From Candidatus Nitrosotenuis uzonensis (GTDB taxonomy: Archaea > Thermoproteota > Nitrososphaeria > Nitrososphaerales > Nitrosopumilaceae): 64,000 nucleotides of DNA. Shown here piece after piece: positions 1 through 64,000 of this stretch. Below the pieces are notes generated by a model. That model saw nothing but the letters and a program-made list of their open reading frames with translations. It searched no databases and was not told where the DNA came from. The DNA is taken from positions 62,001 through 126,000 of the forward strand of contig NZ_CBTY010000009.1 in NCBI RefSeq assembly GCF_000723185.1, written 5' to 3'. The translations under genes and the position numbers were made by a program. Position 1 is the first letter of the stretch. Each line of letters opens with the position of its first letter.

Positions 1-320
1 GCGTTCTCAACAAGACGTTTTGTCATTGTAACTGGATGGGGGACAAATTTTGTCAGTCCAGTTAATTTTGTAGTCTCGACATCGTTTCTTGATGCTAGCA
101 CATCATTGAATCTACCAAAAAGCATTTCAGCAGGACCATAGATATCAGCCATGTCCCAGCTTGTAAAGCCGCAATCATGGTATTTGATCATCTCGTTTAA
201 CGCAGTCATCATGTTTATACTGCCATGAGAGCCGGAGACTTGCCACATTCCATTTAATATCCTACAAATTTGCAGATTATCAGCTAGTTTATGCATTTCA
301 ATTGTTGTAGCCATACGCAT
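1..320 (-). CDS. Aldo/keto reductase, N-terminal part (cut by window edge)
   Basis: The reverse strand encodes an open frame from ATG at 320 (a second in-frame ATG at 314) that runs off the left edge, giving about 106 residues. It contains the early-barrel signature DMADIYG, in which the Asp and Tyr match the NADPH-dependent aldo/keto reductase active-site positions, preceded by a first strand (LQICRILNGMWQVSG). The family reduces aldehydes and ketones with NADPH in the cytoplasm; the substrate cannot be inferred from this piece. It lies downstream of the radical SAM gene on the same strand with a 161-nt gap holding a TATA-like TTATAATAT (about 405-413), so it probably has its own promoter. 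Family call is fairly firm; subfamily is unknown. Confidence 0.8.
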   Translation of the reverse strand, partial: MRMATTIEMHKLADNLQICRILNGMWQVSGSHGSINMMTALNEMIKYHDCGFTSWDMADIYGPAEMLFGRFNDVLASRNDVETTKLTGLTKFVPHPVTMTKRLVEN

Positions 321-481
321 ACATACATGTTGAAAAACAAAAACGTAGTGATTTGCTAGATTGACATTAGTTTCTTGTGGGAGTTTTGATGTTCAATCAA
401 TTTGTGCGATATTATAACCGCATAAAACATATTGTGTAGAAAATAATTTCGTCCACCATATTATTGAATGTTGTAAGTTTG

Positions 482-1429
482 TTAGCCTCTGAATCCATAA
501 CCTACAAGAACCGAATAGCATCCAAGGCCACAGTCCTCGCATATAGGTTTCATCGAATCTTTTTCTGCACTACCAATGCAGCATGGGCGCTTTTCTCTTC
601 CCATGTGATCCACGGACAGTATTGCCCAAGTTGGGCAGTCAATGGGTGTTGTTCCGTGCCCTCCCCAATTTTTCTTCATTAACTCGAGCTGCTTTGTCGG
701 ATTTATAATGTAATCCGGATATTTGTTCTTCATAGATATTATACTGTCTATGACTTGCGTACGTTCTGGACCAAACGGCATCCATAGTGGATCACCTTTG
801 GCAAAAGGAGTGTGGAATTGGAATCCTATTTTGTTAGAATACTGACGCCATTCTTTTATTACGTCACTTACAGTATGATAGTTTAGTGAGTTAATGGTCA
901 TTGTAATCCAGATGTCCTTGTATGCTTTACTGCCGTTTTTTTGTACATAGTCCATTACGTTTTTCCTTGTTGCAGAATATGCACCGTGTCCGCGTATTTT
1001 ATCGTGTATTTCTTGTGTCCCGTCAATTGATATCCAATAAAAGTAGATGTCATTGTATTTTTTTAGCGGTTTTGTTCCATTTGTTACAAGGCACACCCGC
1101 TTTGGAAATTCCTTTATGAATAGTTCTACGACGTCGGGTCGCAATGTTGGCTCGCCGCCAACTAACGTTATGATAAACACGTGTTGTCTTTTGAATTTGT
1201 TATCGATCACCTCTTTCCATTCCTCTAAAGTCATCTCTTCGTTTTCCTTTCTGTTTAGCCACCAATAGCAATGTGTGCAATGGAGGTTGCAGACATTGAT
1301 TATATCAGCAGAGCCATAAAGTGGGCTTTTTTTGCCAAATAGTCTATACGCCAAAAATTTGGAAAATATATGAAAATAGCAAGGAGATTCTTGAAGAATT
1401 TGCTTAAGGCCGCGACCCATTATTTCCAT
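482..1429 (-). CDS. Radical SAM protein with C-terminal cysteine cluster
   Basis: A 315-residue protein. The CX3CX2C motif that binds the SAM-cleaving 4Fe-4S cluster is at Cys47, Cys51 and Cys54, followed by the GGEP motif (about 91-94) that contacts the SAM amino group. The tail carries a further Cys set (CC about 283-284, then Cys297, Cys300, Cys304), which resembles a SPASM/twitch-type auxiliary cluster domain. Such proteins carry out radical modification of peptides, lipids or small molecules; the substrate is not evident and no precursor peptide gene or maturation partner is adjacent. The start ATG GAA ATA at 1429 is the first in the frame. It could be a peptide- or lipid-modifying enzyme; only the superfamily is certain. 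Confidence 0.88.
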   Translation of the reverse strand: MEIMGRGLKQILQESPCYFHIFSKFLAYRLFGKKSPLYGSADIINVCNLHCTHCYWWLNRKENEEMTLEEWKEVIDNKFKRQHVFIITLVGGEPTLRPDVVELFIKEFPKRVCLVTNGTKPLKKYNDIYFYWISIDGTQEIHDKIRGHGAYSATRKNVMDYVQKNGSKAYKDIWITMTINSLNYHTVSDVIKEWRQYSNKIGFQFHTPFAKGDPLWMPFGPERTQVIDSIISMKNKYPDYIINPTKQLELMKKNWGGHGTTPIDCPTWAILSVDHMGREKRPCCIGSAEKDSMKPICEDCGLGCYSVLVGYGFRG

Positions 1430-1579
1430 GGTAACTTAACTACATAGTGACAAAAAAACCATACGCATGTCATATTGCTACTCCACCACACTAAGATCAA
1501 CAAGCATTCAATAATAAGACAGGATTGGTGATTTTTTTAGAACTAATGGTTATTATGTGGCCCAGAGGGGTGAAGGCCA

Positions 1580-1723
1580 ATGGACAATCCAGATAGAAAA
1601 ATGTACCCATGTACTTGCTCAGACTGTGGCAAACAAGCAGAGGTACCTTTTGAACCAAAGGAAGGAAGGCCAGTTTACTGTCGCGAATGTTTGCCAAAAC
1701 ACAGAACACAAAGAAGATTTTAG
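1580..1723 (+). CDS. Small CxxC-x17-CxxC zinc-binding type protein
   Basis: A 47-residue frame with a purine-rich ribosome-binding site (GAGGGGTGA) ahead of ATG 1580. It contains CSDCGKQAEVPF followed by GRPVYCRECL, i.e. two CxxC pairs separated by 17 residues, the pattern of a family of tiny zinc-ribbon-like proteins named after this spacing. A further Cys11 and a basic tail (KHRTQRRF) suggest nucleic-acid contact, but that is inference. It is shorter than most automatic gene-length cut-offs, so it is easily missed. It is convergent with the next gene (48-nt gap), the widest convergent gap in the window. Confidence 0.8.
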   Translation: MDNPDRKMYPCTCSDCGKQAEVPFEPKEGRPVYCRECLPKHRTQRRF

Positions 1724-1771
1724 GGTTTTAAAGACTAGAAGTAATTTTTGTGTCTAAATTTTTTCTGCATT

Positions 1772-2080
1772 CTATTCTAATGACTTGAATTTTTTTAACG
1801 AATTGGCAAAGTCGCTCATAGGCACTATTTTTACAGTACTTATTGCAGATATTCCTACTTCGATGCAGAATTTTTCTATGTCGTGTGCATCTTTTGCATC
1901 CATCATTATCACCCATTGATGTTCAAGTACTGACATGTAAAATCCGATTATCTTTGCGATTCTGAATTTTCTCTGAGCGCTTTTAAGCTTGCCGCCCATC
2001 TCTATGAATATTCTCTTGCTATTTTTGTTATTCAGAGGACAGGATTCAGGATTGTGGGTAGCAAATACACCAAATAACAT
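1772..2080 (-). CDS. Conserved-looking hypothetical protein, small alpha/beta fold
   Basis: I choose the ATG at 2080 (MLFGVFATHNPESCPLNN) over the longer frame to 2143, because the extra 21 residues would overlap the end of the sugar dehydrogenase gene and look non-coding. The 102-residue product has no signal peptide or membrane segment. Alternating strands and helices (MLFGVFA, KIIGFYMSV, EHQWVIMMDA, DIEKFCIEVG) resemble a ferredoxin-like dimeric barrel such as is seen in small stress or isomerase-like proteins, but I cannot name the family. It lies 50 nt downstream of the dehydrogenase on the same strand, so they may be co-transcribed. Confidence 0.6.
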   Translation of the reverse strand: MLFGVFATHNPESCPLNNKNSKRIFIEMGGKLKSAQRKFRIAKIIGFYMSVLEHQWVIMMDAKDAHDIEKFCIEVGISAISTVKIVPMSDFANSLKKFKSLE

Positions 2081-2130
2081 AGTATGTAAAGAATGTGTTG
2101 TTTTAATTAAATTTATTTTTAGGGCTACGA

Positions 2131-3390
2131 TCAGTGTGCCCAACCCCTCTCCATGAGTTTAAGCTTTGTTGCAGGTTTTACACATGCTGGATTGCCATTG
2201 GATGCCTTAATTACAAGTTCAAAGCCGTCGCTGCATTCTACAGCCATTCCTTCTCGCATCTGTTTTAGTGGAGGTAGTGTTGGCATCATAGGCAGTATTT
2301 TCAGGATTTTATCATCATTTGGTGCAGGGGAGCCACGACCGTCCTTGTTACTGGTAAGCAAATAGATGAAGCCATCATTACCAACGTGGACATCGCGAAG
2401 CCTGCCAAAAGTTCCTGAAAATAAAGACTGTTCTGAAAGAATTTTACCGTGCATTGCGTCAATTTCAAAGGCGTGCAGATGCACACTTCGTAGGTTTGCC
2501 ACAAGGAACTTTCCTTTCAGAGCAGGTATCTTGTCATCATCATAAAAGGCTGCCCCTGATGGAGCCCATGCTACATTTCCAGTATGAAATAACGGGTTTA
2601 CATATCTAGAGTCATGCTCATTGCCAATGACTTCCGGCCAGCCGTAATTTTTACCGGGATGAATTATGTTGATCTCATCGTGTGCAAACCCACGCTCTCC
2701 GGATGGGCCGTGCTCAGTTGCAACCAACATGCCCGTCTTAGGATCCCAATCAAGGCCTTGCGGATTTCTGTGCCCATATGAATATACCGGTGAATTTTCA
2801 AACGGGTTGTCATCTGGTATGGTGCCATCAGGATTTATTCTCAGTATTTTCCCAGCAAGTGAGTTTGGATCTTGGGCAAGTGATGCGATAGCAGCATCTC
2901 CCGTAGTTATGTAAAGCTTGCCATCAGGACCAAACTTTATTCTTCCTCCGTCATGAATGGGAGCCCCGGGAATTTTGTCAATTAGTATAAACTCGTCAGC
3001 AACTTTGTTATTTGACTCTGTAAATCTTGAAACCCGATTATACGTTGATAAAAATTCGGAATACGTATAGTACAGATACAAGTGATGATTTTGTTCAAAA
3101 TTTGGATCTAAGGTTAGTCCTAGCAGGCCGCCCTCAGCTCTTCCTACATTTAGCTTCAAAGCTGGATCGCTTTGTAAGGAGCCATTCTCGATTACGCGCA
3201 ATGTTCCAGTTCTTTCAGTCACAAATATTCTTCCATCAGGAGAAAACGCAATTGCCCAAGGAATTGTCAGATTATCTGTAATGGTTTCCACTCTTAGGCC
3301 ATGTTGTGGAAATTCCTGTGCTAGGACATTCTGAGTGTATGTCAGAAGAGTCAATAGTAGTGCGGAGAGTACTATGTATTTAGCGAACAA
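2131..3390 (-). CDS. Exported PQQ-dependent sugar (glucose/sorbosone-type) dehydrogenase with ERGWA tail
   Basis: A 419-residue protein starting at TTG 3390. Residues 1-24 form a signal peptide (hydrophobic core then VLAQ). The rest is the six-bladed propeller of soluble aldose-sugar dehydrogenases: LTIPWAIAFSPDGRIFVTER, HDGGRIKFGPDGKLYITTGD (the His is the catalytic base position) and a late GKNYGWPE blade motif. These enzymes oxidise aldoses outside the membrane using PQQ and calcium. PQQ synthesis genes are not seen, so cofactor supply is open. Residues about 375-419 are a separate tail (CSDGFELVIKASNG.PACVKP, ending LMERGWAH) also found on the 393-residue protein at 4188-5369. A TATA-like GATTAAAATAAT sits about 25 nt upstream, suggesting a leaderless TTG start. 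Confidence 0.85.
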   Translation of the reverse strand: MFAKYIVLSALLLTLLTYTQNVLAQEFPQHGLRVETITDNLTIPWAIAFSPDGRIFVTERTGTLRVIENGSLQSDPALKLNVGRAEGGLLGLTLDPNFEQNHHLYLYYTYSEFLSTYNRVSRFTESNNKVADEFILIDKIPGAPIHDGGRIKFGPDGKLYITTGDAAIASLAQDPNSLAGKILRINPDGTIPDDNPFENSPVYSYGHRNPQGLDWDPKTGMLVATEHGPSGERGFAHDEINIIHPGKNYGWPEVIGNEHDSRYVNPLFHTGNVAWAPSGAAFYDDDKIPALKGKFLVANLRSVHLHAFEIDAMHGKILSEQSLFSGTFGRLRDVHVGNDGFIYLLTSNKDGRGSPAPNDDKILKILPMMPTLPPLKQMREGMAVECSDGFELVIKASNGNPACVKPATKLKLMERGWAH

Positions 3391-3515
3391 TCTAGCTGAA
3401 TAGTTTACTGCAATTATTTTAATCCTTTACGTCTCTTATGAAACAAGTAGTAAAACTACGCTCTGTCGCACAAATCCACATAATTCCATACCTTCCAGTA
3501 GGTTATCGTACCAGT

Positions 3516-4154
3516 CTATGCCATCACAAACATGTTGTACAATGATATTTTGAGCATCAGCTCCTGTATCATGTTGCGTTTCTTCTCGGATCTGACCTAC
3601 TCACCAAACATTCTTTTCATACTGGAGAACACAGATTCTACAATCCATCTAGAACCATAGCTTACGCTAGATGCCCATTTGGAATAATCTGCCAGCTGTT
3701 CCATTACAGCAATCTTTCGCAGGTAGCATCCTTTTGATTTTGGCACGGAATTTCTCCTCACCTTGATTGCAGGGATGATGTTTCTCCCATCCAGATAGGA
3801 GAATGACTCCCTGGAATCAAAGGCACCATCACACAATGTCTTGATTATTGTTCCGTGTTTGGCAGACTCTTGTACCAGATATTTGAGGTGTTTTGAGTCA
3901 TGTGAATGCTCATCTGTTACCTTTACTGCCAGGATTTGTTTTGTCTCTATATCGACGCCTACATGTATTTTCAAAAATCCCTTCCTTTTCTTTTGCCATT
4001 TTTGTGTCAGCCACTCACCCCGATTTGTTAGCTTGATGCCTGTAGAATCGATTGCCAAAACGATGTTGTGTTTTGATTTGATTGGTTTTTGTTTGATGTC
4101 AAGCCTGTTGACTCGGATGACGGTAAAATCCGGAATTGCAGACACATCATGCAT
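3516..4154 (-). pseudogene. Decayed IS5/IS4-type DDE transposase remnant
   Basis: The reverse frame shows a DDE transposase core: first Asp in LAIDSTGIKL, second in LCDGAFDS, and Glu in RWIVESVFSSMKRMFGE. The N-terminal third of a normal transposase is missing: upstream of 4154 the sequence passes within about 35 nt into the neighbouring gene. An amber codon at 3597-3599 interrupts the frame just after MKRMFGE; beyond it the frame continues in register with family-like residues (VRSEKKRNMIQELMLK...YNMF) to a TAG at 3516. So the gene is both 5'-truncated and nonsense-mutated. I found no convincing terminal inverted repeats. It is a dead insertion sequence that marks past transposition next to two exported-protein genes. 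Confidence 0.85.
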
Positions 4155-4187
4155 TCAGGATGATATGATTTTAGGATAGGCTCTAAG

Positions 4188-5369
4188 TCACAACAGTTTT
4201 GCCCAGCCTCGCTCAATTAATTTTGATTTTGTTTCAGGTATAACACAAATGGGATTTTCATTGCTTGTCTTCATTAGTAGTTCTAATCCATCTTTACAAC
4301 TAACTTGTTGTAACGGTGTTCCAGCCTTGAATTGCATAAGAGGAGACAGTACTGATGTTTTTACTGGATTTTCATCAACTGGATGCATTGATTTAGCCAT
4401 AGTAATGAGTTCTTCAAGTGGTACGTTTCCCCGTAGCTCAACCATGGTATTTGGTGTAAAAAGAAATAGCTCAGCTGGATATTCATACCTGATTCCTTCT
4501 GTAGTCATTCTCTCCTCTAGTTCAATCGCTATTCCCTTCAAGCCATTTATCATGATCTCTTTTCCCTCATTTTGTGCAACATAAGCTTGCATCCAGCTAG
4601 TCAAATTAAAGTTTGGAGAGTTTGCTTCAGAATATATCAGTATTGAATCAGAGTGTAAAAAATTACTTGATTCTGTAGTGTTTGTGATTTTAGCTGGTGC
4701 AAAAATCAACCCAAGAAAAGGAGGGGGCGTGCTTTGCCCTTGAAACGAGTATCCTTTTGGAAGGTATCTTGGGGCAACAAAATCCTTTGGCATTATTTTG
4801 TCCAGTTCTTGTAGAAGTTCAGAAGGATTTGTTGGGAAATCATTTGAAAGATTTGGAACTGCAGGAATTGGCAAGCTATCCCTCAATGAGTAGTCAATCA
4901 ACGGATCTAATTCAGTGATTTTGTCTTTGTCACCAATTACAAGATAGAAGTATTTCCCACTCATACCAAAGATCTTGCTTTGTGCTACAAATTCTACTGT
5001 TCCCCACGGTGTATCGGTGTTGTTTCTGATTTTAAGATGTAGCAAGACTTGTTTTTCAGAGTTTGATGGAACACGAATTGTTTGTGGCTCAAACGAATAT
5101 TCTTCAATAAAAGATTGTGTGTTTTCAGGAAAAGGAATATTGAAATTAATTTCATGCTCAGTTGAATCGGTATTATTAATTCTGATTGGGATCGTTGCTT
5201 CCTCGCCCGGCTTGAGGATTAATATCTGGTGAAATGGTCCCTGCCTATCAAAATCCTGTGGTGATAATAAAATATCAAATAATGTAAATTTAACATTTGG
5301 ATCTGCGTACGCAGCTGACAATAAACACACAAAGAAGAGTCCAGAAATAATCATTAGAACTGATTTCAT
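4188..5369 (-). CDS. Exported protein: Ig-like part, YLP.GY domain, ERGWA tail
   Basis: A 393-residue protein with a signal peptide (about 1-22, ending SAAYADP). Residues about 50-130 look like a beta-sandwich (EEATIPIRINNTDS, KQVLLHLKI). Residues about 195-340 form a domain beginning PRYLPKGYSFQG and ending PLEELITMAKSM that is similar to the protein encoded next (5469-6080), with matching VNG/ING..G and P.EEL blocks; it resembles the DUF4367-type domain. The last 45 residues (CKDGLELLMKTSNE.PICVIP, ending LIERGWAKLL) match the tail of the sugar dehydrogenase. The stop codon lies close to the IS remnant, so the final LL may have been altered by that event. Function unknown; an extracytoplasmic location is inferred. 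Confidence 0.75.
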   Translation of the reverse strand: MKSVLMIISGLFFVCLLSAAYADPNVKFTLFDILLSPQDFDRQGPFHQILILKPGEEATIPIRINNTDSTEHEINFNIPFPENTQSFIEEYSFEPQTIRVPSNSEKQVLLHLKIRNNTDTPWGTVEFVAQSKIFGMSGKYFYLVIGDKDKITELDPLIDYSLRDSLPIPAVPNLSNDFPTNPSELLQELDKIMPKDFVAPRYLPKGYSFQGQSTPPPFLGLIFAPAKITNTTESSNFLHSDSILIYSEANSPNFNLTSWMQAYVAQNEGKEIMINGLKGIAIELEERMTTEGIRYEYPAELFLFTPNTMVELRGNVPLEELITMAKSMHPVDENPVKTSVLSPLMQFKAGTPLQQVSCKDGLELLMKTSNENPICVIPETKSKLIERGWAKLL

Positions 5370-5468
5370 TTGCTACTCGTTATTTATTTCAGATTCTTAA
5401 AGTGTGTTATGGAATCTTCTATGTTATTTGTAGAAAATAAAACATTAAAACAAAAATAAAAAAAGGGA

Positions 5469-6080
5469 TCATAATGACTCTGCAATTTTTACTAGTTCTT
5501 CGGAAGGTAACATCGCTTTTAGCGATATCATCAAGCCATCCTTGAACAGTACTAATCGTGCAGGTTCATCTATTGTTTCATCAAATCGCTTGATTTGTTT
5601 TGCATCGCTTATTACACCATTGAAGCCATTGACGGTTATTTGCCTACCAGTATTGTCTTCAATCCAGAGATTAGTCCATTCTTTCTCATTGAAAGTATCT
5701 CCAAGAGGCTCCATGTAGATAGTGATTCCTTTTTGTTTAAAGGTGAATTCACCTATTGTTGTTTCTGGAGTGATAGGTTGAGAAGAAGCCATGATTATGG
5801 TTGATTTTATATCTTCGGCAACACTAGCTCTCTGGATTTTGTAACCAGTAGGTAGGTATGTTGGAAAGCTTACTTTTTGTGATGTTTTTGTGGCTGCTTC
5901 CTCTTGCGTACTTACTGGTATTTTTGGAGCTATGCTCAAAAATGGCACATCGGATGGAACTAGTCCATTCTCTTTTTGTGATTGTTCTTGAGGTAGTTCA
6001 AGTCCATAAGCTACGAAAAACACAATTAGTGTTGTCGCAGCAAGACCTGATGAGATTATTCCTATAGTTTTTTTATTCAT
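5469..6080 (-). CDS. Membrane-anchored exported protein with YLP.GY (DUF4367-like) domain
   Basis: I start at ATG 6080 (MNKKTIGIISSGLAAT), preceded by a good ribosome-binding site (GGAGTGAGAAG directly upstream); the longer open frame to 6236 overlaps the preceding gene fragment. The 203-residue product has an N-terminal hydrophobic segment (about 5-26), with no clear cleavage site, and an outside domain starting FPTYLPTGYKIQ, passing ITVNGFNGVI and ending LPSEELVKIAESL. The same blocks occur in the 393-residue neighbour, making these two genes paralogous over about 130 residues. Related domains occur in bacterial lipoproteins and anti-sigma regulators, but no partner is visible. It is 11 nt downstream of the fragment at 6092, so they look like one transcript. 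Confidence 0.7.
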   Translation of the reverse strand: MNKKTIGIISSGLAATTLIVFFVAYGLELPQEQSQKENGLVPSDVPFLSIAPKIPVSTQEEAATKTSQKVSFPTYLPTGYKIQRASVAEDIKSTIIMASSQPITPETTIGEFTFKQKGITIYMEPLGDTFNEKEWTNLWIEDNTGRQITVNGFNGVISDAKQIKRFDETIDEPARLVLFKDGLMISLKAMLPSEELVKIAESL

Positions 6081-6091
6081 CTTCTCACTCC

Positions 6092-6430
6092 TCAACAACT
6101 CACCGGCGTTCCTTGACCGTGTTTGCTGTGCCAGAATTGTTCTGCAGCGCCGCCACAAAATGTCACAAAGTACGTTCCGTCGTTTGGTCGAAGTGTTTTT
6201 CCATTGAATCCGTCTGCTGAATTCCAAAAAGCCCATGTGTTGGGGGCTCTTGCGAATTGCAAGCCTGTATAGTCATTTGTTTCAAAGGTAAGTCCATTTC
6301 CGTCAGGAGTTTCATATCCTACTTGTAGCAGATATGCCGATGAAGAGCTACTGGCTTTGTTGCAAGAATGGCCGGTGTTGAGAGAAAGAACCCAAGTCTT
6401 GTCAAGATTCAGATCCTCTGATTTCAACAC
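6092..6430 (-). pseudogene. 5'-truncated exported-protein gene abutting tRNA-Val
   Basis: An open frame that can be read from GTG 6430, but whose protein-like character (PSDNTYYVLKSEDLNLD) extends upstream right to the 3' end of the tRNA-Val gene at 6456. It has no signal peptide, although the composition (Ser/Asn/Gly-rich, paired cysteines HSC, FCGG and a final Cys) looks extracytoplasmic. No ATG or ribosome-binding site is present between the tRNA and the frame. The simplest reading is a gene that lost its front when something integrated or recombined at the tRNA 3' end. The alternative is a genuine short GTG-started protein of 112 residues translated from a transcript shared with the tRNA. 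Family not recognised. Confidence 0.45.
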
Positions 6431-6455
6431 ATAGTATGTGTTATCAGATGGAGTT

Positions 6456-6548
6456 GGACCGAATGGGATTCGAACCCATGACCCTTGCGGGATTGTACAT
6501 CCTTACGCAGTGTGAGTGCGTCATCCTAACCAACTAGACAATCGGTCC
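6456..6548 (-). tRNA. tRNA-Val (anticodon CAC) with an extra about 20 nt in the variable region
   Basis: Read on the minus strand: acceptor GGACCGA pairs with TCGGTCC, D-arm GTCT/GGAT, anticodon stem ACGCA/TGCGT closing the loop CTCACAC (anticodon CAC), and T-arm ATGGG-TTCGAAT-CCCAT. Between the anticodon stem and the T-stem are 25 nt rather than the usual 5, so about 20 nt are surplus. Valine tRNAs are class I, without a long variable arm, so the surplus is probably a non-canonical archaeal intron removed by the splicing endonuclease. The insert contains GGAT-GTACA-ATCC, a possible small helix. No CCA is encoded. Confidence 0.9.
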
Positions 6549-6619
6549 ATATAATCAGAAAATCAGGCGTTATTTAGGCGTTAGAAATCATATACAGGAG
6601 TAGGCAAAACAGATTCTAG

Positions 6620-8386
6620 ATGTACAGGCAGGGTAAATGGGATCTAAGGCAGCTGGTAAAGGATCACAAGAGTCCAGAATTTGCAAGGCAGATAGCAAAT
6701 CTTCAAGAAATGGTAAAACGCTTTGAGGACCAAAAAGATAATCTCAAACCAAGCATTCCATCATCAGAATTTCTCAAAATACTAAAAAGCATAGAACTAA
6801 TATCAGAAAACGCCAGTATTATAGGAGGGTATGCATCGCTCCTTTATTCTGCAGATACCCAATCAGATGAAGCAACCTCACTTGTAACAAGAGTGGCAAA
6901 GCTTGGCTCTGAAATCGAAAATAAGATGCTTTTTTTCGATCTATGGTGGAAGCGCAAAATAGATGAAAAAAACGCACAGCGGCTCATCAATAATGCAGGC
7001 ACACTTGGCGAATACCTCAGACACAAACGGCGGTTAGCAAAATACACATTATCTGAGCCAGAAGAGAGAATAATCAACACGCTGGATGTTACAGGCCCTA
7101 CCGCGCTTGTCAAGATTTATGACAAGATAACAAATGCTTTTGAGTACAACATTACGCTAAATGGCAAAAAGAAAACCATGACGCGTGAGCAACTCACAGT
7201 ACTTGTCAGAGATACAAATCCAAAAATACGTGAGATGGCTTACAAGACACTTCTTACAAAATACCAACAAAACAAAGGTGTTCTTGGCGAGATCTATCAG
7301 AATCTTGTACTCAACTGGAAAGACGAAGGGGTTGAAATTCGAGGATATTCTTCACCAATATCGATTAGAAACATAGGAAATGATGTTGATAACAAGACGG
7401 TCGAAAGTCTTCTTGAAGTATGTAAAGAAAATGCGCATGTATTCTATGATTTTTTCTCATACAAGGCAAAATCACTTGGAATGAAAAAACTCAGAAGATA
7501 TGACTTGTACGCCCCAAATCTGAAAAAAATTAAAGAGCGAAACTATACCTATGAAAAGGCCACAAAACTCGTTCTTGAATCACTTGCCAAATTTAGTCCC
7601 ATATTATCAGATTATGCAAAACGAGTATTCGCAGAAAATCACATAGATGCAGAAATAAGAAAAGGGAAAAGAGACGGCGCATTTTGCAGTACGGTATCTC
7701 CAAACATTACACCATATGTCCTTGTAAACTATACCGGCAAGTCCAGGGATGTCTTTACCCTTGCTCATGAGCTCGGGCACGCAGTGCACAGTGTAGCGGC
7801 ATCAAAACAGTCAATCCTAGTATCAGAGGCACCGTTGCCGCTTGCCGAAACAGCATCGACGTTCTCAGAGCTTTTGCTATACGATAACATATCAAACCAG
7901 ATGAGTAATGATGAAAGGCGCCTCATACTCTCAGAAAAAATCGATGACCTTTACGCAACCGTAATGCGTCAGGCATTCTTCACACTATTCGAAATAGATG
8001 CGCATGATCAAATTGCAAAAGGCACCACGGTTGATGAGTTATCAAAAAAATACTCTGAAAATCTCAAGTCCCAATTCTCAAATTCAGTAGAATTAAGCGA
8101 GGATTTTGCCATAGAGTGGAGTTGCATACCTCATTTTTTTCATACGCCGTTTTACTGTTATGCCTATTCTTTTGGCAATCTGTTATCACTTTCACTGTAT
8201 CAAAGATACAAGAAAGAGGGCATCTCTTTTGAGAAACCATATATCGAGATTTTGGCAGCAGGCGGCTCTCAAAAGCCAGAAATCCTTCTTGACCAGTACG
8301 GAATAAACATCAGGGATAAGAGATTCTGGCAGGACGGATTTGATTACATAAGATCCCAGGTAAAAGAGTTAACTTTACTAAACTAA
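6620..8386 (+). CDS. pepF: Oligoendopeptidase F (M3 zinc metallopeptidase)
   Basis: A 588-residue protein, the usual length for the family. The zinc site HELGH lies at about 383-387 (FTLAHELGHAVHSVAAS), with the downstream Glu helix (ETASTFSELLL) supplying the third ligand, and the M3 substrate-cleft block RQAFFTLFEIDAHD. The N-terminal half is helical as expected. PepF hydrolyses cytoplasmic oligopeptides of roughly 7-17 residues, here probably in peptide recycling. It is divergent from tRNA-Val with 71 nt between them, so the promoters share this gap. It is followed by a strong hairpin and is probably monocistronic. Confidence 0.92.
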   Translation: MYRQGKWDLRQLVKDHKSPEFARQIANLQEMVKRFEDQKDNLKPSIPSSEFLKILKSIELISENASIIGGYASLLYSADTQSDEATSLVTRVAKLGSEIENKMLFFDLWWKRKIDEKNAQRLINNAGTLGEYLRHKRRLAKYTLSEPEERIINTLDVTGPTALVKIYDKITNAFEYNITLNGKKKTMTREQLTVLVRDTNPKIREMAYKTLLTKYQQNKGVLGEIYQNLVLNWKDEGVEIRGYSSPISIRNIGNDVDNKTVESLLEVCKENAHVFYDFFSYKAKSLGMKKLRRYDLYAPNLKKIKERNYTYEKATKLVLESLAKFSPILSDYAKRVFAENHIDAEIRKGKRDGAFCSTVSPNITPYVLVNYTGKSRDVFTLAHELGHAVHSVAASKQSILVSEAPLPLAETASTFSELLLYDNISNQMSNDERRLILSEKIDDLYATVMRQAFFTLFEIDAHDQIAKGTTVDELSKKYSENLKSQFSNSVELSEDFAIEWSCIPHFFHTPFYCYAYSFGNLLSLSLYQRYKKEGISFEKPYIEILAAGGSQKPEILLDQYGINIRDKRFWQDGFDYIRSQVKELTLLN

Positions 8387-8391
8387 ATGGG

Positions 8392-8420
8392 GCTGGCAGC
8401 CTTACGCACTGGCTGCCAGC
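8392..8420 (+). terminator. Perfect 10-bp inverted repeat after pepF
   Basis: GCTGGCAGCC at 8392-8401 and GGCTGCCAGC at 8411-8420 are exact reverse complements with a 9-nt loop. It starts only a few bases after the pepF stop. A G/C-rich hairpin of this strength without a strong T-run is unusual for an archaeal terminator, so it could also be a processing or stability element or the core of a small RNA. A second, weaker repeat, CCAAAT-CATC-ATTTGG, lies near 8457-8472. The rest of the 142-nt gap holds only the promoter of the next gene. Confidence 0.6.
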
Positions 8421-8528
8421 GTGTTCCCCTTCGGTTTGAATTCGATGTCTGTGTTTCCAAATCATCATTTGGATTTAAACCTTGAGTACAACGCAAGATT
8501 AATAGTAAAAACCAGGTGCTTGTGAAAT

Positions 8529-9674
8529 GTGTTTAAAATTTTTATCGTACTTTTTGTAATCAGCAGTTTTTTTGGTGCAGAAGCGCTTGCGCAAGAGCCG
8601 CGTCTTGCAACGTTTCATGAGGTTGCCACCATCTTTGTAGACCAAAGACTATCAAATAATGTGACTGCCTCTGTCTCATTACAAACTACCAGCATACAGG
8701 AATTCCAAATCCCCGCTGAGCTTGACGCCAAGATAAGAAACAACACAGACATTGTAGCAGTTATAATCACAAACGAGGATCAGTGTGTTCTAGGAGTACA
8801 AGAGCAGATATGTATCCTCATAAACACAAAACGCATACAAGGCGAGGGAGGAATCAGAGCAACGCAAGAGCGCGCAAAGGAGATCGGAAACTCGCTAATA
8901 ACGGAAATTAACAAAGCGTTTTCTCTTGAGACAAAATTCCACTCTGTGTTTATCCATTATGGGGACGTTACCAATCAAGCGCTTGAAACGACCGGAGATG
9001 TTTCAGGGACGGGTACGGTATCAGCCGTGTATACAGCCCCCATGCAGAGTACGGATTTTATGTTCAATCGAATCTCAGCATCACTGATTCCAAAACAAAT
9101 ACGCGGCTTTGGCGGTTTTTATGATGTTGCCACAGAGCTCTCAAAAAGCGACAATTCTAGAATGACGTTCAGTATTTTACCAAAAGGCGATATTTCAGTT
9201 ATGCAGTTAAAGGTTGCAGAAAAATATCCACATGTGGCAAGAGGATTAAAGCAAGTTGACCCACTACAGTATCTCAGAGTAGACCAGATTAAGAGGTCAG
9301 GGTACTATTCAGTTGGGTTCTTTCCATTAAATTCACTTGTGCAAGTAGTTATTTTGCCGCAAGATGACGGAATTGACATACACGCACGTAGCATAATAAA
9401 ATCAACAGTCAAAAATAACCAAACCATACCAGCAGACCTTTCAAGCGCGGGCTGGTTTGTCAACACAGATTCTGAGAAAAGAATAGAAGCAATCTATCTA
9501 TTTGGAACCACTACATCTGCAGGAAGAGAAGATCTTTTGATCACATTTGATGAACCAAAGATGCAAATTCCAACTAAGCTTGGAATAGAGGAGACTTACA
9601 TCATAATTGGAATAGGCGTTGCAGCTGCTGTAGCTGTATTATTTTATCTTAGAGGAATGAGAAACAAGCATTAG
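8529..9674 (+). CDS. Extracytoplasmic protein with C-terminal membrane anchor, unknown function
   Basis: A 381-residue protein starting at GTG 8529. Residues 1-21 are a signal peptide (ends GAEALAQ). A large outside region of alternating strands follows, with two cysteines in a short loop (DQCVLGVQEQIC) that may form a disulphide. A single transmembrane helix (about 355-372) and a short basic tail (RGMRNKH) end the protein, so it is type I with the tail inside. No catalytic motif or family is recognised. An upstream ATTTAAAC about 40 nt before the start may be the TATA box. It ends in a 4-nt overlap with the convergent arginine decarboxylase gene. Confidence 0.7.
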   Translation: MFKIFIVLFVISSFFGAEALAQEPRLATFHEVATIFVDQRLSNNVTASVSLQTTSIQEFQIPAELDAKIRNNTDIVAVIITNEDQCVLGVQEQICILINTKRIQGEGGIRATQERAKEIGNSLITEINKAFSLETKFHSVFIHYGDVTNQALETTGDVSGTGTVSAVYTAPMQSTDFMFNRISASLIPKQIRGFGGFYDVATELSKSDNSRMTFSILPKGDISVMQLKVAEKYPHVARGLKQVDPLQYLRVDQIKRSGYYSVGFFPLNSLVQVVILPQDDGIDIHARSIIKSTVKNNQTIPADLSSAGWFVNTDSEKRIEAIYLFGTTTSAGREDLLITFDEPKMQIPTKLGIEETYIIIGIGVAAAVAVLFYLRGMRNKH

Positions 9675-10222
9675 AGGACCAGCACTGCTGCTGCAAAAAC
9701 AGTAGTCCATCTTCCCTTTGTGTCACCCACCGCTGTCTGGGTTATGTTCATCGACTTGTATATCTGACCAGAAATTTTCCATTGCTGTCTTTTTTCATCC
9801 CAGCTTTTGTTAAGGTCAAATTTTATTCCCAGTGATGATGCAAGCATTTGGGCTGCTATGTCTTCGGCGTAATCACCTGCCTGCTTTTCGTTTTGGCCAA
9901 ATGCTTCGTATTCAGAAAGGTACCCATAGCGTTTTGGATCAGACGGCTGGGCAATACCTACAGATGCAGATATGAGTCGGTGCGGCTCGTTTGTCTGGTT
10001 TCTAGAATAAATCGTAAATAATACCTGCCCTGGTTTGATGAGTTTTAATCCTTCTGAGCGCGGTACGAGCTTTGCGCCAGGTGGGAAAATACTAGATATT
10101 AGGACGATATTGGTTCCTGCAATTCCAGCATCCCTTAATGCGTATTCAAAGCTTGTAAGTCGGTCTTCGTGAACACCCTTACCTTTTGTAAGGAACAGTT
10201 TTTTTGCAACTAGGTCTAGCAA
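9671..10222 (-). CDS. pdaD: Pyruvoyl-dependent arginine decarboxylase
   Basis: A 183-residue proenzyme starting with TTG at 10222. The self-cleavage site is the Ser-Ser pair about 43-44 in LISSIFPPGAKLVP: cleavage yields a beta chain and an alpha chain with an N-terminal pyruvoyl group. Other family blocks are TSFEYALRDAGI, the E in the FGQNEKQAGDYAEDIA helix, and WKISGQIYKS. The enzyme converts arginine to agmatine in the cytoplasm. In archaea agmatine is needed for polyamines and for the agmatidine modification of tRNA-Ile2, so the gene is usually essential. No agmatinase gene is adjacent. Confidence 0.92.
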   Translation of the reverse strand: MLDLVAKKLFLTKGKGVHEDRLTSFEYALRDAGIAGTNIVLISSIFPPGAKLVPRSEGLKLIKPGQVLFTIYSRNQTNEPHRLISASVGIAQPSDPKRYGYLSEYEAFGQNEKQAGDYAEDIAAQMLASSLGIKFDLNKSWDEKRQQWKISGQIYKSMNITQTAVGDTKGRWTTVFAAAVLVL

Positions 10223-10270
10223 ATTGTTTTTTGAGAATTATCATTATTATTTATACTTCGTGTTCACAGG

Positions 10271-10729
10271 TTACGAGATTTCCGCAAGCGATTTGGCAAT
10301 CTCTTGCCCGTGTTTTTCAACGTCAATATTTGTGAATATTTTACGTATTACTCCATTCTTGTCTATGATAAATGTAGTACGCCTAGCAAGGCCAGCAATG
10401 TTAAGTCCTGCGTATTGTTTGCATACTTCTTTTGAAGTATCCGAAAGATGCAGATATGGGATCCGGTATTCTTGGATGAATTTTTTCTGATCATCTACTG
10501 TGTCTACTGAAATAGCAAATAGAACCGAATCAGCATTTAGGATTTCAGGGTAGGCCTTAATTACGCTCTGGGCCATCTTGAATACTTTTTTTGAAGGGCA
10601 CATAAACAAATGGTTCTTCGGATAAAAACAGAGTACTACATTTTTTGTACCCTTAAATGATGACAGCCGTACTGTTGAATCATCACTTGCCGGTAGTTCA
10701 AAATCAGGAGCTATATCACCTACATTCAT
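10271..10729 (-). CDS. bcp: Peroxiredoxin, Bcp/AhpC-TSA type
   Basis: A 152-residue thiol peroxidase when started at ATG 10729 (MNVGDIAPDFELP), the normal family start; frames from 10738 or 10744 add six or fewer residues. The strand FYPK is followed by NHLFMCPS, placing the peroxidatic Cys where family members have DFTPGCT; the usual Thr three residues before the Cys is replaced by Leu, which is odd. Another Cys in KEVCKQYAG could be resolving. The distal TTFIIDKNG strand is conserved. It reduces hydrogen and organic peroxides with thioredoxin. A TATA-like TTAAATAAT (10750-10758, minus strand) lies about 24 nt upstream of 10729, so the message is probably leaderless. Confidence 0.87.
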   Translation of the reverse strand: MNVGDIAPDFELPASDDSTVRLSSFKGTKNVVLCFYPKNHLFMCPSKKVFKMAQSVIKAYPEILNADSVLFAISVDTVDDQKKFIQEYRIPYLHLSDTSKEVCKQYAGLNIAGLARRTTFIIDKNGVIRKIFTNIDVEKHGQEIAKSLAEIS

Positions 10730-10749
10730 ACGCATCATACACACATCTT

Positions 10750-10767
10750 ATTATTTAAGGAGAGGTG
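10750..10767. promoter_or_regulatory. Divergent promoter: TATA box of bcp and ribosome-binding site of the membrane gene
   Basis: The near-palindromic ATTATTTAA (10750-10758) reads TTAAATAAT toward the peroxiredoxin gene at the right distance for a leaderless start. GGAGAGGTG (10759-10767) is a strong ribosome-binding site for the divergent membrane-protein gene, 9 nt before ATG 10777. So the two divergent genes are only about 47 nt apart and may be co-regulated. Confidence 0.5.
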
Positions 10768-10776
10768 ATGCATCGT

Positions 10777-11343
10777 ATGGAATCATCTCTTCCGCTGACG
10801 TTTGAGAATATCTTCAAATCAGAAGGATTTATGATCGGATACTATATTTTCACAGTTGCAACATCATTAATATTAATCAAAGAGACAAAACGCAGAATTC
10901 TAGATCTCAGGAAGGGAATACGCTCCATCATATATGCACCTGCAGCCTTTGGTATAATGGTAGCTTATCTACTACTAGTATATCCACATGCTGAGAACCT
11001 TCCAATCCTTAACTGGAGTTGGCTTGGATACAACATTGCCTTTGGCCCATTTGCCATGAATGGTCTTTGGGGCGTGGTTCCATTCATACCGCTTTTGATC
11101 TATATGTTCATCCACATAAACCACGCAGAAGAGTTTTACTTTAGAAAGTCAAAGAAGAGAGTTTTGATCTGGGCTGCAGCTCATATTGCAATGGGAATCA
11201 AGATCCATATGGCAATCATGTTAATTCCAATAGGATTTGTCTTCAAATACATCTATGACAGGAATGGTCTTGAAAATGCATACGCTATGCATTTTGCTAC
11301 CAACATAATGGTGGTAGCGGCTTTACTTTTTACCCTTATCTGA
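10777..11343 (+). CDS. Polytopic membrane protein, unknown function
   Basis: I select ATG 10777 because GGAGAGGTG ends 9 nt upstream; in-frame GTG 10765 and ATG 10768 would fall inside that site. The product of 188 residues has about five hydrophobic segments (near residues 18-36, 48-68, 80-105, 125-150, 160-185) with His-containing stretches (FIHINHAEEFYF, AAHIAMGIKIHMAIM) that could bind heme or metal, though this is inference. No family recognised. It overlaps the 3' end of the next, convergent gene by 21 nt, the longest convergent overlap here. Confidence 0.7.
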   Translation: MESSLPLTFENIFKSEGFMIGYYIFTVATSLILIKETKRRILDLRKGIRSIIYAPAAFGIMVAYLLLVYPHAENLPILNWSWLGYNIAFGPFAMNGLWGVVPFIPLLIYMFIHINHAEEFYFRKSKKRVLIWAAAHIAMGIKIHMAIMLIPIGFVFKYIYDRNGLENAYAMHFATNIMVVAALLFTLI

Positions 11344-11529
11344 AGGGGGTTCTTGCATTAGTAGTTTGTAGCCGCAAAACGCTCCAAGACATAAATTGAT
11401 TACACCAAAGACGACGATGAAAAAGATTGATGGTTTTATGACGAACAAGCCAGCTACAATGCCCCAGATCCCAGTCCCAAAGAACAAGATCATCAGCACT
11501 TTGAGTTTCTTTGGCGGGATGTACCTCAT
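11323..11529 (-). CDS. Small two-helix membrane protein
   Basis: A 68-residue protein with a basic N-terminus (MRYIPPKKLK), two hydrophobic helices (about 12-32 and 34-56) and a charged tail (PPSDKGKK). Positive-inside charge suggests both ends are cytoplasmic. No family recognised. It overlaps the preceding convergent gene by 21 nt, so both ends are constrained by two frames. Confidence 0.55.
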   Translation of the reverse strand: MRYIPPKKLKVLMILFFGTGIWGIVAGLFVIKPSIFFIVVFGVINLCLGAFCGYKLLMQEPPSDKGKK

Positions 11530-11629
11530 TTACCGGACTTGAGTTGCCAGCCTATTAAACATTAATCGGTCATAAGAGTGTCAAATTTTTGATAACATTT
11601 TAAACGGTTTGTTTTTCTTACAAAATCGT

Positions 11630-11703
11630 GCCAATATAGCTCAGCCTGGCAGAGCATCTGACTTGTAATCAGAGGGTCGAGGGTCCAAATCCCTCTATTG
11701 GCT
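11630..11703 (+). tRNA. tRNA-Thr (anticodon TGT)
   Basis: Acceptor GCCAATA pairs with TATTGGC, D-arm GCTC/GAGC, anticodon stem TCTGA/TCAGA around loop CTTGTAA giving anticodon TGT, five-base variable loop GGGTC, and T-arm GAGGG-TCCAAAT-CCCTC, discriminator T at 11703. No intron and no encoded CCA. A TTTTAAA box lies about 26-32 nt upstream and is a likely promoter. It is followed by the DEAD-box helicase gene on the same strand, so read-through into that gene is possible. Confidence 0.95.
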
Positions 11704-11770
11704 TTTGATTTCTATTAGTTTATTAGTAGAGCTGAAGCGTTACCAGTATTAGGCTATAATGACGGAAAAC

Positions 11771-11799
11771 AAGCAATGAGCTTTTCTCTGTCATTGCTT
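11771..11799 (+). promoter_or_regulatory. Perfect 9-bp inverted repeat just upstream of the DEAD-box helicase start
   Basis: AAGCAATGA (11771-11779) and TCATTGCTT (11791-11799) are exact reverse complements around an 11-nt loop. The right arm abuts the AGGA of the helicase ribosome-binding site (11800-11803), 6 nt before the TTG start. If transcribed, the hairpin would sit against the ribosome site. If transcription starts from the nearby TATAAT (11755-11760), the left arm lies before the start site and the repeat would instead be an operator. The two options are distinguishable by mapping the 5' end. Confidence 0.6.
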
Positions 11800-11809
11800 A
11801 GGAAATAAA

Positions 11810-13255
11810 TTGACAACATTTGAACAATTAGGAATAAAAAAATCCATCATAGATGGACTAAAGGAAATAGGATTTGAAGCACCATTCCCTATTCAAGAAG
11901 CAACCATACCGGTTCTGCTTTCAGGAAGGGATGTAATCGGACAGGCCCACACAGGAACTGGTAAGACAGCAGCTTATTCTATTTCAATGTTGCAAAACAT
12001 AGAACCGAACAAGACCATACAGGGTCTAATCATAGCGCCAACCAGGGAGCTTGCAGTACAAATTACAACAGAAATTAAAAAATTCGCAAAATACACAGGA
12101 GTAAAAACAGTAGCAATATACGGAGGACAAGGAATGGGAATTCAGCTTCAGGCATTACGGCACGGAGTAGAGATAGTCGTTGCAACGCCAGGCAGATTAA
12201 TTGATCATCTCAAGCAGGGTTCAATCCAACTTAATGAAGTAAAGTACGTTGTGCTCGATGAGGCAGATACAATGCTGGATATGGGATTTATTGACGATAT
12301 CAGATTTATCTTGGAGTTAACTCCAGTGACCAAAGTTATGTCATTGTTTTCTGCCACTATGCCTCCAGAGATACTAAGGCTGGCAGAGGATTATCTTAAC
12401 AATCCAAAACAATTCCTACTGGATGCAGATGACCTGAGTGGAGAAGGAATAGAGCAAGCATATCTAGTGATTAAAGATAGAGAAAAGATGCAGTATCTTA
12501 TTCAGTTAATACAAGAGAATAAAAAAAGACAAACAGTAGTGTTTTGCTCAACAAAAAATAGGACCAGAGAAGTAGCACGCTCGCTCAGACAAAGCGGGTT
12601 TAACGCGGTCGCAATTGAAGGAGATATGTCACAGCACAGAAGAGAATCATCAATGTCACAGTTCAGAAGAGGTCAGGCAGACATACTGGTAGCAACAGAC
12701 GTGGCTGCAAGAGGAATAGATGTTCCACAAGTAGCACTAGTAGTAAATTACGATGTCCCAAATCAAGAAATGGTATACTTTCACAGAATTGGAAGAACTG
12801 CAAGAGCTGGCGCAAAAGGTCGTGCAGTAACACTGGTATCATATTCATCGATTGGCGATTTTAATTTGATAAAGCAGCAGATCAAGGTAGACATGATAGA
12901 CCTTAACGAAAAACTCGGAATACCAGTCAATATACCAGACCCACTAAAACGTGAAGTGGGACAAAGACGAACTTTTGGCAGAGGTGGTGGATTTGGAAGA
13001 CGTGAAGAAAGAGGAGGTTTTGGAAGACGTGAAGGCGGAAGAGGCGGATTTGGAAGACGTGAAGAAAGAGGAGGTTTTGGAAGACGTGAAGGCGGAAGAG
13101 GCGGATTTGGAAGACGTGAAGAAAGAAATAACACTTACCGCAGAACCGAAGAAAGAGATTTCAGTAGAAGGGATAATTCAAGAGAATCAAGCTCTGAGAG
13201 CAGGCGAACTATGCACCACGTATCAAGAAAGCCATCCCAAAGGAGACGCTGGTAA
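11810..13255 (+). CDS. DEAD-box RNA helicase with RGG-like repeat tail
   Basis: A 481-residue ATP-dependent RNA helicase beginning with TTG (MTTFEQLGIKKSI). Motifs in order: Q motif (F..IQEATIPVLLSGRD), Walker A AHTGTGKT (about 46-53), PTRELAVQ, TPGRLIDH, DEAD (VLDEADTMLDMGF), SAT (FSATMP), and the second RecA domain ending HRIGRTARAG. Residues about 385-440 are an unstructured Arg/Gly/Phe tail built of FGRREERGG/FGRREGGRGG units, followed by a Ser/Arg-rich end. Such tails bind RNA non-specifically. Homologues unwind structured RNA in ribosome assembly and at low temperature. It follows tRNA-Thr; a 9-bp inverted repeat precedes the start. Confidence 0.93.
   Translation: MTTFEQLGIKKSIIDGLKEIGFEAPFPIQEATIPVLLSGRDVIGQAHTGTGKTAAYSISMLQNIEPNKTIQGLIIAPTRELAVQITTEIKKFAKYTGVKTVAIYGGQGMGIQLQALRHGVEIVVATPGRLIDHLKQGSIQLNEVKYVVLDEADTMLDMGFIDDIRFILELTPVTKVMSLFSATMPPEILRLAEDYLNNPKQFLLDADDLSGEGIEQAYLVIKDREKMQYLIQLIQENKKRQTVVFCSTKNRTREVARSLRQSGFNAVAIEGDMSQHRRESSMSQFRRGQADILVATDVAARGIDVPQVALVVNYDVPNQEMVYFHRIGRTARAGAKGRAVTLVSYSSIGDFNLIKQQIKVDMIDLNEKLGIPVNIPDPLKREVGQRRTFGRGGGFGRREERGGFGRREGGRGGFGRREERGGFGRREGGRGGFGRREERNNTYRRTEERDFSRRDNSRESSSESRRTMHHVSRKPSQRRRW
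12989..13128 (+). repeat. 57-bp in-frame tandem repeat in the helicase tail
   Basis: Two complete 57-nt units (12989-13045 and 13046-13102) and a partial third to 13128 are virtually identical at DNA level. Each encodes 19 residues with the two sub-repeats FGRREERGG and FGRREGGRGG. Identity at third codon positions shows recent duplication or ongoing slippage; copy number probably varies between strains. Confidence 0.9.
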
Positions 13256-13319
13256 GCCAGAACGCATTTTCGGTAAATATAGAATAAATCTTTTTAACAG
13301 TTCAATATAACTAAGATTA

Positions 13320-13556
13320 ATGGAAATCGGTTTTGTTTTATTAAATTGTGATCTTGGAGCAGAAGAATATTTGCTAGACGAGATAAAGCAGATTCCCGAA
13401 GTGAAAAACTGCTATCTTACTTTTGGTGCCTATGACATCATAATAGAAATTCATGCAAAATCAGCTGAGGAGTTTGACAAGACGGTTTCAAACAAGATAA
13501 GGCGGCTCTCACGAGTCATGAGCACTATGACACTTAAGGTGTTGGCCTCAGCATAG
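13320..13556 (+). CDS. Stand-alone RAM (Lrp/AsnC ligand-binding) domain protein
   Basis: A 78-residue protein equal to the C-terminal effector-binding domain of Lrp/AsnC regulators with no helix-turn-helix: GFVLLNCDLGAEEYLLDEI, then VKNCYLTFGAYDIIIEI and RRLSRVMSTMTLKVL. The G.YD.... strand is the hallmark. Such proteins form octamers around amino acids or small effectors and can either sense nitrogen compounds or hetero-associate with full Lrp proteins. A paralogue is at 23303-23542. It follows the helicase by 64 nt and may have its own promoter (ATATAACTAAGATTA just upstream). Confidence 0.88.
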   Translation: MEIGFVLLNCDLGAEEYLLDEIKQIPEVKNCYLTFGAYDIIIEIHAKSAEEFDKTVSNKIRRLSRVMSTMTLKVLASA

Positions 13557-13584
13557 ATATAGCCCTATTTTACAGGTAAAAAAA

Positions 13585-13872
13585 TTGGAGAAAATAGAGT
13601 ATACCGGCACAGTCTGGGCAATAAACCACAACAATCCAGAGCCGCTGGTCCAACACTGTTTGAAAAAACTGCAAGATTACGGAATTAAGAAAGAAGACAT
13701 CAAGATTACAGACGCCCCCGATAACGTTCAGGTAGGAGAGATTGTAGTAGAGATATGGCCTTACCATCTTGACATTGCAAGGGTCAGAACCATAAGAAAC
13801 GAATCGTTCATTTCGGGCCTAGTAATGCAGATCGAGTTAAAGGCAGACGAACAAGGAAATTACATAGACTAA
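13585..13872 (+). CDS. Conserved-looking hypothetical protein, 95 aa
   Basis: Starts with TTG (MEKIEYTGTVWAINHNN). Soluble, acidic, with two predicted alpha-beta units (PLVQHCLKKLQDYGIKKEDIKIT and GEIVVEIWPYHLDIARVRTIR). No catalytic motif or family is recognised. It is 28 nt downstream of the RAM-domain gene on the same strand, so the pair may be one transcript. The 3' end is 8 nt from a convergent gene. Confidence 0.65.
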   Translation: MEKIEYTGTVWAINHNNPEPLVQHCLKKLQDYGIKKEDIKITDAPDNVQVGEIVVEIWPYHLDIARVRTIRNESFISGLVMQIELKADEQGNYID

Positions 13873-13880
13873 TTCCAGAA

Positions 13881-14696
13881 CTAGACAGGGATTACTTCAA
13901 AGAACAGTTGTACTGATTTTGTTTTGAACGCATCGTCTGTTATTTGTGCGTCTAATCTGTACATTCCTCGCATCGAATTATCAGGAATTATCATTGAGCC
14001 TACAAAATAACCAGCATCATCAGTGGTTCCATTAATGGTGTTTATTACGTTTCCAGCAGGGTTTGTTATTGTAGCAGAAATGTGAACTCCCCTGAAAAAT
14101 CCAAATGGATGATAGAAATTTGAACCAAGATTAGTCAGAGGATCAAACACTCTTGCAGTGAATTCGTATTTTGATTTCCACTCTACCACATCACTATGCT
14201 TGACAAGAAATATCGAATCCTGCTTCGAATCCTCGCTTACAGTATATTCAGACTTTTCAGTTGTATTTTCTATTTGCTGCAGCGTTACATAAAGAAATAT
14301 TTTTTCCATGACGCCATTTTTCACAACATTTCCGCGTAAATCATACACTGCCCCATATTCGTTAATTGCAAGCAATCGTCCAGTTGCAGCTAGCATTGTT
14401 CCATCAGACATAACACCTGATAATCGGAGCATTCTTTCATTTTGGAGAAATAATGCATCTAGTTTGTTGATTTGTTGTGCGCTACCTCCAATTGAGAGAT
14501 GGCCCTGCTCAAACACCGCTTTGTTGCTAGCAGTTTCTTTATTTAGATCAAGGCGAATCGAAGTGTCCGTAATGGAATCACTTAGAACTCTATATCCCCA
14601 TCCATGCATCTGGTAGTTCAATGTCTCTGAGTACGATATGCCAGGCACCATTACAATCAGTATGGAAAATGCTGCTGCAGGCAATACCATATTCAT
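13881..14696 (-). CDS. Exported protein with C-terminal Ig-like domain
   Basis: A 271-residue protein with a signal peptide (about 1-23, ending PGISYS). The mature part is beta-rich; residues about 185-271 (GVHISATITNPAGNVI, DDAGYFVGSMIIPD, MRGMYRLDAQITDD) look like an Ig/carboxypeptidase-regulatory-like sandwich as in cell-surface proteins. There is no membrane anchor, so it is secreted or attached to the S-layer. No enzymatic motif. Function unknown. Confidence 0.7.
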   Translation of the reverse strand: MNMVLPAAAFSILIVMVPGISYSETLNYQMHGWGYRVLSDSITDTSIRLDLNKETASNKAVFEQGHLSIGGSAQQINKLDALFLQNERMLRLSGVMSDGTMLAATGRLLAINEYGAVYDLRGNVVKNGVMEKIFLYVTLQQIENTTEKSEYTVSEDSKQDSIFLVKHSDVVEWKSKYEFTARVFDPLTNLGSNFYHPFGFFRGVHISATITNPAGNVINTINGTTDDAGYFVGSMIIPDNSMRGMYRLDAQITDDAFKTKSVQLFFEVIPV

Positions 14697-14791
14697 AATT
14701 TCTTGTTCATTTTACAACTATTAAGATTTAAGCATGCATACTATTCATGCGTCTAAGTTAATATCAAACATCACAAAAAAGATCAAACAAT

Positions 14792-15280
14792 TTGAAATCA
14801 GGTAGGAAATCTACGTATGCAGCAATAGGAATAGGCATAGTCGTGATTGCGCTTGCGTCATTCTTTGTTTATTCAGCCGATCAAGCAAAAGCAAGAGGAT
14901 TTAGCTTTGGGAATCAGCTGCAGGCAATACAGGATCAGCTAAAGCAAACCCAAAACGAGTTTTATTCAAAAAAAATCATGCTAGATGAGAAAGATATAAC
15001 GACAGAAGAATTTCTCAGATTTGCAGACGAACATTTTGAAAAAATGAATCAGATCATGGCAAAATATGACGAATTGATGCCTCCAGAATCATTTTCGTCT
15101 TCGGTCAAACTCTTCAAGATGTCAACACAAAAGCAGATCGAAAGTGATCAATTCTTAGTAGAATGGATACGGAACGGCGATGAATCCAATAAGATTCGCT
15201 CAGATCTTCTCTTGCAAGAATCGTTTGAGAGTGAGATGGCAGCTCTTGCATCTTATGAGAAAGCACGCGGAACAGGCTAG
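14792..15280 (+). CDS. Single-pass membrane protein with helical outside domain
   Basis: Starts with TTG (MKSGRKSTYAAIG). Residues about 9-28 are one membrane helix behind a basic N-terminus, followed by about 130 mostly helical, charged residues (QLQAIQDQLKQTQNEFYSKK, EEFLRFADEHFEKMNQIMAKYDEL), a probable extracytoplasmic helical bundle. No family recognised. The stop is interlocked with that of the convergent gene through CTAG (15277-15280). Confidence 0.65.
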   Translation: MKSGRKSTYAAIGIGIVVIALASFFVYSADQAKARGFSFGNQLQAIQDQLKQTQNEFYSKKIMLDEKDITTEEFLRFADEHFEKMNQIMAKYDELMPPESFSSSVKLFKMSTQKQIESDQFLVEWIRNGDESNKIRSDLLLQESFESEMAALASYEKARGTG

Positions 15281-15750
15281 AGAAGCCCTTTTTGTTGAAG
15301 AAGATCTAGCGTAGGAGATATTGCATCAAGAATACGGCTTTTTTCAAGAGGTATTGATTCTTTGAATTTTATAGGAAATGTAAGACTGAGCATGTCTTGG
15401 TCGGTGTGAGCTACTCGTATTCCATGCTGCATTTGGTTTTCTAATAGAAAGTCTTTCCACGCATCTACACGCTGTAATACACTTTCAATTTGACTGTGAA
15501 GATACAATACATCCATCTCTTCATCTGAGCCAAACACACCAAATTTTACCATTGGAACGGTAAGATAGCCTCCCGGCACACTCTCATGCTTTTTGTGCAT
15601 TTGTTCTATTACCTCCATTGCTTTTTCTTCTGGCACTATGGTACCATAATCAGGCACAAAGTATCCCGCTATCTGATGATTTTTATCAAAAACTCTGAAA
15701 TAATCCTCGTCAAGATCCAGCTTCCACATGCAATGAAAGATTTGTGTCAA
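15277..15750 (-). CDS. Hypothetical soluble protein, 157 aa
   Basis: No signal peptide or membrane segment. Mixed alpha/beta, with a strand-rich first half (HCMWKLDLDEDYFRVFD, QIAGYFVPDYGTIVP) and helices later. I recognise no motif. It is divergent from the gene at 15763 with only 12 nt between start codons, so the promoters of the two must overlap the coding regions. Confidence 0.6.
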   Translation of the reverse strand: MTQIFHCMWKLDLDEDYFRVFDKNHQIAGYFVPDYGTIVPEEKAMEVIEQMHKKHESVPGGYLTVPMVKFGVFGSDEEMDVLYLHSQIESVLQRVDAWKDFLLENQMQHGIRVAHTDQDMLSLTFPIKFKESIPLEKSRILDAISPTLDLLQQKGLL

Positions 15751-15762
15751 CTATTATAAATC

Positions 15763-16074
15763 ATGAAAATACAAGAAAACAGGTTGTCAATCACAAAGGG
15801 CACGCGCGAATTTTTAGAAGGCCTGATCGATTATTATGTCTCAGAAGCGCCATCATACAGACAAATTGCCCAGACATATTCTCCCGAGGTAGAATCAGTA
15901 TCAGATGCCGCCTTTGGGGTAATTGCAGGATGCATTTATTCTGCATTTCTGAGAGCATATGAAAATGAAAATAGAACCGTCGAGCTTGAGGATCTACAGG
16001 AGTTCCACCAAATACTAAAGGAAAGATCCGCGGCCATAAAAGACGCAATAAACAAACCCCAGTCTCCAGAATGA
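15763..16074 (+). CDS. Hypothetical helical protein, 103 aa
   Basis: Starts at ATG 15763 (MKIQENRLSITKGTREFLEG). Predicted to be almost wholly helical, with a hydrophobic stretch (DAAFGVIAGCIYSAFL) that is probably a buried helix rather than a membrane segment. No family recognised. It is followed 29 nt later by another small gene on the same strand. Confidence 0.6.
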   Translation: MKIQENRLSITKGTREFLEGLIDYYVSEAPSYRQIAQTYSPEVESVSDAAFGVIAGCIYSAFLRAYENENRTVELEDLQEFHQILKERSAAIKDAINKPQSPE

Positions 16075-16103
16075 AATAAATTCACATCTAATAGAATTGC
16101 CTT

Positions 16104-16427
16104 ATGTCAGACATCACTCGCTACAAAATTCAGCAAATAGTAGATAACGGTCAGATTGTACAGATATCTATGGCAGAAGATGTGCAGACTGAACCCATCT
16201 CACAAAAACAGATGATATTAGATTCGGTTGCAAAAAAACTCGATCCTGAATTAAGAGAACAAGTACAGCCGTTGCTTGAAGCAATACTACAAGCTCAACC
16301 AACAATCAAGATCAAAAGTTATGAGCAAACCACGATATCTATTACCATGCCCAGAACAAGATATGAACGGATGGGCAGGCCTCAAGTTGGAGAGATATTA
16401 GAAGTAAACATATTCAAATCAAAGTAA
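16104..16427 (+). CDS. Hypothetical protein, 107 aa
   Basis: Starts at ATG 16104 ([16 protein letters not shown]). The C-terminal half ends in beta-type sequence ([29 protein letters not shown]); the middle is helical. No known motif. It lies in a run with 15763-16074 and its 3' end overlaps the convergent DUF255 gene by 9 nt. Confidence 0.6.
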
Positions 16428-18446
16428 CTGCTCGATTTCTGAAATGCTTGAAAGCGGCAATGAGCAGCTAAAATTTTTACACACAAACACGGCAGTCTTG
16501 TCAGAAAATTGCTTTCCTGCAAAGAATGGATATTTTGAGAGATGGGTAAGCTGACTGGCAGTATTTATCACAACTAGAATCGATTCTGGTAGAAAGCTCT
16601 TTGTGAGATAAGCATAGATCTGTTTATCAGATGTTCCAAGAACGGTTATTTCGGTAGGCCCTTGCAAATATGCATAGAGAACGTTTAGAAGATACCCAAA
16701 GCCGAATGGATTTTCTGCAGCCATGGTTCCAAACGACTCCATAATTTTAATGGCAATATCAAGAAACTCTTTTTTCTGTGTCAGGTGATACAATCTTAGC
16801 ATGGCACCTGCGGCAACCGAATTTCCAGATGGCATGGAAAGATCATAATTGTTTTTTGGCCTTATTATCAGGCGCTCATGATTGTCTGCAGTAAAATAAA
16901 AGCTTCCATGTTCTGCATCCCAGAAATGTTTCACAAGATATTCTGCCAAGCTTTGCGCGGTATCAAGATATTTTATTTCCGGATTTACCTCAAAAACATC
17001 TATTAATGAATTGATTAAGTATGCATAATCTTCAAGATAGCCACGGATTTTGGCGCGGCCATTTTTGTAGGTACGCAACAACAGACCATCTGAGAGCATA
17101 TTTTGTTCAACAAAGTTTACACATTTTGTGGCAGCGTCAAAATACGTGATGTCATCAGTCACTCTGTATCCCTTTACAAGCGCAGATACCATTAACGCAT
17201 TCCATGATGTGAGTATTTTATCGTCAAGACCAGGTCTTATGCGGTTTGATCTTAATGTAAGAAGTTTTCTCTCTGCCTCAGATACAATACGGCGTACTTC
17301 ATCTGGCGTTATTCCAAACTGAAAGGCAACTGTGGAGAGATTAATATTATTATTAAGAATCGATTTGCCTTCGAAATTTCCTCCATCCGTGACATCAAAA
17401 TAAAGACAGAATACGTCTGCGTCTTTTCCAAGCACGTCTTTGATCTCTTTTTTATTCCAGACATAGTATTTGCCTTCTTCACCTTCAGAGTCAGCATCAA
17501 GCGCAGAATAGAATCCACCTTCCGCAGAGCGCATATCACGCAAAACAAAATCCAGTGTTTTCCTTATCACCTCAAGATAAAACGGGTCCTTGGTTATCTG
17601 ATATGCCTCACAATACACTATAGGTAAAAGTGCGTTGTCATACAGCATTTTTTCAAAATGCGGTACGAGCCACCTCGCATCAGTGGAGTATCTATGGAAC
17701 CCCCCGCCTATCTGATCAAAGATTCCTCCTTTTGCCATCCTGTTCAGTGTTTTTAGTACAAATTCGTTGAATTTTGAAATTTTTGACATCTTGCCATATC
17801 TTAAAAGAAATGAAAGATTTGCTGCGTTTGGAAATTTTGGGGCACCGCCAAAGCCACCATATGTGCTATCAGATATAGACAATAGATTCATTGCTGCCTC
17901 ATCAAGAAGTGTTTTATCCAGCTTAGTTGGCGTGGTGATAAGATCAGCCTTTTGTAGTGTTTCCATGAAATTTTCTGCGGCTCTGTTCACATCTGAGGGT
18001 TTTTCTTTCCAAGCCTGTGCAAGCTGCCTCAAAATGCTTCCAAATCCAGGTCTACCATAGCTGTCAAGTACCGGAAAATACGTACCGACGTAAAACGGCC
18101 TCTGATCTGGAGTGAGAAATACGCTAAGCGGCCAACCACCTTGTCCTGTTGCCATCTGACATACCTTCTGATAGATGTCATCGAGATCTGGACGCTCTTC
18201 ACGATCGACCTTAATGCTAACAAAATTCTCATTCATGATTTGTGCAATATCTTCATTTTCAAATGATTCATGTTCCATAACATGACACCAATGACACGAA
18301 CTGTACCCTATGCTAAGAAATATTGGCTTGTTTTCAGTAATCGCTTTTTTCAAAGCTTCTTCTCCCCATGGGTACCAGTTTACAGGATTGTGTGCGTGCT
18401 GTAAGAGATAAGGACTAGTTTCGTGGATAAGCTGATTTTCAGGCAC
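16419..18446 (-). CDS. DUF255 thioredoxin-fold protein (YyaL / SPATA20 family)
   Basis: A 675-residue protein with the family's fixed order: an N-terminal thioredoxin-like domain ([19 protein letters not shown], then [12 protein letters not shown] with a CxxC pair) and a long C-terminal (alpha/alpha)6 barrel resembling N-acylglucosamine epimerase or glycosidases ([55 protein letters not shown]). Length matches homologues of about 670-700 residues. It is widespread in all domains but its reaction is not established. It is cytoplasmic, since no signal sequence is present. Confidence 0.9.
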
Positions 18447-18487
18447 AGTGTGTTTTGATGTAGCAGAGTATTTGTATTTTTGATCTT

Positions 18488-18700
18488 CTATCTTTCCTCT
18501 AGATCAAATATTGCGGCATTTATCTTTGCAAGAAGCTTTGCCTTTGATTTGTGGGCCTTTTTGTTATAAGAATAGTCCTTTTTTTCCACCAACACACGAA
18601 GCTGTGTAAGCTCGCTCAGATTCAGTGCTCTTAACCCATTCTTTGATACAATCTCCAAGAGCTCAATACGCCTGCGATCCTCATCGGTGATATGATCCAT
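18488..18700 (-). CDS. Small helical hypothetical protein, 70 aa
   Basis: Starts at ATG 18700 ([18 protein letters not shown]). Predicted to consist of two or three helices with a Lys-rich middle ([17 protein letters not shown]), possibly nucleic-acid binding. It lies 41 nt upstream of the DUF255 gene on the same strand and may be co-transcribed. No family recognised. Confidence 0.55.
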
Positions 18701-18780
18701 GAAAGCAGAACATATGTACTAGGTTTAATTTTTTGGCAACCTTGAAAACAGTTTAAAATGCTGGTTGTTTTTGAGCCCAC

Positions 18781-19815
18781 ATGGAATTGATGCGAGCAAT
18801 GATTCTTGAAAAATTGTCCCCTATTGAGGAAAATCCACTAAATCTAAGGCAGATTGAAAGGCACGGTATAAAAAAATCCAATGAGATATTGATTAGGATT
18901 GAGGCTTGCGGGGTTTGCAGATCTCAACTTCACGGTATAGAGGGGGATTGGGTAAAATACGGAATACCGCCAGCATTACCCACCATTCCAGGACACGAAA
19001 TTGTAGGCACGGTAATTCAAATCGGAAGTGGGGTTACTAAGTTCAGAGTTGGGCAAAGAGCCGGGATTTCGCCTCTTTATGGCTCATGTTTGAGTTGTGA
19101 CTATTGTGTTCATGGAAAAGAGCATCTTTGTGATATGGCAGAGATCACAGGTGAGTCGCTGTTAGGAGGGTATGCAGAATACATTACGATAACAGAGGAC
19201 TTTGCAACGCCGGTACCAGATTTTATGAAGCCCGAGTATGCGGCACCGTTGTTTTGTGCGGGAATTACTGCGTACAAAGCTGTAGTTGCCGCAGAGCCGT
19301 CAACGGATAAAAAGATAGGCGTATTTGGAGTTGGAGGAGTAGGACACCTAGCAGTTGAGTTTGCAAAAATATTTAATTGCAGAGTAATAGGATTTGCACG
19401 AAGTAAATCACATCTTGATGTTGCAAAGAGAATAGGAGCAGATAATGTGATCCAGTACGATCCTAATCAGACTGAATTCCTAACCAATGTAAGAAAAGAA
19501 GAAGGACTTTTGGACGCGGCAATTGTTTTTGCGCCTTCCGAATCTGTAACAGATACTGCAATAAACGCAGTCAAAAAAGGCGGCACTATCGTAATAGGCA
19601 CGTTTGGAAACATACCAAACTTTGATGTGACGCAAGAAAAAACAATCAGAGGCACTCTGATTGGTTCAAGAAAAGACATGGCGGATGTAGTCAGAATTGC
19701 AGAACAGAACCAACTTGAAATAGTTTACAAAACATTCCCGTTAGAGAAGGCAAATGATGTTCTAAGAGATCTCAAATATTCAAAAATAGAAGCGCGTGCA
19801 GTCCTGACTCCTTAA
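18781..19815 (+). CDS. Zinc-dependent alcohol dehydrogenase (medium-chain)
   Basis: A 344-residue protein with both zinc sites: catalytic ligands in CGVCRSQLH and GHEIVGTV, and the four structural cysteines in CLSCDYCVHGKEHLC. The nucleotide-binding motif GVFGVGGVGHLAVEFAK (GxGxxG) follows. The enzyme interconverts alcohols and aldehydes with NAD(P); the substrate is not determined by the sequence. The annotated start at ATG 18781 gives MELMRAMILE, and ATG 18790 or 18796 are alternatives. It is monocistronic, with a 97-nt gap to the next gene that holds nothing I recognise. Confidence 0.9.
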   Translation: MELMRAMILEKLSPIEENPLNLRQIERHGIKKSNEILIRIEACGVCRSQLHGIEGDWVKYGIPPALPTIPGHEIVGTVIQIGSGVTKFRVGQRAGISPLYGSCLSCDYCVHGKEHLCDMAEITGESLLGGYAEYITITEDFATPVPDFMKPEYAAPLFCAGITAYKAVVAAEPSTDKKIGVFGVGGVGHLAVEFAKIFNCRVIGFARSKSHLDVAKRIGADNVIQYDPNQTEFLTNVRKEEGLLDAAIVFAPSESVTDTAINAVKKGGTIVIGTFGNIPNFDVTQEKTIRGTLIGSRKDMADVVRIAEQNQLEIVYKTFPLEKANDVLRDLKYSKIEARAVLTP

Positions 19816-19912
19816 GTGAACTACTGAACAAGTATGTCGGACTATTATCTATGGCTAAAAGCTAGGGTCTTCTCACCTAAGCTTGATAAAAGAGCATCGC
19901 AGAATTACAATA

Positions 19913-20065
19913 ATGAACTGCAAGCGATGTCATCACGTAGCACAGATACATGAATCGGCCATGAATAGCAGTTCACTGATGAAACTAGGTAGGTGCGCCA
20001 TTCCAGGATGCACGTGCAGACAATATGTTGATTCTATTGAAAAACTTGATGAGGAGCTTTTGTGA
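19913..20065 (+). CDS. Small Cys-rich protein (zinc-binding type), 50 aa
   Basis: I start at ATG 19913 (MNCKRCHHVAQIHESAMN) rather than the ATG 30 nt earlier. Cys pairs CKRCHH at the front and GRCAIPGCTC later could co-ordinate a metal, and the conserved-looking tail is YVDSIEKLDEELL. My impression is of a short protein that recurs in Thaumarchaeota, but I cannot name a family. A GTG-started helical gene follows after 32 nt. Confidence 0.65.
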   Translation: MNCKRCHHVAQIHESAMNSSSLMKLGRCAIPGCTCRQYVDSIEKLDEELL

Positions 20066-20097
20066 AGTTCATATAGTATCTAAGAAACAATAAAACT

Positions 20098-20331
20098 GTG
20101 AAAGAACATCTGTCCTCAGAGGAATTAAAAAAAGAGCTAGATAACATGCTCTCCAAGATTAATGCTCTTGAGATCCTAGCGCAGGATGAGTTCCAAAAAG
20201 GTACAGTAAAGATACTACGAAGACTCACAGAGGGACATATTCACTCCATTAATGAGTTTGAGCACCTCAAAAAAGCATTAGATCTGCTGACTTTGCAACT
20301 TTTTGAGGTAAAGAACAAACAAAAATCATGA
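20098..20331 (+). CDS. Small helical hypothetical protein, 77 aa
   Basis: Begins with GTG (MKEHLSSEELKKELDNML). Heptad-like hydrophobic spacing over most of its length suggests a helical hairpin or coiled coil. It may be co-transcribed with the small Cys-rich gene. The stop TGA overlaps the stop of the convergent zinc-ribbon gene in TCATGA (20326-20331). Confidence 0.6.
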   Translation: MKEHLSSEELKKELDNMLSKINALEILAQDEFQKGTVKILRRLTEGHIHSINEFEHLKKALDLLTLQLFEVKNKQKS

Positions 20332-20436
20332 TTTTAAAACAGTATCAGAAAGTCCACATTCTTTGCATCTGACAAGTATAGAATTACCAAGATCTACAGA
20401 CTTTTCCATAGTACCACCGCAGCAAGGGCAATTCAT
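20326..20436 (-). CDS. Tiny zinc-ribbon protein, 36 aa
   Basis: ATG 20436 begins MNCPCCGGTMEKS, and the end is VRCKECGLSDTVLKS: two CxxC pairs 22 residues apart, the layout of a minimal zinc ribbon. Its start lies 2 nt after the stop of the upstream gene at 20439, so it is translated from the same message and possibly coupled. Too short for many gene callers. Function unknown, possibly nucleic-acid or protein binding. Confidence 0.65.
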   Translation of the reverse strand: MNCPCCGGTMEKSVDLGNSILVRCKECGLSDTVLKS

Positions 20437-20438
20437 GA

Positions 20439-20834
20439 TTAAGATTCCCCGGAGTCTGTTTTGTTTTTTTCGTTGCAGATAGGCGCGTATTTTGAAACGA
20501 TTTTGTTTACCAGTCTTTCTCGTTTTTCCGGCTCTGAGTTCCACATTGGATAAATGGACAGGTATAGGTTTGACTCAGAGCCGGCGTTTTGTATCCAGCA
20601 TTTAAAATGCTCGTTCTTCGTGAAAAAATCAGCCTCAGTCGTTTTTCCAGATTGCCCTACGTATAATATCTCAAAGGTATCCTTTGATCTTTTAAGTAAA
20701 AGATACAGCACTTCATCCATCGGAGGACCCCATTTTGAGAGAGGTATTGGGCCCAAAAACTCGTAGCTTAGTATCTGCAATGTCATAATTTGTTCAGGTT
20801 TTGGTAGCTTTTTTTCTTTTTTATTGGGGATCAC
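20439..20834 (-). CDS. Hypothetical protein with GIY-YIG-like strand pattern, 131 aa
   Basis: The segment DEVLYLLLKR followed by FEILYVGQSGKT is reminiscent of the two strands of GIY-YIG nucleases, and a following helix has K..HFKCW, but the canonical Arg and Glu of that active site are not clearly placed, so the similarity may be only structural. The later part (EKRERLVNKIVSKYAPICN) is helical. It is followed directly by a tiny zinc-ribbon gene. Translation start could be ATG 20834 or a later ATG (20786, MTLQILSYEF). Confidence 0.6.
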   Translation of the reverse strand: MIPNKKEKKLPKPEQIMTLQILSYEFLGPIPLSKWGPPMDEVLYLLLKRSKDTFEILYVGQSGKTTEADFFTKNEHFKCWIQNAGSESNLYLSIYPMWNSEPEKRERLVNKIVSKYAPICNEKNKTDSGES

Positions 20835-20890
20835 GATAGTTCACAAATGGTTTTAATAGGCATGAATTTTCCTTGGAAATTGAACATAAC

Positions 20891-21142
20891 ATGGCAGAAC
20901 CGCATAACTACAGAACTGTTGGTTATTCTATGATAATGGTTGCAGCATCGCTGGTGGTAATCGCGTTGCTCTATCTTGCAATTGGCGATGATGTATTATA
21001 CTCAGACAGAGTAGGAAAGCAAAAACAATTTGAATACAACCAGATGCTGGAAGAAATGAAGCAAAAACAAGAATCCGCAGAATCTGGGAAGAACTTATCC
21101 ATCGGTCTTGACGAGAATATGAATATGGATAATAGGCCCTAG
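20891..21142 (+). CDS. Single-pass membrane protein, 83 aa
   Basis: I use ATG 20891 (MAEPHNYRTVGYSMIMVA). One membrane helix at about 12-33, then a polar, Gln/Glu/Lys-rich tail (EYNQMLEEMKQKQESAES). It resembles small accessory subunits of membrane complexes in size and layout, but there is no specific evidence. The stop is one base from that of the next, convergent gene. Confidence 0.6.
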   Translation: MAEPHNYRTVGYSMIMVAASLVVIALLYLAIGDDVLYSDRVGKQKQFEYNQMLEEMKQKQESAESGKNLSIGLDENMNMDNRP

Positions 21143-21143
21143 T

Positions 21144-21833
21144 CTACCTATATCCATTGGAAAAATCCTCCCAAAAATTCAGGTTTGATGTAAACTGATT
21201 CATTTTAAACAATGCACCTCCTATTATGCCAGCATGGTAAAATGCATATAGATACACTTGCGAGTTTGACGGTTCGGTATGTGCTAGACTCATAGCAATC
21301 ATCGAGAAGAAAATGAACGTTCCAACAAAGCTCACTATACTGTTGACTATTCCACTAAGACCGATGATTCGTTTTGTCGCTATTGCCATAAGCGATATGC
21401 TAGATACTATCAGAAATGTCAGGCCACCATTATTTGAGACAAATGAGGACATCCAGTCAACAAGGCCAACATCAAGAACCGATTTTTCAGGCATGTGAAT
21501 TCCGCCGTTTAATGCAAATGAAACGGAGCTAAATAGACCACCTATTATAAAAAATCCCAACAATATCTTGATTATTCCTCTTTTTATTGGACTTCGAGTC
21601 TCTGATGGTTTTACCGCTCGTTCCGTTATTTTTAGTCCAAACAAAAATCCTATTGCCACTGATGGAAAATACATGATCTCAGACAGTAATGGGGCTTCAG
21701 CTGTTATTGCGTGTATTTGCGGAGCGAATACCAGAAACATCAGTATCGCAAGCAATGCGGCACCGCCAAATAAAGCCAAATTTAAGAACGAAAAGTGTCG
21801 CGACTCAGAGAGATCCGCGTTCCAGTTGTACAT
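21144..21833 (-). CDS. Polytopic membrane protein, 229 aa
   Basis: About six hydrophobic segments (near residues 20-42, 52-70, 86-108, 130-150, 158-180, 190-205) after a polar N-terminus (MYNWNADLSESRHFS). Loops are short, and a cluster of basic residues follows the second segment (KITERAVKP...RSPIKRG). No transport or enzymatic motif and no known family. Confidence 0.7.
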   Translation of the reverse strand: MYNWNADLSESRHFSFLNLALFGGAALLAILMFLVFAPQIHAITAEAPLLSEIMYFPSVAIGFLFGLKITERAVKPSETRSPIKRGIIKILLGFFIIGGLFSSVSFALNGGIHMPEKSVLDVGLVDWMSSFVSNNGGLTFLIVSSISLMAIATKRIIGLSGIVNSIVSFVGTFIFFSMIAMSLAHTEPSNSQVYLYAFYHAGIIGGALFKMNQFTSNLNFWEDFSNGYR

Positions 21834-21968
21834 TTTATTGGATTTATGAAATCCGATTAAAGAAAATGAAGGAAAATCATTTGTTCAATTAATCAATTTT
21901 TGCTACGATGTATAATAGAAAGTCAAAGTAACAGATTGCAGTATATTAAAAAAATTTGGCGACAGATG

Positions 21969-22538
21969 TCATTGCGTTTTGTGTTCGCCTTTCATCTGAC
22001 CGTGGCCTTCTTTCTTGGTATGGTCACCTTTCATATCGTGGCCTTCTTTCTTGGTATGGTCACCTTTCATATCGTGGCCTTCTTTCTTGGTATGGTCACC
22101 TTTCATATCGTGGCCTTCTTTGTCATGTTTACCATCCTTCATCATTTTATCCATATGTTCAACCATACTCATTGATTCCATTTTTTTCAGCATATCTTGT
22201 AGTTTTTTGCTAAATTGTGCTTTTTCATCAGCGTTAAGAGTAGCCCATTTTTCTTTGAGTTGGTTTTGGTGCTTTTTATGTATCAGATCCATTTGTTTTA
22301 GAATCGATTCCAAGCTGACAGCATCTGATGCCATAGTCTGTGAGTCGCCCGACATAGATGGACTCAAGGCACAGAGTTGATCACCACATACTTTGACAGG
22401 GGCGTTTTTGCCGAAGGGTTGGTTTTTGGTTCCTGTTGATTTAGCAGCATCAGCTACGCCAATCTGGCTTTCAATAAGCACAGTGCTACCCATCACAACT
22501 GAAATTACCAAGGCCATCAAAGAGAGTAGATTTTTCAT
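21969..22538 (-). CDS. Exported His/Met/Lys-rich repeat protein (probable metal binder)
   Basis: A 189-residue protein with a signal peptide (about 1-31, ending GVADAA). The middle is helical with VCGDQLCAL, where the cysteines are CxxxxC, and a Lys/Glu-rich stretch with hydrophobic heptads. The C-terminus carries three exact copies of a 12-residue unit (GHDMKGDHTKKE) and a further partial copy. The His, Met and Asp in each unit could bind copper or other soft metals outside the membrane; this is inference. Thaumarchaea depend heavily on copper, so a metal buffer is plausible. Alternatively it is a structural surface protein. Confidence 0.75.
   Translation of the reverse strand: MKNLLSLMALVISVVMGSTVLIESQIGVADAAKSTGTKNQPFGKNAPVKVCGDQLCALSPSMSGDSQTMASDAVSLESILKQMDLIHKKHQNQLKEKWATLNADEKAQFSKKLQDMLKKMESMSMVEHMDKMMKDGKHDKEGHDMKGDHTKKEGHDMKGDHTKKEGHDMKGDHTKKEGHGQMKGEHKTQ
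22002..22121 (-). repeat. 36-bp tandem repeat encoding a His/Met-rich 12-mer
   Basis: Three contiguous 36-nt units (22002-22037, 22038-22073, 22074-22109) are identical at DNA level, with a partial unit after. They lie in frame at the end of the exported His/Met-rich protein gene. Perfect identity implies recent expansion, and copy number may vary between strains. Confidence 0.92.
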
Positions 22539-22666
22539 GTCATTGTTAATGCAACAAGTTGTTAAAAACTAATTGGTCGATTATCATCTTATATTTTTAG
22601 CAAGTTATCAATATACAGCAAAGTTATCTGAATAAACAATTTATTGTGTAAATTCCAACATAGAAA

Positions 22667-23086
22667 ATGCCTCAGGATGTTTGGATAGGGAAAATTTTTC
22701 TGAAAGATGAGGGAGGTTATGAAATAATACTACGAGCCCTAGAGCACTATGTACGCAGGCTCAAGTCAATAGACAGATCGCCTGAGCTGAGGAGTACACC
22801 AATGTTCGTACAGATCGTTCAACAGGAAGCGGCAAAAACATGTCCGCGTGTAGAACAACTGATGGAAAAAATAAAAAACGCACTACAGAATCCACAGTTG
22901 TTAGATAGAATTCAAGAAGACATACCACTAATAGAAAAGGCTCTTGAATGCTACATGTCAGATATTCAAAAACATCAGAATAATACTGACGAGTTTTATG
23001 CAAATGTGTTATCAGGTAACAAATTTGCGTTAATTGATTTACAAAACATCAGCACTGCATTAGAAAAACTAAAGCAGTTCTGCTAA
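22667..23086 (+). CDS. Hypothetical helical protein, 139 aa
   Basis: Starts at ATG 22667 (MPQDVWIGKIFLKDEGGYE). It is almost wholly helical, with cysteines in KTCPRVEQL and ALECYM. No membrane segment or known motif. The upstream 128 nt are AT-rich and contain TATA-like stretches. It is followed on the same strand by a small membrane protein 22 nt later. Confidence 0.65.
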   Translation: MPQDVWIGKIFLKDEGGYEIILRALEHYVRRLKSIDRSPELRSTPMFVQIVQQEAAKTCPRVEQLMEKIKNALQNPQLLDRIQEDIPLIEKALECYMSDIQKHQNNTDEFYANVLSGNKFALIDLQNISTALEKLKQFC

Positions 23087-23108
23087 CATAGTATCTATGT
23101 AGTGATTT

Positions 23109-23306
23109 ATGCACCGTAAACTAGCGATAATTATTGGATTGATTATAATCTTGTTTGGAGCGATATTTCAGTTCCAGGGAATGGGTGAGATAGGCCCCGA
23201 ATCATCTTTTATGTATCACAATAGAGACTGGATTGATTATGGAATGGCAATGATAATTGTAGGAGCAATAATTTCTACCGTAGGAGCATTTTTCTTGCGA
23301 CGCTAG
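23109..23306 (+). CDS. Small two-helix membrane protein, 65 aa
   Basis: Basic start MHRKLAII, hydrophobic helices at about 5-24 and 43-62 joined by a polar loop (GPESSFMYHNRDWIDYG), and a basic end FLRR, so both ends face the cytoplasm. No family recognised. The stop is interlocked with the convergent RAM gene through CTAG. Confidence 0.6.
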   Translation: MHRKLAIIIGLIIILFGAIFQFQGMGEIGPESSFMYHNRDWIDYGMAMIIVGAIISTVGAFFLRR

Positions 23307-23542
23307 TCTGTTGCATGTAATGTGACTGAGCTTCTGACATGCTTTAGTTGCCGTATCTTAAAAGATATTACATCATCCATTTCCCTCTGTGTATTAGTCT
23401 GAATTTCTGCTACAATGTCATATGCCCCGTATGTTACAATCGCGGCCTTAATTCCATCAATGGATTTAAGGGCAGATATCACAGATTCTTCTGTTCCCAT
23501 TTCACAGCTAAGCAGCAAGTACGCTTTCTGCATCACAATCAC
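23303..23542 (-). CDS. Stand-alone RAM (Lrp/AsnC ligand-binding) domain protein
   Basis: A 79-residue protein lacking a DNA-binding part: KAYLLLSCEMGTEESVISAL, then IVTYGAYDIVAEI and IRQLKHVRSSVTLHATD. It is a paralogue of the protein at 13320-13556 and shares its FGAYD/YGAYD strand and the RxL.HV end. Its start overlaps the end of the NHL-thioredoxin gene by 4 nt (ATGA), so translation is probably coupled. The likely role is effector sensing, perhaps in mixed oligomers with full Lrp proteins. Confidence 0.88.
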   Translation of the reverse strand: MIVMQKAYLLLSCEMGTEESVISALKSIDGIKAAIVTYGAYDIVAEIQTNTQREMDDVISFKIRQLKHVRSSVTLHATD

Positions 23543-25047
23543 TTTAGATTCAAGATATTGAGCGAGTTTGTACGTAAATCAAATACACGAATGAGATGAT
23601 TGTTCGTGTCCGTGATGTACAATTTATCTCCATAGTATTTTACATCACTTGGCTCATAAAGTGGAAGTATGCTACACTCAGGATTATCAGGCAGGCACAA
23701 TAGATTTTTCTCTGTTTTTCCTACAAGCGTCAGTACTTGATTATTTTTAAGATCAATTGTCCTTATTGCGGAATTGTATGTGTCAGCTACAAATATTGTT
23801 TCACCAAAGACGCATAAACCCAACGGATGTTGGAACAATGCATCATCCATATGACCATCGCGATGTCCAAACTCAAACAGGCCATGTCCCACCAGCGTCT
23901 TTACTGTTTTCGTACATAGATCAATCTGCCTTATTGCAGAGACTTCGCTATCTGCAAAATACAATTTATCCCCATGTACAAAAACGCCACTTGGTTGCGC
24001 TAACTGTGCATCTCTTGCAGGTCCGTCAATTATGTTCTCTTGTCCCGTGCCTGCGAAAGGCAATACCATTTTTGTTTGTATGTCATATGTCCAAATCTGA
24101 TGGTTCCCGGCCATGGCTACATACACGATGTCATCTTTGCAGGCAACATCCCACGGTGAACTAAGTGCGGTTGAAGTGCCATCACCTCCTGGTGAGATCC
24201 ATGGTCCCTGCACACCGGTGCCTGCCACAGTAAGAACAGTTCTGGTCTCAAAATCAATTTTTCGTATTGCGTGATTTTCTGTGTCTGCGACAAATAGAAT
24301 CTTATCGTTCCATGCAAGACCCTGTGGCCTGAAAAACTTGCACAAATCAAACGAGCCATCCACAAGGCCCTCATGACCACTTCCAATAACATGCTCTATT
24401 TTACCAGATAGATCAGATATCAATATCCGGTTATGATTTGAATCAGAGATTGCAATTTTGCCTACATCGGAGATTGCCAGTTTGCCAGGAAATGAGAGGA
24501 GAGCGGAAGGTATTTTCTTAGAACTGTGAATTGTGGGCAGTTCCCTAGCAAGCGTGCCTTTCCTGGAATGTTTTTCTAACAATACATCAACTACATCGGA
24601 GATTTCCTCTTTCCTGCCCTCTCCTGCCTGCTTGTAAACTACGGTTCCACACGGATCAATTATCACGATGGTTGGCCATGCATTTATGCCAAAACTTTGC
24701 CAGATCTGCATTTTTCTGTCCACTACCACAGGATGACTTATGTTATAACGTAGCACGGCATTACGGACGTTATCCGCGTCTTGCTCTGCGAAGAATTTGC
24801 CAGAATGAACGCCTATGAATACAACTTGCCGATCTTTGTATTTTTTCTCCAATTCTGCCAGAGTTGGAAGCGTGTGCATGCAGTTGATACAGCAATAAGT
24901 CCAAAAATCCAGCACCACCACGTTCCCCTTAAGACGATCAGAGCTCAGTGGCTCGTCTGTATTTATCCATTCAAATCCGTCTGGAAATTCTGGAGCCTTT
25001 GTAACGGTAAAGAAACCTTCAAACATGTATTGTTTTGGTAGTTTCAA
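23539..25047 (-). CDS. Thioredoxin-like plus NHL-repeat propeller protein (NHLRC2-like)
   Basis: A 502-residue protein. Residues about 15-155 are a TlpA-type thioredoxin domain with a CxxC at 53-56 (LDFWTYCCINCMHTLP) and the cis-Pro region NAWPTIV. Residues about 175-500 are six NHL blades (KIAISDSNHNRILISDL, ILFVADTENHAIRKID, TIFVADTYNSAIRTID, KLYITDTNNHLIRVFD). This is the architecture of animal NHLRC2 and its bacterial relatives. There is no signal peptide, so it is cytoplasmic. The redox partner is unknown. ATG 25026 is a possible later start. It overlaps the downstream RAM gene by 4 nt. Confidence 0.9.
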   Translation of the reverse strand: MKLPKQYMFEGFFTVTKAPEFPDGFEWINTDEPLSSDRLKGNVVVLDFWTYCCINCMHTLPTLAELEKKYKDRQVVFIGVHSGKFFAEQDADNVRNAVLRYNISHPVVVDRKMQIWQSFGINAWPTIVIIDPCGTVVYKQAGEGRKEEISDVVDVLLEKHSRKGTLARELPTIHSSKKIPSALLSFPGKLAISDVGKIAISDSNHNRILISDLSGKIEHVIGSGHEGLVDGSFDLCKFFRPQGLAWNDKILFVADTENHAIRKIDFETRTVLTVAGTGVQGPWISPGGDGTSTALSSPWDVACKDDIVYVAMAGNHQIWTYDIQTKMVLPFAGTGQENIIDGPARDAQLAQPSGVFVHGDKLYFADSEVSAIRQIDLCTKTVKTLVGHGLFEFGHRDGHMDDALFQHPLGLCVFGETIFVADTYNSAIRTIDLKNNQVLTLVGKTEKNLLCLPDNPECSILPLYEPSDVKYYGDKLYITDTNNHLIRVFDLRTNSLNILNLK

Positions 25048-25063
25048 AAATAAAAATCAATAA

Positions 25064-25324
25064 TCAGTGTCCGCCGCCAGTGGGAACAGTAATTCCAGCA
25101 CATGATTTGACCTTGGCATCTGCAATTTTCCAGTTAGTGAATGACCAGTACTGTCCCTGCTCGTGCTTTAGCTTTATCTCATCGCACGTCATCAGTTCCA
25201 GCTCAGCTTTTTCTTGTTCCTCAAGTGGGACCATGACCATCTGTTTGTGCAATACCACGTAACCGCCAAAGCCAGCACCTAGCACTAGAAACACTATGCC
25301 TATGATGAAGATCGGATCCATCAT
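25064..25324 (-). CDS. Small single-pass membrane protein, 86 aa
   Basis: One N-terminal helix (PIFIIGIVFLVLGAGFGGYVVL), then a polar outside or inside domain with two cysteines (LMTCDEIKLKHEQ, VKSCAGITVPTG). The gene lies just upstream of the NHL-thioredoxin gene (16-nt gap), so it is probably co-transcribed with it; a disulphide link to that redox protein is only a guess. No family recognised. Confidence 0.65.
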   Translation of the reverse strand: MMDPIFIIGIVFLVLGAGFGGYVVLHKQMVMVPLEEQEKAELELMTCDEIKLKHEQGQYWSFTNWKIADAKVKSCAGITVPTGGGH

Positions 25325-25377
25325 CGGTAGCCGTTGATTTGGTAGCTATTTTATCTTTATGAATCAGATCGACGTGT

Positions 25378-26550
25378 TTAGCTCCAAACTTTTTCTTTGA
25401 ACGTCCATTTTTTATTCAAAATAAAGTTACTAAGTGCGGCACAAAATACTGCTGTGATCAACGCTATAGGATAGTCTATACGATATTGGTCAACAAGCAA
25501 GTAAACCATACCTATCTGTGCAAGCGCTCCTAGTGAACTGAACCCTATGAATTTACCATATTGTATCAATGTATGCTTCGGTGTAAAGTCACGGTCCTCA
25601 AATGTCCACATCTTATTCAGAACAAAGTTGCTTGTCATAGATACAACTATGCCTATAATTGTAGCATGAATATACCATAGATGAGTTACCACGCCAGAAA
25701 ATAGCGACGAAATTAGATAGTTTATCCCAAGCCCTATTGCACCTATGCTGTAAAACCTTCCTGCCTTTGAGAGAAATCCCACTGATGGTCGTTTTTCTTC
25801 ACGAGCTGCTGCCTTTCCATGGCGATACAAATTCCAGACGGCACGAAGATAGTCAGTTACAGTCCTAAAGTCAAGCTTGCTTGAGCCAAATTTGCGATTT
25901 GTGAACGTATATGGGATCTCAAGGATTTTTGCATTCTTCTTTTTTACCAGAATCTCCAAGAGCATCTTATAACCTATGGCGTCAAATTTGAGTCCTTGAA
26001 TTACCTGGCGCCTGAATGCAAAAAATCCTGACATCGGGTCCTTTGCAGAAACTCCCAGTCCGTGTTTTGCAATAAAAGTAGCAGTTTTGCTCATTATCTT
26101 TCTTTTCAGTGTCCAGCCATCAATTGAACCGCCCTTTACATAGCGCGATGCGATGACAATATCGTATTTTGTATGTTTTAACGCGTCAAGCATTTTCGGT
26201 AAGAGGTTTGGAGGATGAGACAGATCGCTGTCCATGACTACTATGGTATTTCCTGTAGCGTATTGAATTCCCTTCAGTATTGCAGAGCTAAGTCCTTCTT
26301 TTGTCTTTCTGTGTATAATATCAATAGTATGATTTGCGAGTTTTTTTACACTTTGCAAATATTCTTCCACTATCTTACCTGTTCCATCAGGGGAATTATC
26401 ATCTACCACTATGGTCTGGGCGGTGGCATTCTTTGGAAGGTTTTCCTCAATTGATTTTAGCACTTGCAGTATGTTTTTTGATTCATTATACGTGGGAACT
26501 ATGATGGAAATCTGAGCTGCTTTTGTGCCAGAGCTGACCTCATCAAACAT
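25378..26550 (-). CDS. GT2 glycosyltransferase (dolichol-phosphate mannosyltransferase type) fused to GtrA-like domain
   Basis: A 390-residue protein. Residues about 15-240 are a GT-A fold: IIVPTYNESKNI, DDNSPDGTGKIV and the metal-binding DSDLSHPP, with MSGFFAFRR later, all characteristic of DPM1-like enzymes that move mannose or glucose from GDP or UDP to dolichol phosphate. Residues about 265-385 are four membrane helices of the GtrA family (GAIGLGINYLISSLF, MTSNFVLNKMWTFEDRD, ALSNFILNKKWTFKE), thought to help flip the lipid-linked sugar. The fusion is common in archaea. It supplies sugar for N-glycosylation of S-layer proteins, by inference. Confidence 0.9.
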   Translation of the reverse strand: MFDEVSSGTKAAQISIIVPTYNESKNILQVLKSIEENLPKNATAQTIVVDDNSPDGTGKIVEEYLQSVKKLANHTIDIIHRKTKEGLSSAILKGIQYATGNTIVVMDSDLSHPPNLLPKMLDALKHTKYDIVIASRYVKGGSIDGWTLKRKIMSKTATFIAKHGLGVSAKDPMSGFFAFRRQVIQGLKFDAIGYKMLLEILVKKKNAKILEIPYTFTNRKFGSSKLDFRTVTDYLRAVWNLYRHGKAAAREEKRPSVGFLSKAGRFYSIGAIGLGINYLISSLFSGVVTHLWYIHATIIGIVVSMTSNFVLNKMWTFEDRDFTPKHTLIQYGKFIGFSSLGALAQIGMVYLLVDQYRIDYPIALITAVFCAALSNFILNKKWTFKEKVWS

Positions 26551-26618
26551 AATTGATTTTGCCCGAAAATACAGATATTAATTTGTAATCAAAACAGTTC
26601 ACGCCCAAGTTAAATTCT

Positions 26619-27815
26619 TTAAAAACCTGCCAGAAGAGGGTCTTTTGGCTTTAAGATCTCACGCAGGACAATCGTCGCATACGAGCCTCGAGGTAGCATG
26701 AATTTTATTGTGTCAGCGCAGGCAGCAAAATCTGCACATTTTATACAGGCAGATCTGAATCCTCCTTCCGAGCTTAGTTCCTGCATCTCCTTAAAGTAAA
26801 AGTCTTTTGCAGAGATCTCCTCATTTTCAAGTATCCTACCAAGTATGCTCTCAAATCGTGTCTTTTTAAAATACGAATATCCAATTATCGGAATCGCAAG
26901 TTTCTGATTCGGATCCATTTCGAATCTTCCAAGGTTGGAATTTTTGTCATAGCAGACATCGCCTGCTTGAGGCTCAAATAGTTCTTCACCGCTTTGGTAT
27001 GCGCTGCTCAGAGTTAGGTTGAATAGGTATGACTGATACGCGTCCACGTAGAATCTCCTCATTGAGAGAGGTAATCTGGCAAAGGCCTTCTGTGGATTTT
27101 GATGTGCTATCATTTCTTGTAGTAGTATTTTTTCAATGTCCATCCCAGGTGGAATCTGCTGCAATGCTTCTGCATATTTAGATGGGTCTGACATAATTTT
27201 TCTGAGCGCAGTGTTCTTTTCATCATCATACTCAGATATGAAAGAGAGCGCAAGACTTAGTGCATCGGAAAATCGTCTTTGCACTAGCGCCTTTCCAACA
27301 AGATGAGTTACAGCTCGTTTAGAGCCGAATCTTTGATATCCATAAAAATTCAATATGCGATCGTATTCATTAAACGCAGATATGTCAGCAGACAGGCCTG
27401 TGACCTTTATGGTAAACCTATTTCCAATCATATCCTTTGCAGATAGAGGTTTTGAAACAAAGCCAATCAGAGTTAGCGATATTTTTGCATCAGTAACGTC
27501 TGACAGTATTTTGTTTTTTCCAGTAGAACATACGAATTGTTCTGTGAGTGCAGATGCGTCCTTTAGGCCAAGTGCTTTCAGTCTTGCACCATGTACCCTG
27601 TAGATTCTCTCTAGAGCGTGTGTCGTATCGATTCCGTATTTTTTTAGTTTGTAGACAGCAAATCCATCATTTTGCGAGCTTGATATCCTCACTCTTTCCG
27701 ATATAATCTCGCTTACCACAAAATCCTCGAATCTGTTTTTAATTACGCCGCTGCTACCTTCAAATCGCGTCGTGTAGACTAGAATTCCAATGTTTTCATC
27801 TATTTTTGGTATCAC
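26619..27815 (-). CDS. truD: tRNA pseudouridine(13) synthase TruD
   Basis: A 398-residue protein with the TruD signature LGLKDASALTEQFV, in which Asp is the catalytic nucleophile, preceded by GFAVYKLKKYGIDTTHAL. The later FYGYQRFGSKR and the TRUD insertion domain (about 150-330) are in order, and the end ...LPRGSYATIVLREI is typical. The enzyme converts U13 of tRNAs to pseudouridine in the D-arm region. The 4-nt overlap with the upstream propeller gene indicates one transcript although the functions are unrelated. Confidence 0.93.
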   Translation of the reverse strand: MIPKIDENIGILVYTTRFEGSSGVIKNRFEDFVVSEIISERVRISSSQNDGFAVYKLKKYGIDTTHALERIYRVHGARLKALGLKDASALTEQFVCSTGKNKILSDVTDAKISLTLIGFVSKPLSAKDMIGNRFTIKVTGLSADISAFNEYDRILNFYGYQRFGSKRAVTHLVGKALVQRRFSDALSLALSFISEYDDEKNTALRKIMSDPSKYAEALQQIPPGMDIEKILLQEMIAHQNPQKAFARLPLSMRRFYVDAYQSYLFNLTLSSAYQSGEELFEPQAGDVCYDKNSNLGRFEMDPNQKLAIPIIGYSYFKKTRFESILGRILENEEISAKDFYFKEMQELSSEGGFRSACIKCADFAACADTIKFMLPRGSYATIVLREILKPKDPLLAGF

Positions 27816-29362
27816 TGTGTCACGATAACTGTGATATATTGCGAAACAGTCACGTCTGTAGTTCTTGCAGAAATCAATATTTTGTACGTGTCGGGTAGTG
27901 CAGACTCATCAGCAGTTATGAGCACAGGTATGATTTTTGTTGCACCTGCAACTACACTTTGCGGCACAAGATCAACTGTTACATCGCCAAACACAGAGGA
28001 TGTCTTTGATGAAACATCGGCGCTACTGGTTGTGCTCAGGTTTACCTCTACTTGGGCCGATTGGCCACGAGGTATTTTGAGCGTTGTTTGCGATACGCTC
28101 AGTTCCACAGGAAGCGGTTTTGTCAGGTCGACAACTCCGATGTTATTTTCGACCCATTCTGTGAACCAGACTTTGTCACCTGCCGCCTTGAAGCCAAATA
28201 CCTGGGCAATGCCACAGTCTTTATTGCCTCCGCAATCTGCCCAGTTAGGGTTCTTTGAAGGCACGTGATATTCAATTAATGACTCTGTGATAGTATCAAA
28301 TACTGCAATTGCGTTTCCTATCTGTTCATTAAACACTATTTTGTCCCCATCCGTTTGAATCCAGTAGGGTCCTGTGACAGGTGTTTTTATCACGCCAGTG
28401 CGATTGCCATACGTTTCTGGGATTGCATCAGATGTCATGTATTTTGTGAACTTTTGTAGTACAGGATCAAACTTAAAAAAGGAGCTGCTGGACGTATCTG
28501 CAATCCAGACATTATCTGACTTGTCAATTGCAAGCCCTACTGGAGTGCCCAAGTCTGGAGGCAGATTGAACACATCAGAATACTGTAGTGATGTAGAGTT
28601 ATCAGGTATGGTAGAAAGCCCGGAAAACTGTGCATAGTCGAACTTTACCAGGGCCCCCCCTTGCCTTAACATCCAGTTTGTGTACCATACGCTTCCCTTC
28701 GAATCAAAATCAAACCCTCCAGTAAACGAGCCAGCTATTGGAGATGGAACATTAAGATACGTGCGGTTCTGATTCAAGTCCAAGAAGCTTATCTTGCCTC
28801 CGTAAAAGTCATTGACTACAACGTGGTTATTTCTGATTTTGAGATGCTGTGGAAGCGACTCGGTGCTTGGTGGAAATCCTATTGGATGGTACGTTCCGTC
28901 CTGTGTTGAGAATCTCCAAATCGCATTATGTGCATCATCTGTGAACCAGACATTTCCATTAGAATAATCCATACCCCATACCATCGTTCTTGTCATTTCT
29001 GTCCATTCAGGATTTTCATACTCGGTAAACTTTTTTGAGAGTGGATCAAACTTTGCAACCATGCCAGTAGTGGTCTGTGCGAACCAGACATTTCCAGCCT
29101 CATCCACAGTAACTGCAAGCGGCATTGTGCACTTTGTTGGGATTTTGTATTCTGTTACATATGCGTTTGATTTTGCCTCGCTTGATTGGCAGAATTGTTC
29201 CCTTCGTAGATCAGGAAAGTGGTCTTCAGGAGTTCCAGTTATGGTAAGCTTTGCCTCTGGATTTTGCATAGGCCCGGAATTTAGTGCGAGTGTGACTGTA
29301 GAAGTAACAAGAATTACCGCAAAAAATGCGGCCACTATTATTCCCTTTGTCCTTTGTTTCAC
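27812..29362 (-). CDS. Membrane-anchored beta-propeller (Vgb/streptogramin-lyase-like) protein
   Basis: A 516-residue protein. An uncleaved or cleaved N-terminal hydrophobic segment (about 8-28) directs the rest outside. Repeated blades contain GNVWFAQT, GNVWFTDDAHNAIWRF, GSVWYTNW, NVWIADTS and DKVWFTEWVENNIGVVD, the W(F/Y)T pattern of virginiamycin B lyase-like propellers. The C-terminal 120 residues are an Ig-like beta-sandwich (LKIPRGQSAQVEVNLS). True lyase function is unlikely in this context, and propellers of this type often bind ligands or act as surface scaffold. It lies upstream of TruD with a 4-nt overlap. Confidence 0.85.
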   Translation of the reverse strand: MKQRTKGIIVAAFFAVILVTSTVTLALNSGPMQNPEAKLTITGTPEDHFPDLRREQFCQSSEAKSNAYVTEYKIPTKCTMPLAVTVDEAGNVWFAQTTTGMVAKFDPLSKKFTEYENPEWTEMTRTMVWGMDYSNGNVWFTDDAHNAIWRFSTQDGTYHPIGFPPSTESLPQHLKIRNNHVVVNDFYGGKISFLDLNQNRTYLNVPSPIAGSFTGGFDFDSKGSVWYTNWMLRQGGALVKFDYAQFSGLSTIPDNSTSLQYSDVFNLPPDLGTPVGLAIDKSDNVWIADTSSSSFFKFDPVLQKFTKYMTSDAIPETYGNRTGVIKTPVTGPYWIQTDGDKIVFNEQIGNAIAVFDTITESLIEYHVPSKNPNWADCGGNKDCGIAQVFGFKAAGDKVWFTEWVENNIGVVDLTKPLPVELSVSQTTLKIPRGQSAQVEVNLSTTSSADVSSKTSSVFGDVTVDLVPQSVVAGATKIIPVLITADESALPDTYKILISARTTDVTVSQYITVIVTQ

Positions 29363-29396
29363 ATGTGCTTTTCAAGGCTACCATGTTATATCTTTT

Positions 29397-29756
29397 TTAT
29401 AACAGCTTGAGGTGTTTTGTGATTTTATCAACCAGATCCTCGGGAGCAGGTCCAATTGAAATGCATGTAAGTGTTCCAGGTGCAATTTGGGTATGACCAG
29501 CATCTGTAACTTCAGACCATGGAAGATTCAGATCAATTGCAGTTCTCTTTATCTGTTCAAGCTCAGTTTCAGTGTTTACTTTTAGCACTATCTTTTCCTG
29601 ACCGCCCCACCATTTCGAAAACCAGTCAGGGTGAGATTTACGTACATTTTCTGCGCCAAGAACGCAGGCGTGACCTACCTGTGCTGCGATTTTGCCTTTT
29701 CCCATTCCCAGATCGGTTCTAACTACAATTACCTGTTTTATCTCTCCCATAAACAA
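29397..29756 (-). CDS. pth2: Peptidyl-tRNA hydrolase, archaeal Pth2
   Basis: A 119-residue protein, the usual length. Motifs VVRTDLGMGKGKIAAQVGHA and DAGHTQIAPGTLTCISIGP match the Pth2 core (the first Lys/Gln-rich loop and the Asp-Ala-Gly-His-Thr strand). It frees stalled peptidyl-tRNAs. It is divergent from the geranylgeranyl reductase gene with a 78-nt gap. Confidence 0.95.
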   Translation of the reverse strand: MFMGEIKQVIVVRTDLGMGKGKIAAQVGHACVLGAENVRKSHPDWFSKWWGGQEKIVLKVNTETELEQIKRTAIDLNLPWSEVTDAGHTQIAPGTLTCISIGPAPEDLVDKITKHLKLL

Positions 29757-29834
29757 CTCACAAAAAGACCATTGAAAAAATTTGCGCTAGTTAGCGTGAT
29801 AAGTTAAATTAATGCGCACGCGAAAGCAAACAAA

Positions 29835-30971
29835 ATGTCATTTGATGTAGTTGTGGCAGGCGGAAGCGTTGCCGGACTTTTTTGTGCCCGTGAAATCGCT
29901 AAAAGTGGTCATAGTGTTTTGGTAGTTGAAGAGGATTTTGAGATAGGTAGCCCAGAGCACTGCGGAGGCCTTGTTAGTGCATCAGGTCTTGAAGATCTGG
30001 GCATCATACCATCAAACAAAACGCTAGATAGTCAGATTGAGTTTGCACGCCTTATCTCACCTGGTGGTGCAAGCGTTACAGTTAATGCAAAAAAACAGAA
30101 TGTGTTAGTGATCAATAGGCGAGAGTTTGACAAGCAGATTGCATTGCAGGCGCAAAAAAATGGGGCAGATATCAAGGTAAAAACAACTTTGAAGACTGCA
30201 AAAGACGGAAAAGCAGTTACAAATTCAGGCACATTCGATTACAAGATTCTAGTTGATGCACGCGGTGTATCGTCACTGGTAAATAAAGATCGAACTGGTA
30301 TGCTTCAGTCTGCCCAGTACGAAGTTTATGCAGACTGGATAGAAAAAGGAGTAGTGGAGGTCAACTTTGACGCTCAAAAGTATCCGGGATTTTTTTCTTG
30401 GATTATACCGGAATCGAATGGAATTGGCAAGATAGGAGTTGCCGGAAGAGCAATTAATGCAATGGACGCAATTGAGAAAATCTTAGAGCAGAAAGGTAAG
30501 CACTCAGTAATCAGAAAAGTGTTTGCCCCAATCTGGGTAAACGGCCCCATACAAGAATTCATAGTCGGTGATACGGTTGTAGTCGGTGATGCTGCAGGTC
30601 AATCAAAACCTACAACTGCAGGAGGAATTTATTCATGCGGAATAGGGGGGATTTTTGCAGGAAAGGCAATTGCAAGATTTTTGAATACTGGAAATCGTGA
30701 TGCTCTTGCCGAATACAGGAAATCATGGCATAAAAAATTTGGACATGAATTTGAAAAACAACTTTTTGCACGCAAAATGCTTGAACGCCTAGACAATCCA
30801 ACCATAGACAAGTTATTCTCATCAATAACTGCAGATATGATAAAAGATATTTCCGAAAGTGACGATTTTGATTTTCACACCTCTGCAATAGTCAAAATGC
30901 TGGGTCTGAGAGGATCTCTAAAAATGGCACAGACCATATTTGGGGCTGAAATCAAAAAGCTTCTAAGCTAG
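29835..30971 (+). CDS. Geranylgeranyl reductase family (archaeal lipid saturation)
   Basis: A 378-residue FAD-dependent oxidoreductase. The N-terminal FAD motif is VVAGGSVAGLFCAREIA, followed by a glutamate strand (LVVEED), SPEHCGGLVS (containing the family Cys), and the second FAD contact VVGDAAGQSKPTTAGGI. These features match digeranylgeranylglycerophospholipid reductases, which saturate the isoprenoid chains of ether lipids at the membrane face. It is soluble or peripheral, with no membrane segment. Homologues can have other prenyl substrates. Confidence 0.88.
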   Translation: MSFDVVVAGGSVAGLFCAREIAKSGHSVLVVEEDFEIGSPEHCGGLVSASGLEDLGIIPSNKTLDSQIEFARLISPGGASVTVNAKKQNVLVINRREFDKQIALQAQKNGADIKVKTTLKTAKDGKAVTNSGTFDYKILVDARGVSSLVNKDRTGMLQSAQYEVYADWIEKGVVEVNFDAQKYPGFFSWIIPESNGIGKIGVAGRAINAMDAIEKILEQKGKHSVIRKVFAPIWVNGPIQEFIVGDTVVVGDAAGQSKPTTAGGIYSCGIGGIFAGKAIARFLNTGNRDALAEYRKSWHKKFGHEFEKQLFARKMLERLDNPTIDKLFSSITADMIKDISESDDFDFHTSAIVKMLGLRGSLKMAQTIFGAEIKKLLS

Positions 30972-31021
30972 TCCAATTTTCTATGAGCAAGCTATAAATG
31001 CAGTTCTAAAAAACCAGCTAC

Positions 31022-31201
31022 ATGTCAACATCAATGACACTGCCAATATGCAGCTGCTGTCACAGACACATCATGCCAAATGATAAATGCGTAAAATTCA
31101 ACTGCCCGGAATGCGGATCAGTGCTGATTTGGAGATGCGAGAGCTGTAGAGAGGCTGCAAGGCCGTTTACATGCAGATCATGCAGTTTTTCAGGACCATA
31201 G
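31022..31201 (+). CDS. Small zinc-ribbon protein (HVO_2753-type), 59 aa
   Basis: ATG 31022 begins MSTSMTLPICSCCHRHIMP, and the following blocks CPECGSVLIWRCESC and CRSCSFSG give four CxxC pairs arranged as two zinc ribbons. Its stop is 3 nt before the aEF-1beta start. Homologues are often annotated as zinc-ribbon RNA-binding proteins and are typically encoded beside aEF-1beta in archaea, as here. It is too short for many gene callers. The role is probably linked to translation; this is based on context. Confidence 0.85.
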   Translation: MSTSMTLPICSCCHRHIMPNDKCVKFNCPECGSVLIWRCESCREAARPFTCRSCSFSGP

Positions 31202-31204
31202 AAA

Positions 31205-31486
31205 ATGGCACGACTTTTACTGATCACCAAGATTCTACCAGTAGGAACTGAAGTTAACTTGGACGATCTGGCAAAAAAAATAGCTGCAAATATGCAAGGA
31301 GACATAAAGCTTGGAAAATACACCAAAGAACCACTAGCTTTTGGCCTATACTATCTTAAGGCGGAATTCGATCTAGATGATAAGGAAGGACAAATGGACA
31401 TGCTTGAGAATTCAGTAAGATCAGTTGACGGCGTAAGCGAGTTTGAAGTGCTCAACATGAGCAGAAAATCAGTAGATGTGAAGTGA
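31205..31486 (+). CDS. ef1b: Translation elongation factor aEF-1beta
   Basis: A 93-residue protein of the normal archaeal length, beginning [20 protein letters not shown] and continuing [20 protein letters not shown] with the C-terminal [16 protein letters not shown]. It is the guanine nucleotide exchange factor that reloads EF-1alpha with GTP. It sits between the zinc-ribbon gene (3 nt upstream) and the Cdc48 gene (5 nt downstream). Confidence 0.95.
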
Positions 31487-31491
31487 TCTAA

Positions 31492-33663
31492 GTGGCCCGA
31501 AAGGACGAACCTTTGCAGATGCGGATAGGCGAAGCAAAGCAAAGGGACGTTGGAAAGAAGCGAGCGAGAATAGGCCCGGACGCAATGGATTATCTGAAAG
31601 TAAACCCAGGTGACACCATAGAGATAACAGGCAAACGCACCAGCTGTGCCGTTGTATGGCCGACTGATGAAGACGACAAGTTTGCAGACATAATACGAAT
31701 TGATGGGCAGACAAGAAAGAATGTTGGTGGCGCTCTCAATGACATTGTAAAAATAAAAAAGGCAACTGCCAAGACAGCCAAGTCAATTGTGCTGGTTCCA
31801 GTAAGCGATGTGGTGACAGTTGACAAGGAATTTACAGATTTTGTTAAAAACAGACTAAAGGGATTGCCTTTCTGCCAAGGAGACGAAATCTCAGTCATGA
31901 TTCTTGGAAATCCCATGGACTTTAAAATCAGCAAGGCATCCCCGAAAGGAATCGTCACAATAGATAGAACTACTGAATTTTCCATATCCACAGACAAGTC
32001 CATTGACAAAAAAGTTCGTGTCACGTATGAAGAAGTAGGAGGACTCAAAAACGAGATCAAGGTGATGCGAGAAATAGTAGAGTTGCCGCTAAGACATCCT
32101 GAGATTTTCATAAGGCTTGGAATAGAACCGCATTCAGGAATATTGCTGTACGGACCGCCAGGATGCGGAAAGACGCTCATTGCCAAAGTCCTGGCGTCAG
32201 AATCAGAGGCAAACATGTTTTCAATTAATGGACCTGAAATCATGAACAAGTACTATGGTGAGACAGAGGCAAAATTGCGCGACATATTCAAGGAGGCAAA
32301 AGATAACTCACCCAGCATAATATTCATCGACGAAATCGACGCCATTGCACCAAAAAGAGAGGAAGCATATGGAGATGTCGAAAAACGCGTTGTAGCACAG
32401 CTTTTGGCACTCATGGATGGTCTCACAGACAGAGGAAACGTCATAGTTCTTGGTGCAACCAACAGACCCGACAGCGTTGATCCTGCACTAAGGAGACCTG
32501 GTAGGTTTGATAGAGAGATTGAAGTCTCAGTTCCTAACGCCGACGGACGTTTAGAGATTTTGCAGATTCACACACGCGGAATGCCGATAGCAGAAGACGT
32601 AGAATTAAAGAGACTCGCATCAGAGCTACACGGATACACAGGTGCAGATATCAAATCTCTGTGCAGAGAAGCAGCACTCAAGGCAATAAGGAGGTATCTT
32701 CCCGAAATAGATCTTGAAACAGAGAAGGTTTCATCTGAAATTTTACAGTCAATGGAGATAACGCTTCAGGACTTTTACGATGCCATGCATGAGGTAGTGC
32801 CTACCGCGATGAGAGAGTTTTACGTAGAAAGACCCAAGGTGTTTTGGAACGATGTTGGAGGACTGGATGAGGTAAAACGTACGCTCCAAGACAACCTCAT
32901 TGTAGCTTTAAGAGAACCGCAAAAATTCTACAACATGGGCATAAAGCCCCCAAGAGGAGTACTTTTGTACGGACCGCCAGGATGCGGAAAGACCCTTCTT
33001 GCAAGGGCGGTTGCAACAGAGAGCGGTGGGAACATGATTCTAGTTAGAGGTCCTGAAATCCTTTCAAAATGGGTTGGCGAGTCAGAGAAGGCAATCAGAG
33101 AGATATTCAGAAAGGCAAAGACATCAGCTCCGTGTGTCATAATATTTGATGAGATGGACTCGCTTGCAAGAATGAAATCCGGTGAAGAGGCAGGCATAGG
33201 GCAGACAATCCTCAGTCAGCTTTTAACCGAAATGGAAGAAAGCGGTTCGTCCAGAGTTGCAGTAATAGGAATTACAAACAGGCCTGACCTTTTGGATCAC
33301 TCGTTGCTAAGACCAGGTCGACTTGAACCCGTCCTGTATGTTCAGCAACCTGACGAGAAGGGCAGACTTCAGATAATCAAGATATTGACCAAAAAGATGC
33401 CGCTATCAGCAGACGTCGATTTAGATGAGATTGCAGTATCAACACAAAACTACACCGGGGCCGACCTTGCAGCCTTGTGCAGAGAAGCAGGCGTTCACGC
33501 AATGCAAAATAACGCTGCAAAAGTAGGTAGTGTCGATTTTTCAGCAGCGCTCAAAAAAGTACACCCATCAATTACAAAAGAAGTAGACCAATGGTATACG
33601 TCAATAAGGGAAACTATTTCTAATGTAGTTCCCAAAGCAATAGACAAGACGTTTTACGGTTAA
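31492..33663 (+). CDS. cdc48: Cdc48/VCP-type AAA+ ATPase (VAT)
   Basis: A 723-residue unfoldase starting with GTG. Residues about 1-180 are the double-psi-barrel N-domain ([35 protein letters not shown]). The D1 ATPase has Walker [11 protein letters not shown] and Walker [16 protein letters not shown]; the D2 has a second [10 protein letters not shown] and [15 protein letters not shown]. Each domain has an arginine finger block ([15 protein letters not shown] and [15 protein letters not shown]). It unfolds substrates and can feed the proteasome. The following winged-helix gene is 4 nt away and is probably functionally linked. Confidence 0.96.
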
Positions 33664-33667
33664 GAAA

Positions 33668-33970
33668 ATGACAGAATTACCACTGAGAAACACAGTATTT
33701 GAGAAGATAAAGACGGCAGGCTCACTCACCGATGAAGAGCTCGTACGTAGCCTCTCAAAGTCAGGAATGGTTTTGGCCGAAGACAAATTCAACAAGATAC
33801 TCCTTGATTTGGAGATAATGGGCCTCATCAAGGTTTCATGGCTGACAAAGGATACAAGACGGATAGAAGTTTCCGTAATTGAGGAAGAAGAAGACCAGTA
33901 TGAACAGCAGAACAAGGAAATGATGGAAAAAGATTACGAGGCATCATTTCCAGGCCTAGAAGAATCTTAG
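33668..33970 (+). CDS. Winged-helix-like protein downstream of cdc48
   Basis: A 100-residue protein. Residues about 5-75 look like a winged helix (LRNTVFEKIKTAGSLTDEELV, FNKILLDLEIMGLIKVSWLTKDT) and the end is very acidic (EEEEDQYEQQN...EKDYEASFPGLEES). It is immediately downstream of cdc48 in the same transcript. It could be a substrate adaptor or a transcription factor; no metal or catalytic site. The acidic tail may bind the AAA+ N-domain; this is inference. Its stop is interlocked with the convergent ctaB stop. Confidence 0.8.
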   Translation: MTELPLRNTVFEKIKTAGSLTDEELVRSLSKSGMVLAEDKFNKILLDLEIMGLIKVSWLTKDTRRIEVSVIEEEEDQYEQQNKEMMEKDYEASFPGLEES

Positions 33971-34860
33971 ATTCTAAAATGGAATGCGGCATCTAGAGCA
34001 ACTGCGACGAATATTATGGTAAGATACGGTGCAGTAACCTTGTATGCCTTCCACGCAAAATCAGCTGTCGGATTTTTTGTAAGCTTGTAGTGATATACCA
34101 GCATGAGTCCGCCGCTTGCTGCAGCTATTGCAACATAAACAAGTCCGAGCCCAAATGCATATAACATAAGAGAATATGGCAACAAGATTGCAGTATTGAC
34201 AAGTATGTACTTGGATGTTTTCTGCATTCCAATCAGTACTGGAAGCATAGGAACGCGTGCTTCTGCATAATCATCGCGTATCTTCATGGCAAGACACCAA
34301 AAATGTGACGGAGTCCAAACAAACACCAGAAATCCAACGAGAAATCCCAGTAGATCAATTCCGACAGGAGGTACAAAGTCAGTGGCAGCAGTCCATCCTG
34401 CCATCGATGCCGCACTTCCTGCAAATCCGCCTATCACTATGTTTGAAGAATTTTTTCGCTTAAGCCACGCAGTATAGATTATCACATAAAAGAAAATGCC
34501 AAGGGCAATGAAAAATGTGGACGTGTAGTTTAGTGTTACTGCAGCATAAATTACAGATGCGGCACTGACTCCAAGGCCGTAAATTAGAACGTAAGATGCC
34601 TTTATCTTTCCTGATGGAATTGGTCTTGTACTAGTACGCTTCATTAGAGGATCGATGTCCCTATCATAGTAGTGATTAAGAGCACTAGAACCTGCGGACG
34701 CCAGCGAACCGGCAATTATTATGTGTACCAATCCTAATAGGTCAAGCTCAGGTCCGACCAGTTTTGATGCAGCATACATTGATGTTACTGCCGTAATGAC
34801 AAGCAGTACTACGATTCTCGGTTTTGATACCTCTAGGATTTCTTTTGCTCCCAAACTCAC
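33967..34860 (-). CDS. ctaB: Protoheme IX farnesyltransferase (heme O synthase)
   Basis: A 297-residue polytopic membrane protein with GTG start. The UbiA-type prenyltransferase motifs are NHYYDRDIDPLMKRTSTRP and the second Asp-rich DDYAEARVPMLPV, with nine membrane helices around them. It adds a farnesyl tail to heme b to form heme O, needed for the terminal heme-copper oxidase. It is divergent from the triple-cupredoxin gene with 88 nt between the starts, so both are likely to be part of the respiratory chain regulation. Confidence 0.93.
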   Translation of the reverse strand: MSLGAKEILEVSKPRIVVLLVITAVTSMYAASKLVGPELDLLGLVHIIIAGSLASAGSSALNHYYDRDIDPLMKRTSTRPIPSGKIKASYVLIYGLGVSAASVIYAAVTLNYTSTFFIALGIFFYVIIYTAWLKRKNSSNIVIGGFAGSAASMAGWTAATDFVPPVGIDLLGFLVGFLVFVWTPSHFWCLAMKIRDDYAEARVPMLPVLIGMQKTSKYILVNTAILLPYSLMLYAFGLGLVYVAIAAASGGLMLVYHYKLTKNPTADFAWKAYKVTAPYLTIIFVAVALDAAFHFRI

Positions 34861-34948
34861 TGAGTGCGCTTGCCTAAGGCATTTAATTTCTTCGACCCCG
34901 ATCTTGCTACAAAACGATTAAGTACCTCACTTTAGGCATCAAGCACAA

Positions 34949-36520
34949 ATGAGTAACTGGGACCTGATGATGCCAGGAATGGGTCTGACTGCCATAGGTT
35001 TGGCAGGAGTTACCGTTTCATATGCAGGCATAGCTCACACGTTTATAGACGGCATGCATGCTCTAACAGGGCTCACCATGTTCGTTGGTCTGATATTTTT
35101 GGCAGCAGGAATACTTGATGGCGGTGTATCTACCAGCAATAGAGCAAAGGCAACAACTCTGGTAGTCCTTGGAATCTCACTTTCATTTGCGGTTGCAGCG
35201 TTCAGTTTTACCACAATTACGACACTGCCTACTTTTGCAGGAGTCATGCTAATCGTAACCATTCCAGCAATAGTAATAGCATACGTTGCAATGAAAATGC
35301 CCGAGTATACAAAACCGATTTCAATAATATTCATACTGGCGGTAGGGGCTGCCATCTCAGCATATGTCGGATTTGGATTATACGGTCCATCCCCATACCT
35401 TGTACCGCCACCAGTTCCAGTGGAGGAGCCGTCTGAGAAACCAGCTACTACGGCACCTGTATTTGCAATATCAATTCTAAAGGGTTCTGCAACTCAGGGC
35501 AATCCAGATTACGAGCCTGATGAAGCACATGTTCCAATTGGACACATAATAGAGTGGACCAACAATGACGATGTATCTCATACTGTTACGAGCTCTGCAG
35601 ATGCAGGAGAGACGTTTAATTCCAACTTGTTCAACGCAGGTGAAGTGTACAGACTGGATACATCAACGCTTGCGCCAGGTAAGTACGATTATCTTTGTAT
35701 AGTCCACCCGTGGATGACAGCATCGTTCATACTTGAAGAGCCTAAAAGTGCTCCAGAATTTCCAATTTCAATACTAAAGGGTTCTGCAACTCAGGGCAAT
35801 CCAGATTACGAGCCTGACTTTGCTCAAGTACCACTTGGCAATACAATTGTCTGGACCAATGATGATGATACGATGCACACTGTAACCAGCACTGACGGAA
35901 TATTTGACAGTAGTGTGATCAACGCAGGTGAAGTGTACAGACTGGATACATCAACGCTTGCGCCAGGTAAGTACGATTATCTTTGTATAGTCCACCCGTG
36001 GATGACGGCGGCATTTGAGCTGACAGAAGGACAGCAAGAAGAAAGACTTGCAGAAGATGCAACTGTAACGGATCCAAATTCAATACCGGAAGAGAAGATG
36101 CAATCTGAGCCAGCAGTTGAGCCAGAATCAGAAATGGTAGCACCTGAAGTATCGCAACCAGTTGAATCCGAGGTCTTAACGGATCAAGAGCCCAAGCCAG
36201 TTGAGCCATCACCACAGGAAGATGCAGTAATAGTTTCAATTCCTCTTGGCACATCTATGCCAGGATGCGAGAAAGAAAATGCATGCTTTGCACCCAGTGA
36301 GATCAGGATAGGAATAGGAACCACCATAACTTGGACAAATGATGATACTGCTGCACACACGGTTACAAGTGGAGATGTCAAGACAGGTCCAATAGGTCAA
36401 TTTGACAGCGGACTGCTCATGGCAGGCAAGTTATTCTCATTTACATTCGAAACAAAAGGCCAATATCCATACTACTGTCAAGTCCACCCGTGGATGACTG
36501 GCAAAGTAATCGTAGAATAG
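34949..36520 (+). CDS. Membrane-anchored triple cupredoxin (plastocyanin-like) protein
   Basis: A 523-residue protein. Residues about 8-142 contain five membrane helices, followed by a Pro-rich linker and three outside cupredoxin domains (about 170-265, 270-365, 430-523). Each has the type-1 copper ligand set: His in HTVTS, and the CxxHxxM cluster (domains 1 and 2 YLCIVHPWMT, domain 3 YYCQVHPWMT). Domains 1 and 2 share 88-bp and 44-bp identical DNA stretches, showing recent duplication. Between domains 2 and 3 is an acidic Pro/Glu-rich linker. It probably carries electrons to the oxidase in place of cytochrome c; this is an inference from domain type and the ctaB neighbour. Confidence 0.93.
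   Translation: MSNWDLMMPGMGLTAIGLAGVTVSYAGIAHTFIDGMHALTGLTMFVGLIFLAAGILDGGVSTSNRAKATTLVVLGISLSFAVAAFSFTTITTLPTFAGVMLIVTIPAIVIAYVAMKMPEYTKPISIIFILAVGAAISAYVGFGLYGPSPYLVPPPVPVEEPSEKPATTAPVFAISILKGSATQGNPDYEPDEAHVPIGHIIEWTNNDDVSHTVTSSADAGETFNSNLFNAGEVYRLDTSTLAPGKYDYLCIVHPWMTASFILEEPKSAPEFPISILKGSATQGNPDYEPDFAQVPLGNTIVWTNDDDTMHTVTSTDGIFDSSVINAGEVYRLDTSTLAPGKYDYLCIVHPWMTAAFELTEGQQEERLAEDATVTDPNSIPEEKMQSEPAVEPESEMVAPEVSQPVESEVLTDQEPKPVEPSPQEDAVIVSIPLGTSMPGCEKENACFAPSEIRIGIGTTITWTNDDTAAHTVTSGDVKTGPIGQFDSGLLMAGKLFSFTFETKGQYPYYCQVHPWMTGKVIVE
35477..36006 (+). repeat. Duplicated cupredoxin DNA with 88-bp and 44-bp identical segments
   Basis: Positions 35477-35520 are identical to 35774-35817, and 35631-35718 are identical to 35919-36006, inside domains 1 and 2 of the cupredoxin gene. 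The spacings (297 and 288 nt) differ by nine bases, so one copy carries a 3-residue indel. Between the identical parts the two domains have diverged, which points to gene conversion or patchy selection rather than a single fresh duplication. Confidence 0.88.
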
Positions 36521-36522
36521 TT

Positions 36523-36930
36523 TTGCCAAAATCAATCGCAATAAAAAAACATCATCTGGACACGCTTGTAAAACATGCCAAGAGTACATTCCCCGATGAA
36601 TCTTGCGCGTTACTATTTGGCAAGGATGAGGACGATCAAGTCAAGATATCAGAGGTGTTTTTGGTCGAAAACTCGCAAAAATCGCAGACTCAATTTTCCA
36701 TATCAAATGAGGACTTGATAAGAGGATACAGGGATGCCGAGAGTGCAGGACTGGACGTTGTCGGCATATTTCACTCACATCCTCACTCAGAGGCGGCACC
36801 CTCTGCGATGGATAAAAGATTCATGGAAGTTAATCCAGTAGTATGGGTAATCTTTTCAAACAAATCAGGCCAGTTCAAAGCATACGTTCTGGAAAACGAG
36901 GCAGTACCACTTACAATAAAGATAGTGTGA
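36523..36930 (+). CDS. JAMM/MPN domain zinc metalloprotease-like protein
   Basis: I begin at TTG 36523 (MPKSIAIKKHHLDTLVKH), just after the cupredoxin stop; the ATG 33 nt earlier lies inside that gene and adds non-family-like residues. The 135-residue product has the JAMM metal site: Glu in FPDESCALL and HSHPHSEAAPSAMD (H.HP...... S..D). Such enzymes cleave isopeptide or C-terminal tails of ubiquitin-like modifiers or sulphur carriers. In archaea they act on SAMP or ThiS/MoaD-like proteins. No modifier gene lies next to it. Confidence 0.85.
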   Translation: MPKSIAIKKHHLDTLVKHAKSTFPDESCALLFGKDEDDQVKISEVFLVENSQKSQTQFSISNEDLIRGYRDAESAGLDVVGIFHSHPHSEAAPSAMDKRFMEVNPVVWVIFSNKSGQFKAYVLENEAVPLTIKIV

Positions 36931-37011
36931 TTCCAAATGCTTGTTATCGGGTTTTGGAATTTTTCTTCCAGTCCTTTCTTGAATTAAATATCCCCTTTTC
37001 CAAGATAAGCC

Positions 37012-37272
37012 ATGATGCAAATACATGTCTACGACACATATGTTGAGGCCAAAGACGGCCATACGATGCATTTTGATGTGATTACCGACGTGAAGGATCA
37101 CGCAAAGGCAATCGAGTACGCCAAAGAATGGCTCAAAAGCATTGGTGAAGGAGATGCAAGAGTCACTACTGAAGAGTGTCAGTTCTGTCATTCACAGGGC
37201 GCTCCAAAACCAGTGGAAGACGCAATAAAACAAAAAGGATACTTTATCCAGAAGATGGAAGGCTGTCCATAA
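37012..37272 (+). CDS. DUF2024 family protein
   Basis: An 86-residue soluble protein beginning MMQIHVYDTYVEAKDGHTM (ATG 37015 also possible), with HFDVITD and ECQFCHSQGAP, ending KMEGCP. This is the fixed pattern of the DUF2024 family, of unknown function. The CQFC pair with further Cys and His may bind metal. It is flanked by small unknown genes on the same strand (51 nt to the next). Confidence 0.82.
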   Translation: MMQIHVYDTYVEAKDGHTMHFDVITDVKDHAKAIEYAKEWLKSIGEGDARVTTEECQFCHSQGAPKPVEDAIKQKGYFIQKMEGCP

Positions 37273-37323
37273 GCCTTTTTTTAATTTTTTAACACTTTAA
37301 TTGGCTGGGAGGCCAATCAATAC

Positions 37324-37506
37324 ATGCCAGATGAGCCATCCTACCGCAAGATGACAGTTGAAGGCGATAAGAAGACAGAATGGATTTGCGGATGCTTTGA
37401 GACAATAGATGGGTATTTCTGGTTCTGCCGCGAGCACAAGGATACGCTCAAGAAGACGATCGAGGCACAGATAGACGAACTTGATATGACGCGCGTCCTA
37501 GAGTAG
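37324..37506 (+). CDS. Small hypothetical protein, 60 aa
   Basis: ATG 37324 begins MPDEPSYRKMTVEGDKK. WICGCFETIDGYFWFCREH contains three Cys and one His that could form a metal site. Tail is helical and acidic. No family recognised. It ends one base from the stop of the convergent ribbon-helix-helix gene. Confidence 0.65.
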   Translation: MPDEPSYRKMTVEGDKKTEWICGCFETIDGYFWFCREHKDTLKKTIEAQIDELDMTRVLE

Positions 37507-37507
37507 G

Positions 37508-37690
37508 TTACTTTTTCTGCATTCGTTTTGCGTTAAACCCTTTGAGCCCTTCTTCTATCAGCATTTCCAGAACGGCAGAATAACTCCACCCTCGATTCGT
37601 GCTTGTAATAAGATCTACTTGCAATTGGCGTATTTTTTTGTCAAGTTCCTTATCAATGGTGAATGTAACTCGCTTCTTTGTAAGACCCAA
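37508..37690 (-). CDS. Ribbon-helix-helix transcription regulator
   Basis: A 60-residue protein from TTG 37690. The N-terminal strand KKRVTFTIDKELDKKIRQL followed by two helices (SYSAVLEMLIEEGLK) is the CopG/Arc ribbon-helix-helix fold, which binds DNA as a dimer. A TATA box TTTAAATAA (minus strand, about 37715-37724) is at leaderless distance, and an inverted repeat sits immediately upstream of it (37731-37746), which would suit autoregulation. No toxin partner gene is adjacent. Confidence 0.82.
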   Translation of the reverse strand: MGLTKKRVTFTIDKELDKKIRQLQVDLITSTNRGWSYSAVLEMLIEEGLKGFNAKRMQKK

Positions 37691-37714
37691 ATCAAAGATT
37701 GGATTTAGGTGAAA

Positions 37715-37746
37715 TTATTTAAAACATCAACTTCGGGAATTCGAAG
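37715..37746. promoter_or_regulatory. TATA box and inverted repeat of the RHH gene (candidate operator)
   Basis: TTATTTAAAA (37715-37724) reads as a TATA element on the minus strand, about 29 nt before the TTG start of the ribbon-helix-helix gene. CTTCG-GGAATT-CGAAG (37731-37746) is a 5-bp inverted repeat around a 6-nt centre, just upstream where BRE and regulator sites lie. The divergent gene at 37857 starts about 110 nt away, so the element may serve both. Confidence 0.45.
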
Positions 37747-37856
37747 CTGTCTCAAATTAGTATAATGCATGCACGAGTTACGCTTGTGAATCGCAACCTT
37801 AGTTGTACTTAACGCACAGACAGGGTTTTTTTGCTGTATCGTATCAGATACTGTAA

Positions 37857-38135
37857 ATGACTGATAATAACTATAAAGCAATGGTTACCTTTTCCGTAGA
37901 AGTGGTCCTCATGAGAAAGGGGGGACCGCAATACCATCTTGTACTGGCCAGACTTGAGCGCGACTACAACTGCAAGATTTTTGATTGTTTTGAAAAGCCA
38001 GAATATCTAAAATCAGTCTTAAGGGACGTTTACGGTAAAGAGTACCAAGATATCATAGAAAACATAGCTGCGGAGCTTGGAGAGGTGGTAGATGAGAAGG
38101 AAATTGCAGAATTTCTCAGTAAGATGAGGGAATAA
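37857..38135 (+). CDS. Hypothetical soluble protein, 92 aa
   Basis: ATG 37857 begins MTDNNYKAMVTFSVEVVLMRKGGPQY. Start has beta-strand character; the rest is helical and acidic (ENIAAELGEVVDEKEIAEFL). No family recognised. It is divergent from the ribbon-helix-helix gene, and 48 nt upstream of a winged-helix regulator gene on the same strand. Confidence 0.65.
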   Translation: MTDNNYKAMVTFSVEVVLMRKGGPQYHLVLARLERDYNCKIFDCFEKPEYLKSVLRDVYGKEYQDIIENIAAELGEVVDEKEIAEFLSKMRE

Positions 38136-38183
38136 GAACGACTAGTTTTTAAAACTTGACATGTAACGAAACCGTGACAAGTA

Positions 38184-38504
38184 TTGCACAGTACAGACTA
38201 TATAGTGCCGTTTCTTTATGAAATTTCCAACTTTATCGGGAAACGATGGAATTTCAGGGTATTATGGGAACTTCGAGCCCATAAAAAGATGCGTTACAAC
38301 GAATTACTAGAGTCATTAAGTGGCATATCTCCATCTACGCTTGCAGAGACACTAAGGTATCTTGAGAAAGAATCCCTCATCAAGCGCTCAGTTTTTGGCA
38401 ACAATCCACCGTTCAAAGTTGAATACAGCGTTACAGAGAAAGGACTTGCGTTAATTGTTGCAAGCTCGTCTTTGGTAAAATGGGCAATCAGAAAGGCACT
38501 CTAG
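38184..38504 (+). CDS. HxlR-type winged-helix transcription regulator
   Basis: A 106-residue protein from TTG 38184 (MHSTDYIVPFLYEISNFIG). The pattern ISNFIGKRWNFRVLWEL, then MRYNELLESLSGISPSTLAETLRYLEKESLIKR and YSVTEKGLAL is the winged helix of the HxlR/MarR-like class: the typical GKW..PIL at the front is here GKRWNFRVL. It has no effector cysteine, so the signal is unknown. The stop is interlocked with that of the convergent hppA gene. Confidence 0.85.
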   Translation: MHSTDYIVPFLYEISNFIGKRWNFRVLWELRAHKKMRYNELLESLSGISPSTLAETLRYLEKESLIKRSVFGNNPPFKVEYSVTEKGLALIVASSSLVKWAIRKAL

Positions 38505-40588
38505 AGAACAAGTATCGCTACAAAGGCAGATACAAATACGATTGCTACAGTATTTAGTAGTTTTATTACGGTGTTTAGTGCAGGACCTGCCGTATCCTTG
38601 TACGGATCGCCTATTATGTCACCAACAACTGCAACTTTGTGTTCATCTGTTCCCTTGTGTCCTTGCATTTCCACTAGTTTTTTTGCGTTATCCCATGCGC
38701 CACCGGTATTTGCAAGATGATATGCAAGGAATATTCCGGTAACAACAGCCCCCATCAAAAGTCCTGCTACCGCGGTAGGGCCAAGTAAAACCCCAAGCAC
38801 GATTGGAGCAGATATTGCAATCACTGCAGACTTCCAGAGTTCCCTCAGAGACGCAATCGTAGCAATGTCAACACATTTTGCATAGTCAGGTTTTGATTTA
38901 CCAGTCAGAATATCAGGATCAGCTTTGAACTGTCGTCTTACCTCATCAACCATTTTTGATGCAGCGCGCGATACGCCGCTTATGAGCTGGCCTGTTATGA
39001 TAAATGGGATTAGTCCTCCCACCAAAAGGCCCACGATTATTGCAGGGTTTGTAAGTGTGTAATCAGAAAGCTTTGCAAAGCTCTCAGGGGAGAGATGAGA
39101 AAAAGTGGTTTCCGCATGGTGTGTCAGGAACGCTTTTGCCTCATATTGGAATGCCTGAATCATTGCAAGAGCTGCAAGTCCAGCTGACGCAATGGCAAAT
39201 CCTTTGGTAACTGCTTTGGTAGTATTGCCAACAGCATCAATCTGGTCTGTGACTTTGCGATTTTCTTCTCCCATGCCTGTCATCTCGACAATTCCCCCTG
39301 CATTGTCAGCTATTGGCCCAAATGCATCAATTGAAAGGACTATCCCTGCCAGAGATAGCATTGCCATAGCTGTAAGCGAGGTACCAAATATCCCATATAG
39401 CAGTGCCTGCGATGGGTCAGGTGCCGATGCAGCAGAAATGGAAAATGAGATTATGATTGCAGCTACAAGTGCTATCATGAATGGGCCCGTTGATTGCATT
39501 CCTTTGATAATTCCCATCAGGGTAAGCGATGCATACCCCCATTTTGCAGATTCTTGGATTTCCTGAACAGGGCGGTACTTGTAGTTTGTATAGTAGTCAG
39601 TTATTCTCTGTATAACAGGCACTAGTATAACTCCTATGACAGTTGCTCCAAACAGGGCCATTGCAAGTGAATTGGTTCCTACAAACATGTATGTGAATGC
39701 AAAATTAAGACCGATTGCTATTGCAGCTGAGACGTAAAATGAGCGGTTAAGTGGCCCCATAACATCTGAGACATTCTTTGAGCCGATTGTTGCAGTTCCT
39801 ATAATTGAGGCAATTAGTCCGGATGCGCCAATTAGTATTGGATACATCATTATTTGCGGCAGACCAATTAAAGCTCCAATCAGTATTGATGCAAGTATTG
39901 TTACAATGTATGATTCATAAACGTCAGAGCCCATGCCTGCAGCGTCACCTACGTTGTCTCCGACGTTATCTGCTATTGTAGCAGGATTTCGTGGATCGTC
40001 TTCAGGTATGTTGGCTTCAACCTTTCCTACAAGGTCTGCCCCCATATCTGCAGCTTTGGTGAATATGCCACCGCCTATTCTGATAAACAGCGCAATCAGG
40101 CTGGCTCCAATTCCAACGCCAGCTATTGTGATTGGGTCTGGAAATATGTAAAATAATAATGCGAGTGCAAGTAGTGCCATTGCAGGTACTGCCAATCCAA
40201 CTGTTGCCCCTCCTCTGAATGCAAGTGCAAATGTCTTGCCTATGCCGCTGCCCGTCGCGTTTGCAGCCCGGACTGCAGCCTTTACTGTAATTTTAAGTGA
40301 AATTAGACCTGCCACTGCCGACAGTGCTGCTCCTACTGCAAAGGCTATACCATTTGAAAAACCGATAAAGTATCCTATTACCACAGCAAGCCCGATTGCT
40401 ATCGGAATTATGATTTTCATTTCACGTCTAAGAAATGCTGCTGCACCTATTCTTACTGCATCTGAGATGTCCATCATTTCCTTGGTGCCAGCCTTCTGTT
40501 TTGTTACCCAAGCGGCAAATCCTGCAGCTACTGCAAATGATGCTATTGCTGCAGCGATTGGAATTAATTGTTCTAGTTGCAGCTCCAT
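38501..40588 (-). CDS. hppA: Membrane-bound proton-translocating pyrophosphatase (K+-independent type)
   Basis: A 695-residue protein with about 16 membrane helices. The substrate site KAADMGADLVGKVEANIPEDDP with DDPRNPATIADNVGDNVGD is unmistakable. The segment GNTTKAVTKGFAIASA has Lys where K+-dependent enzymes have Ala, so this is the potassium-independent, proton-pumping type. It uses pyrophosphate energy to build the membrane gradient. The soluble pyrophosphatase gene is 470 nt upstream on the same strand with a zincin gene between. Confidence 0.96.
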   Translation of the reverse strand: MELQLEQLIPIAAAIASFAVAAGFAAWVTKQKAGTKEMMDISDAVRIGAAAFLRREMKIIIPIAIGLAVVIGYFIGFSNGIAFAVGAALSAVAGLISLKITVKAAVRAANATGSGIGKTFALAFRGGATVGLAVPAMALLALALLFYIFPDPITIAGVGIGASLIALFIRIGGGIFTKAADMGADLVGKVEANIPEDDPRNPATIADNVGDNVGDAAGMGSDVYESYIVTILASILIGALIGLPQIMMYPILIGASGLIASIIGTATIGSKNVSDVMGPLNRSFYVSAAIAIGLNFAFTYMFVGTNSLAMALFGATVIGVILVPVIQRITDYYTNYKYRPVQEIQESAKWGYASLTLMGIIKGMQSTGPFMIALVAAIIISFSISAASAPDPSQALLYGIFGTSLTAMAMLSLAGIVLSIDAFGPIADNAGGIVEMTGMGEENRKVTDQIDAVGNTTKAVTKGFAIASAGLAALAMIQAFQYEAKAFLTHHAETTFSHLSPESFAKLSDYTLTNPAIIVGLLVGGLIPFIITGQLISGVSRAASKMVDEVRRQFKADPDILTGKSKPDYAKCVDIATIASLRELWKSAVIAISAPIVLGVLLGPTAVAGLLMGAVVTGIFLAYHLANTGGAWDNAKKLVEMQGHKGTDEHKVAVVGDIIGDPYKDTAGPALNTVIKLLNTVAIVFVSAFVAILVL

Positions 40589-40623
40589 TTTATACCTGCA
40601 TGCCTATATGCAGGAAATATAAA

Positions 40624-40998
40624 TCAAGCCGGATTAGCGCTTCTCTTTTGGTATGGGTGGAATCTCTTGCCTCGTAAAACTTGACGTACATATTTGTTAA
40701 AGCGCTTGCCGTGGGCAAGGTATGGAAATCTCAGGTGGACCAGCTCGTGCGCTATGGTATTTTCAAGCGTTTTTTCATCAGGGATCTTTTTCACATTGAT
40801 AAATACAAGATTGTGTAGCATGTATGAAACGCCATAGTACTTGTATGCAGTGGTTCTGCGGCCAGCTGTAAGCTCCTTTGGGATCTCAAGAACCTCTTTT
40901 GTTGTAAGCAGTACTTTAGGCTCGGCAATTGAAAGATGTGATGCGAAGATTCCCACCTTCTCCAATATTGCAAGACGCAGATCAGGATCAAGCTTCAT
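40624..40998 (-). CDS. Zincin metallopeptidase, SprT/YgjP-like
   Basis: A 124-residue protein. Zinc motif HELVH in IAHELVHLRFPYLAHGKRFNKYV, in which the later His in AHGKRF is the likely third ligand, as in SprT-like and DUF45 proteases. It is shorter than most family members, containing only the minimal metal domain, and has no membrane segment. It lies between two pyrophosphatase genes on one strand. Substrate unknown; SprT-like domains act on DNA-protein crosslinks in other organisms, but this is not evidence here. Confidence 0.8.
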   Translation of the reverse strand: MKLDPDLRLAILEKVGIFASHLSIAEPKVLLTTKEVLEIPKELTAGRRTTAYKYYGVSYMLHNLVFINVKKIPDEKTLENTIAHELVHLRFPYLAHGKRFNKYVRQVLRGKRFHPYQKRSANPA

Positions 40999-41059
40999 TT
41001 AATGGAAATTGGAAAGTAGTCCTTTATTCCGCGGTGTCAAATCTTGTGTAAGAATTTGT

Positions 41060-41596
41060 CTATTTGCGCAGAATTTGTCTATAGTTTTTTACTGCGTCCA
41101 TTATCACGGATTTTGCCTTGTCTGCCGAATCCCAGCCAAGCACCTCCACCTTTTTTCCCTCGAGATCTTTGTACACTTGGAAAAAGTGAGCCATCTCCTT
41201 TAAGTGGTGGGATTCGATATCGGAAACATCCTTGGTGTTAAGGTAGCGCGGATCTGTAGTGGAAACACAGATTATCTTATCATCAGACTTGCCCTGATCC
41301 TTTAGCCGTAAAAGTCCTATTGGTCTGCATTCAATTAAGATTCCCGGAAAGGTAGGGTTTGTCACAAGCACCAATGCATCAAGCGGATCTCCATCATCTG
41401 AGAGCGTCTGTGGAATGATTCCATAATCACCTGGATAGTGAAACGGGGAGAAAAGTACGCGGTCAAGCTTCATCATATTGTGTTTTTTATCGTATTCATA
41501 CTTGTTTTGCGAGCCTTTTGGAATTTCCACCACTACGTTGATAATCTCCGGTATGTCAGTGCCTGTTTCAATGTCATGCCAAAAATTTTTGCTCAT
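41060..41596 (-). CDS. ppa: Soluble inorganic pyrophosphatase (family I)
   Basis: A 178-residue protein of normal length. Motifs EIPKGSQNKYEYDKKHNM, FHYPGDYGIIPQT and DDGDPLDALVLV carry the Asp/Glu/Lys metal and phosphate ligands of family I enzymes. It hydrolyses pyrophosphate from biosynthetic reactions in the cytoplasm. Together with hppA nearby on the same strand it splits pyrophosphate flow between waste and energy capture. Confidence 0.95.
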   Translation of the reverse strand: MSKNFWHDIETGTDIPEIINVVVEIPKGSQNKYEYDKKHNMMKLDRVLFSPFHYPGDYGIIPQTLSDDGDPLDALVLVTNPTFPGILIECRPIGLLRLKDQGKSDDKIICVSTTDPRYLNTKDVSDIESHHLKEMAHFFQVYKDLEGKKVEVLGWDSADKAKSVIMDAVKNYRQILRK

Positions 41597-41701
41597 ACAA
41601 ATAGTGCCAAATTTGATTAATCTAAGCGTTGTGGAGTATAAAGAAAGGGTCAGAGTTTAGTGTGTAATCATGTATCATACAGCCACCGTCTCATCATACC
41701 C

Positions 41702-42193
41702 TTATTCCATTGATTGTAGAAGTTTTTTTGTTTTATTTCTAATTTCGTTCGTTACTTGAACTATTACAAGCCCTTCATTTGGTTGGCCGTAGAGTACCAC
41801 TGAATTATCAGGGGCATAGATACAAGCTGGGATTACAAGTAGATCCTCTTCTCCAGTCACAAGTATTTGTGTCGGAGGCGCTGACGCATATGCTTGCTTT
41901 ATAGTACGAATACTCTCCTCTGTTATCTGTGCTGGTGGATTATGGCAATGCATCTTTGTTGCGTTGCTTTTTGGGGGCTGTCTTTTTGATCTTTTTTCCA
42001 GTCCGTCAACTATTTGGAGCGAGGGCACTATGCCAAAATTGAGCATTTTTTCAGTTGTCGCATCCCCTACAGTTATCACGTACGAGCTTTCCGAGATGTG
42101 CCCAAGAATGTTTTCTTTTGTGGTATGTTTTTCCTCAACTAGTACACCAAGGGGAATTTTCAACTGTTCTCTGAGTTTTGTATTTAGTTTCAC
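41702..42193 (-). CDS. GTP-dependent dephospho-CoA kinase (DUF359)
   Basis: A 163-residue protein with VITVGDATTEKMLNFGIVP, IVDGLEKRSKRQPP, GEEDLLVIPACIYAPD and YGQPNEGLVIV, the signature of the archaeal DUF359 enzyme that performs the last step of coenzyme A synthesis with GTP instead of ATP. It replaces CoaE in most archaea. It lies 11 nt downstream of the Mrp-like ATPase gene, so the pair is one transcript. Confidence 0.9.
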   Translation of the reverse strand: MKLNTKLREQLKIPLGVLVEEKHTTKENILGHISESSYVITVGDATTEKMLNFGIVPSLQIVDGLEKRSKRQPPKSNATKMHCHNPPAQITEESIRTIKQAYASAPPTQILVTGEEDLLVIPACIYAPDNSVVLYGQPNEGLVIVQVTNEIRNKTKKLLQSME

Positions 42194-42204
42194 ATCTTCT
42201 CAGG

Positions 42205-43287
42205 CTAAGCTGCGGCATCGCCCTGCATTTCTTCCTTTAGCTTGGCTGCAAGTATGCTACACTGAGCTGCCACATTTTTTGCCGCCGCCCTTATTGCCTC
42301 CGCACTGGGCGAATTTGGATCAGTGATTATCACAGGTTTGCCCTTGTCTGAACCCTGCATGATGCCAGAGTTAAGGGGAATTTCTCCAATAAACGGAATG
42401 TTGTATTTTTCACTGATTCTTTTTGCTCCGCCTTCACCGAAGACATAGTGTTTGTCACTACATTTTGGGCATACAAAATAGCTCATATTCTCAATTACAC
42501 CAATTATTGGCACGTTGAGTTTGTTGAACATTCCTATTGCTTTAACCGCAACGTTTGATGCTACATCCTGCGGTGTTGTCACCACCAGTATGCCAGTAAT
42601 TGGAATCGTCTGTGCCAGAGTTAACGGTATGTCACCTGTACCAGGGGGCAGATCAACTATCAGATAATCAAGATCAGACCAATTAGTGTCGACTAGAAAT
42701 TGCTTTAGTATTCCAGAGATTATAGGTCCTCTGTATATTGCAGCCTGATGTTCTTGTTCTGCAAAAAATCCAAACGATACAACTTTGATTCCATGTGAAT
42801 CTGCCGGTTGAAGTTTGTTGTTGTCTACTTCCATGAATGCTTTTTGCATGCCAAGCATCAATGGTATGCTTGGACCGTAAATGTCGGCATCAAGCAGTCC
42901 CACCTTTGCGCCAGACTGTGCAAGTGCAAGGGCAAGATTTAGAGAGACAGTAGATTTGCCAACTCCGCCCTTCCCGCTAGCAACGCCGATGATGTTTTTT
43001 ACTGTTGACATTGCTTCGTCAGCTGCAAGTGACCTGCCTTCCATTACTTTGGCAGTTACATTAAGATCAAAATTTCTAATTCCTTCTATTTCACCTACAG
43101 CCTTTCTTACGTCCTGCTCAATCTGGTCGTTAAATGGACATGCCGGAGTAGTCAGCTCCAACGTGAATTTGAGGTTGCCATCGTTTAACTCCAAGTCCTT
43201 TATCATTCCCATTGAAACGATGTCCTTTTTGAGGTCAGGATCAATTACAGTTGCAAGCTTTGTTAGTACTTGGTCTACGCCAACCAT
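42205..43287 (-). CDS. DUF59-Mrp/NBP35 P-loop ATPase (Fe-S carrier type)
   Basis: A 360-residue fusion. Residues about 3-80 are the DUF59/MIP18 domain (VIDPDLKKDIVSMGMIKDLEL, TTPACPFNDQIEQDV), and about 100-345 the Mrp/NBP35 ATPase: GKGGVGKSTVSLNLA, LLDADIYGPSIPLML, DLPPGTGD and CPKC, the dimer-interface Cys pair that holds a 4Fe-4S cluster. It is a scaffold or carrier for iron-sulphur cluster transfer. CTTTAAATAT (minus strand, 43309-43318) sits about 25 nt ahead of the ATG, indicating a leaderless message. Confidence 0.93.
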   Translation of the reverse strand: MVGVDQVLTKLATVIDPDLKKDIVSMGMIKDLELNDGNLKFTLELTTPACPFNDQIEQDVRKAVGEIEGIRNFDLNVTAKVMEGRSLAADEAMSTVKNIIGVASGKGGVGKSTVSLNLALALAQSGAKVGLLDADIYGPSIPLMLGMQKAFMEVDNNKLQPADSHGIKVVSFGFFAEQEHQAAIYRGPIISGILKQFLVDTNWSDLDYLIVDLPPGTGDIPLTLAQTIPITGILVVTTPQDVASNVAVKAIGMFNKLNVPIIGVIENMSYFVCPKCSDKHYVFGEGGAKRISEKYNIPFIGEIPLNSGIMQGSDKGKPVIITDPNSPSAEAIRAAAKNVAAQCSILAAKLKEEMQGDAAA

Positions 43288-43308
43288 GCAAAAAAAATTT
43301 CATTTACG

Positions 43309-43318
43309 ATATTTAAAG
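43309..43318 (-). promoter_or_regulatory. TATA box of the Mrp/NBP35 gene
   Basis: CTTTAAATAT read on the minus strand, with the ATG at 43287 about 22-30 nt downstream, which is the spacing expected of an archaeal promoter on a leaderless transcript. The remainder of the gap up to rpo7 at 43514 is AT-rich and holds no gene that I can see. Confidence 0.55.
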
Positions 43319-43513
43319 ATAGGTCGTTTTTCAAAACAACGAAATTTTTTTCACAAGATTTGCAGATTAGCTAGCCCTAAGCAAAAAAATCTTACGCGGT
43401 CAAATTTTGGCAAAATTAATTTGGCATTTAGCAATATCTCAAAATAATTGATTTATTCGTTGTAAGAGATAAAAAATCTTCAGAATTTACCCAAAGATTC
43501 ATAAATTCAGCCC

Positions 43514-44137
43514 ATGGAGGTTGCACAGTTGTTTTCTATATCTACCCTAGAGGATGTAGTTAGGATCCCACCCAGCATGTTTGGAACTTCGCTCAAAAAA
43601 GCAGCTGTTGCTATTCTCAAAGAAAAATACGAAAGTATGATCAACGCAGACCTAGGATACATCATTATGATTTTGGAGGCAAAAGTTGATGAGATGGGAA
43701 AAATGATTGCAGGGGACGGCGGTACATATCACAGAGTAGAATTTGAAGCACTTACATTCACGCCAAGACTGCAGGAAATTGTCTTGGGAGAAATTGTCGA
43801 TATTACAGACTTTGGCGCATTTGTCAGAATAGGGCCCACCGATGCACTCCTACACCTCTCACAAGTGATGGATGACTATCTGCAAAGCGATGTCAAGTCA
43901 GGCATAATAATTGCAAAACAGTCGAACCGTACGCTAAAAGTAGGCTCCACTATAAGGGCCAGAATTACTGCAGTCTCACTTGGCAAGGCAGCAACTATGG
44001 GGAAGATAGGGATCACGTGCAGACAGCCATTTTTGGGAGCTGAGGACTGGATTGCAGAAGAGATAAAAAAATCAGGTAAGGAAGATTCTGGCGACAAGAC
44101 AGACTCAAAAAAAAAGCTAGTTGAAGTGAACAAGTAA
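43514..44137 (+). CDS. rpo7: RNA polymerase subunit Rpo7 (RpoE')
   Basis: A 207-residue protein. The N-terminal RNP-like domain holds DVVRIPPSMFGTSLKKAAVAIL, and the C-terminal S1 domain has GEIVDITDFGAFVRIGPTDALLHLSQVMDDY. It forms the stalk of archaeal RNA polymerase with Rpo4 and binds emerging RNA. The tail (about 190-207) is charged and unordered. The stop TAA is directly followed by the Spt4 start, so the two are translated from one message. Confidence 0.95.
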   Translation: MEVAQLFSISTLEDVVRIPPSMFGTSLKKAAVAILKEKYESMINADLGYIIMILEAKVDEMGKMIAGDGGTYHRVEFEALTFTPRLQEIVLGEIVDITDFGAFVRIGPTDALLHLSQVMDDYLQSDVKSGIIIAKQSNRTLKVGSTIRARITAVSLGKAATMGKIGITCRQPFLGAEDWIAEEIKKSGKEDSGDKTDSKKKLVEVNK

Positions 44138-44326
44138 ATGGTGCGTGAAATGGCTTGCAGAAAGTGCAAGTATGTCTTTGTTGGAAAAGTATGTCCGCTA
44201 TGCAAGTCATCAGATCTTACGCCAGACTGGACGGGAGTTGTGTTAGTTGCAGACCCGGAGAATTCTCATATTGCAAAAACTCTAGGCATAACTCAAAAGG
44301 GCAAATATGCAATAAAAGTAGCGTAG
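44138..44326 (+). CDS. spt4: Transcription elongation factor Spt4 (RpoE'')
   Basis: A 62-residue protein with a zinc ribbon ACRKCKYVFVGKVCPLCKS (two CxxC pairs) followed by DWTGVVLVADPENSHIAKTLGI. It pairs with Spt5 to increase RNA polymerase processivity. The start follows the rpo7 stop with no gap (TAAATG), a strong indication of translational coupling. Spt5 is not in the window. Confidence 0.95.
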   Translation: MVREMACRKCKYVFVGKVCPLCKSSDLTPDWTGVVLVADPENSHIAKTLGITQKGKYAIKVA

Positions 44327-44410
44327 ACACTATTACAAGTCAATTAAAAATATTTTGTTTGATTAAAACACACACAAATTCATAGTAATATCCAATAGAT
44401 ATTACCCATT

Positions 44411-45355
44411 GTGCCAGATCAGAGTCCATATTTTTTCATAAAAGAATTCTCCAATGAGGAGTTAATGAAAATACTTGTTGCAAAAATCAAGGAGCTTAAA
44501 GAATCAAAAGCGGATGTTGAATCTCTCAATATGAAACTACAAGATAACATGGCAAAGCTCGAGGAACTTCAACAAGAGATAATACAGCAAAGAGACAACC
44601 TCAAAGAAGAAGTACGTCATAAAGACGAAGAGCTTTTGAAGGCAGAACGACTTTCAGCAATAGGACAGCTGTCCGCAAGAATTGCACATGATTTACGAAA
44701 TCCACTCAATGTGATTTCGAACACATCAAAAATTCTAAGAGTAAAGCTTGAAAAACACCTAGATGAGAAATCAAGTGAACAGTGGGCAAGGCTAGACAGA
44801 GCAATAAGCAGACTTTCACATCAACTTGAGGACGTACTCGATTATGTAAGGATGCCCAAGCTAAAACGAGAAAAATATTCACTTTCTCTTATCTGTCATG
44901 ACGTGATTGAGAGAATACAGATGCCATCAAACATTTCATTTCATCCACCGCTTAAGGACGCAACCGTATTTTGTGATCCTGAAAAGATGGAAATTGTTTT
45001 TGTGAATTTGATTGTAAATGCAATTCAGGCAATAGGTAAAAACGATGGAGATATCAGCATAGAAATATTCGATGATCGTGAAGATGACAGTTTTGTTTTA
45101 ATTAATGTAACAGATTCCGGTCCAGGCGTTCCACAAGAAATACAAGATAAGATTTTTGAGCCATTGTTTACAACAAAACAGGTCGGTACAGGGCTGGGAC
45201 TTTCAAGCTGCAAAAGTATCATAATGCAGCATGGTGGAACAATTAGTGTACAAAGTTCAGGTAAAGGAGCTACCTTCACCATACGTATTCCAAAAAACTC
45301 CGATTGGGACAGTATGGAAGCAAGGACAAACTCTGTTTTGGCTTCATTTTCGTAG
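44411..45355 (+). CDS. Soluble sensor histidine kinase
   Basis: A 314-residue protein from GTG 44411. Residues about 30-85 are a coiled coil without membrane segment or PAS domain. The H box is SARIAHDLRNPLNVI (His about 96), then N box NLIVNAIQAI, G1 DSGPGVP and G2 GTGLGLSSCKSI. It phosphorylates itself and passes the phosphate to a response regulator, but none is adjacent, so this is an orphan. The absence of a sensing domain means the input is probably a partner protein through the coiled coil. Confidence 0.9.
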   Translation: MPDQSPYFFIKEFSNEELMKILVAKIKELKESKADVESLNMKLQDNMAKLEELQQEIIQQRDNLKEEVRHKDEELLKAERLSAIGQLSARIAHDLRNPLNVISNTSKILRVKLEKHLDEKSSEQWARLDRAISRLSHQLEDVLDYVRMPKLKREKYSLSLICHDVIERIQMPSNISFHPPLKDATVFCDPEKMEIVFVNLIVNAIQAIGKNDGDISIEIFDDREDDSFVLINVTDSGPGVPQEIQDKIFEPLFTTKQVGTGLGLSSCKSIIMQHGGTISVQSSGKGATFTIRIPKNSDWDSMEARTNSVLASFS

Positions 45356-45387
45356 AGAATTTAAGTACTTATGAGAGGAATTACGCA

Positions 45388-46206
45388 ATGGCGTTCAACG
45401 TAAGAGCTGAGCTAGCAAGGTTTCTCAGAGAAGACAACGTACAGAATGACATTACGAGTTCACTGATAACAAACAAGATAATTTGTGCTAGAATTGTTTC
45501 ACGAGAGCAAGGCATTATTGCTGGAATCAGATTTACAAGTATGCTCTTTGCCATGAATGGTTGTAGATCCAAGATCCTAAAAAAAGACGGCTCCACCATA
45601 CACAAAAATCAGACAGTATTGATCGTTACTGGGCCTGCAAGAAAAATTCTAAGCTGTGAGAGAACTGCGTTAAATCTGTTATCAAGGATGAGTGGAATTG
45701 CTACCACTACAAATCAATTAGCAAGAATGATAAAAAATACCAACGCTCGATTGTACTCAACACGCAAGACGGCACCCGGACTGCGTTATTTTGATAAAGA
45801 AGCAGTGGAAATAGGAGGCGGTAAAAAACACAGAGTCACGCTAGCCGATATGATCATGATAAAAGATAATCACATCGCCACAGAAGGCTCACTTGAGATT
45901 TTAATTCAAAGAGCACGTAAGAAAGACAAGATATTCGAAGTTGAAGTTGAGACAGAAAAAGATGCAATACTTGCTGCTAAAATGGGTGCATCCATTATAA
46001 TGCTGGATAATTTTACCGTCACCAAGATAAGAAAAACAATCGCATCACTTGACAGGCTTGGACTGCGTGATAAGGTGAAAATTGAAGCGTCCGGAGGCAT
46101 AAGTTCTGCAAACATTGTAGCGTATGCAAAATCTGGAGTAGATATGATCTCGATGGGAAGTATTACAAATTCTGTTAAAGCGATTGATTTTAGTTTGGAA
46201 GTTTAA
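45388..46206 (+). CDS. nadC: Nicotinate-nucleotide pyrophosphorylase
   Basis: I choose ATG 45388 (MAFNVRAELARFLREDN) because GAGAGGA lies about 10 nt upstream. The 272-residue protein has RKTAPGLRYFDKEAVEIGGGKKHR and LADMIMIKDNHI, the substrate and phosphate sites of the quinolinate phosphoribosyltransferase fold, and SGGISSANI at the end. It makes nicotinate mononucleotide from quinolinate. With convergent nadA and the upstream nadX it completes the de novo NAD branch. The stop is interlocked with that of nadA (TTAA). Confidence 0.93.
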   Translation: MAFNVRAELARFLREDNVQNDITSSLITNKIICARIVSREQGIIAGIRFTSMLFAMNGCRSKILKKDGSTIHKNQTVLIVTGPARKILSCERTALNLLSRMSGIATTTNQLARMIKNTNARLYSTRKTAPGLRYFDKEAVEIGGGKKHRVTLADMIMIKDNHIATEGSLEILIQRARKKDKIFEVEVETEKDAILAAKMGASIIMLDNFTVTKIRKTIASLDRLGLRDKVKIEASGGISSANIVAYAKSGVDMISMGSITNSVKAIDFSLEV

Positions 46207-47138
46207 CTTATTGCAAGCATACGCTCTATTGCAACTCTTGCCTTATCTGCAATTTGTTTTGGGACGATAACTTCGTATTTTTCTTCGAACAATGATGCGT
46301 AGACTTTGTCCAGTGTGATCATCTTCATATACTGACATACAGCACCTTTTGAGGCAGGTATGAAATTCTTATCTGGGTTTTGCTGCTGCATTCTATAGAG
46401 AATTCCAGTTTCCGTGGCCACCACAAAGTTCTTTGCAGTAGACTGTTTTGCATAATTCATCATTCCTTCAGTTGAAAGTATTTGCACCTGTCTGTTAGAA
46501 TAGTCGCCAACTGCAACATCATACATTATCTGCGAGGTACAACTACATTCTGGGTGTATTAGCAATTCCGAATTTGCATAAGAGTCAAGCTGTTTTTGAA
46601 TATCATCTGATCTGATCCCCGCATGCACGTGACATTCTCCTGCCCAGATGTACATGTTTTTTCTTCCCGTCATCTTGGCAACATATGAGCCAAGGAACAT
46701 ATCGGGTAAGAATAAAACGTCCTTGTCTTTTGGGATCGATTTTACTACATTGACTGCATTTGATGAAGTACAACAATAATCAAGCTCTGATTTTATCTCG
46801 GCAGTAGTATTTACATAGCCCACTGTGATTGCACCGGGGTGGGACTTTTTCCATTCTTTTAGTTGCGATATGGTAATAGAGTCCGATAATGAACAGCCTG
46901 CAGACAGGTCTGGAATTAAGACCTTTTTGTCTGGACAGATTATTGCCGCAGTTTCCGCCATAAAATGTACGCCGCAAAACAATATTGTCTTGTGTGGAGT
47001 CTTTGCAGCTTGTCGCGATAAACCTAGCGAGTCACCTACAAAATCGGCCACATCTTGAACCTCTGGAAGCTGATAATTATGTGCCAAAATGACCACGTCT
47101 TTTTCTTTTTTCAGCTTGAGGATCTTGTCTGTAAGCAT
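46203..47138 (-). CDS. nadA: Quinolinate synthase
   Basis: A 311-residue protein with ILAHNYQLPEVQDVADFVGDSL and the three cluster cysteines in CGVHFMAETA, HPECSCTSQ and GAVCQYMK, which hold the oxygen-sensitive 4Fe-4S cluster. It condenses iminoaspartate with dihydroxyacetone phosphate to quinolinate. It lies 93 nt downstream of nadX on the same strand and meets nadC end to end. Confidence 0.95.
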   Translation of the reverse strand: MLTDKILKLKKEKDVVILAHNYQLPEVQDVADFVGDSLGLSRQAAKTPHKTILFCGVHFMAETAAIICPDKKVLIPDLSAGCSLSDSITISQLKEWKKSHPGAITVGYVNTTAEIKSELDYCCTSSNAVNVVKSIPKDKDVLFLPDMFLGSYVAKMTGRKNMYIWAGECHVHAGIRSDDIQKQLDSYANSELLIHPECSCTSQIMYDVAVGDYSNRQVQILSTEGMMNYAKQSTAKNFVVATETGILYRMQQQNPDKNFIPASKGAVCQYMKMITLDKVYASLFEEKYEVIVPKQIADKARVAIERMLAIS

Positions 47139-47231
47139 ACGATCATAAGCTTGGCTCCAATATTCATTTAAAGACTCGGGTTAGAGTGGGAATTTTCAAC
47201 CAGTCAGTCGATCATGGCAATTTTTGCCAGA

Positions 47232-48050
47232 TCAGGAGCCTATTCGCATATCAGTTGAGCAAGCGGCTCTCAGACATTCTACTGCAGAAAGCGTAGCAAG
47301 GCGACTTGTCTTTGGATTTGTTGAATCAGGTACGTTTTCTACAGTTATTGATATGCTTCCAAATTTTCCTTGTGCTATTACTTGGTGAGTATTTTTATCA
47401 GTTTGTGGGTCGGCAACTATTCTTACCTTTGTATTGTGGCTTCCAAGACCTGCAAGGCTAAGTAGTGCTGCAACGTTAATGTTTGCTGGAAATAAATTCA
47501 CTGCGTCTTTTGCAGATCCTTCAAATAGAACTGTTTTTGTCGTTATGGAATCAGTATCAATCTTGCTAACCTCGAAGAATCTGGCTCCCTTGAGTGATTT
47601 CGGGTTTTTTGTAGTGACGAGAAGTACCGATTCAAGCTCCTCCTTAACTGATCTGATTGCATCTAAACCTGCTAGAGCTCCGGACGGAAGATATATCGTC
47701 CTTTTGAATTCTCTGCATGCATCAAGTAGAATTTCAAGTACCGATTCGTCAAGTAATGCACCAACACTCATAATCAACAAGTCGCGTCTGTTTTGCAGAA
47801 TGCTCAAAGCGTGATTGCGTACTGCGTCCTGCGATGCTGCCTCAACTACAATATCGACTGGATTAGATGATAGCATGTGTGGGTTTTCTGCTATTTGTGG
47901 TCTTTTTTTGAGTCGCGATACAAGTGCTTCTGATTTTGACCTATCAAAATCATACACATGTGTCAAAATTGCAGGAATTTTGCCAGAGTCTATTGCCAGT
48001 GCTATTTGGGTTCCTATTGCCCCGCATCCCAGTAGACCTATTTTTTTCAT
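47232..48050 (-). CDS. nadX: Aspartate dehydrogenase
   Basis: I start at ATG 48050 (MKKIGLLGCGAIGTQIALAI); the frame extends upstream by 19 non-family residues. The 272-residue product has the Rossmann motif GLLGCGAIGTQIA, the ADLVVEAAS-type motif PVDIVVEAASQDAV and MSVGALLD, with LPSGALAGLDAIR, all typical of NadX. It oxidises aspartate to iminoaspartate, replacing NadB in organisms with this pathway, and feeds NadA downstream. Confidence 0.9.
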   Translation of the reverse strand: MKKIGLLGCGAIGTQIALAIDSGKIPAILTHVYDFDRSKSEALVSRLKKRPQIAENPHMLSSNPVDIVVEAASQDAVRNHALSILQNRRDLLIMSVGALLDESVLEILLDACREFKRTIYLPSGALAGLDAIRSVKEELESVLLVTTKNPKSLKGARFFEVSKIDTDSITTKTVLFEGSAKDAVNLFPANINVAALLSLAGLGSHNTKVRIVADPQTDKNTHQVIAQGKFGSISITVENVPDSTNPKTSRLATLSAVECLRAACSTDMRIGS

Positions 48051-48146
48051 ATCAATTATGATAGAAAACAAGTAAATGAACTCTGAGTTATTGGCATAAT
48101 TTGACAAAAAGACAACAGATAACTAACCGAATTTTTGAGTTAAACT

Positions 48147-48221
48147 ATGGCAAAAAGAAAGTCAGGCAAACATCAAAGAGCAGCAGATCAAAAGGCTGCT
48201 AGAAGATGGAGAAAAAAGTAA
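48147..48221 (+). CDS. Very basic mini-protein, 24 aa (candidate)
   Basis: ATG 48147 to TAA 48219-48221 encodes MAKRKSGKHQRAADQKAARR then WRKK, with 13 of 24 residues basic (Lys, Arg, His). The stop lies 6 nt from the stop of the convergent gene at 48228, the same tight 3' spacing that other convergent pairs show, which supports real coding. It resembles in size and charge the tiny ribosomal proteins eL41 or aL45-aL47, but sequence identity to any of them is not established. It could also be a chance frame. Confidence 0.5.
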   Translation: MAKRKSGKHQRAADQKAARRWRKK

Positions 48222-48227
48222 GAGATA

Positions 48228-49415
48228 TTATTTCCAGTCCCTCGGCATTGTTCCCCTAACTTTGTATGCGTCTGTCTTAGAATCATTTGTTATAAGATGC
48301 GCCTCACCGCGGTTTGTATGGTATCCACCCGAGGCCGTACTTGTCTGAACACCTCTAAGATACGCTGGATCTATCCCAGACTGGCCAAGGAATTCATCAT
48401 GTTTTGCCTTTTTGTTGCTCCACCAGAAGAAAACGACTGCCCCTGAGGCTGCGATTCCAGTCATTCCATATATTATAAACACTGGAAACTGCCCCTGATC
48501 GTTGAATTGAGAACCATCTAATGCGTTTGGACTGGTGCCTATAACCTCAATACCCAAGAGGATGTCAGGAGTTGCATATCCGGGCACAAGTATAGTAGCA
48601 CTATCAGATGCCTCAATACTAGTCAATTTATAATCAGCAGATGACGTTTCGGAGATCTTTTCCTTAGCAGAAACGCCTATTCTGCTCTCACCCATCGAGT
48701 AAGTTGTCACAATGTCACCATTGAATCCGAATCTCTGAGCATCAGATATTATTGGAGTCGGATCAAACAAAGAATGCCATTTTGCTAGAGGCAGACCCAC
48801 GCCAGATGCATCAAGTAGATTTGACAGCAATATAGTTTCTGCTCCAGTTCCAGCAAGTTCATTATACGTATTGGGAAAGTGTTTTTGTAAGAATGATACA
48901 GGAAGATTAATTTCAATTCCCCCAATCATCACAGGCCCACTCACTCTGATAGATCTCCATGATACATCAAGTAATGCTGGACTTCCGATATCATACTCTC
49001 GGATCAAAAAGTCAGAAATTGTTGGAATGAGAACTAGTTTATAGTCAACTGTGGCACTTGTTGGACGCCCCGTTAATGTAACGGTGTATTCTACTACCGC
49101 ATCAGACACCCTAACATGACTACCGTGTTCTTCCAAGTGTTTATTTATTTTCTCTACCAATTCAGAAATTCCGTTTGTTGACGAATCTGATAAAAAATAT
49201 TCTGTAACTTGAGCTCCCTGTAATTCCTTTGCCACTATACTATCTGGCAGGTATTCAAGTGAAATAGTTCTTTGGAATGTAATCTTTGGATTGAGTTGTG
49301 TTTCTTCTGTTCTGGCATCCCACAAAAATTGTGCAGCATGCGCAGTTGCAGTGCTAACAGATAGCACCATCAAAAAAGATAGCAAAATTATCTTTTTCAC
49401 ATACAATATATCCAT
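48228..49415 (-). CDS. Exported protein with C-terminal membrane anchor
   Basis: I choose ATG 49415 (MDILYVKKIILLSFLMVLS); ATG 49433 is an equally open alternative and adds six residues. A signal peptide ends near TATAHA. The outside part is beta-rich with long strands (KITFQRTISLEYLPDSI, VVEYTVTLTGRPT). A membrane helix (about 333-354, VFIIYGMTGIAASGAVVFFWW) precedes a charged, Gly/Ser-rich tail (HDEFLGQSGIDPAYLRGVQT), so the tail of about 60 residues is inside. No family recognised. It is divergent from a putative regulator gene. Confidence 0.7.
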   Translation of the reverse strand: MDILYVKKIILLSFLMVLSVSTATAHAAQFLWDARTEETQLNPKITFQRTISLEYLPDSIVAKELQGAQVTEYFLSDSSTNGISELVEKINKHLEEHGSHVRVSDAVVEYTVTLTGRPTSATVDYKLVLIPTISDFLIREYDIGSPALLDVSWRSIRVSGPVMIGGIEINLPVSFLQKHFPNTYNELAGTGAETILLSNLLDASGVGLPLAKWHSLFDPTPIISDAQRFGFNGDIVTTYSMGESRIGVSAKEKISETSSADYKLTSIEASDSATILVPGYATPDILLGIEVIGTSPNALDGSQFNDQGQFPVFIIYGMTGIAASGAVVFFWWSNKKAKHDEFLGQSGIDPAYLRGVQTSTASGGYHTNRGEAHLITNDSKTDAYKVRGTMPRDWK

Positions 49416-49464
49416 AAAAATAGATATATCCATTATTATCATATAGGTAATAGAAAATGGATAT
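49406..49464. promoter_or_regulatory. Repeated ATATATCCAT words between divergent genes
   Basis: ATATATCCAT occurs at 49406-49415 and 49424-49433 (18-nt spacing), and the inverted ATGGATAT at 49457-49464 coincides with the start of the divergent gene. The two direct copies also carry the alternative ATG codons of the exported-protein gene, so they may be start-codon contexts duplicated by chance. As the interval also must contain the promoters of both genes, an operator is a reasonable guess. Confidence 0.35.
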
Positions 49465-50077
49465 GTCCACGCATGAGAAGGTACAGGCACGCCTGTTTAG
49501 GACGGTATTAGATGAAGGTCCACTCACGCTGTATACTGCAAACCTCAAATCAGATAGTCCGATTGGAACCATACACAGACATTTTAAGGAGATGGTCAAG
49601 TACAAATGGCTCAAAACATACTCGAGTTTAAAAGACACCAGTAGAAGAAAGATCCATTACGGGCCTACACTGTTAGGCATTGTTTATTTTTACAGTAAGG
49701 ATAAATCAATACAGGACCGATTAGAACGATATTATTTGAAGTGGATACGGTTTGAAGATTTCCTATCAGAGCTAGACGAAGAAGGATTTGATGTCAAGAA
49801 TGTGTCTAGCTCTAAGAACAGCATAACTCTGTTCAAGAAATATGTTCATTATTTTGCAGGAGTCGAAGAGCAGATAGATATGCTCAAGGAACCAGAGAAG
49901 ATACCCAGAGATATGCTACTTTATATCGGGGAATTTCTGCTGGTAAGAAAACCAGAATATATGAGAATATGGGAAGAGTTGTACAAAAGAATGCCAAAAA
50001 TAAAGAAAAATGTTGACGAATATATTGATTCGACCATCGAATTTTATAATAAATTAAAGACCGCACGAGAGCCCTAG
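49457..50077 (+). CDS. Putative DNA-binding regulator, 206 aa
   Basis: ATG 49457 begins MDMSTHEKVQARLFRTVLDE (ATG 49463 is also possible). Residues about 10-75 look like a winged helix (GPLTLYTANLKSDSPIGTIHRHFKEMVKYKWL, then a wing with YGPTLLG). The C-terminal 120 residues are helical and charged. It lacks known effector motifs. It is divergent from the exported-protein gene, with ATATATCCAT words between. The stop is one base from that of the CPBP gene. Confidence 0.7.
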   Translation: MDMSTHEKVQARLFRTVLDEGPLTLYTANLKSDSPIGTIHRHFKEMVKYKWLKTYSSLKDTSRRKIHYGPTLLGIVYFYSKDKSIQDRLERYYLKWIRFEDFLSELDEEGFDVKNVSSSKNSITLFKKYVHYFAGVEEQIDMLKEPEKIPRDMLLYIGEFLLVRKPEYMRIWEELYKRMPKIKKNVDEYIDSTIEFYNKLKTAREP

Positions 50078-50078
50078 A

Positions 50079-50777
50079 TTACAGCAACATCTTAATGTAT
50101 ATGAAATTAATTAAAACTTCAAATAATAAGAATGCCGTAATAGAAAAAATTAGGATTTTTGTATACACGGTCTTAGAGATTTTTGATTTATTATGTAAAG
50201 TCCAGATTATTGAGATTAGTGACGCTGCCAAACCTATTGCCAGAAAGTCCACAGTCAGATAGTTGACAGTTCCCACGACTGAACATTCCTTTATGCCAAG
50301 GTAGCAATAGGACAGAAGAAAGGCGGTATTCCATACAGAATGAAATAAAATTGCAAACCAACCTTTTCCGCTTAACCACGTTCGTATTGAGAAAAACATA
50401 TGAGGTATTGCAAATAGAAAACTCGCATAGCCAAGCGTGTTTATCTGAAACACATGCGTGCTGAAAATGTGCGCCACTGACCATATAGCACCTGTAAACA
50501 GGATTGCTTGTGGGGTACCAGCGACATAGTAAGCAAGACCAAAGAACAAGATCTCTTCGATAGGACCAGATGTTACCGTCATAACGACTGAAATTGGAAA
50601 TGATGGAGCCTCATAATCGGAGATGACATGAGATATGCCAAATGAGGACGCATACATTATTGTAATACTGAGGGCATGATAGAATGCGGCCATCTGGATT
50701 AGGTATGAGATGGAATTTTTTTGGAATTTTTTTGTCCATGACCTCGGATTCATATCATAGATTTGTTTTGGATGCAA
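50079..50777 (-). CDS. CPBP-family intramembrane protease-like protein
   Basis: A 232-residue protein with about seven membrane helices. The three motifs of the Abi/CAAX-protease family appear in order: GPIEEILFFGL (EE motif; the usual Arg three residues later is absent), WSVAHIFSTH (His), and FHSVWNTAFLL (H..N). The missing Arg resembles atypical members. Family roles include prenyl-protein processing and bacteriocin resistance, and the specific substrate is unknown. ATG 50777 is the first in the frame and ATG 50750 is an alternative. Confidence 0.78.
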   Translation of the reverse strand: MHPKQIYDMNPRSWTKKFQKNSISYLIQMAAFYHALSITIMYASSFGISHVISDYEAPSFPISVVMTVTSGPIEEILFFGLAYYVAGTPQAILFTGAIWSVAHIFSTHVFQINTLGYASFLFAIPHMFFSIRTWLSGKGWFAILFHSVWNTAFLLSYCYLGIKECSVVGTVNYLTVDFLAIGLAASLISIIWTLHNKSKISKTVYTKILIFSITAFLLFEVLINFIYIKMLL

Positions 50778-50946
50778 CAGGTCAGATTGAATCTTGGCGT
50801 TTGTTTAGGTGTTTACTGTCTTCTAAAATTTACAATAAAATCAATTTAAAATATAATTTATAGTGATTCGGATCAATTAATTACATTTTTTATTGATTTT
50901 ATTATATTTTAATAAAAATCATTAACTAGTAGTATATTTGACTTAC

Positions 50947-51993
50947 ATGGCGACGGCATCGCTGCTTGTATATGCCGGAGTAAAATCATACAGCCTAAAG
51001 GGCAAGCTACTAAGCGAAAAAGACCTACAGATGCTGGCAGAATCAAGAGACCTCGAGGAATTGATAACTAGGATCAAGAACACCACCTATGCAGACTCTG
51101 TTTCAAAAGTTACGAAACCATACACTGCACAAAAAATTGAGCTTGCCTTAAGAGACAGATTGGCAGACATACACCACTCTATGATGATGTCAGTGGGTGG
51201 CTCCAACATTTTGTTTGCATACTATTTGAGATTCATAATAAGAAATCTGAAGATAATTCTAAAAGGAAAGGTGCTAAGTAGAGAACACGAAGACATTGCA
51301 GCGTCAATTAGCTTACATGCTGAAGAACTCATTCATGAAAGAGACATCGTACTAAAAGCACTTGTTGCAAAAGATGTAGAAGAGACGGTAACTGTGTTAA
51401 AATCGATTGGGATTGGTGATGAGGTAGATAAAGCATATTCCATATACAATGAAAAAAAACAGATCCAGATTCTTGATGTATATTTTGACAAGTTTTTCTA
51501 TGAAAATCTCTCACACGTTCTGCGAAATTCATCAGATTTTTCATTGCACAATCTATGTGGAATGGAAATAGATTATTACAATATGATGTGTATTCTTCGT
51601 GCTAAATTTTGGGATCTTGACGAAAATCAAATTCAAAATCTTTTAGTGCCGCAGATATCATCGAGTTCAAAGGAGCTTCTAACCCGCATGATTTCAGCCG
51701 ATTCTATCAAGAGCACATTCAATGAGCTTTTAAACACCAAATACAAGAACTTGGTGCCACAACAGGAAAACGCAATTGATGCTATAAGCGAATTTGAACA
51801 TGCTTTTGATAGGAGAATATTTGATGCGCATAATGCAGAATTTGTGCGTATTTTCAACTTTTCCACCATAATTTCGATCATAAAACTTCTAGAATACGAA
51901 GTTAGAAACTTGTGTGCCATAACGTTTGCAGTCGAACAAAAAATATCCGCAGATACAGTTATGAATAAAGTGTTTGCAAAAGAAAAAGAATGA
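50947..51993 (+). CDS. atpC: A-type ATP synthase subunit C
   Basis: I start at ATG 50947 (MATASLLVYAGVKSYSLKGK); TTG 50938 is in frame. The 348-residue helical protein has VKSYSLKGKLLSEKDLQML and repeated segments with YYLRFIIRNLK and YEVRNLCAITFAVEQK, as in the V/A-ATPase d/C subunit that links the rotor to the V1 head. The other subunits are not in the window, an unusual separation from the operon, though the subunit is often solitary in this group as far as I recall. The upstream 169 nt are very AT-rich and contain TATATTTTAATA about 40 nt before the start. Confidence 0.85.
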   Translation: MATASLLVYAGVKSYSLKGKLLSEKDLQMLAESRDLEELITRIKNTTYADSVSKVTKPYTAQKIELALRDRLADIHHSMMMSVGGSNILFAYYLRFIIRNLKIILKGKVLSREHEDIAASISLHAEELIHERDIVLKALVAKDVEETVTVLKSIGIGDEVDKAYSIYNEKKQIQILDVYFDKFFYENLSHVLRNSSDFSLHNLCGMEIDYYNMMCILRAKFWDLDENQIQNLLVPQISSSSKELLTRMISADSIKSTFNELLNTKYKNLVPQQENAIDAISEFEHAFDRRIFDAHNAEFVRIFNFSTIISIIKLLEYEVRNLCAITFAVEQKISADTVMNKVFAKEKE

Positions 51994-52788
51994 TTATTTT
52001 GTCAGATGATATTTGAGTTTGTCAACCATGGTCTTGATGTCTTCTGCAATTTTTTGATACATTGCAAGAGTCTCTTTGTCTGGAAACGCATCTTTTTGTG
52101 ATTTCCATTCTGATGTGATCAGGATTTTTGCATATGACTCTTTTTTTGGCTTGTATTTGTACCAGTAGGAATCATCTTTGACTATTTGTAAATAATCATA
52201 GTTTACTTTTGTCTTTGGCGTGTATACGGATACTGTGATGATACGTTCTTTAAGTAAAGAGTGCATCATGAGTTCTCTTAACACAGCATCACCACTTAGC
52301 ACCGCAATTACATCGTCAGGAATAAGCCCTGGTGGGAGTGTTGTAAGCTTGCCATATCCATCCCAAATGAAATCTTCCACTTTTGAGTGTATACGACCTT
52401 TTAGTATCTTTGTCAATGTACCTATGTTGAGTGGTCCGATGTTAATTTCAGATGGGAATGATAGAAAGTATCGAAGCTTCCACATTGTCCCTTCTGCAAT
52501 TCCCATGCCATACATGCCGCCAGGTGCAAATTCGCTTTTTGTTACAGTTTTTTTCTTAAGAATGTCAATATAGTCAATATGGTCATTGACTTTCATCACG
52601 CCTCTGCTTGCAACACCAGGGTTTGGTCCATCAAGGGAGGATCTTGGATAGTCATACTCAAAATCCATTGTACCGTCAGGAATAAGTTTGCAGTCAAGGC
52701 CAAGTGACTCTAGATGCTTATGCATTTTTTTTGCCATCTTGTCTTCTACAGCATGTGCGATTATAGAATCTGGATAATGCAGCACCAT
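51994..52788 (-). CDS. Conserved-looking hypothetical protein, 264 aa
   Basis: Starts at ATG 52788 (MVLHYPDSIIAHAVEDKMAK). Mixed alpha/beta and cytoplasmic. Features: Asp/Gly/Pro-rich SSLDGPNPGVASRGVMKV, GGMYGMGIAEGTMWKLRY and a beta-rich middle, then KTKVNYDYLQIVKDDSYW. I recognise no family or catalytic motif. The stop is exactly adjacent to the ATPase C stop (no spacer), typical of the convergent packing here. Confidence 0.65.
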   Translation of the reverse strand: MVLHYPDSIIAHAVEDKMAKKMHKHLESLGLDCKLIPDGTMDFEYDYPRSSLDGPNPGVASRGVMKVNDHIDYIDILKKKTVTKSEFAPGGMYGMGIAEGTMWKLRYFLSFPSEINIGPLNIGTLTKILKGRIHSKVEDFIWDGYGKLTTLPPGLIPDDVIAVLSGDAVLRELMMHSLLKERIITVSVYTPKTKVNYDYLQIVKDDSYWYKYKPKKESYAKILITSEWKSQKDAFPDKETLAMYQKIAEDIKTMVDKLKYHLTK

Positions 52789-52955
52789 ATCCGTACGTCA
52801 TTAATATTTTTAAGACTATTGGTCATTTTCGTATAATATTTATCTATTAATTCGATAATATACATAGTATTTATTACTTCTAGGCTAAAAAAATGTAATT
52901 TTTATATAACATATTCAATCGCAGTTAATAGGTACCTGCATATAATAAACACTGA

Positions 52956-53153
52956 ATGCAGATCACAAATGAAGAGAAACTGGCTTTGACGCCAGAATCA
53001 GGATTCAATTTGGTTGGAATAGATCCATTTGGGTCATTCGGAAGTAGGCTCTACTTAATTGAACATTATGAGCTGTATCAAGATGCATTAAAGTCAAAAA
53101 AGCGACGAAAAAACCCAGAGGAGTATCTAATCCTATATTCCAATTCAGACTAG
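52956..53153 (+). CDS. Small hypothetical protein, 65 aa
   Basis: ATG 52956 begins MQITNEEKLALTPESGFNL. It has a Gly/Phe-rich turn (IDPFGSFGSRLYLIEHYE) followed by a Lys-rich helix (ALKSKKRRKNPEEY). No membrane segment. The stop is interlocked with the rad50 stop through CTAG. The upstream 167 nt are AT-rich and serve as divergent promoters with the 264-residue gene. Confidence 0.6.
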   Translation: MQITNEEKLALTPESGFNLVGIDPFGSFGSRLYLIEHYELYQDALKSKKRRKNPEEYLILYSNSD

Positions 53154-55582
53154 GTGCTAACACGTAAAACCCTTGAGATGCCAGAATCTTTTGTTATCTG
53201 AAAGATATTATCGACGTATGCTTCAAGCTCCTTTTCATGCGAGACCAATATGATCTGCTGTGACTTTAGTTCAGATAGAAGATTTCTCACTTTTGATAAT
53301 TGTGCTTTGGAAAACCCATCTGTTGGCTCATCAAGTATGAGTAGATTTGACTTCAGTCCGTCCGATTCCCGTCTCATCATCGAGTTTAACGCAAGGCGAT
53401 ATGCTAGCGCAATGCTAGTTTTTTCACCTCCACTCAAAAATTCCACATCTTGAGTAAATCCATCTTGTTCTACAAGCGGTGTGAATTCTTCATTTATTTT
53501 TGATTCTTTAGTGACATCGTCAATCAGAACTGAATACCATTTTTTGTATATTTCATTAAAATTCTGTTGTATTGAGAGCAAAACTTGTTTTTCTATTTTA
53601 TCTATAGTCGGAATAAAGAATTCGCGCAGCCAAGCATAATAATTAGAAAATCTCAAGTGTTGTGCACGCCAGTGTTTTGCTTCCAATATTCTTTGTTCAA
53701 GATTTGTAATGTTTGCATTTTCATTTTCTAGTAACTGGGTATATCTTATCAGATCACTCTTTGTCATTTCAAGCTGTCTTTCAATATCTGCTTGTTCTTT
53801 TGTTTTGTCTATGTAGGTTTGTTCTAGGCCAGATAGACGATTTAGATCATTTAAGATGCGTTCAATTTCTTTTTTGATATCAAGGATCAAAGTATGCTGC
53901 TCTTTTGATTTAATTTGTGCATCATTTAGTAGTTGTTCTTCTTTTTTTCTTTGTGATTGAAGAGTAGATATTCGCTGTCGTGACGCCTCGAATTCTCTTT
54001 TTGCATCCTTCAATCTCCTGAGATAACTCAAGGCATCCTCGTTCGGCAGTGGAGGGAATGATTCTTCTTTTGACAAGGCAAATTGTGATTCAAGGTGTGG
54101 AATTTCTGCCTTTATTGAAGTTAAGAGATTGGTCTTTTCAAACCACTGTTCTCGTAGCGGTAAAGTACGTTCAATTTGGCGCAGCTTTTGGTCTTTTGCC
54201 GATTCTTCTTGAATGAGATGCTTGAGCGTTTCAGAAATACGCAGAGAAGCATCCTCAATTTGTCTTAGATTATCTTGCAGACTCTGTAATCTGACACGTC
54301 TTTCGTTTTCCACTTTTTTCTTGTGTTCTTGTGTAAGCTCATGCTCACAGTGAGGACATTTTGCACCCAGATTTTTTAGCTCTAATAAAAGAAGTTCAAT
54401 ATCCTTGCACTCTTTTTCAAGCAGAATCTTTTGTTTTTCAACAACAGCACACTCTGCCTTAATTGATTCTAACTTATTACGAATGTCACCTAGTTCTGTC
54501 CTGATTTTATCAGGCTCAATTTTCGACAGATTAACAAATTCTCCAAGACTCTTTTGCAGCGCTGCAAGATCAGATTCTAACGAGGTCGTTTTTGATTTGG
54601 CGTCAAGTATCTTGTCACGAATCTGGGACATATTGTTTATCTCCACATCTATTTCAGATATGGATCTAGCAGTAGGGGATCTAATTTTCTCAAGTGATTC
54701 TAATTCTGACTCTATTTCTGAGATTGTTTTCTTTGATGATATGATTTGTGAATCAAAAATAGACAGGTTGGTATTTGCATTTTTTATCTGAGCGTTTAAT
54801 TTGTCAAGCTGTACATCAAATTTTTCCTTTTGCATCATTTGTTCTTTGATCAGGTCAATTGCTTTTGTGATGCTGGATTTTCTTTTCTCAAGGGAGTCCT
54901 TATCCGAGACCAGTCGTTCTAATCGGGATTCTAGTGCAGATGCATTTTTCTTTGAGATGCTAAGGCTTTGTTCATCTTCGTTTAATTTCTCAAATCTAAC
55001 TGCAAATTCGACCATTTTTTCTTTTAGTTTGCCAGATAGGTTTTTTGCATTATCAGTTACTATTCGGTAATCCTCTATCCCAAAGGCTTTACGAATCGTT
55101 TCAAGTCTTTTACCAGTATCGCGTAGAATCTGTTTCATTTCCTCCTGGGGCGTAAACACGGCATATCTGAATATACGGCTTTCAGAACGTGGATCTGATG
55201 GCTCGTTAAATTTAAGAATTTGAAGTATTTTTTGTTTTAATTCAGATGGTGATAGCGGTTCAGTCTGTCCATCATATATAAGATAAGAATCCTTTGCGTC
55301 TTGACTTACAGAATCATTTTTTCTCTTTAACTTTCGTTTTACGATGTATCTTTTTTCATCCACTTCAAACTCCAATATCACAGAGCCCTCACTTGCTTTC
55401 TTGCTTAACAATGATTCTGGTCTTTGTGAACCAAGGCCGAATAAAGCAAATTCTATACCCATAAGCACCGAGGATTTTCCAGATCCTATATCCCCCTCAA
55501 ATAATGTGATGCCTCTTGGGAAATCAATTCTTTCTTTCTGGTAGCTTCGTATATTTTCTAGTTCAATTGAATTCAGTATCAT
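53150..55582 (-). CDS. rad50: DNA double-strand break repair ATPase Rad50
   Basis: An 810-residue SMC-like protein. Walker A GDIGSGKSSVL (about 30-40), then long coiled-coil arms, with the zinc hook CPHC in LGAKCPHCEHEL at about 400, and the signature LSGGEKTS and Walker B LLILDEPTDGFSKAQL at the end. Length is near that of other archaeal Rad50 proteins. It pairs with Mre11, tethers DNA ends and controls the nuclease. Its start overlaps the mre11 stop by 4 nt. Confidence 0.96.
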   Translation of the reverse strand: MILNSIELENIRSYQKERIDFPRGITLFEGDIGSGKSSVLMGIEFALFGLGSQRPESLLSKKASEGSVILEFEVDEKRYIVKRKLKRKNDSVSQDAKDSYLIYDGQTEPLSPSELKQKILQILKFNEPSDPRSESRIFRYAVFTPQEEMKQILRDTGKRLETIRKAFGIEDYRIVTDNAKNLSGKLKEKMVEFAVRFEKLNEDEQSLSISKKNASALESRLERLVSDKDSLEKRKSSITKAIDLIKEQMMQKEKFDVQLDKLNAQIKNANTNLSIFDSQIISSKKTISEIESELESLEKIRSPTARSISEIDVEINNMSQIRDKILDAKSKTTSLESDLAALQKSLGEFVNLSKIEPDKIRTELGDIRNKLESIKAECAVVEKQKILLEKECKDIELLLLELKNLGAKCPHCEHELTQEHKKKVENERRVRLQSLQDNLRQIEDASLRISETLKHLIQEESAKDQKLRQIERTLPLREQWFEKTNLLTSIKAEIPHLESQFALSKEESFPPLPNEDALSYLRRLKDAKREFEASRQRISTLQSQRKKEEQLLNDAQIKSKEQHTLILDIKKEIERILNDLNRLSGLEQTYIDKTKEQADIERQLEMTKSDLIRYTQLLENENANITNLEQRILEAKHWRAQHLRFSNYYAWLREFFIPTIDKIEKQVLLSIQQNFNEIYKKWYSVLIDDVTKESKINEEFTPLVEQDGFTQDVEFLSGGEKTSIALAYRLALNSMMRRESDGLKSNLLILDEPTDGFSKAQLSKVRNLLSELKSQQIILVSHEKELEAYVDNIFQITKDSGISRVLRVST

Positions 55583-56820
55583 AGCCCGAGCACCTCCATC
55601 GCATCCTGTTCTATTCTCTTGATATAGTCTGTTTTTTTCTCGTTTTCTAAAATCGGTTTGTTAAGTGTAGCAAGTAATTTCTTTGCCATCAGGATTCCAG
55701 AGTCTGATAGTAGTTCCTTCTGATCCAATCTTAGCTCGCCTATGTTTTCTTTGAATACATTAAGTTCTATTTCACTTCTGTTTCTTCCTGTAGCTTCTGT
55801 TATCTTGTATTCACGTGAGGTTAACTTGCTTTGATTTACCTTTACGTCAAGTGCACCTTTTTCCCTTAAGGTGTGTTTTAGTGATGAAAACTCGATCTCA
55901 GATGTCTTTCCCTGTGAAAGTTCACCTGAGACCTTGACGATTATTATTTTCCCTGACGGATCAATGTGAGCGATTTTCGTCATTAGTTCTGTGTTGACAG
56001 TTTTTGATATCTTCCCATGTGCATCGATTTCTACAAGCTCGTAATCGGTATTTGGAATTTCAATAAATTCAACTCTGTTAATTTTTGTATCAAAATCAAC
56101 TAATACATAGCCTCTTTTTCTTCCACGCGCGTTTTCTTCAAGATCAGAATGATATCCTGAAAACAAGGTTCCCGGATAGACAACGTTGTCATATCCAGGA
56201 TAGCTCTGATGCGAGAATGTGTGTAGATGGCCGCCTGCATAGTAGTCAAAGTTTTTTGGAAGTAATGACATCGGCATGAAATCTCCCTCTGATGTCTCCT
56301 CGGTTTTCATCTCATCGAGTCCCCCATGAAACAGAAATATCTTAAAGCCGGTAACTGATTCTAGTGATTTTCTATCAAGCCTTTCATACCATGTAACATC
56401 TTTTCCTGCCTTGAGGCCGGAAAGTCCGGCAATTAGCGCTCCTGTTTTTTTATCTACTACAAAATCAAGGTGAATTTTATCATCTGTTCCTCCAACATCG
56501 AGTGTAACTTTTTTCAGGTAGCCTGCTTCAACTAGAAGATCAATTACAGAGTTTGAGACAGGACTAAAATCATGGCTTCCATACACTACGTATACTGGAA
56601 TTCCCATATCATGTATTTGTCTGAATTTACGAAATGCGAATTTTTGGACCCTCATTTCAGGTATATTAACATGAAATAAATCGCCAGATATGACGATAAA
56701 ATCCACTTTTCTTGCTATACAATCATCGATCGCTCGCTCAAAGACATCTTGTTCCACTTTCTGCAGTGATTCTACTTTTTGAAATCCTAGATGAATGTCG
56801 GCAAGATGTGCAAATTTCAT
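55579..56820 (-). CDS. mre11: DNA repair nuclease Mre11
   Basis: A 413-residue protein. Phosphoesterase motifs: ADIHLGF (Asp8, His10), VISGDLFHV (Asp47), GSHDF and GGHLHTFSHQS, which bind two manganese ions. The C-terminal part is longer and probably contacts Rad50. It trims DNA ends at breaks. The gene is between herA (3 nt upstream) and rad50 (4-nt overlap), forming a single operon. Confidence 0.96.
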   Translation of the reverse strand: MKFAHLADIHLGFQKVESLQKVEQDVFERAIDDCIARKVDFIVISGDLFHVNIPEMRVQKFAFRKFRQIHDMGIPVYVVYGSHDFSPVSNSVIDLLVEAGYLKKVTLDVGGTDDKIHLDFVVDKKTGALIAGLSGLKAGKDVTWYERLDRKSLESVTGFKIFLFHGGLDEMKTEETSEGDFMPMSLLPKNFDYYAGGHLHTFSHQSYPGYDNVVYPGTLFSGYHSDLEENARGRKRGYVLVDFDTKINRVEFIEIPNTDYELVEIDAHGKISKTVNTELMTKIAHIDPSGKIIIVKVSGELSQGKTSEIEFSSLKHTLREKGALDVKVNQSKLTSREYKITEATGRNRSEIELNVFKENIGELRLDQKELLSDSGILMAKKLLATLNKPILENEKKTDYIKRIEQDAMEVLGL

Positions 56821-56823
56821 CTT

Positions 56824-58389
56824 CTAATACACTTTTGGTTTTGGTATCTCTTTTGAATGATCCTTTTGTCTTACTAGCTCTTCAAAAAGAGGAATTTTAA
56901 TCGGGATTGCAAATGGAACGAAAATACTTGAAATTATTGCCTCGCCTTTGTCAAGGCTTGCGATATTCCTATCATCTTCTGAGAGATCTTGCGATGCGCT
57001 CTCTATTATCGCCTTACGTTCCTGAACCATCTCATTTCCCAGAATTATTTTTGTATTCATGTTTGCCAAAATTGTTCGCGGTATGACACTGCTCAGTTGT
57101 GTTATTGCTGTGAGTCCTATCTTGAATTTGCGCCCTTCCTTCGCTATAGTACTGTATATGTTCTCATTTCTTGGAATTATCTTATCTTCACCGATCACAC
57201 GAGGTGCCTCTTCTATTACCACTGTGACTACGGGTTTTCTGTCAAGCTCCCCTTTTGCCTTGTGTTCTTTGTATCTTTCAAATATTCTTGATGCAATAAT
57301 GTTTCCCACTATTAGCTCAGCTTCATTTCCAAGACGCGATGTATCAAGTACCACAATTTTACCCGCTTCTATATCACGTACAATGTCGTCCACAGTGGTA
57401 AGTCCTTTTGTGCCCGCATCGAATACGTCATTCTTTGAATTGATCCTACCCTGTTCATCAACTTCAAGACTCAGAATCAGTCGCAGTTTTCTTTTTAGCA
57501 CAGCAAGTGTTGCAACGTGTGTTTCGGCGCCATTTCCAACGCCAAGTGAGATCAGTGGCTCTGTCATTATCCTGCTAATCCAGAACTCGCGCTCCTTTGC
57601 ATTATAGCTTCTAATTGCCTGCCATTGGGCGTCAGAAAACTCCACAATGCCCAGAAAATGTTCAGGTCGTATAGATTCCAGGTTTATTACAAGTCTGTTG
57701 GAGCCTGGAGGCGGTGTTGGTGTATAGTATACAAGATTCTGCTTTGCCAAGGGATGATCCTTTAGCCCCGGATCTTTTCTACCATAATACTCATCGTGTG
57801 CATCAAGAACCAGTGCGCCAACGCTGTTTGAATCAAGAACATGCCACAGTATAGTCTTGACAAGATTGCTCTTGCCTCTACCAGTAGTAGCGGGAATTAG
57901 TATGTGGTGCGTAAATACGTCTTCTGCTCGTAGCCATACTTCTGCATCTACGATCTTGCTTCCACTTCTTATCTTTCCAAGATAGATCTGTTCCCCACCT
58001 TTTTTGAGAAATGTCAGATCAGATGATTGTACCAATCTTAACTTGTTAAAAAACATCGGTAGAGATTTTGGCAATGTTACCTTGTTATCGGACTTGGAAA
58101 CACGTGCAAGCGGCTTTATTCTTGCAAGAACGTAATTGACAAATTCCGGCTCATAGAACTCTGCATTGATACCTCCCTGCTCCAGATTAACTCCCGACAT
58201 CATCTGTTGCATCTTGTCTTGGATCTGGCTTCCATACTCTAATGCGAATACTTGCAAAATCAAAATAGAGTCATTCTCATCAGAAACTAAAAGATCACCA
58301 ATCTCCAGATTCTTGCCAGATTTTTCCCTGACTATGACATCACCAAATGAGCCGCCTATTACTTGTCCTACTATATCGATTTGATTCAT
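56824..58389 (-). CDS. herA: HerA helicase/translocase
   Basis: A 521-residue FtsK/HerA-class ATPase. Walker [15 protein letters not shown], Walker [15 protein letters not shown], sensor region [17 protein letters not shown] and an arginine-finger-like [16 protein letters not shown]. The N-terminal HAS barrel is within residues 1-95. It forms a hexamer with NurA that translocates and resects DNA with Mre11-Rad50. The start overlaps the nurA stop by one base. Confidence 0.95.
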
Positions 58390-59489
58390 CAGCTTGTCAC
58401 CAAGTTAAGATCATCGTGGAATTTTGTAGTAAGCGTGTATTTTTGTAGTCTTTTCCATTCGGCTACTTTTGTCATTTCAGCAACCATAAGACCACGATAC
58501 ATCTCAAGTTCATTTTTCCGGACTTGTGCGAATCTGTCAGCATCTATTGAGCCGTACGGGTAACCAGGCATTGCAAGATCATGTGAATTTGCAGCAATGC
58601 TTGCAAGAACGTCATTTTTTTCCAAGTCATCCATTCTGTTGAATTGATCACGTAGTATTTCAAATCGGAACACATGTTTTGACTTTGGATGAAATTTGGC
58701 TGCAAGCATGTGACCTCTATTATCAGAAGAGGCCATGTCTGCGATCTCTACAAACCATGTTTCGAATGGAACATTTTCCGCTATCTCCTGTATTCGTGCA
58801 AGCAGAGGCTCGCCTGATTCCATTATCAGTCGACTCGATTTTGTCAGACCACATACTATAACACCTCTTTTTTGCGCAGAATCATACAATCTTGATGCAT
58901 ATTTTGACTCGTTCTTGTATCCCGTTTGTAGAGAGCCATCCATGATAAGTATGTCCCCCTCATTCAATTCTTCTGATGCTACCTTTTCTGCCAAACTCCA
59001 TTCTGCAAATCTTCTTGAGAGGGATACTAATCGTGACTCTTGCAGAACATTCGTGTTGTCAGTTTTGTATTCCAGATCCGTTTCATCTGGAAGATATATT
59101 AGATCAGATTTAGAATAGGGGAATAATTTCGTATTATAACTTACTGTCTTTTTATCTTCATTATCGCGAACTTCAGACACTACATACGAAAAAAACTCTA
59201 TTCTTTGCTTGAGCTTTGATGCCGAGATTCTTTTCTTTCCTTCAAAAATCGAGAAATACACTCTGTTCAGTATTATCATAAAGTTTGGCGACTCTTCCAG
59301 AATGCCATCACCTCCATCTACGAAAGCAATCTTTCGCGGTTTTGTAGTCTCCAAAATTTGCATAAAATTCTCTGGCGCTATCACCTTTCCTTGTACCTTG
59401 CCGTAAGGAAACAATCGATCCGAAGGAGGTTTTTGTGTTAGTTCCTTACCAAGATTCTCAATTAATGAGCGCACCGGATTTTCTGCCAT
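58389..59489 (-). CDS. nurA: NurA 5'-3' nuclease
   Basis: A 366-residue protein. The first Asp-rich strand [17 protein letters not shown] with [13 protein letters not shown] and GLTKSSRL match the RNase H-like core with manganese-binding Asp residues. The C-terminal [19 protein letters not shown] is typical. It degrades the 5' strand at breaks in a complex with HerA. It is the first gene of the nurA-herA-mre11-rad50 operon; the upstream gap to the HEAT gene is 87 nt, with no strong TATA box seen. Confidence 0.93.
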
Positions 59490-59576
59490 ACTATGATTGA
59501 TTTTCTACTAATCTAATACGCTTTCCTTAACAGATTAGTGAACCTCAAGTCAGCGTGATTTTACCTGTTAGTTGGT

Positions 59577-60065
59577 TCATCCACCAGTAAGTTTGGCAAA
59601 TTTTTCATTCTTTGATAGTTTTTCCATAAAGACAAGATTTGATAGTGCAACTACTGCCGATTCCTGCACTGGAATGCTTGGATCCTTCAATGCCTGCTCT
59701 AGCGTCTGTTTTGCCTCTTTTGCCCCGACAACTCCAAGTGCTATGGCTGCCTCGTGTCGGACAAACATACTAGGATCGTTCTTTGTGGCATCTTCAAGAT
59801 GAGGAATTGCGCTTCTGTATCCCATTTGTCCAAGAGAAAAGGCTGCCTCGTGTCGGACAAGCTCATTCTCATCGTTTTTTAGGACTTTGGCAATATACGG
59901 TATCTTGTCCTCCCCCCCAAAATCCACTAGTATGCATGTAGCTCGTGTCCTTATGACGTAATCATCATTATCTAGGAGATTGACAAAATAGTCGACGTCC
60001 TTTTTTTCATAGCGGTCTTCCATTTCAGCAAATAATGCAAGGCGGGATTCTGGAATTACATCCAT
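59577..60065 (-). CDS. HEAT-repeat (PBS-lyase-like) protein
   Basis: A 162-residue protein made of about five repeated helix pairs: YVIRTRATCILVDFGG, LVRHEAAFSLGQMGYRSAIPHLEDAT, FVRHEAAIALGVVGAKEAKQTLEQAL. These are EZ-type HEAT repeats, which serve as protein-protein binding. Here they might be scaffold or part of a redox or phycobilin-independent complex; no partner is clear. It lies 87 nt upstream of nurA on the same strand. Confidence 0.88.
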   Translation of the reverse strand: MDVIPESRLALFAEMEDRYEKKDVDYFVNLLDNDDYVIRTRATCILVDFGGEDKIPYIAKVLKNDENELVRHEAAFSLGQMGYRSAIPHLEDATKNDPSMFVRHEAAIALGVVGAKEAKQTLEQALKDPSIPVQESAVVALSNLVFMEKLSKNEKFAKLTGG

Positions 60066-60151
60066 TTCTGATGTGAGCAGATTCCTGCAAATATATTATT
60101 GTATGCAAGGTTCACGCTACGTTTTAAAGTGCAGTGAGATCACCACACTTT

Positions 60152-60814
60152 ATGATGGCGCAGATTGGACAGAAGGCCCCAAACCTTGGAGTTTCAAAAT
60201 GGGTGCAAGGCATGCCGACTAATATCGATCAAGAAAAAGACAAAATCGTGGTGGTCGAAGTTTTCCAAGTTAACTGTCCTGGCTGTTTCCTGTATGGAAT
60301 ACCTGAGGCAATCAACATCTACAACAAGTACAAGGATCAGGGAGTAAGGGTTCTTGGCATCGCAACTGCATTTGAGGATTTTGACAAAAACACGGTTGAG
60401 AATTTGGAACTTTTGGCAAAAACTGGTGAGGTCATAGGTGAAACGAAAAAAGCACTCACCCAATACGGAAAGATTGTCGATGGAAACAAGTTGCCTTACA
60501 AGATACCATTTCCCCTTGGTATGGATAACCTTGTAAAAGAGAGTGGTGCCCCAAGCCAAGAAAAGATGCTTGCTTTCATAAAAAGTCAGATTCCAGAGTT
60601 CGATGATCAACCAGAAACCTACAGAAAAGAGATTCTTGCAAGAGTGGAGCAGTACTTTAAGTCAAAAGAATATTCTGCAGAAACATTTGACAAATATGCC
60701 CTGCGTGGAACCCCCTCTGCAATAGTAGTAGACAGAAAAGGAATATTGCGTGATGTTTCATTTGGCCAAATGGGGCATCTTGAACCACTCGTGCAACAGT
60801 TGCTCAACGAATAG
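60152..60814 (+). CDS. TlpA-like thioredoxin/redoxin family protein
   Basis: I start at ATG 60152 (MMAQIGQKAPNLGVSKWVQG) instead of the GTG at 60134. The 220-residue protein has the redox motif FQVNCPGCFLYGIPEA (CPGC), a longer insertion with helices (FEDFDKNTVENLELLAKTGE) and GTPSAIVVDRKGIL, the cis-Pro and beta4 features of AhpC/TSA and TlpA proteins. There is no signal peptide, so a cytoplasmic reductase or peroxidase-like role is likely. It is divergent from the HEAT-repeat gene with 86 nt between. Confidence 0.87.
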   Translation: MMAQIGQKAPNLGVSKWVQGMPTNIDQEKDKIVVVEVFQVNCPGCFLYGIPEAINIYNKYKDQGVRVLGIATAFEDFDKNTVENLELLAKTGEVIGETKKALTQYGKIVDGNKLPYKIPFPLGMDNLVKESGAPSQEKMLAFIKSQIPEFDDQPETYRKEILARVEQYFKSKEYSAETFDKYALRGTPSAIVVDRKGILRDVSFGQMGHLEPLVQQLLNE

Positions 60815-60883
60815 ATTAACAGTATCAGATTTTCAAAATCATAGTTATTAAATAAGATATTGTATTATAGTAAAAAAATTCGT

Positions 60884-61030
60884 TTGCTGGAATTAATTAA
60901 TGATAAAGTTCTGCGCATACAAGCAAACACGTGTTACGAGTTGCTCAGAAACATTGTAGAGTGTTTCAAGACACACTCAAGGTCAGATGAGCTTCTCCTA
61001 AATACAAAGTCAAAAATACATGGCGTGTAG
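60884..61030 (+). CDS. Candidate small protein, 48 aa, leaderless TTG start
   Basis: From TTG 60884 to TAG 61028-61030 the frame reads LELINDKVLRIQANTCYELL and continues with two Cys-bearing helical segments (RNIVECFK, DELLLNTKSKIHG). A TATA-like TTATTAAATAAG (60846-60857) stands about 27 nt upstream, which fits a leaderless start. The stop lies one base from the stop of the convergent gene, matching the 3' packing of real pairs here. Against it are the lack of an ATG and no family recognition. Otherwise the 217-nt gap holds nothing. Confidence 0.4.
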   Translation: MLELINDKVLRIQANTCYELLRNIVECFKTHSRSDELLLNTKSKIHGV

Positions 61031-61031
61031 T

Positions 61032-61550
61032 TTAGGAGCTCTTTTGTTTTCTTTTTCTGTATACCAGTATTGTTCCAACAGTTATTGCAGCAATCACAGC
61101 TAATACAATAGGTAGATACGGGATCTGTCCATTTACAATTTTTTCTTCCATCTGAACTGACGGTTCTGGAGCTCCAGTAATAACAAGTCTGTGAGTTCCA
61201 TTACCCGCAAATTGCAGTGTTACAAAGTGAATTTTATCATTTTTTAGAACCTTGGGAAAAAACTCCTGCTCATCAATGAAGAATTGTATTGGCTCCCGTG
61301 TTACGTTAAGAGGAATTTGCATTTCCCCGAGATTGTTTGAGAGACTGCTGTAGATCTCAATCTCTAGCTTGTTGCCTTGCAGGTCTACACTTTTCACATC
61401 AAAATTTCCAACTATCTCCAATGGATATTTTTTTCCATCCACAGTAACCTCAAAGGTAGTTTTCATCCCCGTTCTATCGGACAGAGGCTGCCCATATGCC
61501 GGCAACAAGATCAGTGGTAATAGAAACAACAAAAGCAGTAAGAGATTCAA
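61032..61550 (-). CDS. Exported/membrane-anchored hypothetical protein
   Basis: I start at TTG 61550, one base after the eL15 stop, giving MNLLLLLLFLLPLILLPAYG, an obvious signal sequence; the open frame extends upstream into eL15 but the extra residues are that gene in another frame. The 172-residue product has a beta-rich outside domain (TTFEVTVDGKKYPLEIVGNF) and a C-terminal membrane helix (about 140-165, PIVLAVIAAITVGTILVY) with a basic tail (RKRKQKSS). It is a type I membrane protein of unknown function, co-transcribed with eL15. Confidence 0.65.
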   Translation of the reverse strand: MNLLLLLLFLLPLILLPAYGQPLSDRTGMKTTFEVTVDGKKYPLEIVGNFDVKSVDLQGNKLEIEIYSSLSNNLGEMQIPLNVTREPIQFFIDEQEFFPKVLKNDKIHFVTLQFAGNGTHRLVITGAPEPSVQMEEKIVNGQIPYLPIVLAVIAAITVGTILVYRKRKQKSS

Positions 61551-61551
61551 T

Positions 61552-62004
61552 TTATGTTGAGAGGACTCGCTTTCGGAGCTCTTTGTCTTTTGCAATTCTA
61601 GGATGAGACTTGTCTGCAAGTATTGCCTCAAACCAGTAATGAAATCCATCTTTGTACAAAAAGTAAGATCCCAGTAGCTTCAGATTCTTGTATTTTTCAG
61701 CAACCCTTCTTTCTGCAACCTGCTTCATGTTGACTTCTGCCTTCATGCGAGTAACACCTAGGTGTTTTTGTCGTCTTCCTGCAACAGGTCTTTGACGCCT
61801 CATACCGCCAGTTCCAACGCGCACTCGAATTGCAACCATCCCCTGCTTTGCCTTGTAGCCAAGTCGTCTTGCCCTCTGAATTCGGCTAGGCTTGTCAATC
61901 CTGGTAAAGGCGCTTTGTTTCCTCCAGATTATGGCTCTCTTTCGTATTTCAGGTGAGTTTTCCCTCCACATGTTAAGCCATGCTACGTCTTGTCTTGTGC
62001 GCAT
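61552..62004 (-). CDS. rpl15e: Ribosomal protein eL15
   Basis: A 150-residue protein starting at ATG 62004 (MRTRQDVAWLNMWRENSPEI). Typical blocks are RARRLGYKAKQGMVAIRVRVG, GGMRRQRPVAGRRQKHLGVTR and LGSYFLYKDGFHYWFEAILADK SHP. It belongs to the large ribosomal subunit; the archaeal family is about 150 residues without the eukaryotic N-terminal extension. The frame is open upstream to 62208, but those residues are not family-like, and a TATA box lies just upstream of 62004. Confidence 0.95.
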   Translation of the reverse strand: MRTRQDVAWLNMWRENSPEIRKRAIIWRKQSAFTRIDKPSRIQRARRLGYKAKQGMVAIRVRVGTGGMRRQRPVAGRRQKHLGVTRMKAEVNMKQVAERRVAEKYKNLKLLGSYFLYKDGFHYWFEAILADKSHPRIAKDKELRKRVLST

Positions 62005-62024
62005 TACCGCCGCTACCCAAGTCC

Positions 62025-62033
62025 TATTTATAT
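62025..62033 (-). promoter_or_regulatory. TATA box of eL15 gene
   Basis: ATATAAATA read on the minus strand about 20-29 nt before ATG 62004, the position of an archaeal TATA box on a leaderless transcript. The 234-nt gap upstream also holds an 8-bp inverted repeat: TGATATGA at 62163-62170 and TCATATCA at 62210-62217, 39 nt apart, between the eL15 and coiled-coil gene starts. Confidence 0.6.
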
Positions 62034-62238
62034 CTCTAACAGCTCTTAGTACGCCAACAAGATCAATAATTGAAAAAAGAATGTCCGCTAGTGTCAGAAT
62101 TCTCCTAGAGTTTTTCACTAGCAGGAATTTCAGGATGTGAAACTCACAATATGTGAGAGTGTTGATATGATAAACATTTCTAGCTTGTCCAATACAGACG
62201 ACTAGCACGTCATATCATAGAAGTCCAAAGACATCATA

Positions 62239-62934
62239 TTGACTGAGAAGCACATAAACAAAATAACAAGAGAACAAGAAGAGCTCAAAAAACACTATGG
62301 CCAGAATACCAGCGCCGAAGATGAGTGGTCCCATATAACCGGAGTTGGAACGAAGATTGATGCTGCGGATCCCATGGCAGTAACAGACAGGATGATCATC
62401 TTTGGCAGGGATCAAGTCAAATCTACAAAGGCAGAACTGATCAAGGAAAAATCTGAGGAATTCATGGATCAGATCAACAACACAAATCAATATCTCAAAT
62501 TTGTAAATGCCCATCTTGTTGAAAAAAAGAACAAGCTTGACAAACTAAAAGAGGCAGAAAAAAGATTCAAAGAAGAGATAGAATCACTTCAGGCAGACAA
62601 AGTTAAACCCAGAGATGAATTGGAAAAAGTGAACTGCAAATATGTTACAGAAGCGGATAGAAAATCTCTCCTAGTACATCTTGAAAATGAGAAAAACCAT
62701 CTCAAGGAGAAAATATCGTATCATGCAGAGCAGATAGAAAAGACTCGTAAAGAAATTGACAAAAAGGAAGAACAGATACAATACCTAAAGCAGGAAATAG
62801 AAAATGCTACAAACCAGCAATCTAAAACAGCTGATCCGCTCAAGGTAATAGAGCAGGAGCTTGCAAGATTGGGTGTAAAAGACAATGTGAAAATACGCGA
62901 AGCAATAGACATTCTTTCAAAGAAACTACGCTAG
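62239..62934 (+). CDS. Coiled-coil protein, 231 aa
   Basis: Begins with TTG (MTEKHINKITREQEELKKHY). Residues about 1-60 are polar with SAEDEWSHITGVGTKIDAAD, and residues about 70-215 are nearly unbroken heptads rich in Lys and Glu (KLDKLKEAEKRFKEEIESLQ, ENEKNHLKEKISYHAEQIEK). The last 30 residues form a short helical cap. It is a rod-like cytoplasmic protein, possibly a scaffold for chromosome or cell division functions, but nothing specific is visible. It lies divergent from eL15. Confidence 0.75.
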   Translation: MTEKHINKITREQEELKKHYGQNTSAEDEWSHITGVGTKIDAADPMAVTDRMIIFGRDQVKSTKAELIKEKSEEFMDQINNTNQYLKFVNAHLVEKKNKLDKLKEAEKRFKEEIESLQADKVKPRDELEKVNCKYVTEADRKSLLVHLENEKNHLKEKISYHAEQIEKTRKEIDKKEEQIQYLKQEIENATNQQSKTADPLKVIEQELARLGVKDNVKIREAIDILSKKLR

Positions 62935-62959
62935 AACCATAAGCTTTTTTTCTGGTCCA

Positions 62960-63556
62960 ATGTCTGCCGATTATGTGAAACGTTACGCGCTTTTTGTACT
63001 ATTGATACTTCCAGTGCACATAGCTTTTGCACTCACAGTAGATGTTACAACGGATAAAACCACCTACAATTACGGTGACTACCTTACAGTCATAATCACC
63101 GTCTCCGAAGTTTCAGACAGTGTTGCAGTCATGCACATAGTAGGACCTGATGGAGTTAAAAGTTCGGCAATTCCGATTCCAATAAAAGATATGAACACAT
63201 CAATTACAACGCCAAACGCGTTTGATCCGCAGCTATACAAGGAAGGCAGATACCAGATCCAGATAACATACGCTGGCGCCGATGCCTCTACAGAGTTTGA
63301 GATTGTGGACGCAGGCAATGCCTTTTTACCTTTTGGTAGCAATCTCATAATATCACAGTGGACAGATGGAATTATTTCCGACTATAGCTTGCTCAAGTTC
63401 CTGTCAGACAAGGGTGCAATCTCAATAAATCCTGAAGAATCCATGAAGATTCCACAATGGTACAAAAACAATGCAGGATGGTGGCTTGAGCGAAAGATAA
63501 CAGATGTCGAGTTTCTCAATGCGCTACAATATCTAATCGACCAGAAGATCGTCTAG
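62960..63556 (+). CDS. Exported protein with thaumarchaeal IP.WYKNNAGWW module
   Basis: A 198-residue protein. Signal peptide at about 1-24 (ending HIAFAL), then a beta-sandwich of Ig type (VTTDKTTYNYGDYLTVIITV, EGRYQIQITYAG). The last 35 residues (MKIPQWYKNNAGWWLERKIT with DVEFLNALQYLIDQKIV) form a compact helical module seen widely on surface proteins of this phylum, to my knowledge. It has no membrane anchor, so the module may attach the protein to the cell envelope. The stop is interlocked with that of the next, convergent gene. Confidence 0.8.
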   Translation: MSADYVKRYALFVLLILPVHIAFALTVDVTTDKTTYNYGDYLTVIITVSEVSDSVAVMHIVGPDGVKSSAIPIPIKDMNTSITTPNAFDPQLYKEGRYQIQITYAGADASTEFEIVDAGNAFLPFGSNLIISQWTDGIISDYSLLKFLSDKGAISINPEESMKIPQWYKNNAGWWLERKITDVEFLNALQYLIDQKIV

Positions 63557-64000
63557 TTTTTCTTTCTTCCAGCTTTGCCGATTCCCCACAGAACAATCAT
63601 TATTATCATTGCGATAATAAATGCTGCAACCATTGGGGCCACAAACTCAAATGCCATACCTCTACTCGATTTTGGCTCCGAAGCGGATTCATCCAGTACG
63701 CACTGGCCGTTTACAAGTATGGTTCCAGGACCGCAGCTCTGATCAAGAACACACGCGCCATCTTTTAACACCGTGCCTGGTCCGCATATTGATTCTTCAA
63801 TAGGCGGTTCAGTCTCAGGTGTTTCTGCCACCGGCGGAGAAACTTGCTCTACCACACACTGGCCGTTTACAAGTATGGTTCCAGGACCGCAGCTCATCTC
63901 AGGTGTTTCTTGTATTAGGGGCTCTTGAGGAATCTCCTCAGGTATTTCAGCCGGTTCAGTAGGTTCTGCAGGCTCTTCCATAGATTCTCCTACGGGTGCA
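63553..64000 (-). CDS. C-terminal part of a large surface protein with CGPGT repeats (cut by window edge)
   Basis: The open frame continues past 64000, so only the last 149 residues are seen. They contain acidic Pro/Glu-rich stalk sequence and three repeats of the form CGPGT(I/V)L(V/K).G.CV (CGPGTILVNGQCV twice, CGPGTVLKDGACV once), each with two cysteines that could form a loop-like disulphide. A membrane helix (about 28-6 residues from the end, FVAPMVAAFIIAMIIMIVLW) and a basic end KAGRKKN anchor it. The protein is probably a cell-surface enzyme or adhesin whose functional domain lies outside the window. Confidence 0.8.
   Translation of the reverse strand, partial: APVGESMEEPAEPTEPAEIPEEIPQEPLIQETPEMSCGPGTILVNGQCVVEQVSPPVAETPETEPPIEESICGPGTVLKDGACVLDQSCGPGTILVNGQCVLDESASEPKSSRGMAFEFVAPMVAAFIIAMIIMIVLWGIGKAGRKKN

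Follow-up and report, generated by a model that had tools for sequence, protein, structure and literature searches.

WING-49, a movable module of exported archaeal proteins, and its exchange with membrane anchors

The locus and the identity of the module

The window, i.e. the whole stretch of 64,000 nucleotides that was analysed, contains two genes predicted to encode exported proteins with similar C-terminal tails, a sugar dehydrogenase (GSDH) and a protein of 393 aa (Table 1). Both genes lie in the span 2131-5369 to which a previous sequence-only reading had assigned them, but the same span also holds an unrelated DDE transposase gene. The N-termini of both proteins are signal-peptide-like (MFAKYIVLSALLLTLLTYTQNVLAQ in the dehydrogenase and MKSVLMIISGLFFVCLLSAAYA in the 393-aa protein) and no membrane segment was detected downstream of them, tails included. 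These assignments are based on hydropathy only and agree with the sequence-only reading, which had described both proteins as exported and unanchored. The DUF4367-like region of the 393-aa protein shares 31% identity with the DUF4367 protein encoded in its neighbourhood.

Table 1. Positions of the features discussed in the text, counted from the first nucleotide of the window.
Feature	Positions	Strand	Basis
Sugar dehydrogenase gene, GSDH with C-terminal WING-49, 419 aa, exported	2131..3390	-	ORF; PF07995; structure model m7e3b2f333668
WING-49 of the dehydrogenase, aa 374-418, approximately PPLKQMREGMAVECSDGFELVIKASNGNPACVKPATKLKLMERGWA	2137..2271	-	NF058652, 65.4 bits, E 3.6e-18; isolated-domain model pLDDT 96
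Segment linking the propeller to WING-49, aa 371-379, overlapping the first residues of the WING-49 match	2254..2280	-	pLDDT <50
Beta-propeller (GSDH domain), aa 41-352, to which the tail is not needed for completeness	2335..3270	-	PF07995, E 8e-91
Signal-peptide-like N-terminus of the dehydrogenase, TTG start	3316..3390	-	hydropathy rule, not SignalP
DDE transposase gene, unrelated, between the two module genes and outside the system	3597..4154	-	PF01609, E 3.4e-23
393-aa exported protein, composed of a signal peptide, an N-terminal part that matches no curated family, the DUF4367-like region and a WING-49 at the C-terminus	4188..5369	-	ORF; Pfam
WING-49 of the 393-aa protein, aa 343-391, SPLMQFKAGTPLQQVSCKDGLELLMKTSNENPICVIPETKSKLIERGWA	4197..4343	-	NF058652, 76.5 bits, E 1.3e-21
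DUF4367-like region of the 393-aa protein, aa 199-328	4386..4775	-	E 3.7e-4, just below the Pfam cut-off
Neighbouring DUF4367 protein, related body, without WING-49	5469..6236	-	Pfam; body comparison
Repeat of about 35 residues (also at L162, L164, L166, L167 and L172)	62969..63553	+	

The two tails share 57% identity across the aligned segment, and the bodies preceding them are unrelated. Both tails are matched by the NCBIfam model NF058652, named “WING-49” (49 positions, curated cut-off of 22 bits), over model positions 1-48 in the dehydrogenase and 1-49 in the 393-aa protein, so that the shared tail on two unrelated exported proteins, as previously proposed, was confirmed. With scores of about three times the cut-off the tails resemble the model in length and in the conserved positions along its whole extent, and no difference in sequence was apparent. 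In the source genome a profile search retrieved ten copies of the module (E 1e-21 to 1e-25), all ten of which scored above the NF058652 cut-off. Since one curated model matches both tails and the profile finds ten copies in the genome, a chance resemblance is excluded; judging from their sequences the tails represent one homologous module of about 49 residues, WING-49. The sequence-only reading had located this tail correctly by its ERGWA form, but had given its length as about 45 residues and missed its PLxQ start.

The module begins with (S/P)PLxQ up to 16 residues ahead of the first cysteine. Based on 131 distinct module ORFs from related genomes its pattern reads (S/P)-P-L-K-Q-h-x-x-G-(I/V)-x4-(V/I)-x-C-x2-G-h-x-L-h-h-(K/R)-x3-G-x-P-A-C-V-x-P-x-(T/S)-x3-L-h-x-R-G-(W/Y/F), where h denotes a hydrophobic residue. 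The two conserved cysteines recognised earlier are present in 131/131 (first) and 130/131 (second) of these ORFs and the glutamine in 127/131. Without exception, each protein carries a single WING-49.

It was also considered whether the tail belongs to the GSDH enzyme domain. This was rejected: PF07995 ends at aa 352 and the module begins at aa 374, the linker is modelled with low confidence, and most orthologues have other tails or none.

No Pfam model covers WING-49 in either window protein, a literature search retrieved no paper on it, and the output for the NF058652 entry gives no function. The novelty is limited, since the domain has already been catalogued by NCBI; our addition is the evidence for an exchange with anchors, which is the first functional lead for WING-49 that was found.

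Position, fold and distribution of WING-49

Among 124 complete proteins WING-49 was C-terminal in 54, N-terminal behind the signal peptide in 28 (defined as lying within 70 residues of the protein start) and internal in 42. The source genome itself encodes a copy ahead of a dienelactone hydrolase (DLH; C9:321042) and another midway along a frame of 489 residues (C6:72479). Signal-peptide-like starts, predicted by hydropathy rules and not by SignalP, were found in 89 of 91 de-redundant WING-49 clusters, as the sequence-only reading had expected, compared with 140 of 326 neighbouring clusters. WING-49 is a movable module with a free position in the chain, occurring on proteins with export-signal-like N-termini.

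The partner bodies form 43 sequence groups. The Pfam families detected among them comprise GSDH, DLH, serpin, DsbA-like thioredoxin, metallo-beta-lactamase with Kazal, cupredoxin, DUF7482, PepSY, DM13, extracellular solute-binding protein (SBP), sulfatase, ice-binding-like proteins and the YNCE propeller. A common substrate is not apparent among them; what they share is export.

AlphaFold2 predicted a helix, a beta hairpin and a second helix for WING-49 from 70 module sequences (pLDDT of 96 for the best model and 80-83 for the other four). The same order of elements reappeared in the model of the full dehydrogenase, in which the propeller is complete and residues 371-379 have a pLDDT below 50. 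According to these models WING-49 appears to be an independent, autonomous domain which folds separately from its partner. In the model, one cysteine lies ahead of the first strand and the other within the second strand of the hairpin. Furthermore, no cysteine beyond those of the module occurs in 38 of the 124 complete proteins, in agreement with a bond inside the module, and we infer a disulphide between its two invariant cysteines.

A sequence search of the PDB with the module gave no match and Foldseek with the module model nothing below an E-value of 0.001. VIA listed bL9 N-domain-like and GINS B-domain-like rows (Z ≤3.5, about 30 residues comprising hairpin and helix), which were not relied upon, as a bare hairpin-plus-helix is a common arrangement.

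WING-49 was detected in 74 of 82 listed genomes of one archaeal family (f1), with up to at least 27 copies per genome, the search having scored no more than 27 candidates in each. The copy number correlates with genome size (Spearman rho 0.62), the module being rarer in small genomes. One to three copies were found in 6 of 70 genomes of a second family (f8), and a single copy in one genome of a third family. No match was obtained in genomes outside the archaeal order, and all 12 loci from a single-sequence scan belong to Nitrososphaerota. Based on the named relatives that carry the module (Nitrosotenuis, Nitrosarchaeum, Nitrosopumilus, Nitrososphaeraceae), f1 most likely corresponds to the Nitrosopumilaceae and f8 to the Nitrososphaeraceae. 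Four control genomes gave matches to NF058652, none of them above the cut-off; phage sequences gave no match, and one weak partial match in plasmids was taken as chance. WING-49 is strongly restricted to one archaeal family, and the lineage specificity suspected from the window alone was thereby confirmed. Genomes of the family which are at least 95% complete and have no WING-49 are G014, G027, G029, G031, G034, G222, G224, G255 and G020, several of them small (0.8-1.4 Mb).

Exchange with membrane anchors

The GSDH body was compared at 30 loci, where its tail was WING-49 in 6 cases, a C-terminal membrane helix with a basic tail in 7, a PEF-type tail in 2, another repeat in one or two copies per protein in 10, and nothing recognisable in 5. 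The one PEF-type GSDH tail that was tested scored 17 bits with TIGR04296 (PEFG-CTERM), below the cut-off of 25. When all loci were considered, a homologue in which the body is joined to WING-49 instead was found for 19 of 38 C-anchored exported proteins. Eight of them are GSDH proteins, the loci of which had been selected on purpose, and 11 have other bodies, for example BNR-like proteins, the YNCE propeller or those of a large group that has no Pfam match. With the GSDH and DLH loci excluded, a C-terminal anchor was predicted by hydropathy rules in 1 of 88 WING-49 clusters versus 23 of 108 other exported clusters from the same neighbourhoods (Fisher p 5e-6). A single protein, at L104, carries WING-49 and a PEF-type anchor together. 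Thus, WING-49 takes the place of membrane or PEFG-CTERM-like anchors on homologous bodies, and both rarely occur on one protein.

The dienelactone hydrolases differ between the two families: 16/16 from f1 carry WING-49, whereas 14/14 from f8 are exported without the module and without an obvious anchor, indicating that retention is not always needed.

At three loci (L106, G024:C1:558500-578000; L104; L105) several WING-49 proteins are interleaved with PEF-type C-anchored proteins in an island. At L106 the WING-49 protein at +2236 and the adjoining protein at +3362, which has a PEFP anchor, share a common body (30% over 163 residues), as if the tails had been swapped locally.

A second element, a repeat of about 35 residues (IPxWhKxxAxWWxxxxIxDxxFxxxIQhLIxxxII), also recurs on exported proteins of this group, either singly or twice per protein. 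The tails tested matched no curated family. The repeat occurs on GSDH bodies where others carry WING-49 and was found together with WING-49 in 0 of 20 proteins.

The enzymes that process known sorting signals were searched for as well. Sortase (PF04203) was detected in none of 37 genomes, with the controls Bacillus, Corynebacterium and Lactococcus giving matches, and an LPXTG-type sortase substrate was rejected on this basis. Archaeosortase (PF09721) was found in G014 and G020, which lack the module, and missed in the module-bearing G012 and G017; many of its matches were close to the cut-off, so that its absence is soft. NCBIfam gave no TIGR04296 match on either window tail. Taking into account that the window tails have no C-terminal membrane helix and that archaeosortase does not track the module, they were also rejected as archaeosortase/PEFG-CTERM targets. 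The co-occurring transpeptidase-like gene anticipated by the sequence-only reading was accordingly not seen in either form.

Proposed role and alternatives

Ammonia-oxidising archaea, which have a cell surface of membrane and S-layer, rank with the most abundant microbes, and little is understood of how their exported enzymes are kept at this surface. Since WING-49 is found where related proteins carry a membrane anchor, it probably serves surface retention. The exchange strengthens this part of the earlier proposal of a sorting or wall-attachment tag, the core of which (a surface function and a disulphide) seems plausible, whereas its terminal sorting-tag form is contradicted. We give about even chances to WING-49 being a module, stapled by its disulphide, by which exported proteins are retained at the acidic surface of the archaeal cell without a covalent bond. 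Judging from the signal peptide, the protein would be exported across the membrane, the bond between the cysteines would form outside the cell, and the module would fold independently of its partner as modelled. The basic module might then, just as possibly as not, attach its acidic partner non-covalently to the acidic outer surface, with membrane head groups and the S-layer or its glycans as candidate ligands. In doing so WING-49 would do the job of a transmembrane or archaeosortase-type anchor and keep enzymes, inhibitors and binding proteins near the cell. The f8 dienelactone hydrolases, with neither module nor obvious anchor, and the L104 protein, with both WING-49 and a PEF-type anchor, speak against this reading.

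The module has a mean net charge of +1.5 and is positive in 91 and negative in 19 of 128 proteins, the remainder of which is negative in 124/128. Among same-length segments of the same protein a median fraction of 0.3% reaches the charge of the module, and soluble exported proteins that lack WING-49 have a mean charge of -1.5 over their final 49 residues. The S-layer of Nitrosopumilus is highly negative (PMC11153153), and a lysine patch attaches the parvulin NmPin of Nitrosopumilus maritimus to the outer face of the membrane (PMC4922055). NmPin belongs to the same archaeal group, and WING-49 would resemble it in retaining proteins outside the membrane by electrostatic, non-covalent contact. 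However, the patch of NmPin is located on the parvulin enzyme itself, and the charge of WING-49, a separate module, is mild beside its eight lysines.

PEF-type tails resemble WING-49 in replacing it on homologous exported bodies within the same archaeal order. In contrast to the PEFG-CTERM signal, which consists of a membrane helix and a basic end, is C-terminal and is tied to an enzyme (archaeosortase), WING-49 is a soluble folded domain whose position is free. In this respect it is similar to dockerin, SLH and comparable non-covalent retention modules, small domains found on many secreted enzymes in N-terminal, C-terminal or internal position, although no sequence relation to them and no significant structural match was found and WING-49 occurs in a single copy per protein.

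The most interesting alternative is docking, in which WING-49 would bind one specific partner, an S-layer subunit or a scaffold, similar to dockerin and cohesin, and gather exported enzymes on one receptor. Its single copy per protein, in any position and on highly diverse partners including serpins, is consistent with docking, as are the number of up to at least 27 such proteins per genome and the nearly invariant Q5, K/R26 and aromatic residue 48, not all of which are obviously required for the fold. However, no candidate receptor was identified, Pfam shows no dockerin over the module and the conserved columns form no duplicated loop, and we consider docking unlikely. Slightly less likely still seems its most far-reaching version, a surface-display system in which WING-49 would be the common docking unit and one receptor of the Nitrosopumilaceae envelope, an S-layer component or glycan, would gather up to at least 27 different exported enzymes, inhibitors and binding proteins in a dockerin-like manner.

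Alternatively, WING-49 may direct its exported partners to a polymer or substrate outside the cell and not to the producing cell itself, as might be supposed from the hydrolases and binding proteins among its partners and from its rarity in small genomes. Since the partners, with redox proteins, inhibitors, DsbA-like proteins and a sulfatase, have no common substrate, and since a module that is exchanged with membrane anchors would rather be directed to the cell, such ligand binding appears quite improbable. It seems even more doubtful that the cysteines form a switch or a metal site serving the partner enzyme. Their near invariance and some redox partners (DsbA-like, cupredoxin, DM13) would fit, but most partners are not redox proteins, the alignment contains no conserved histidine or other ligand, and the proteins without a further cysteine are what a structural disulphide inside the module would lead one to expect. 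Finally, a terminal sorting signal that a transpeptidase would cleave and link to the envelope is hardly credible, since the 54 C-terminal copies that would fit it are outnumbered by 70 N-terminal or internal ones among the 124 complete proteins, the very internal occurrence named beforehand as evidence against a sorting tag, and since sortase is absent from the 37 genomes searched and archaeosortase does not follow the module.

If WING-49 is indeed the retention device proposed above, it would identify surface proteins, in some genomes dozens of them, give a location to many hypothetical proteins and provide a small tag for protein display on these archaeal cells.

Among the individual partners, an archaeal full-length serpin (L109:2330-4510, +; E 1e-116) carries WING-49 internally, and one exported archaeal protein (L129:2976-4325, +) unites metallo-beta-lactamase and Kazal-type inhibitor domains with WING-49. 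A second GSDH paralogue contains a single in-frame TAA in several genomes (G012, G013, G015, G178), which suggests either a decay of the paralogue or a match overrunning the gene end.
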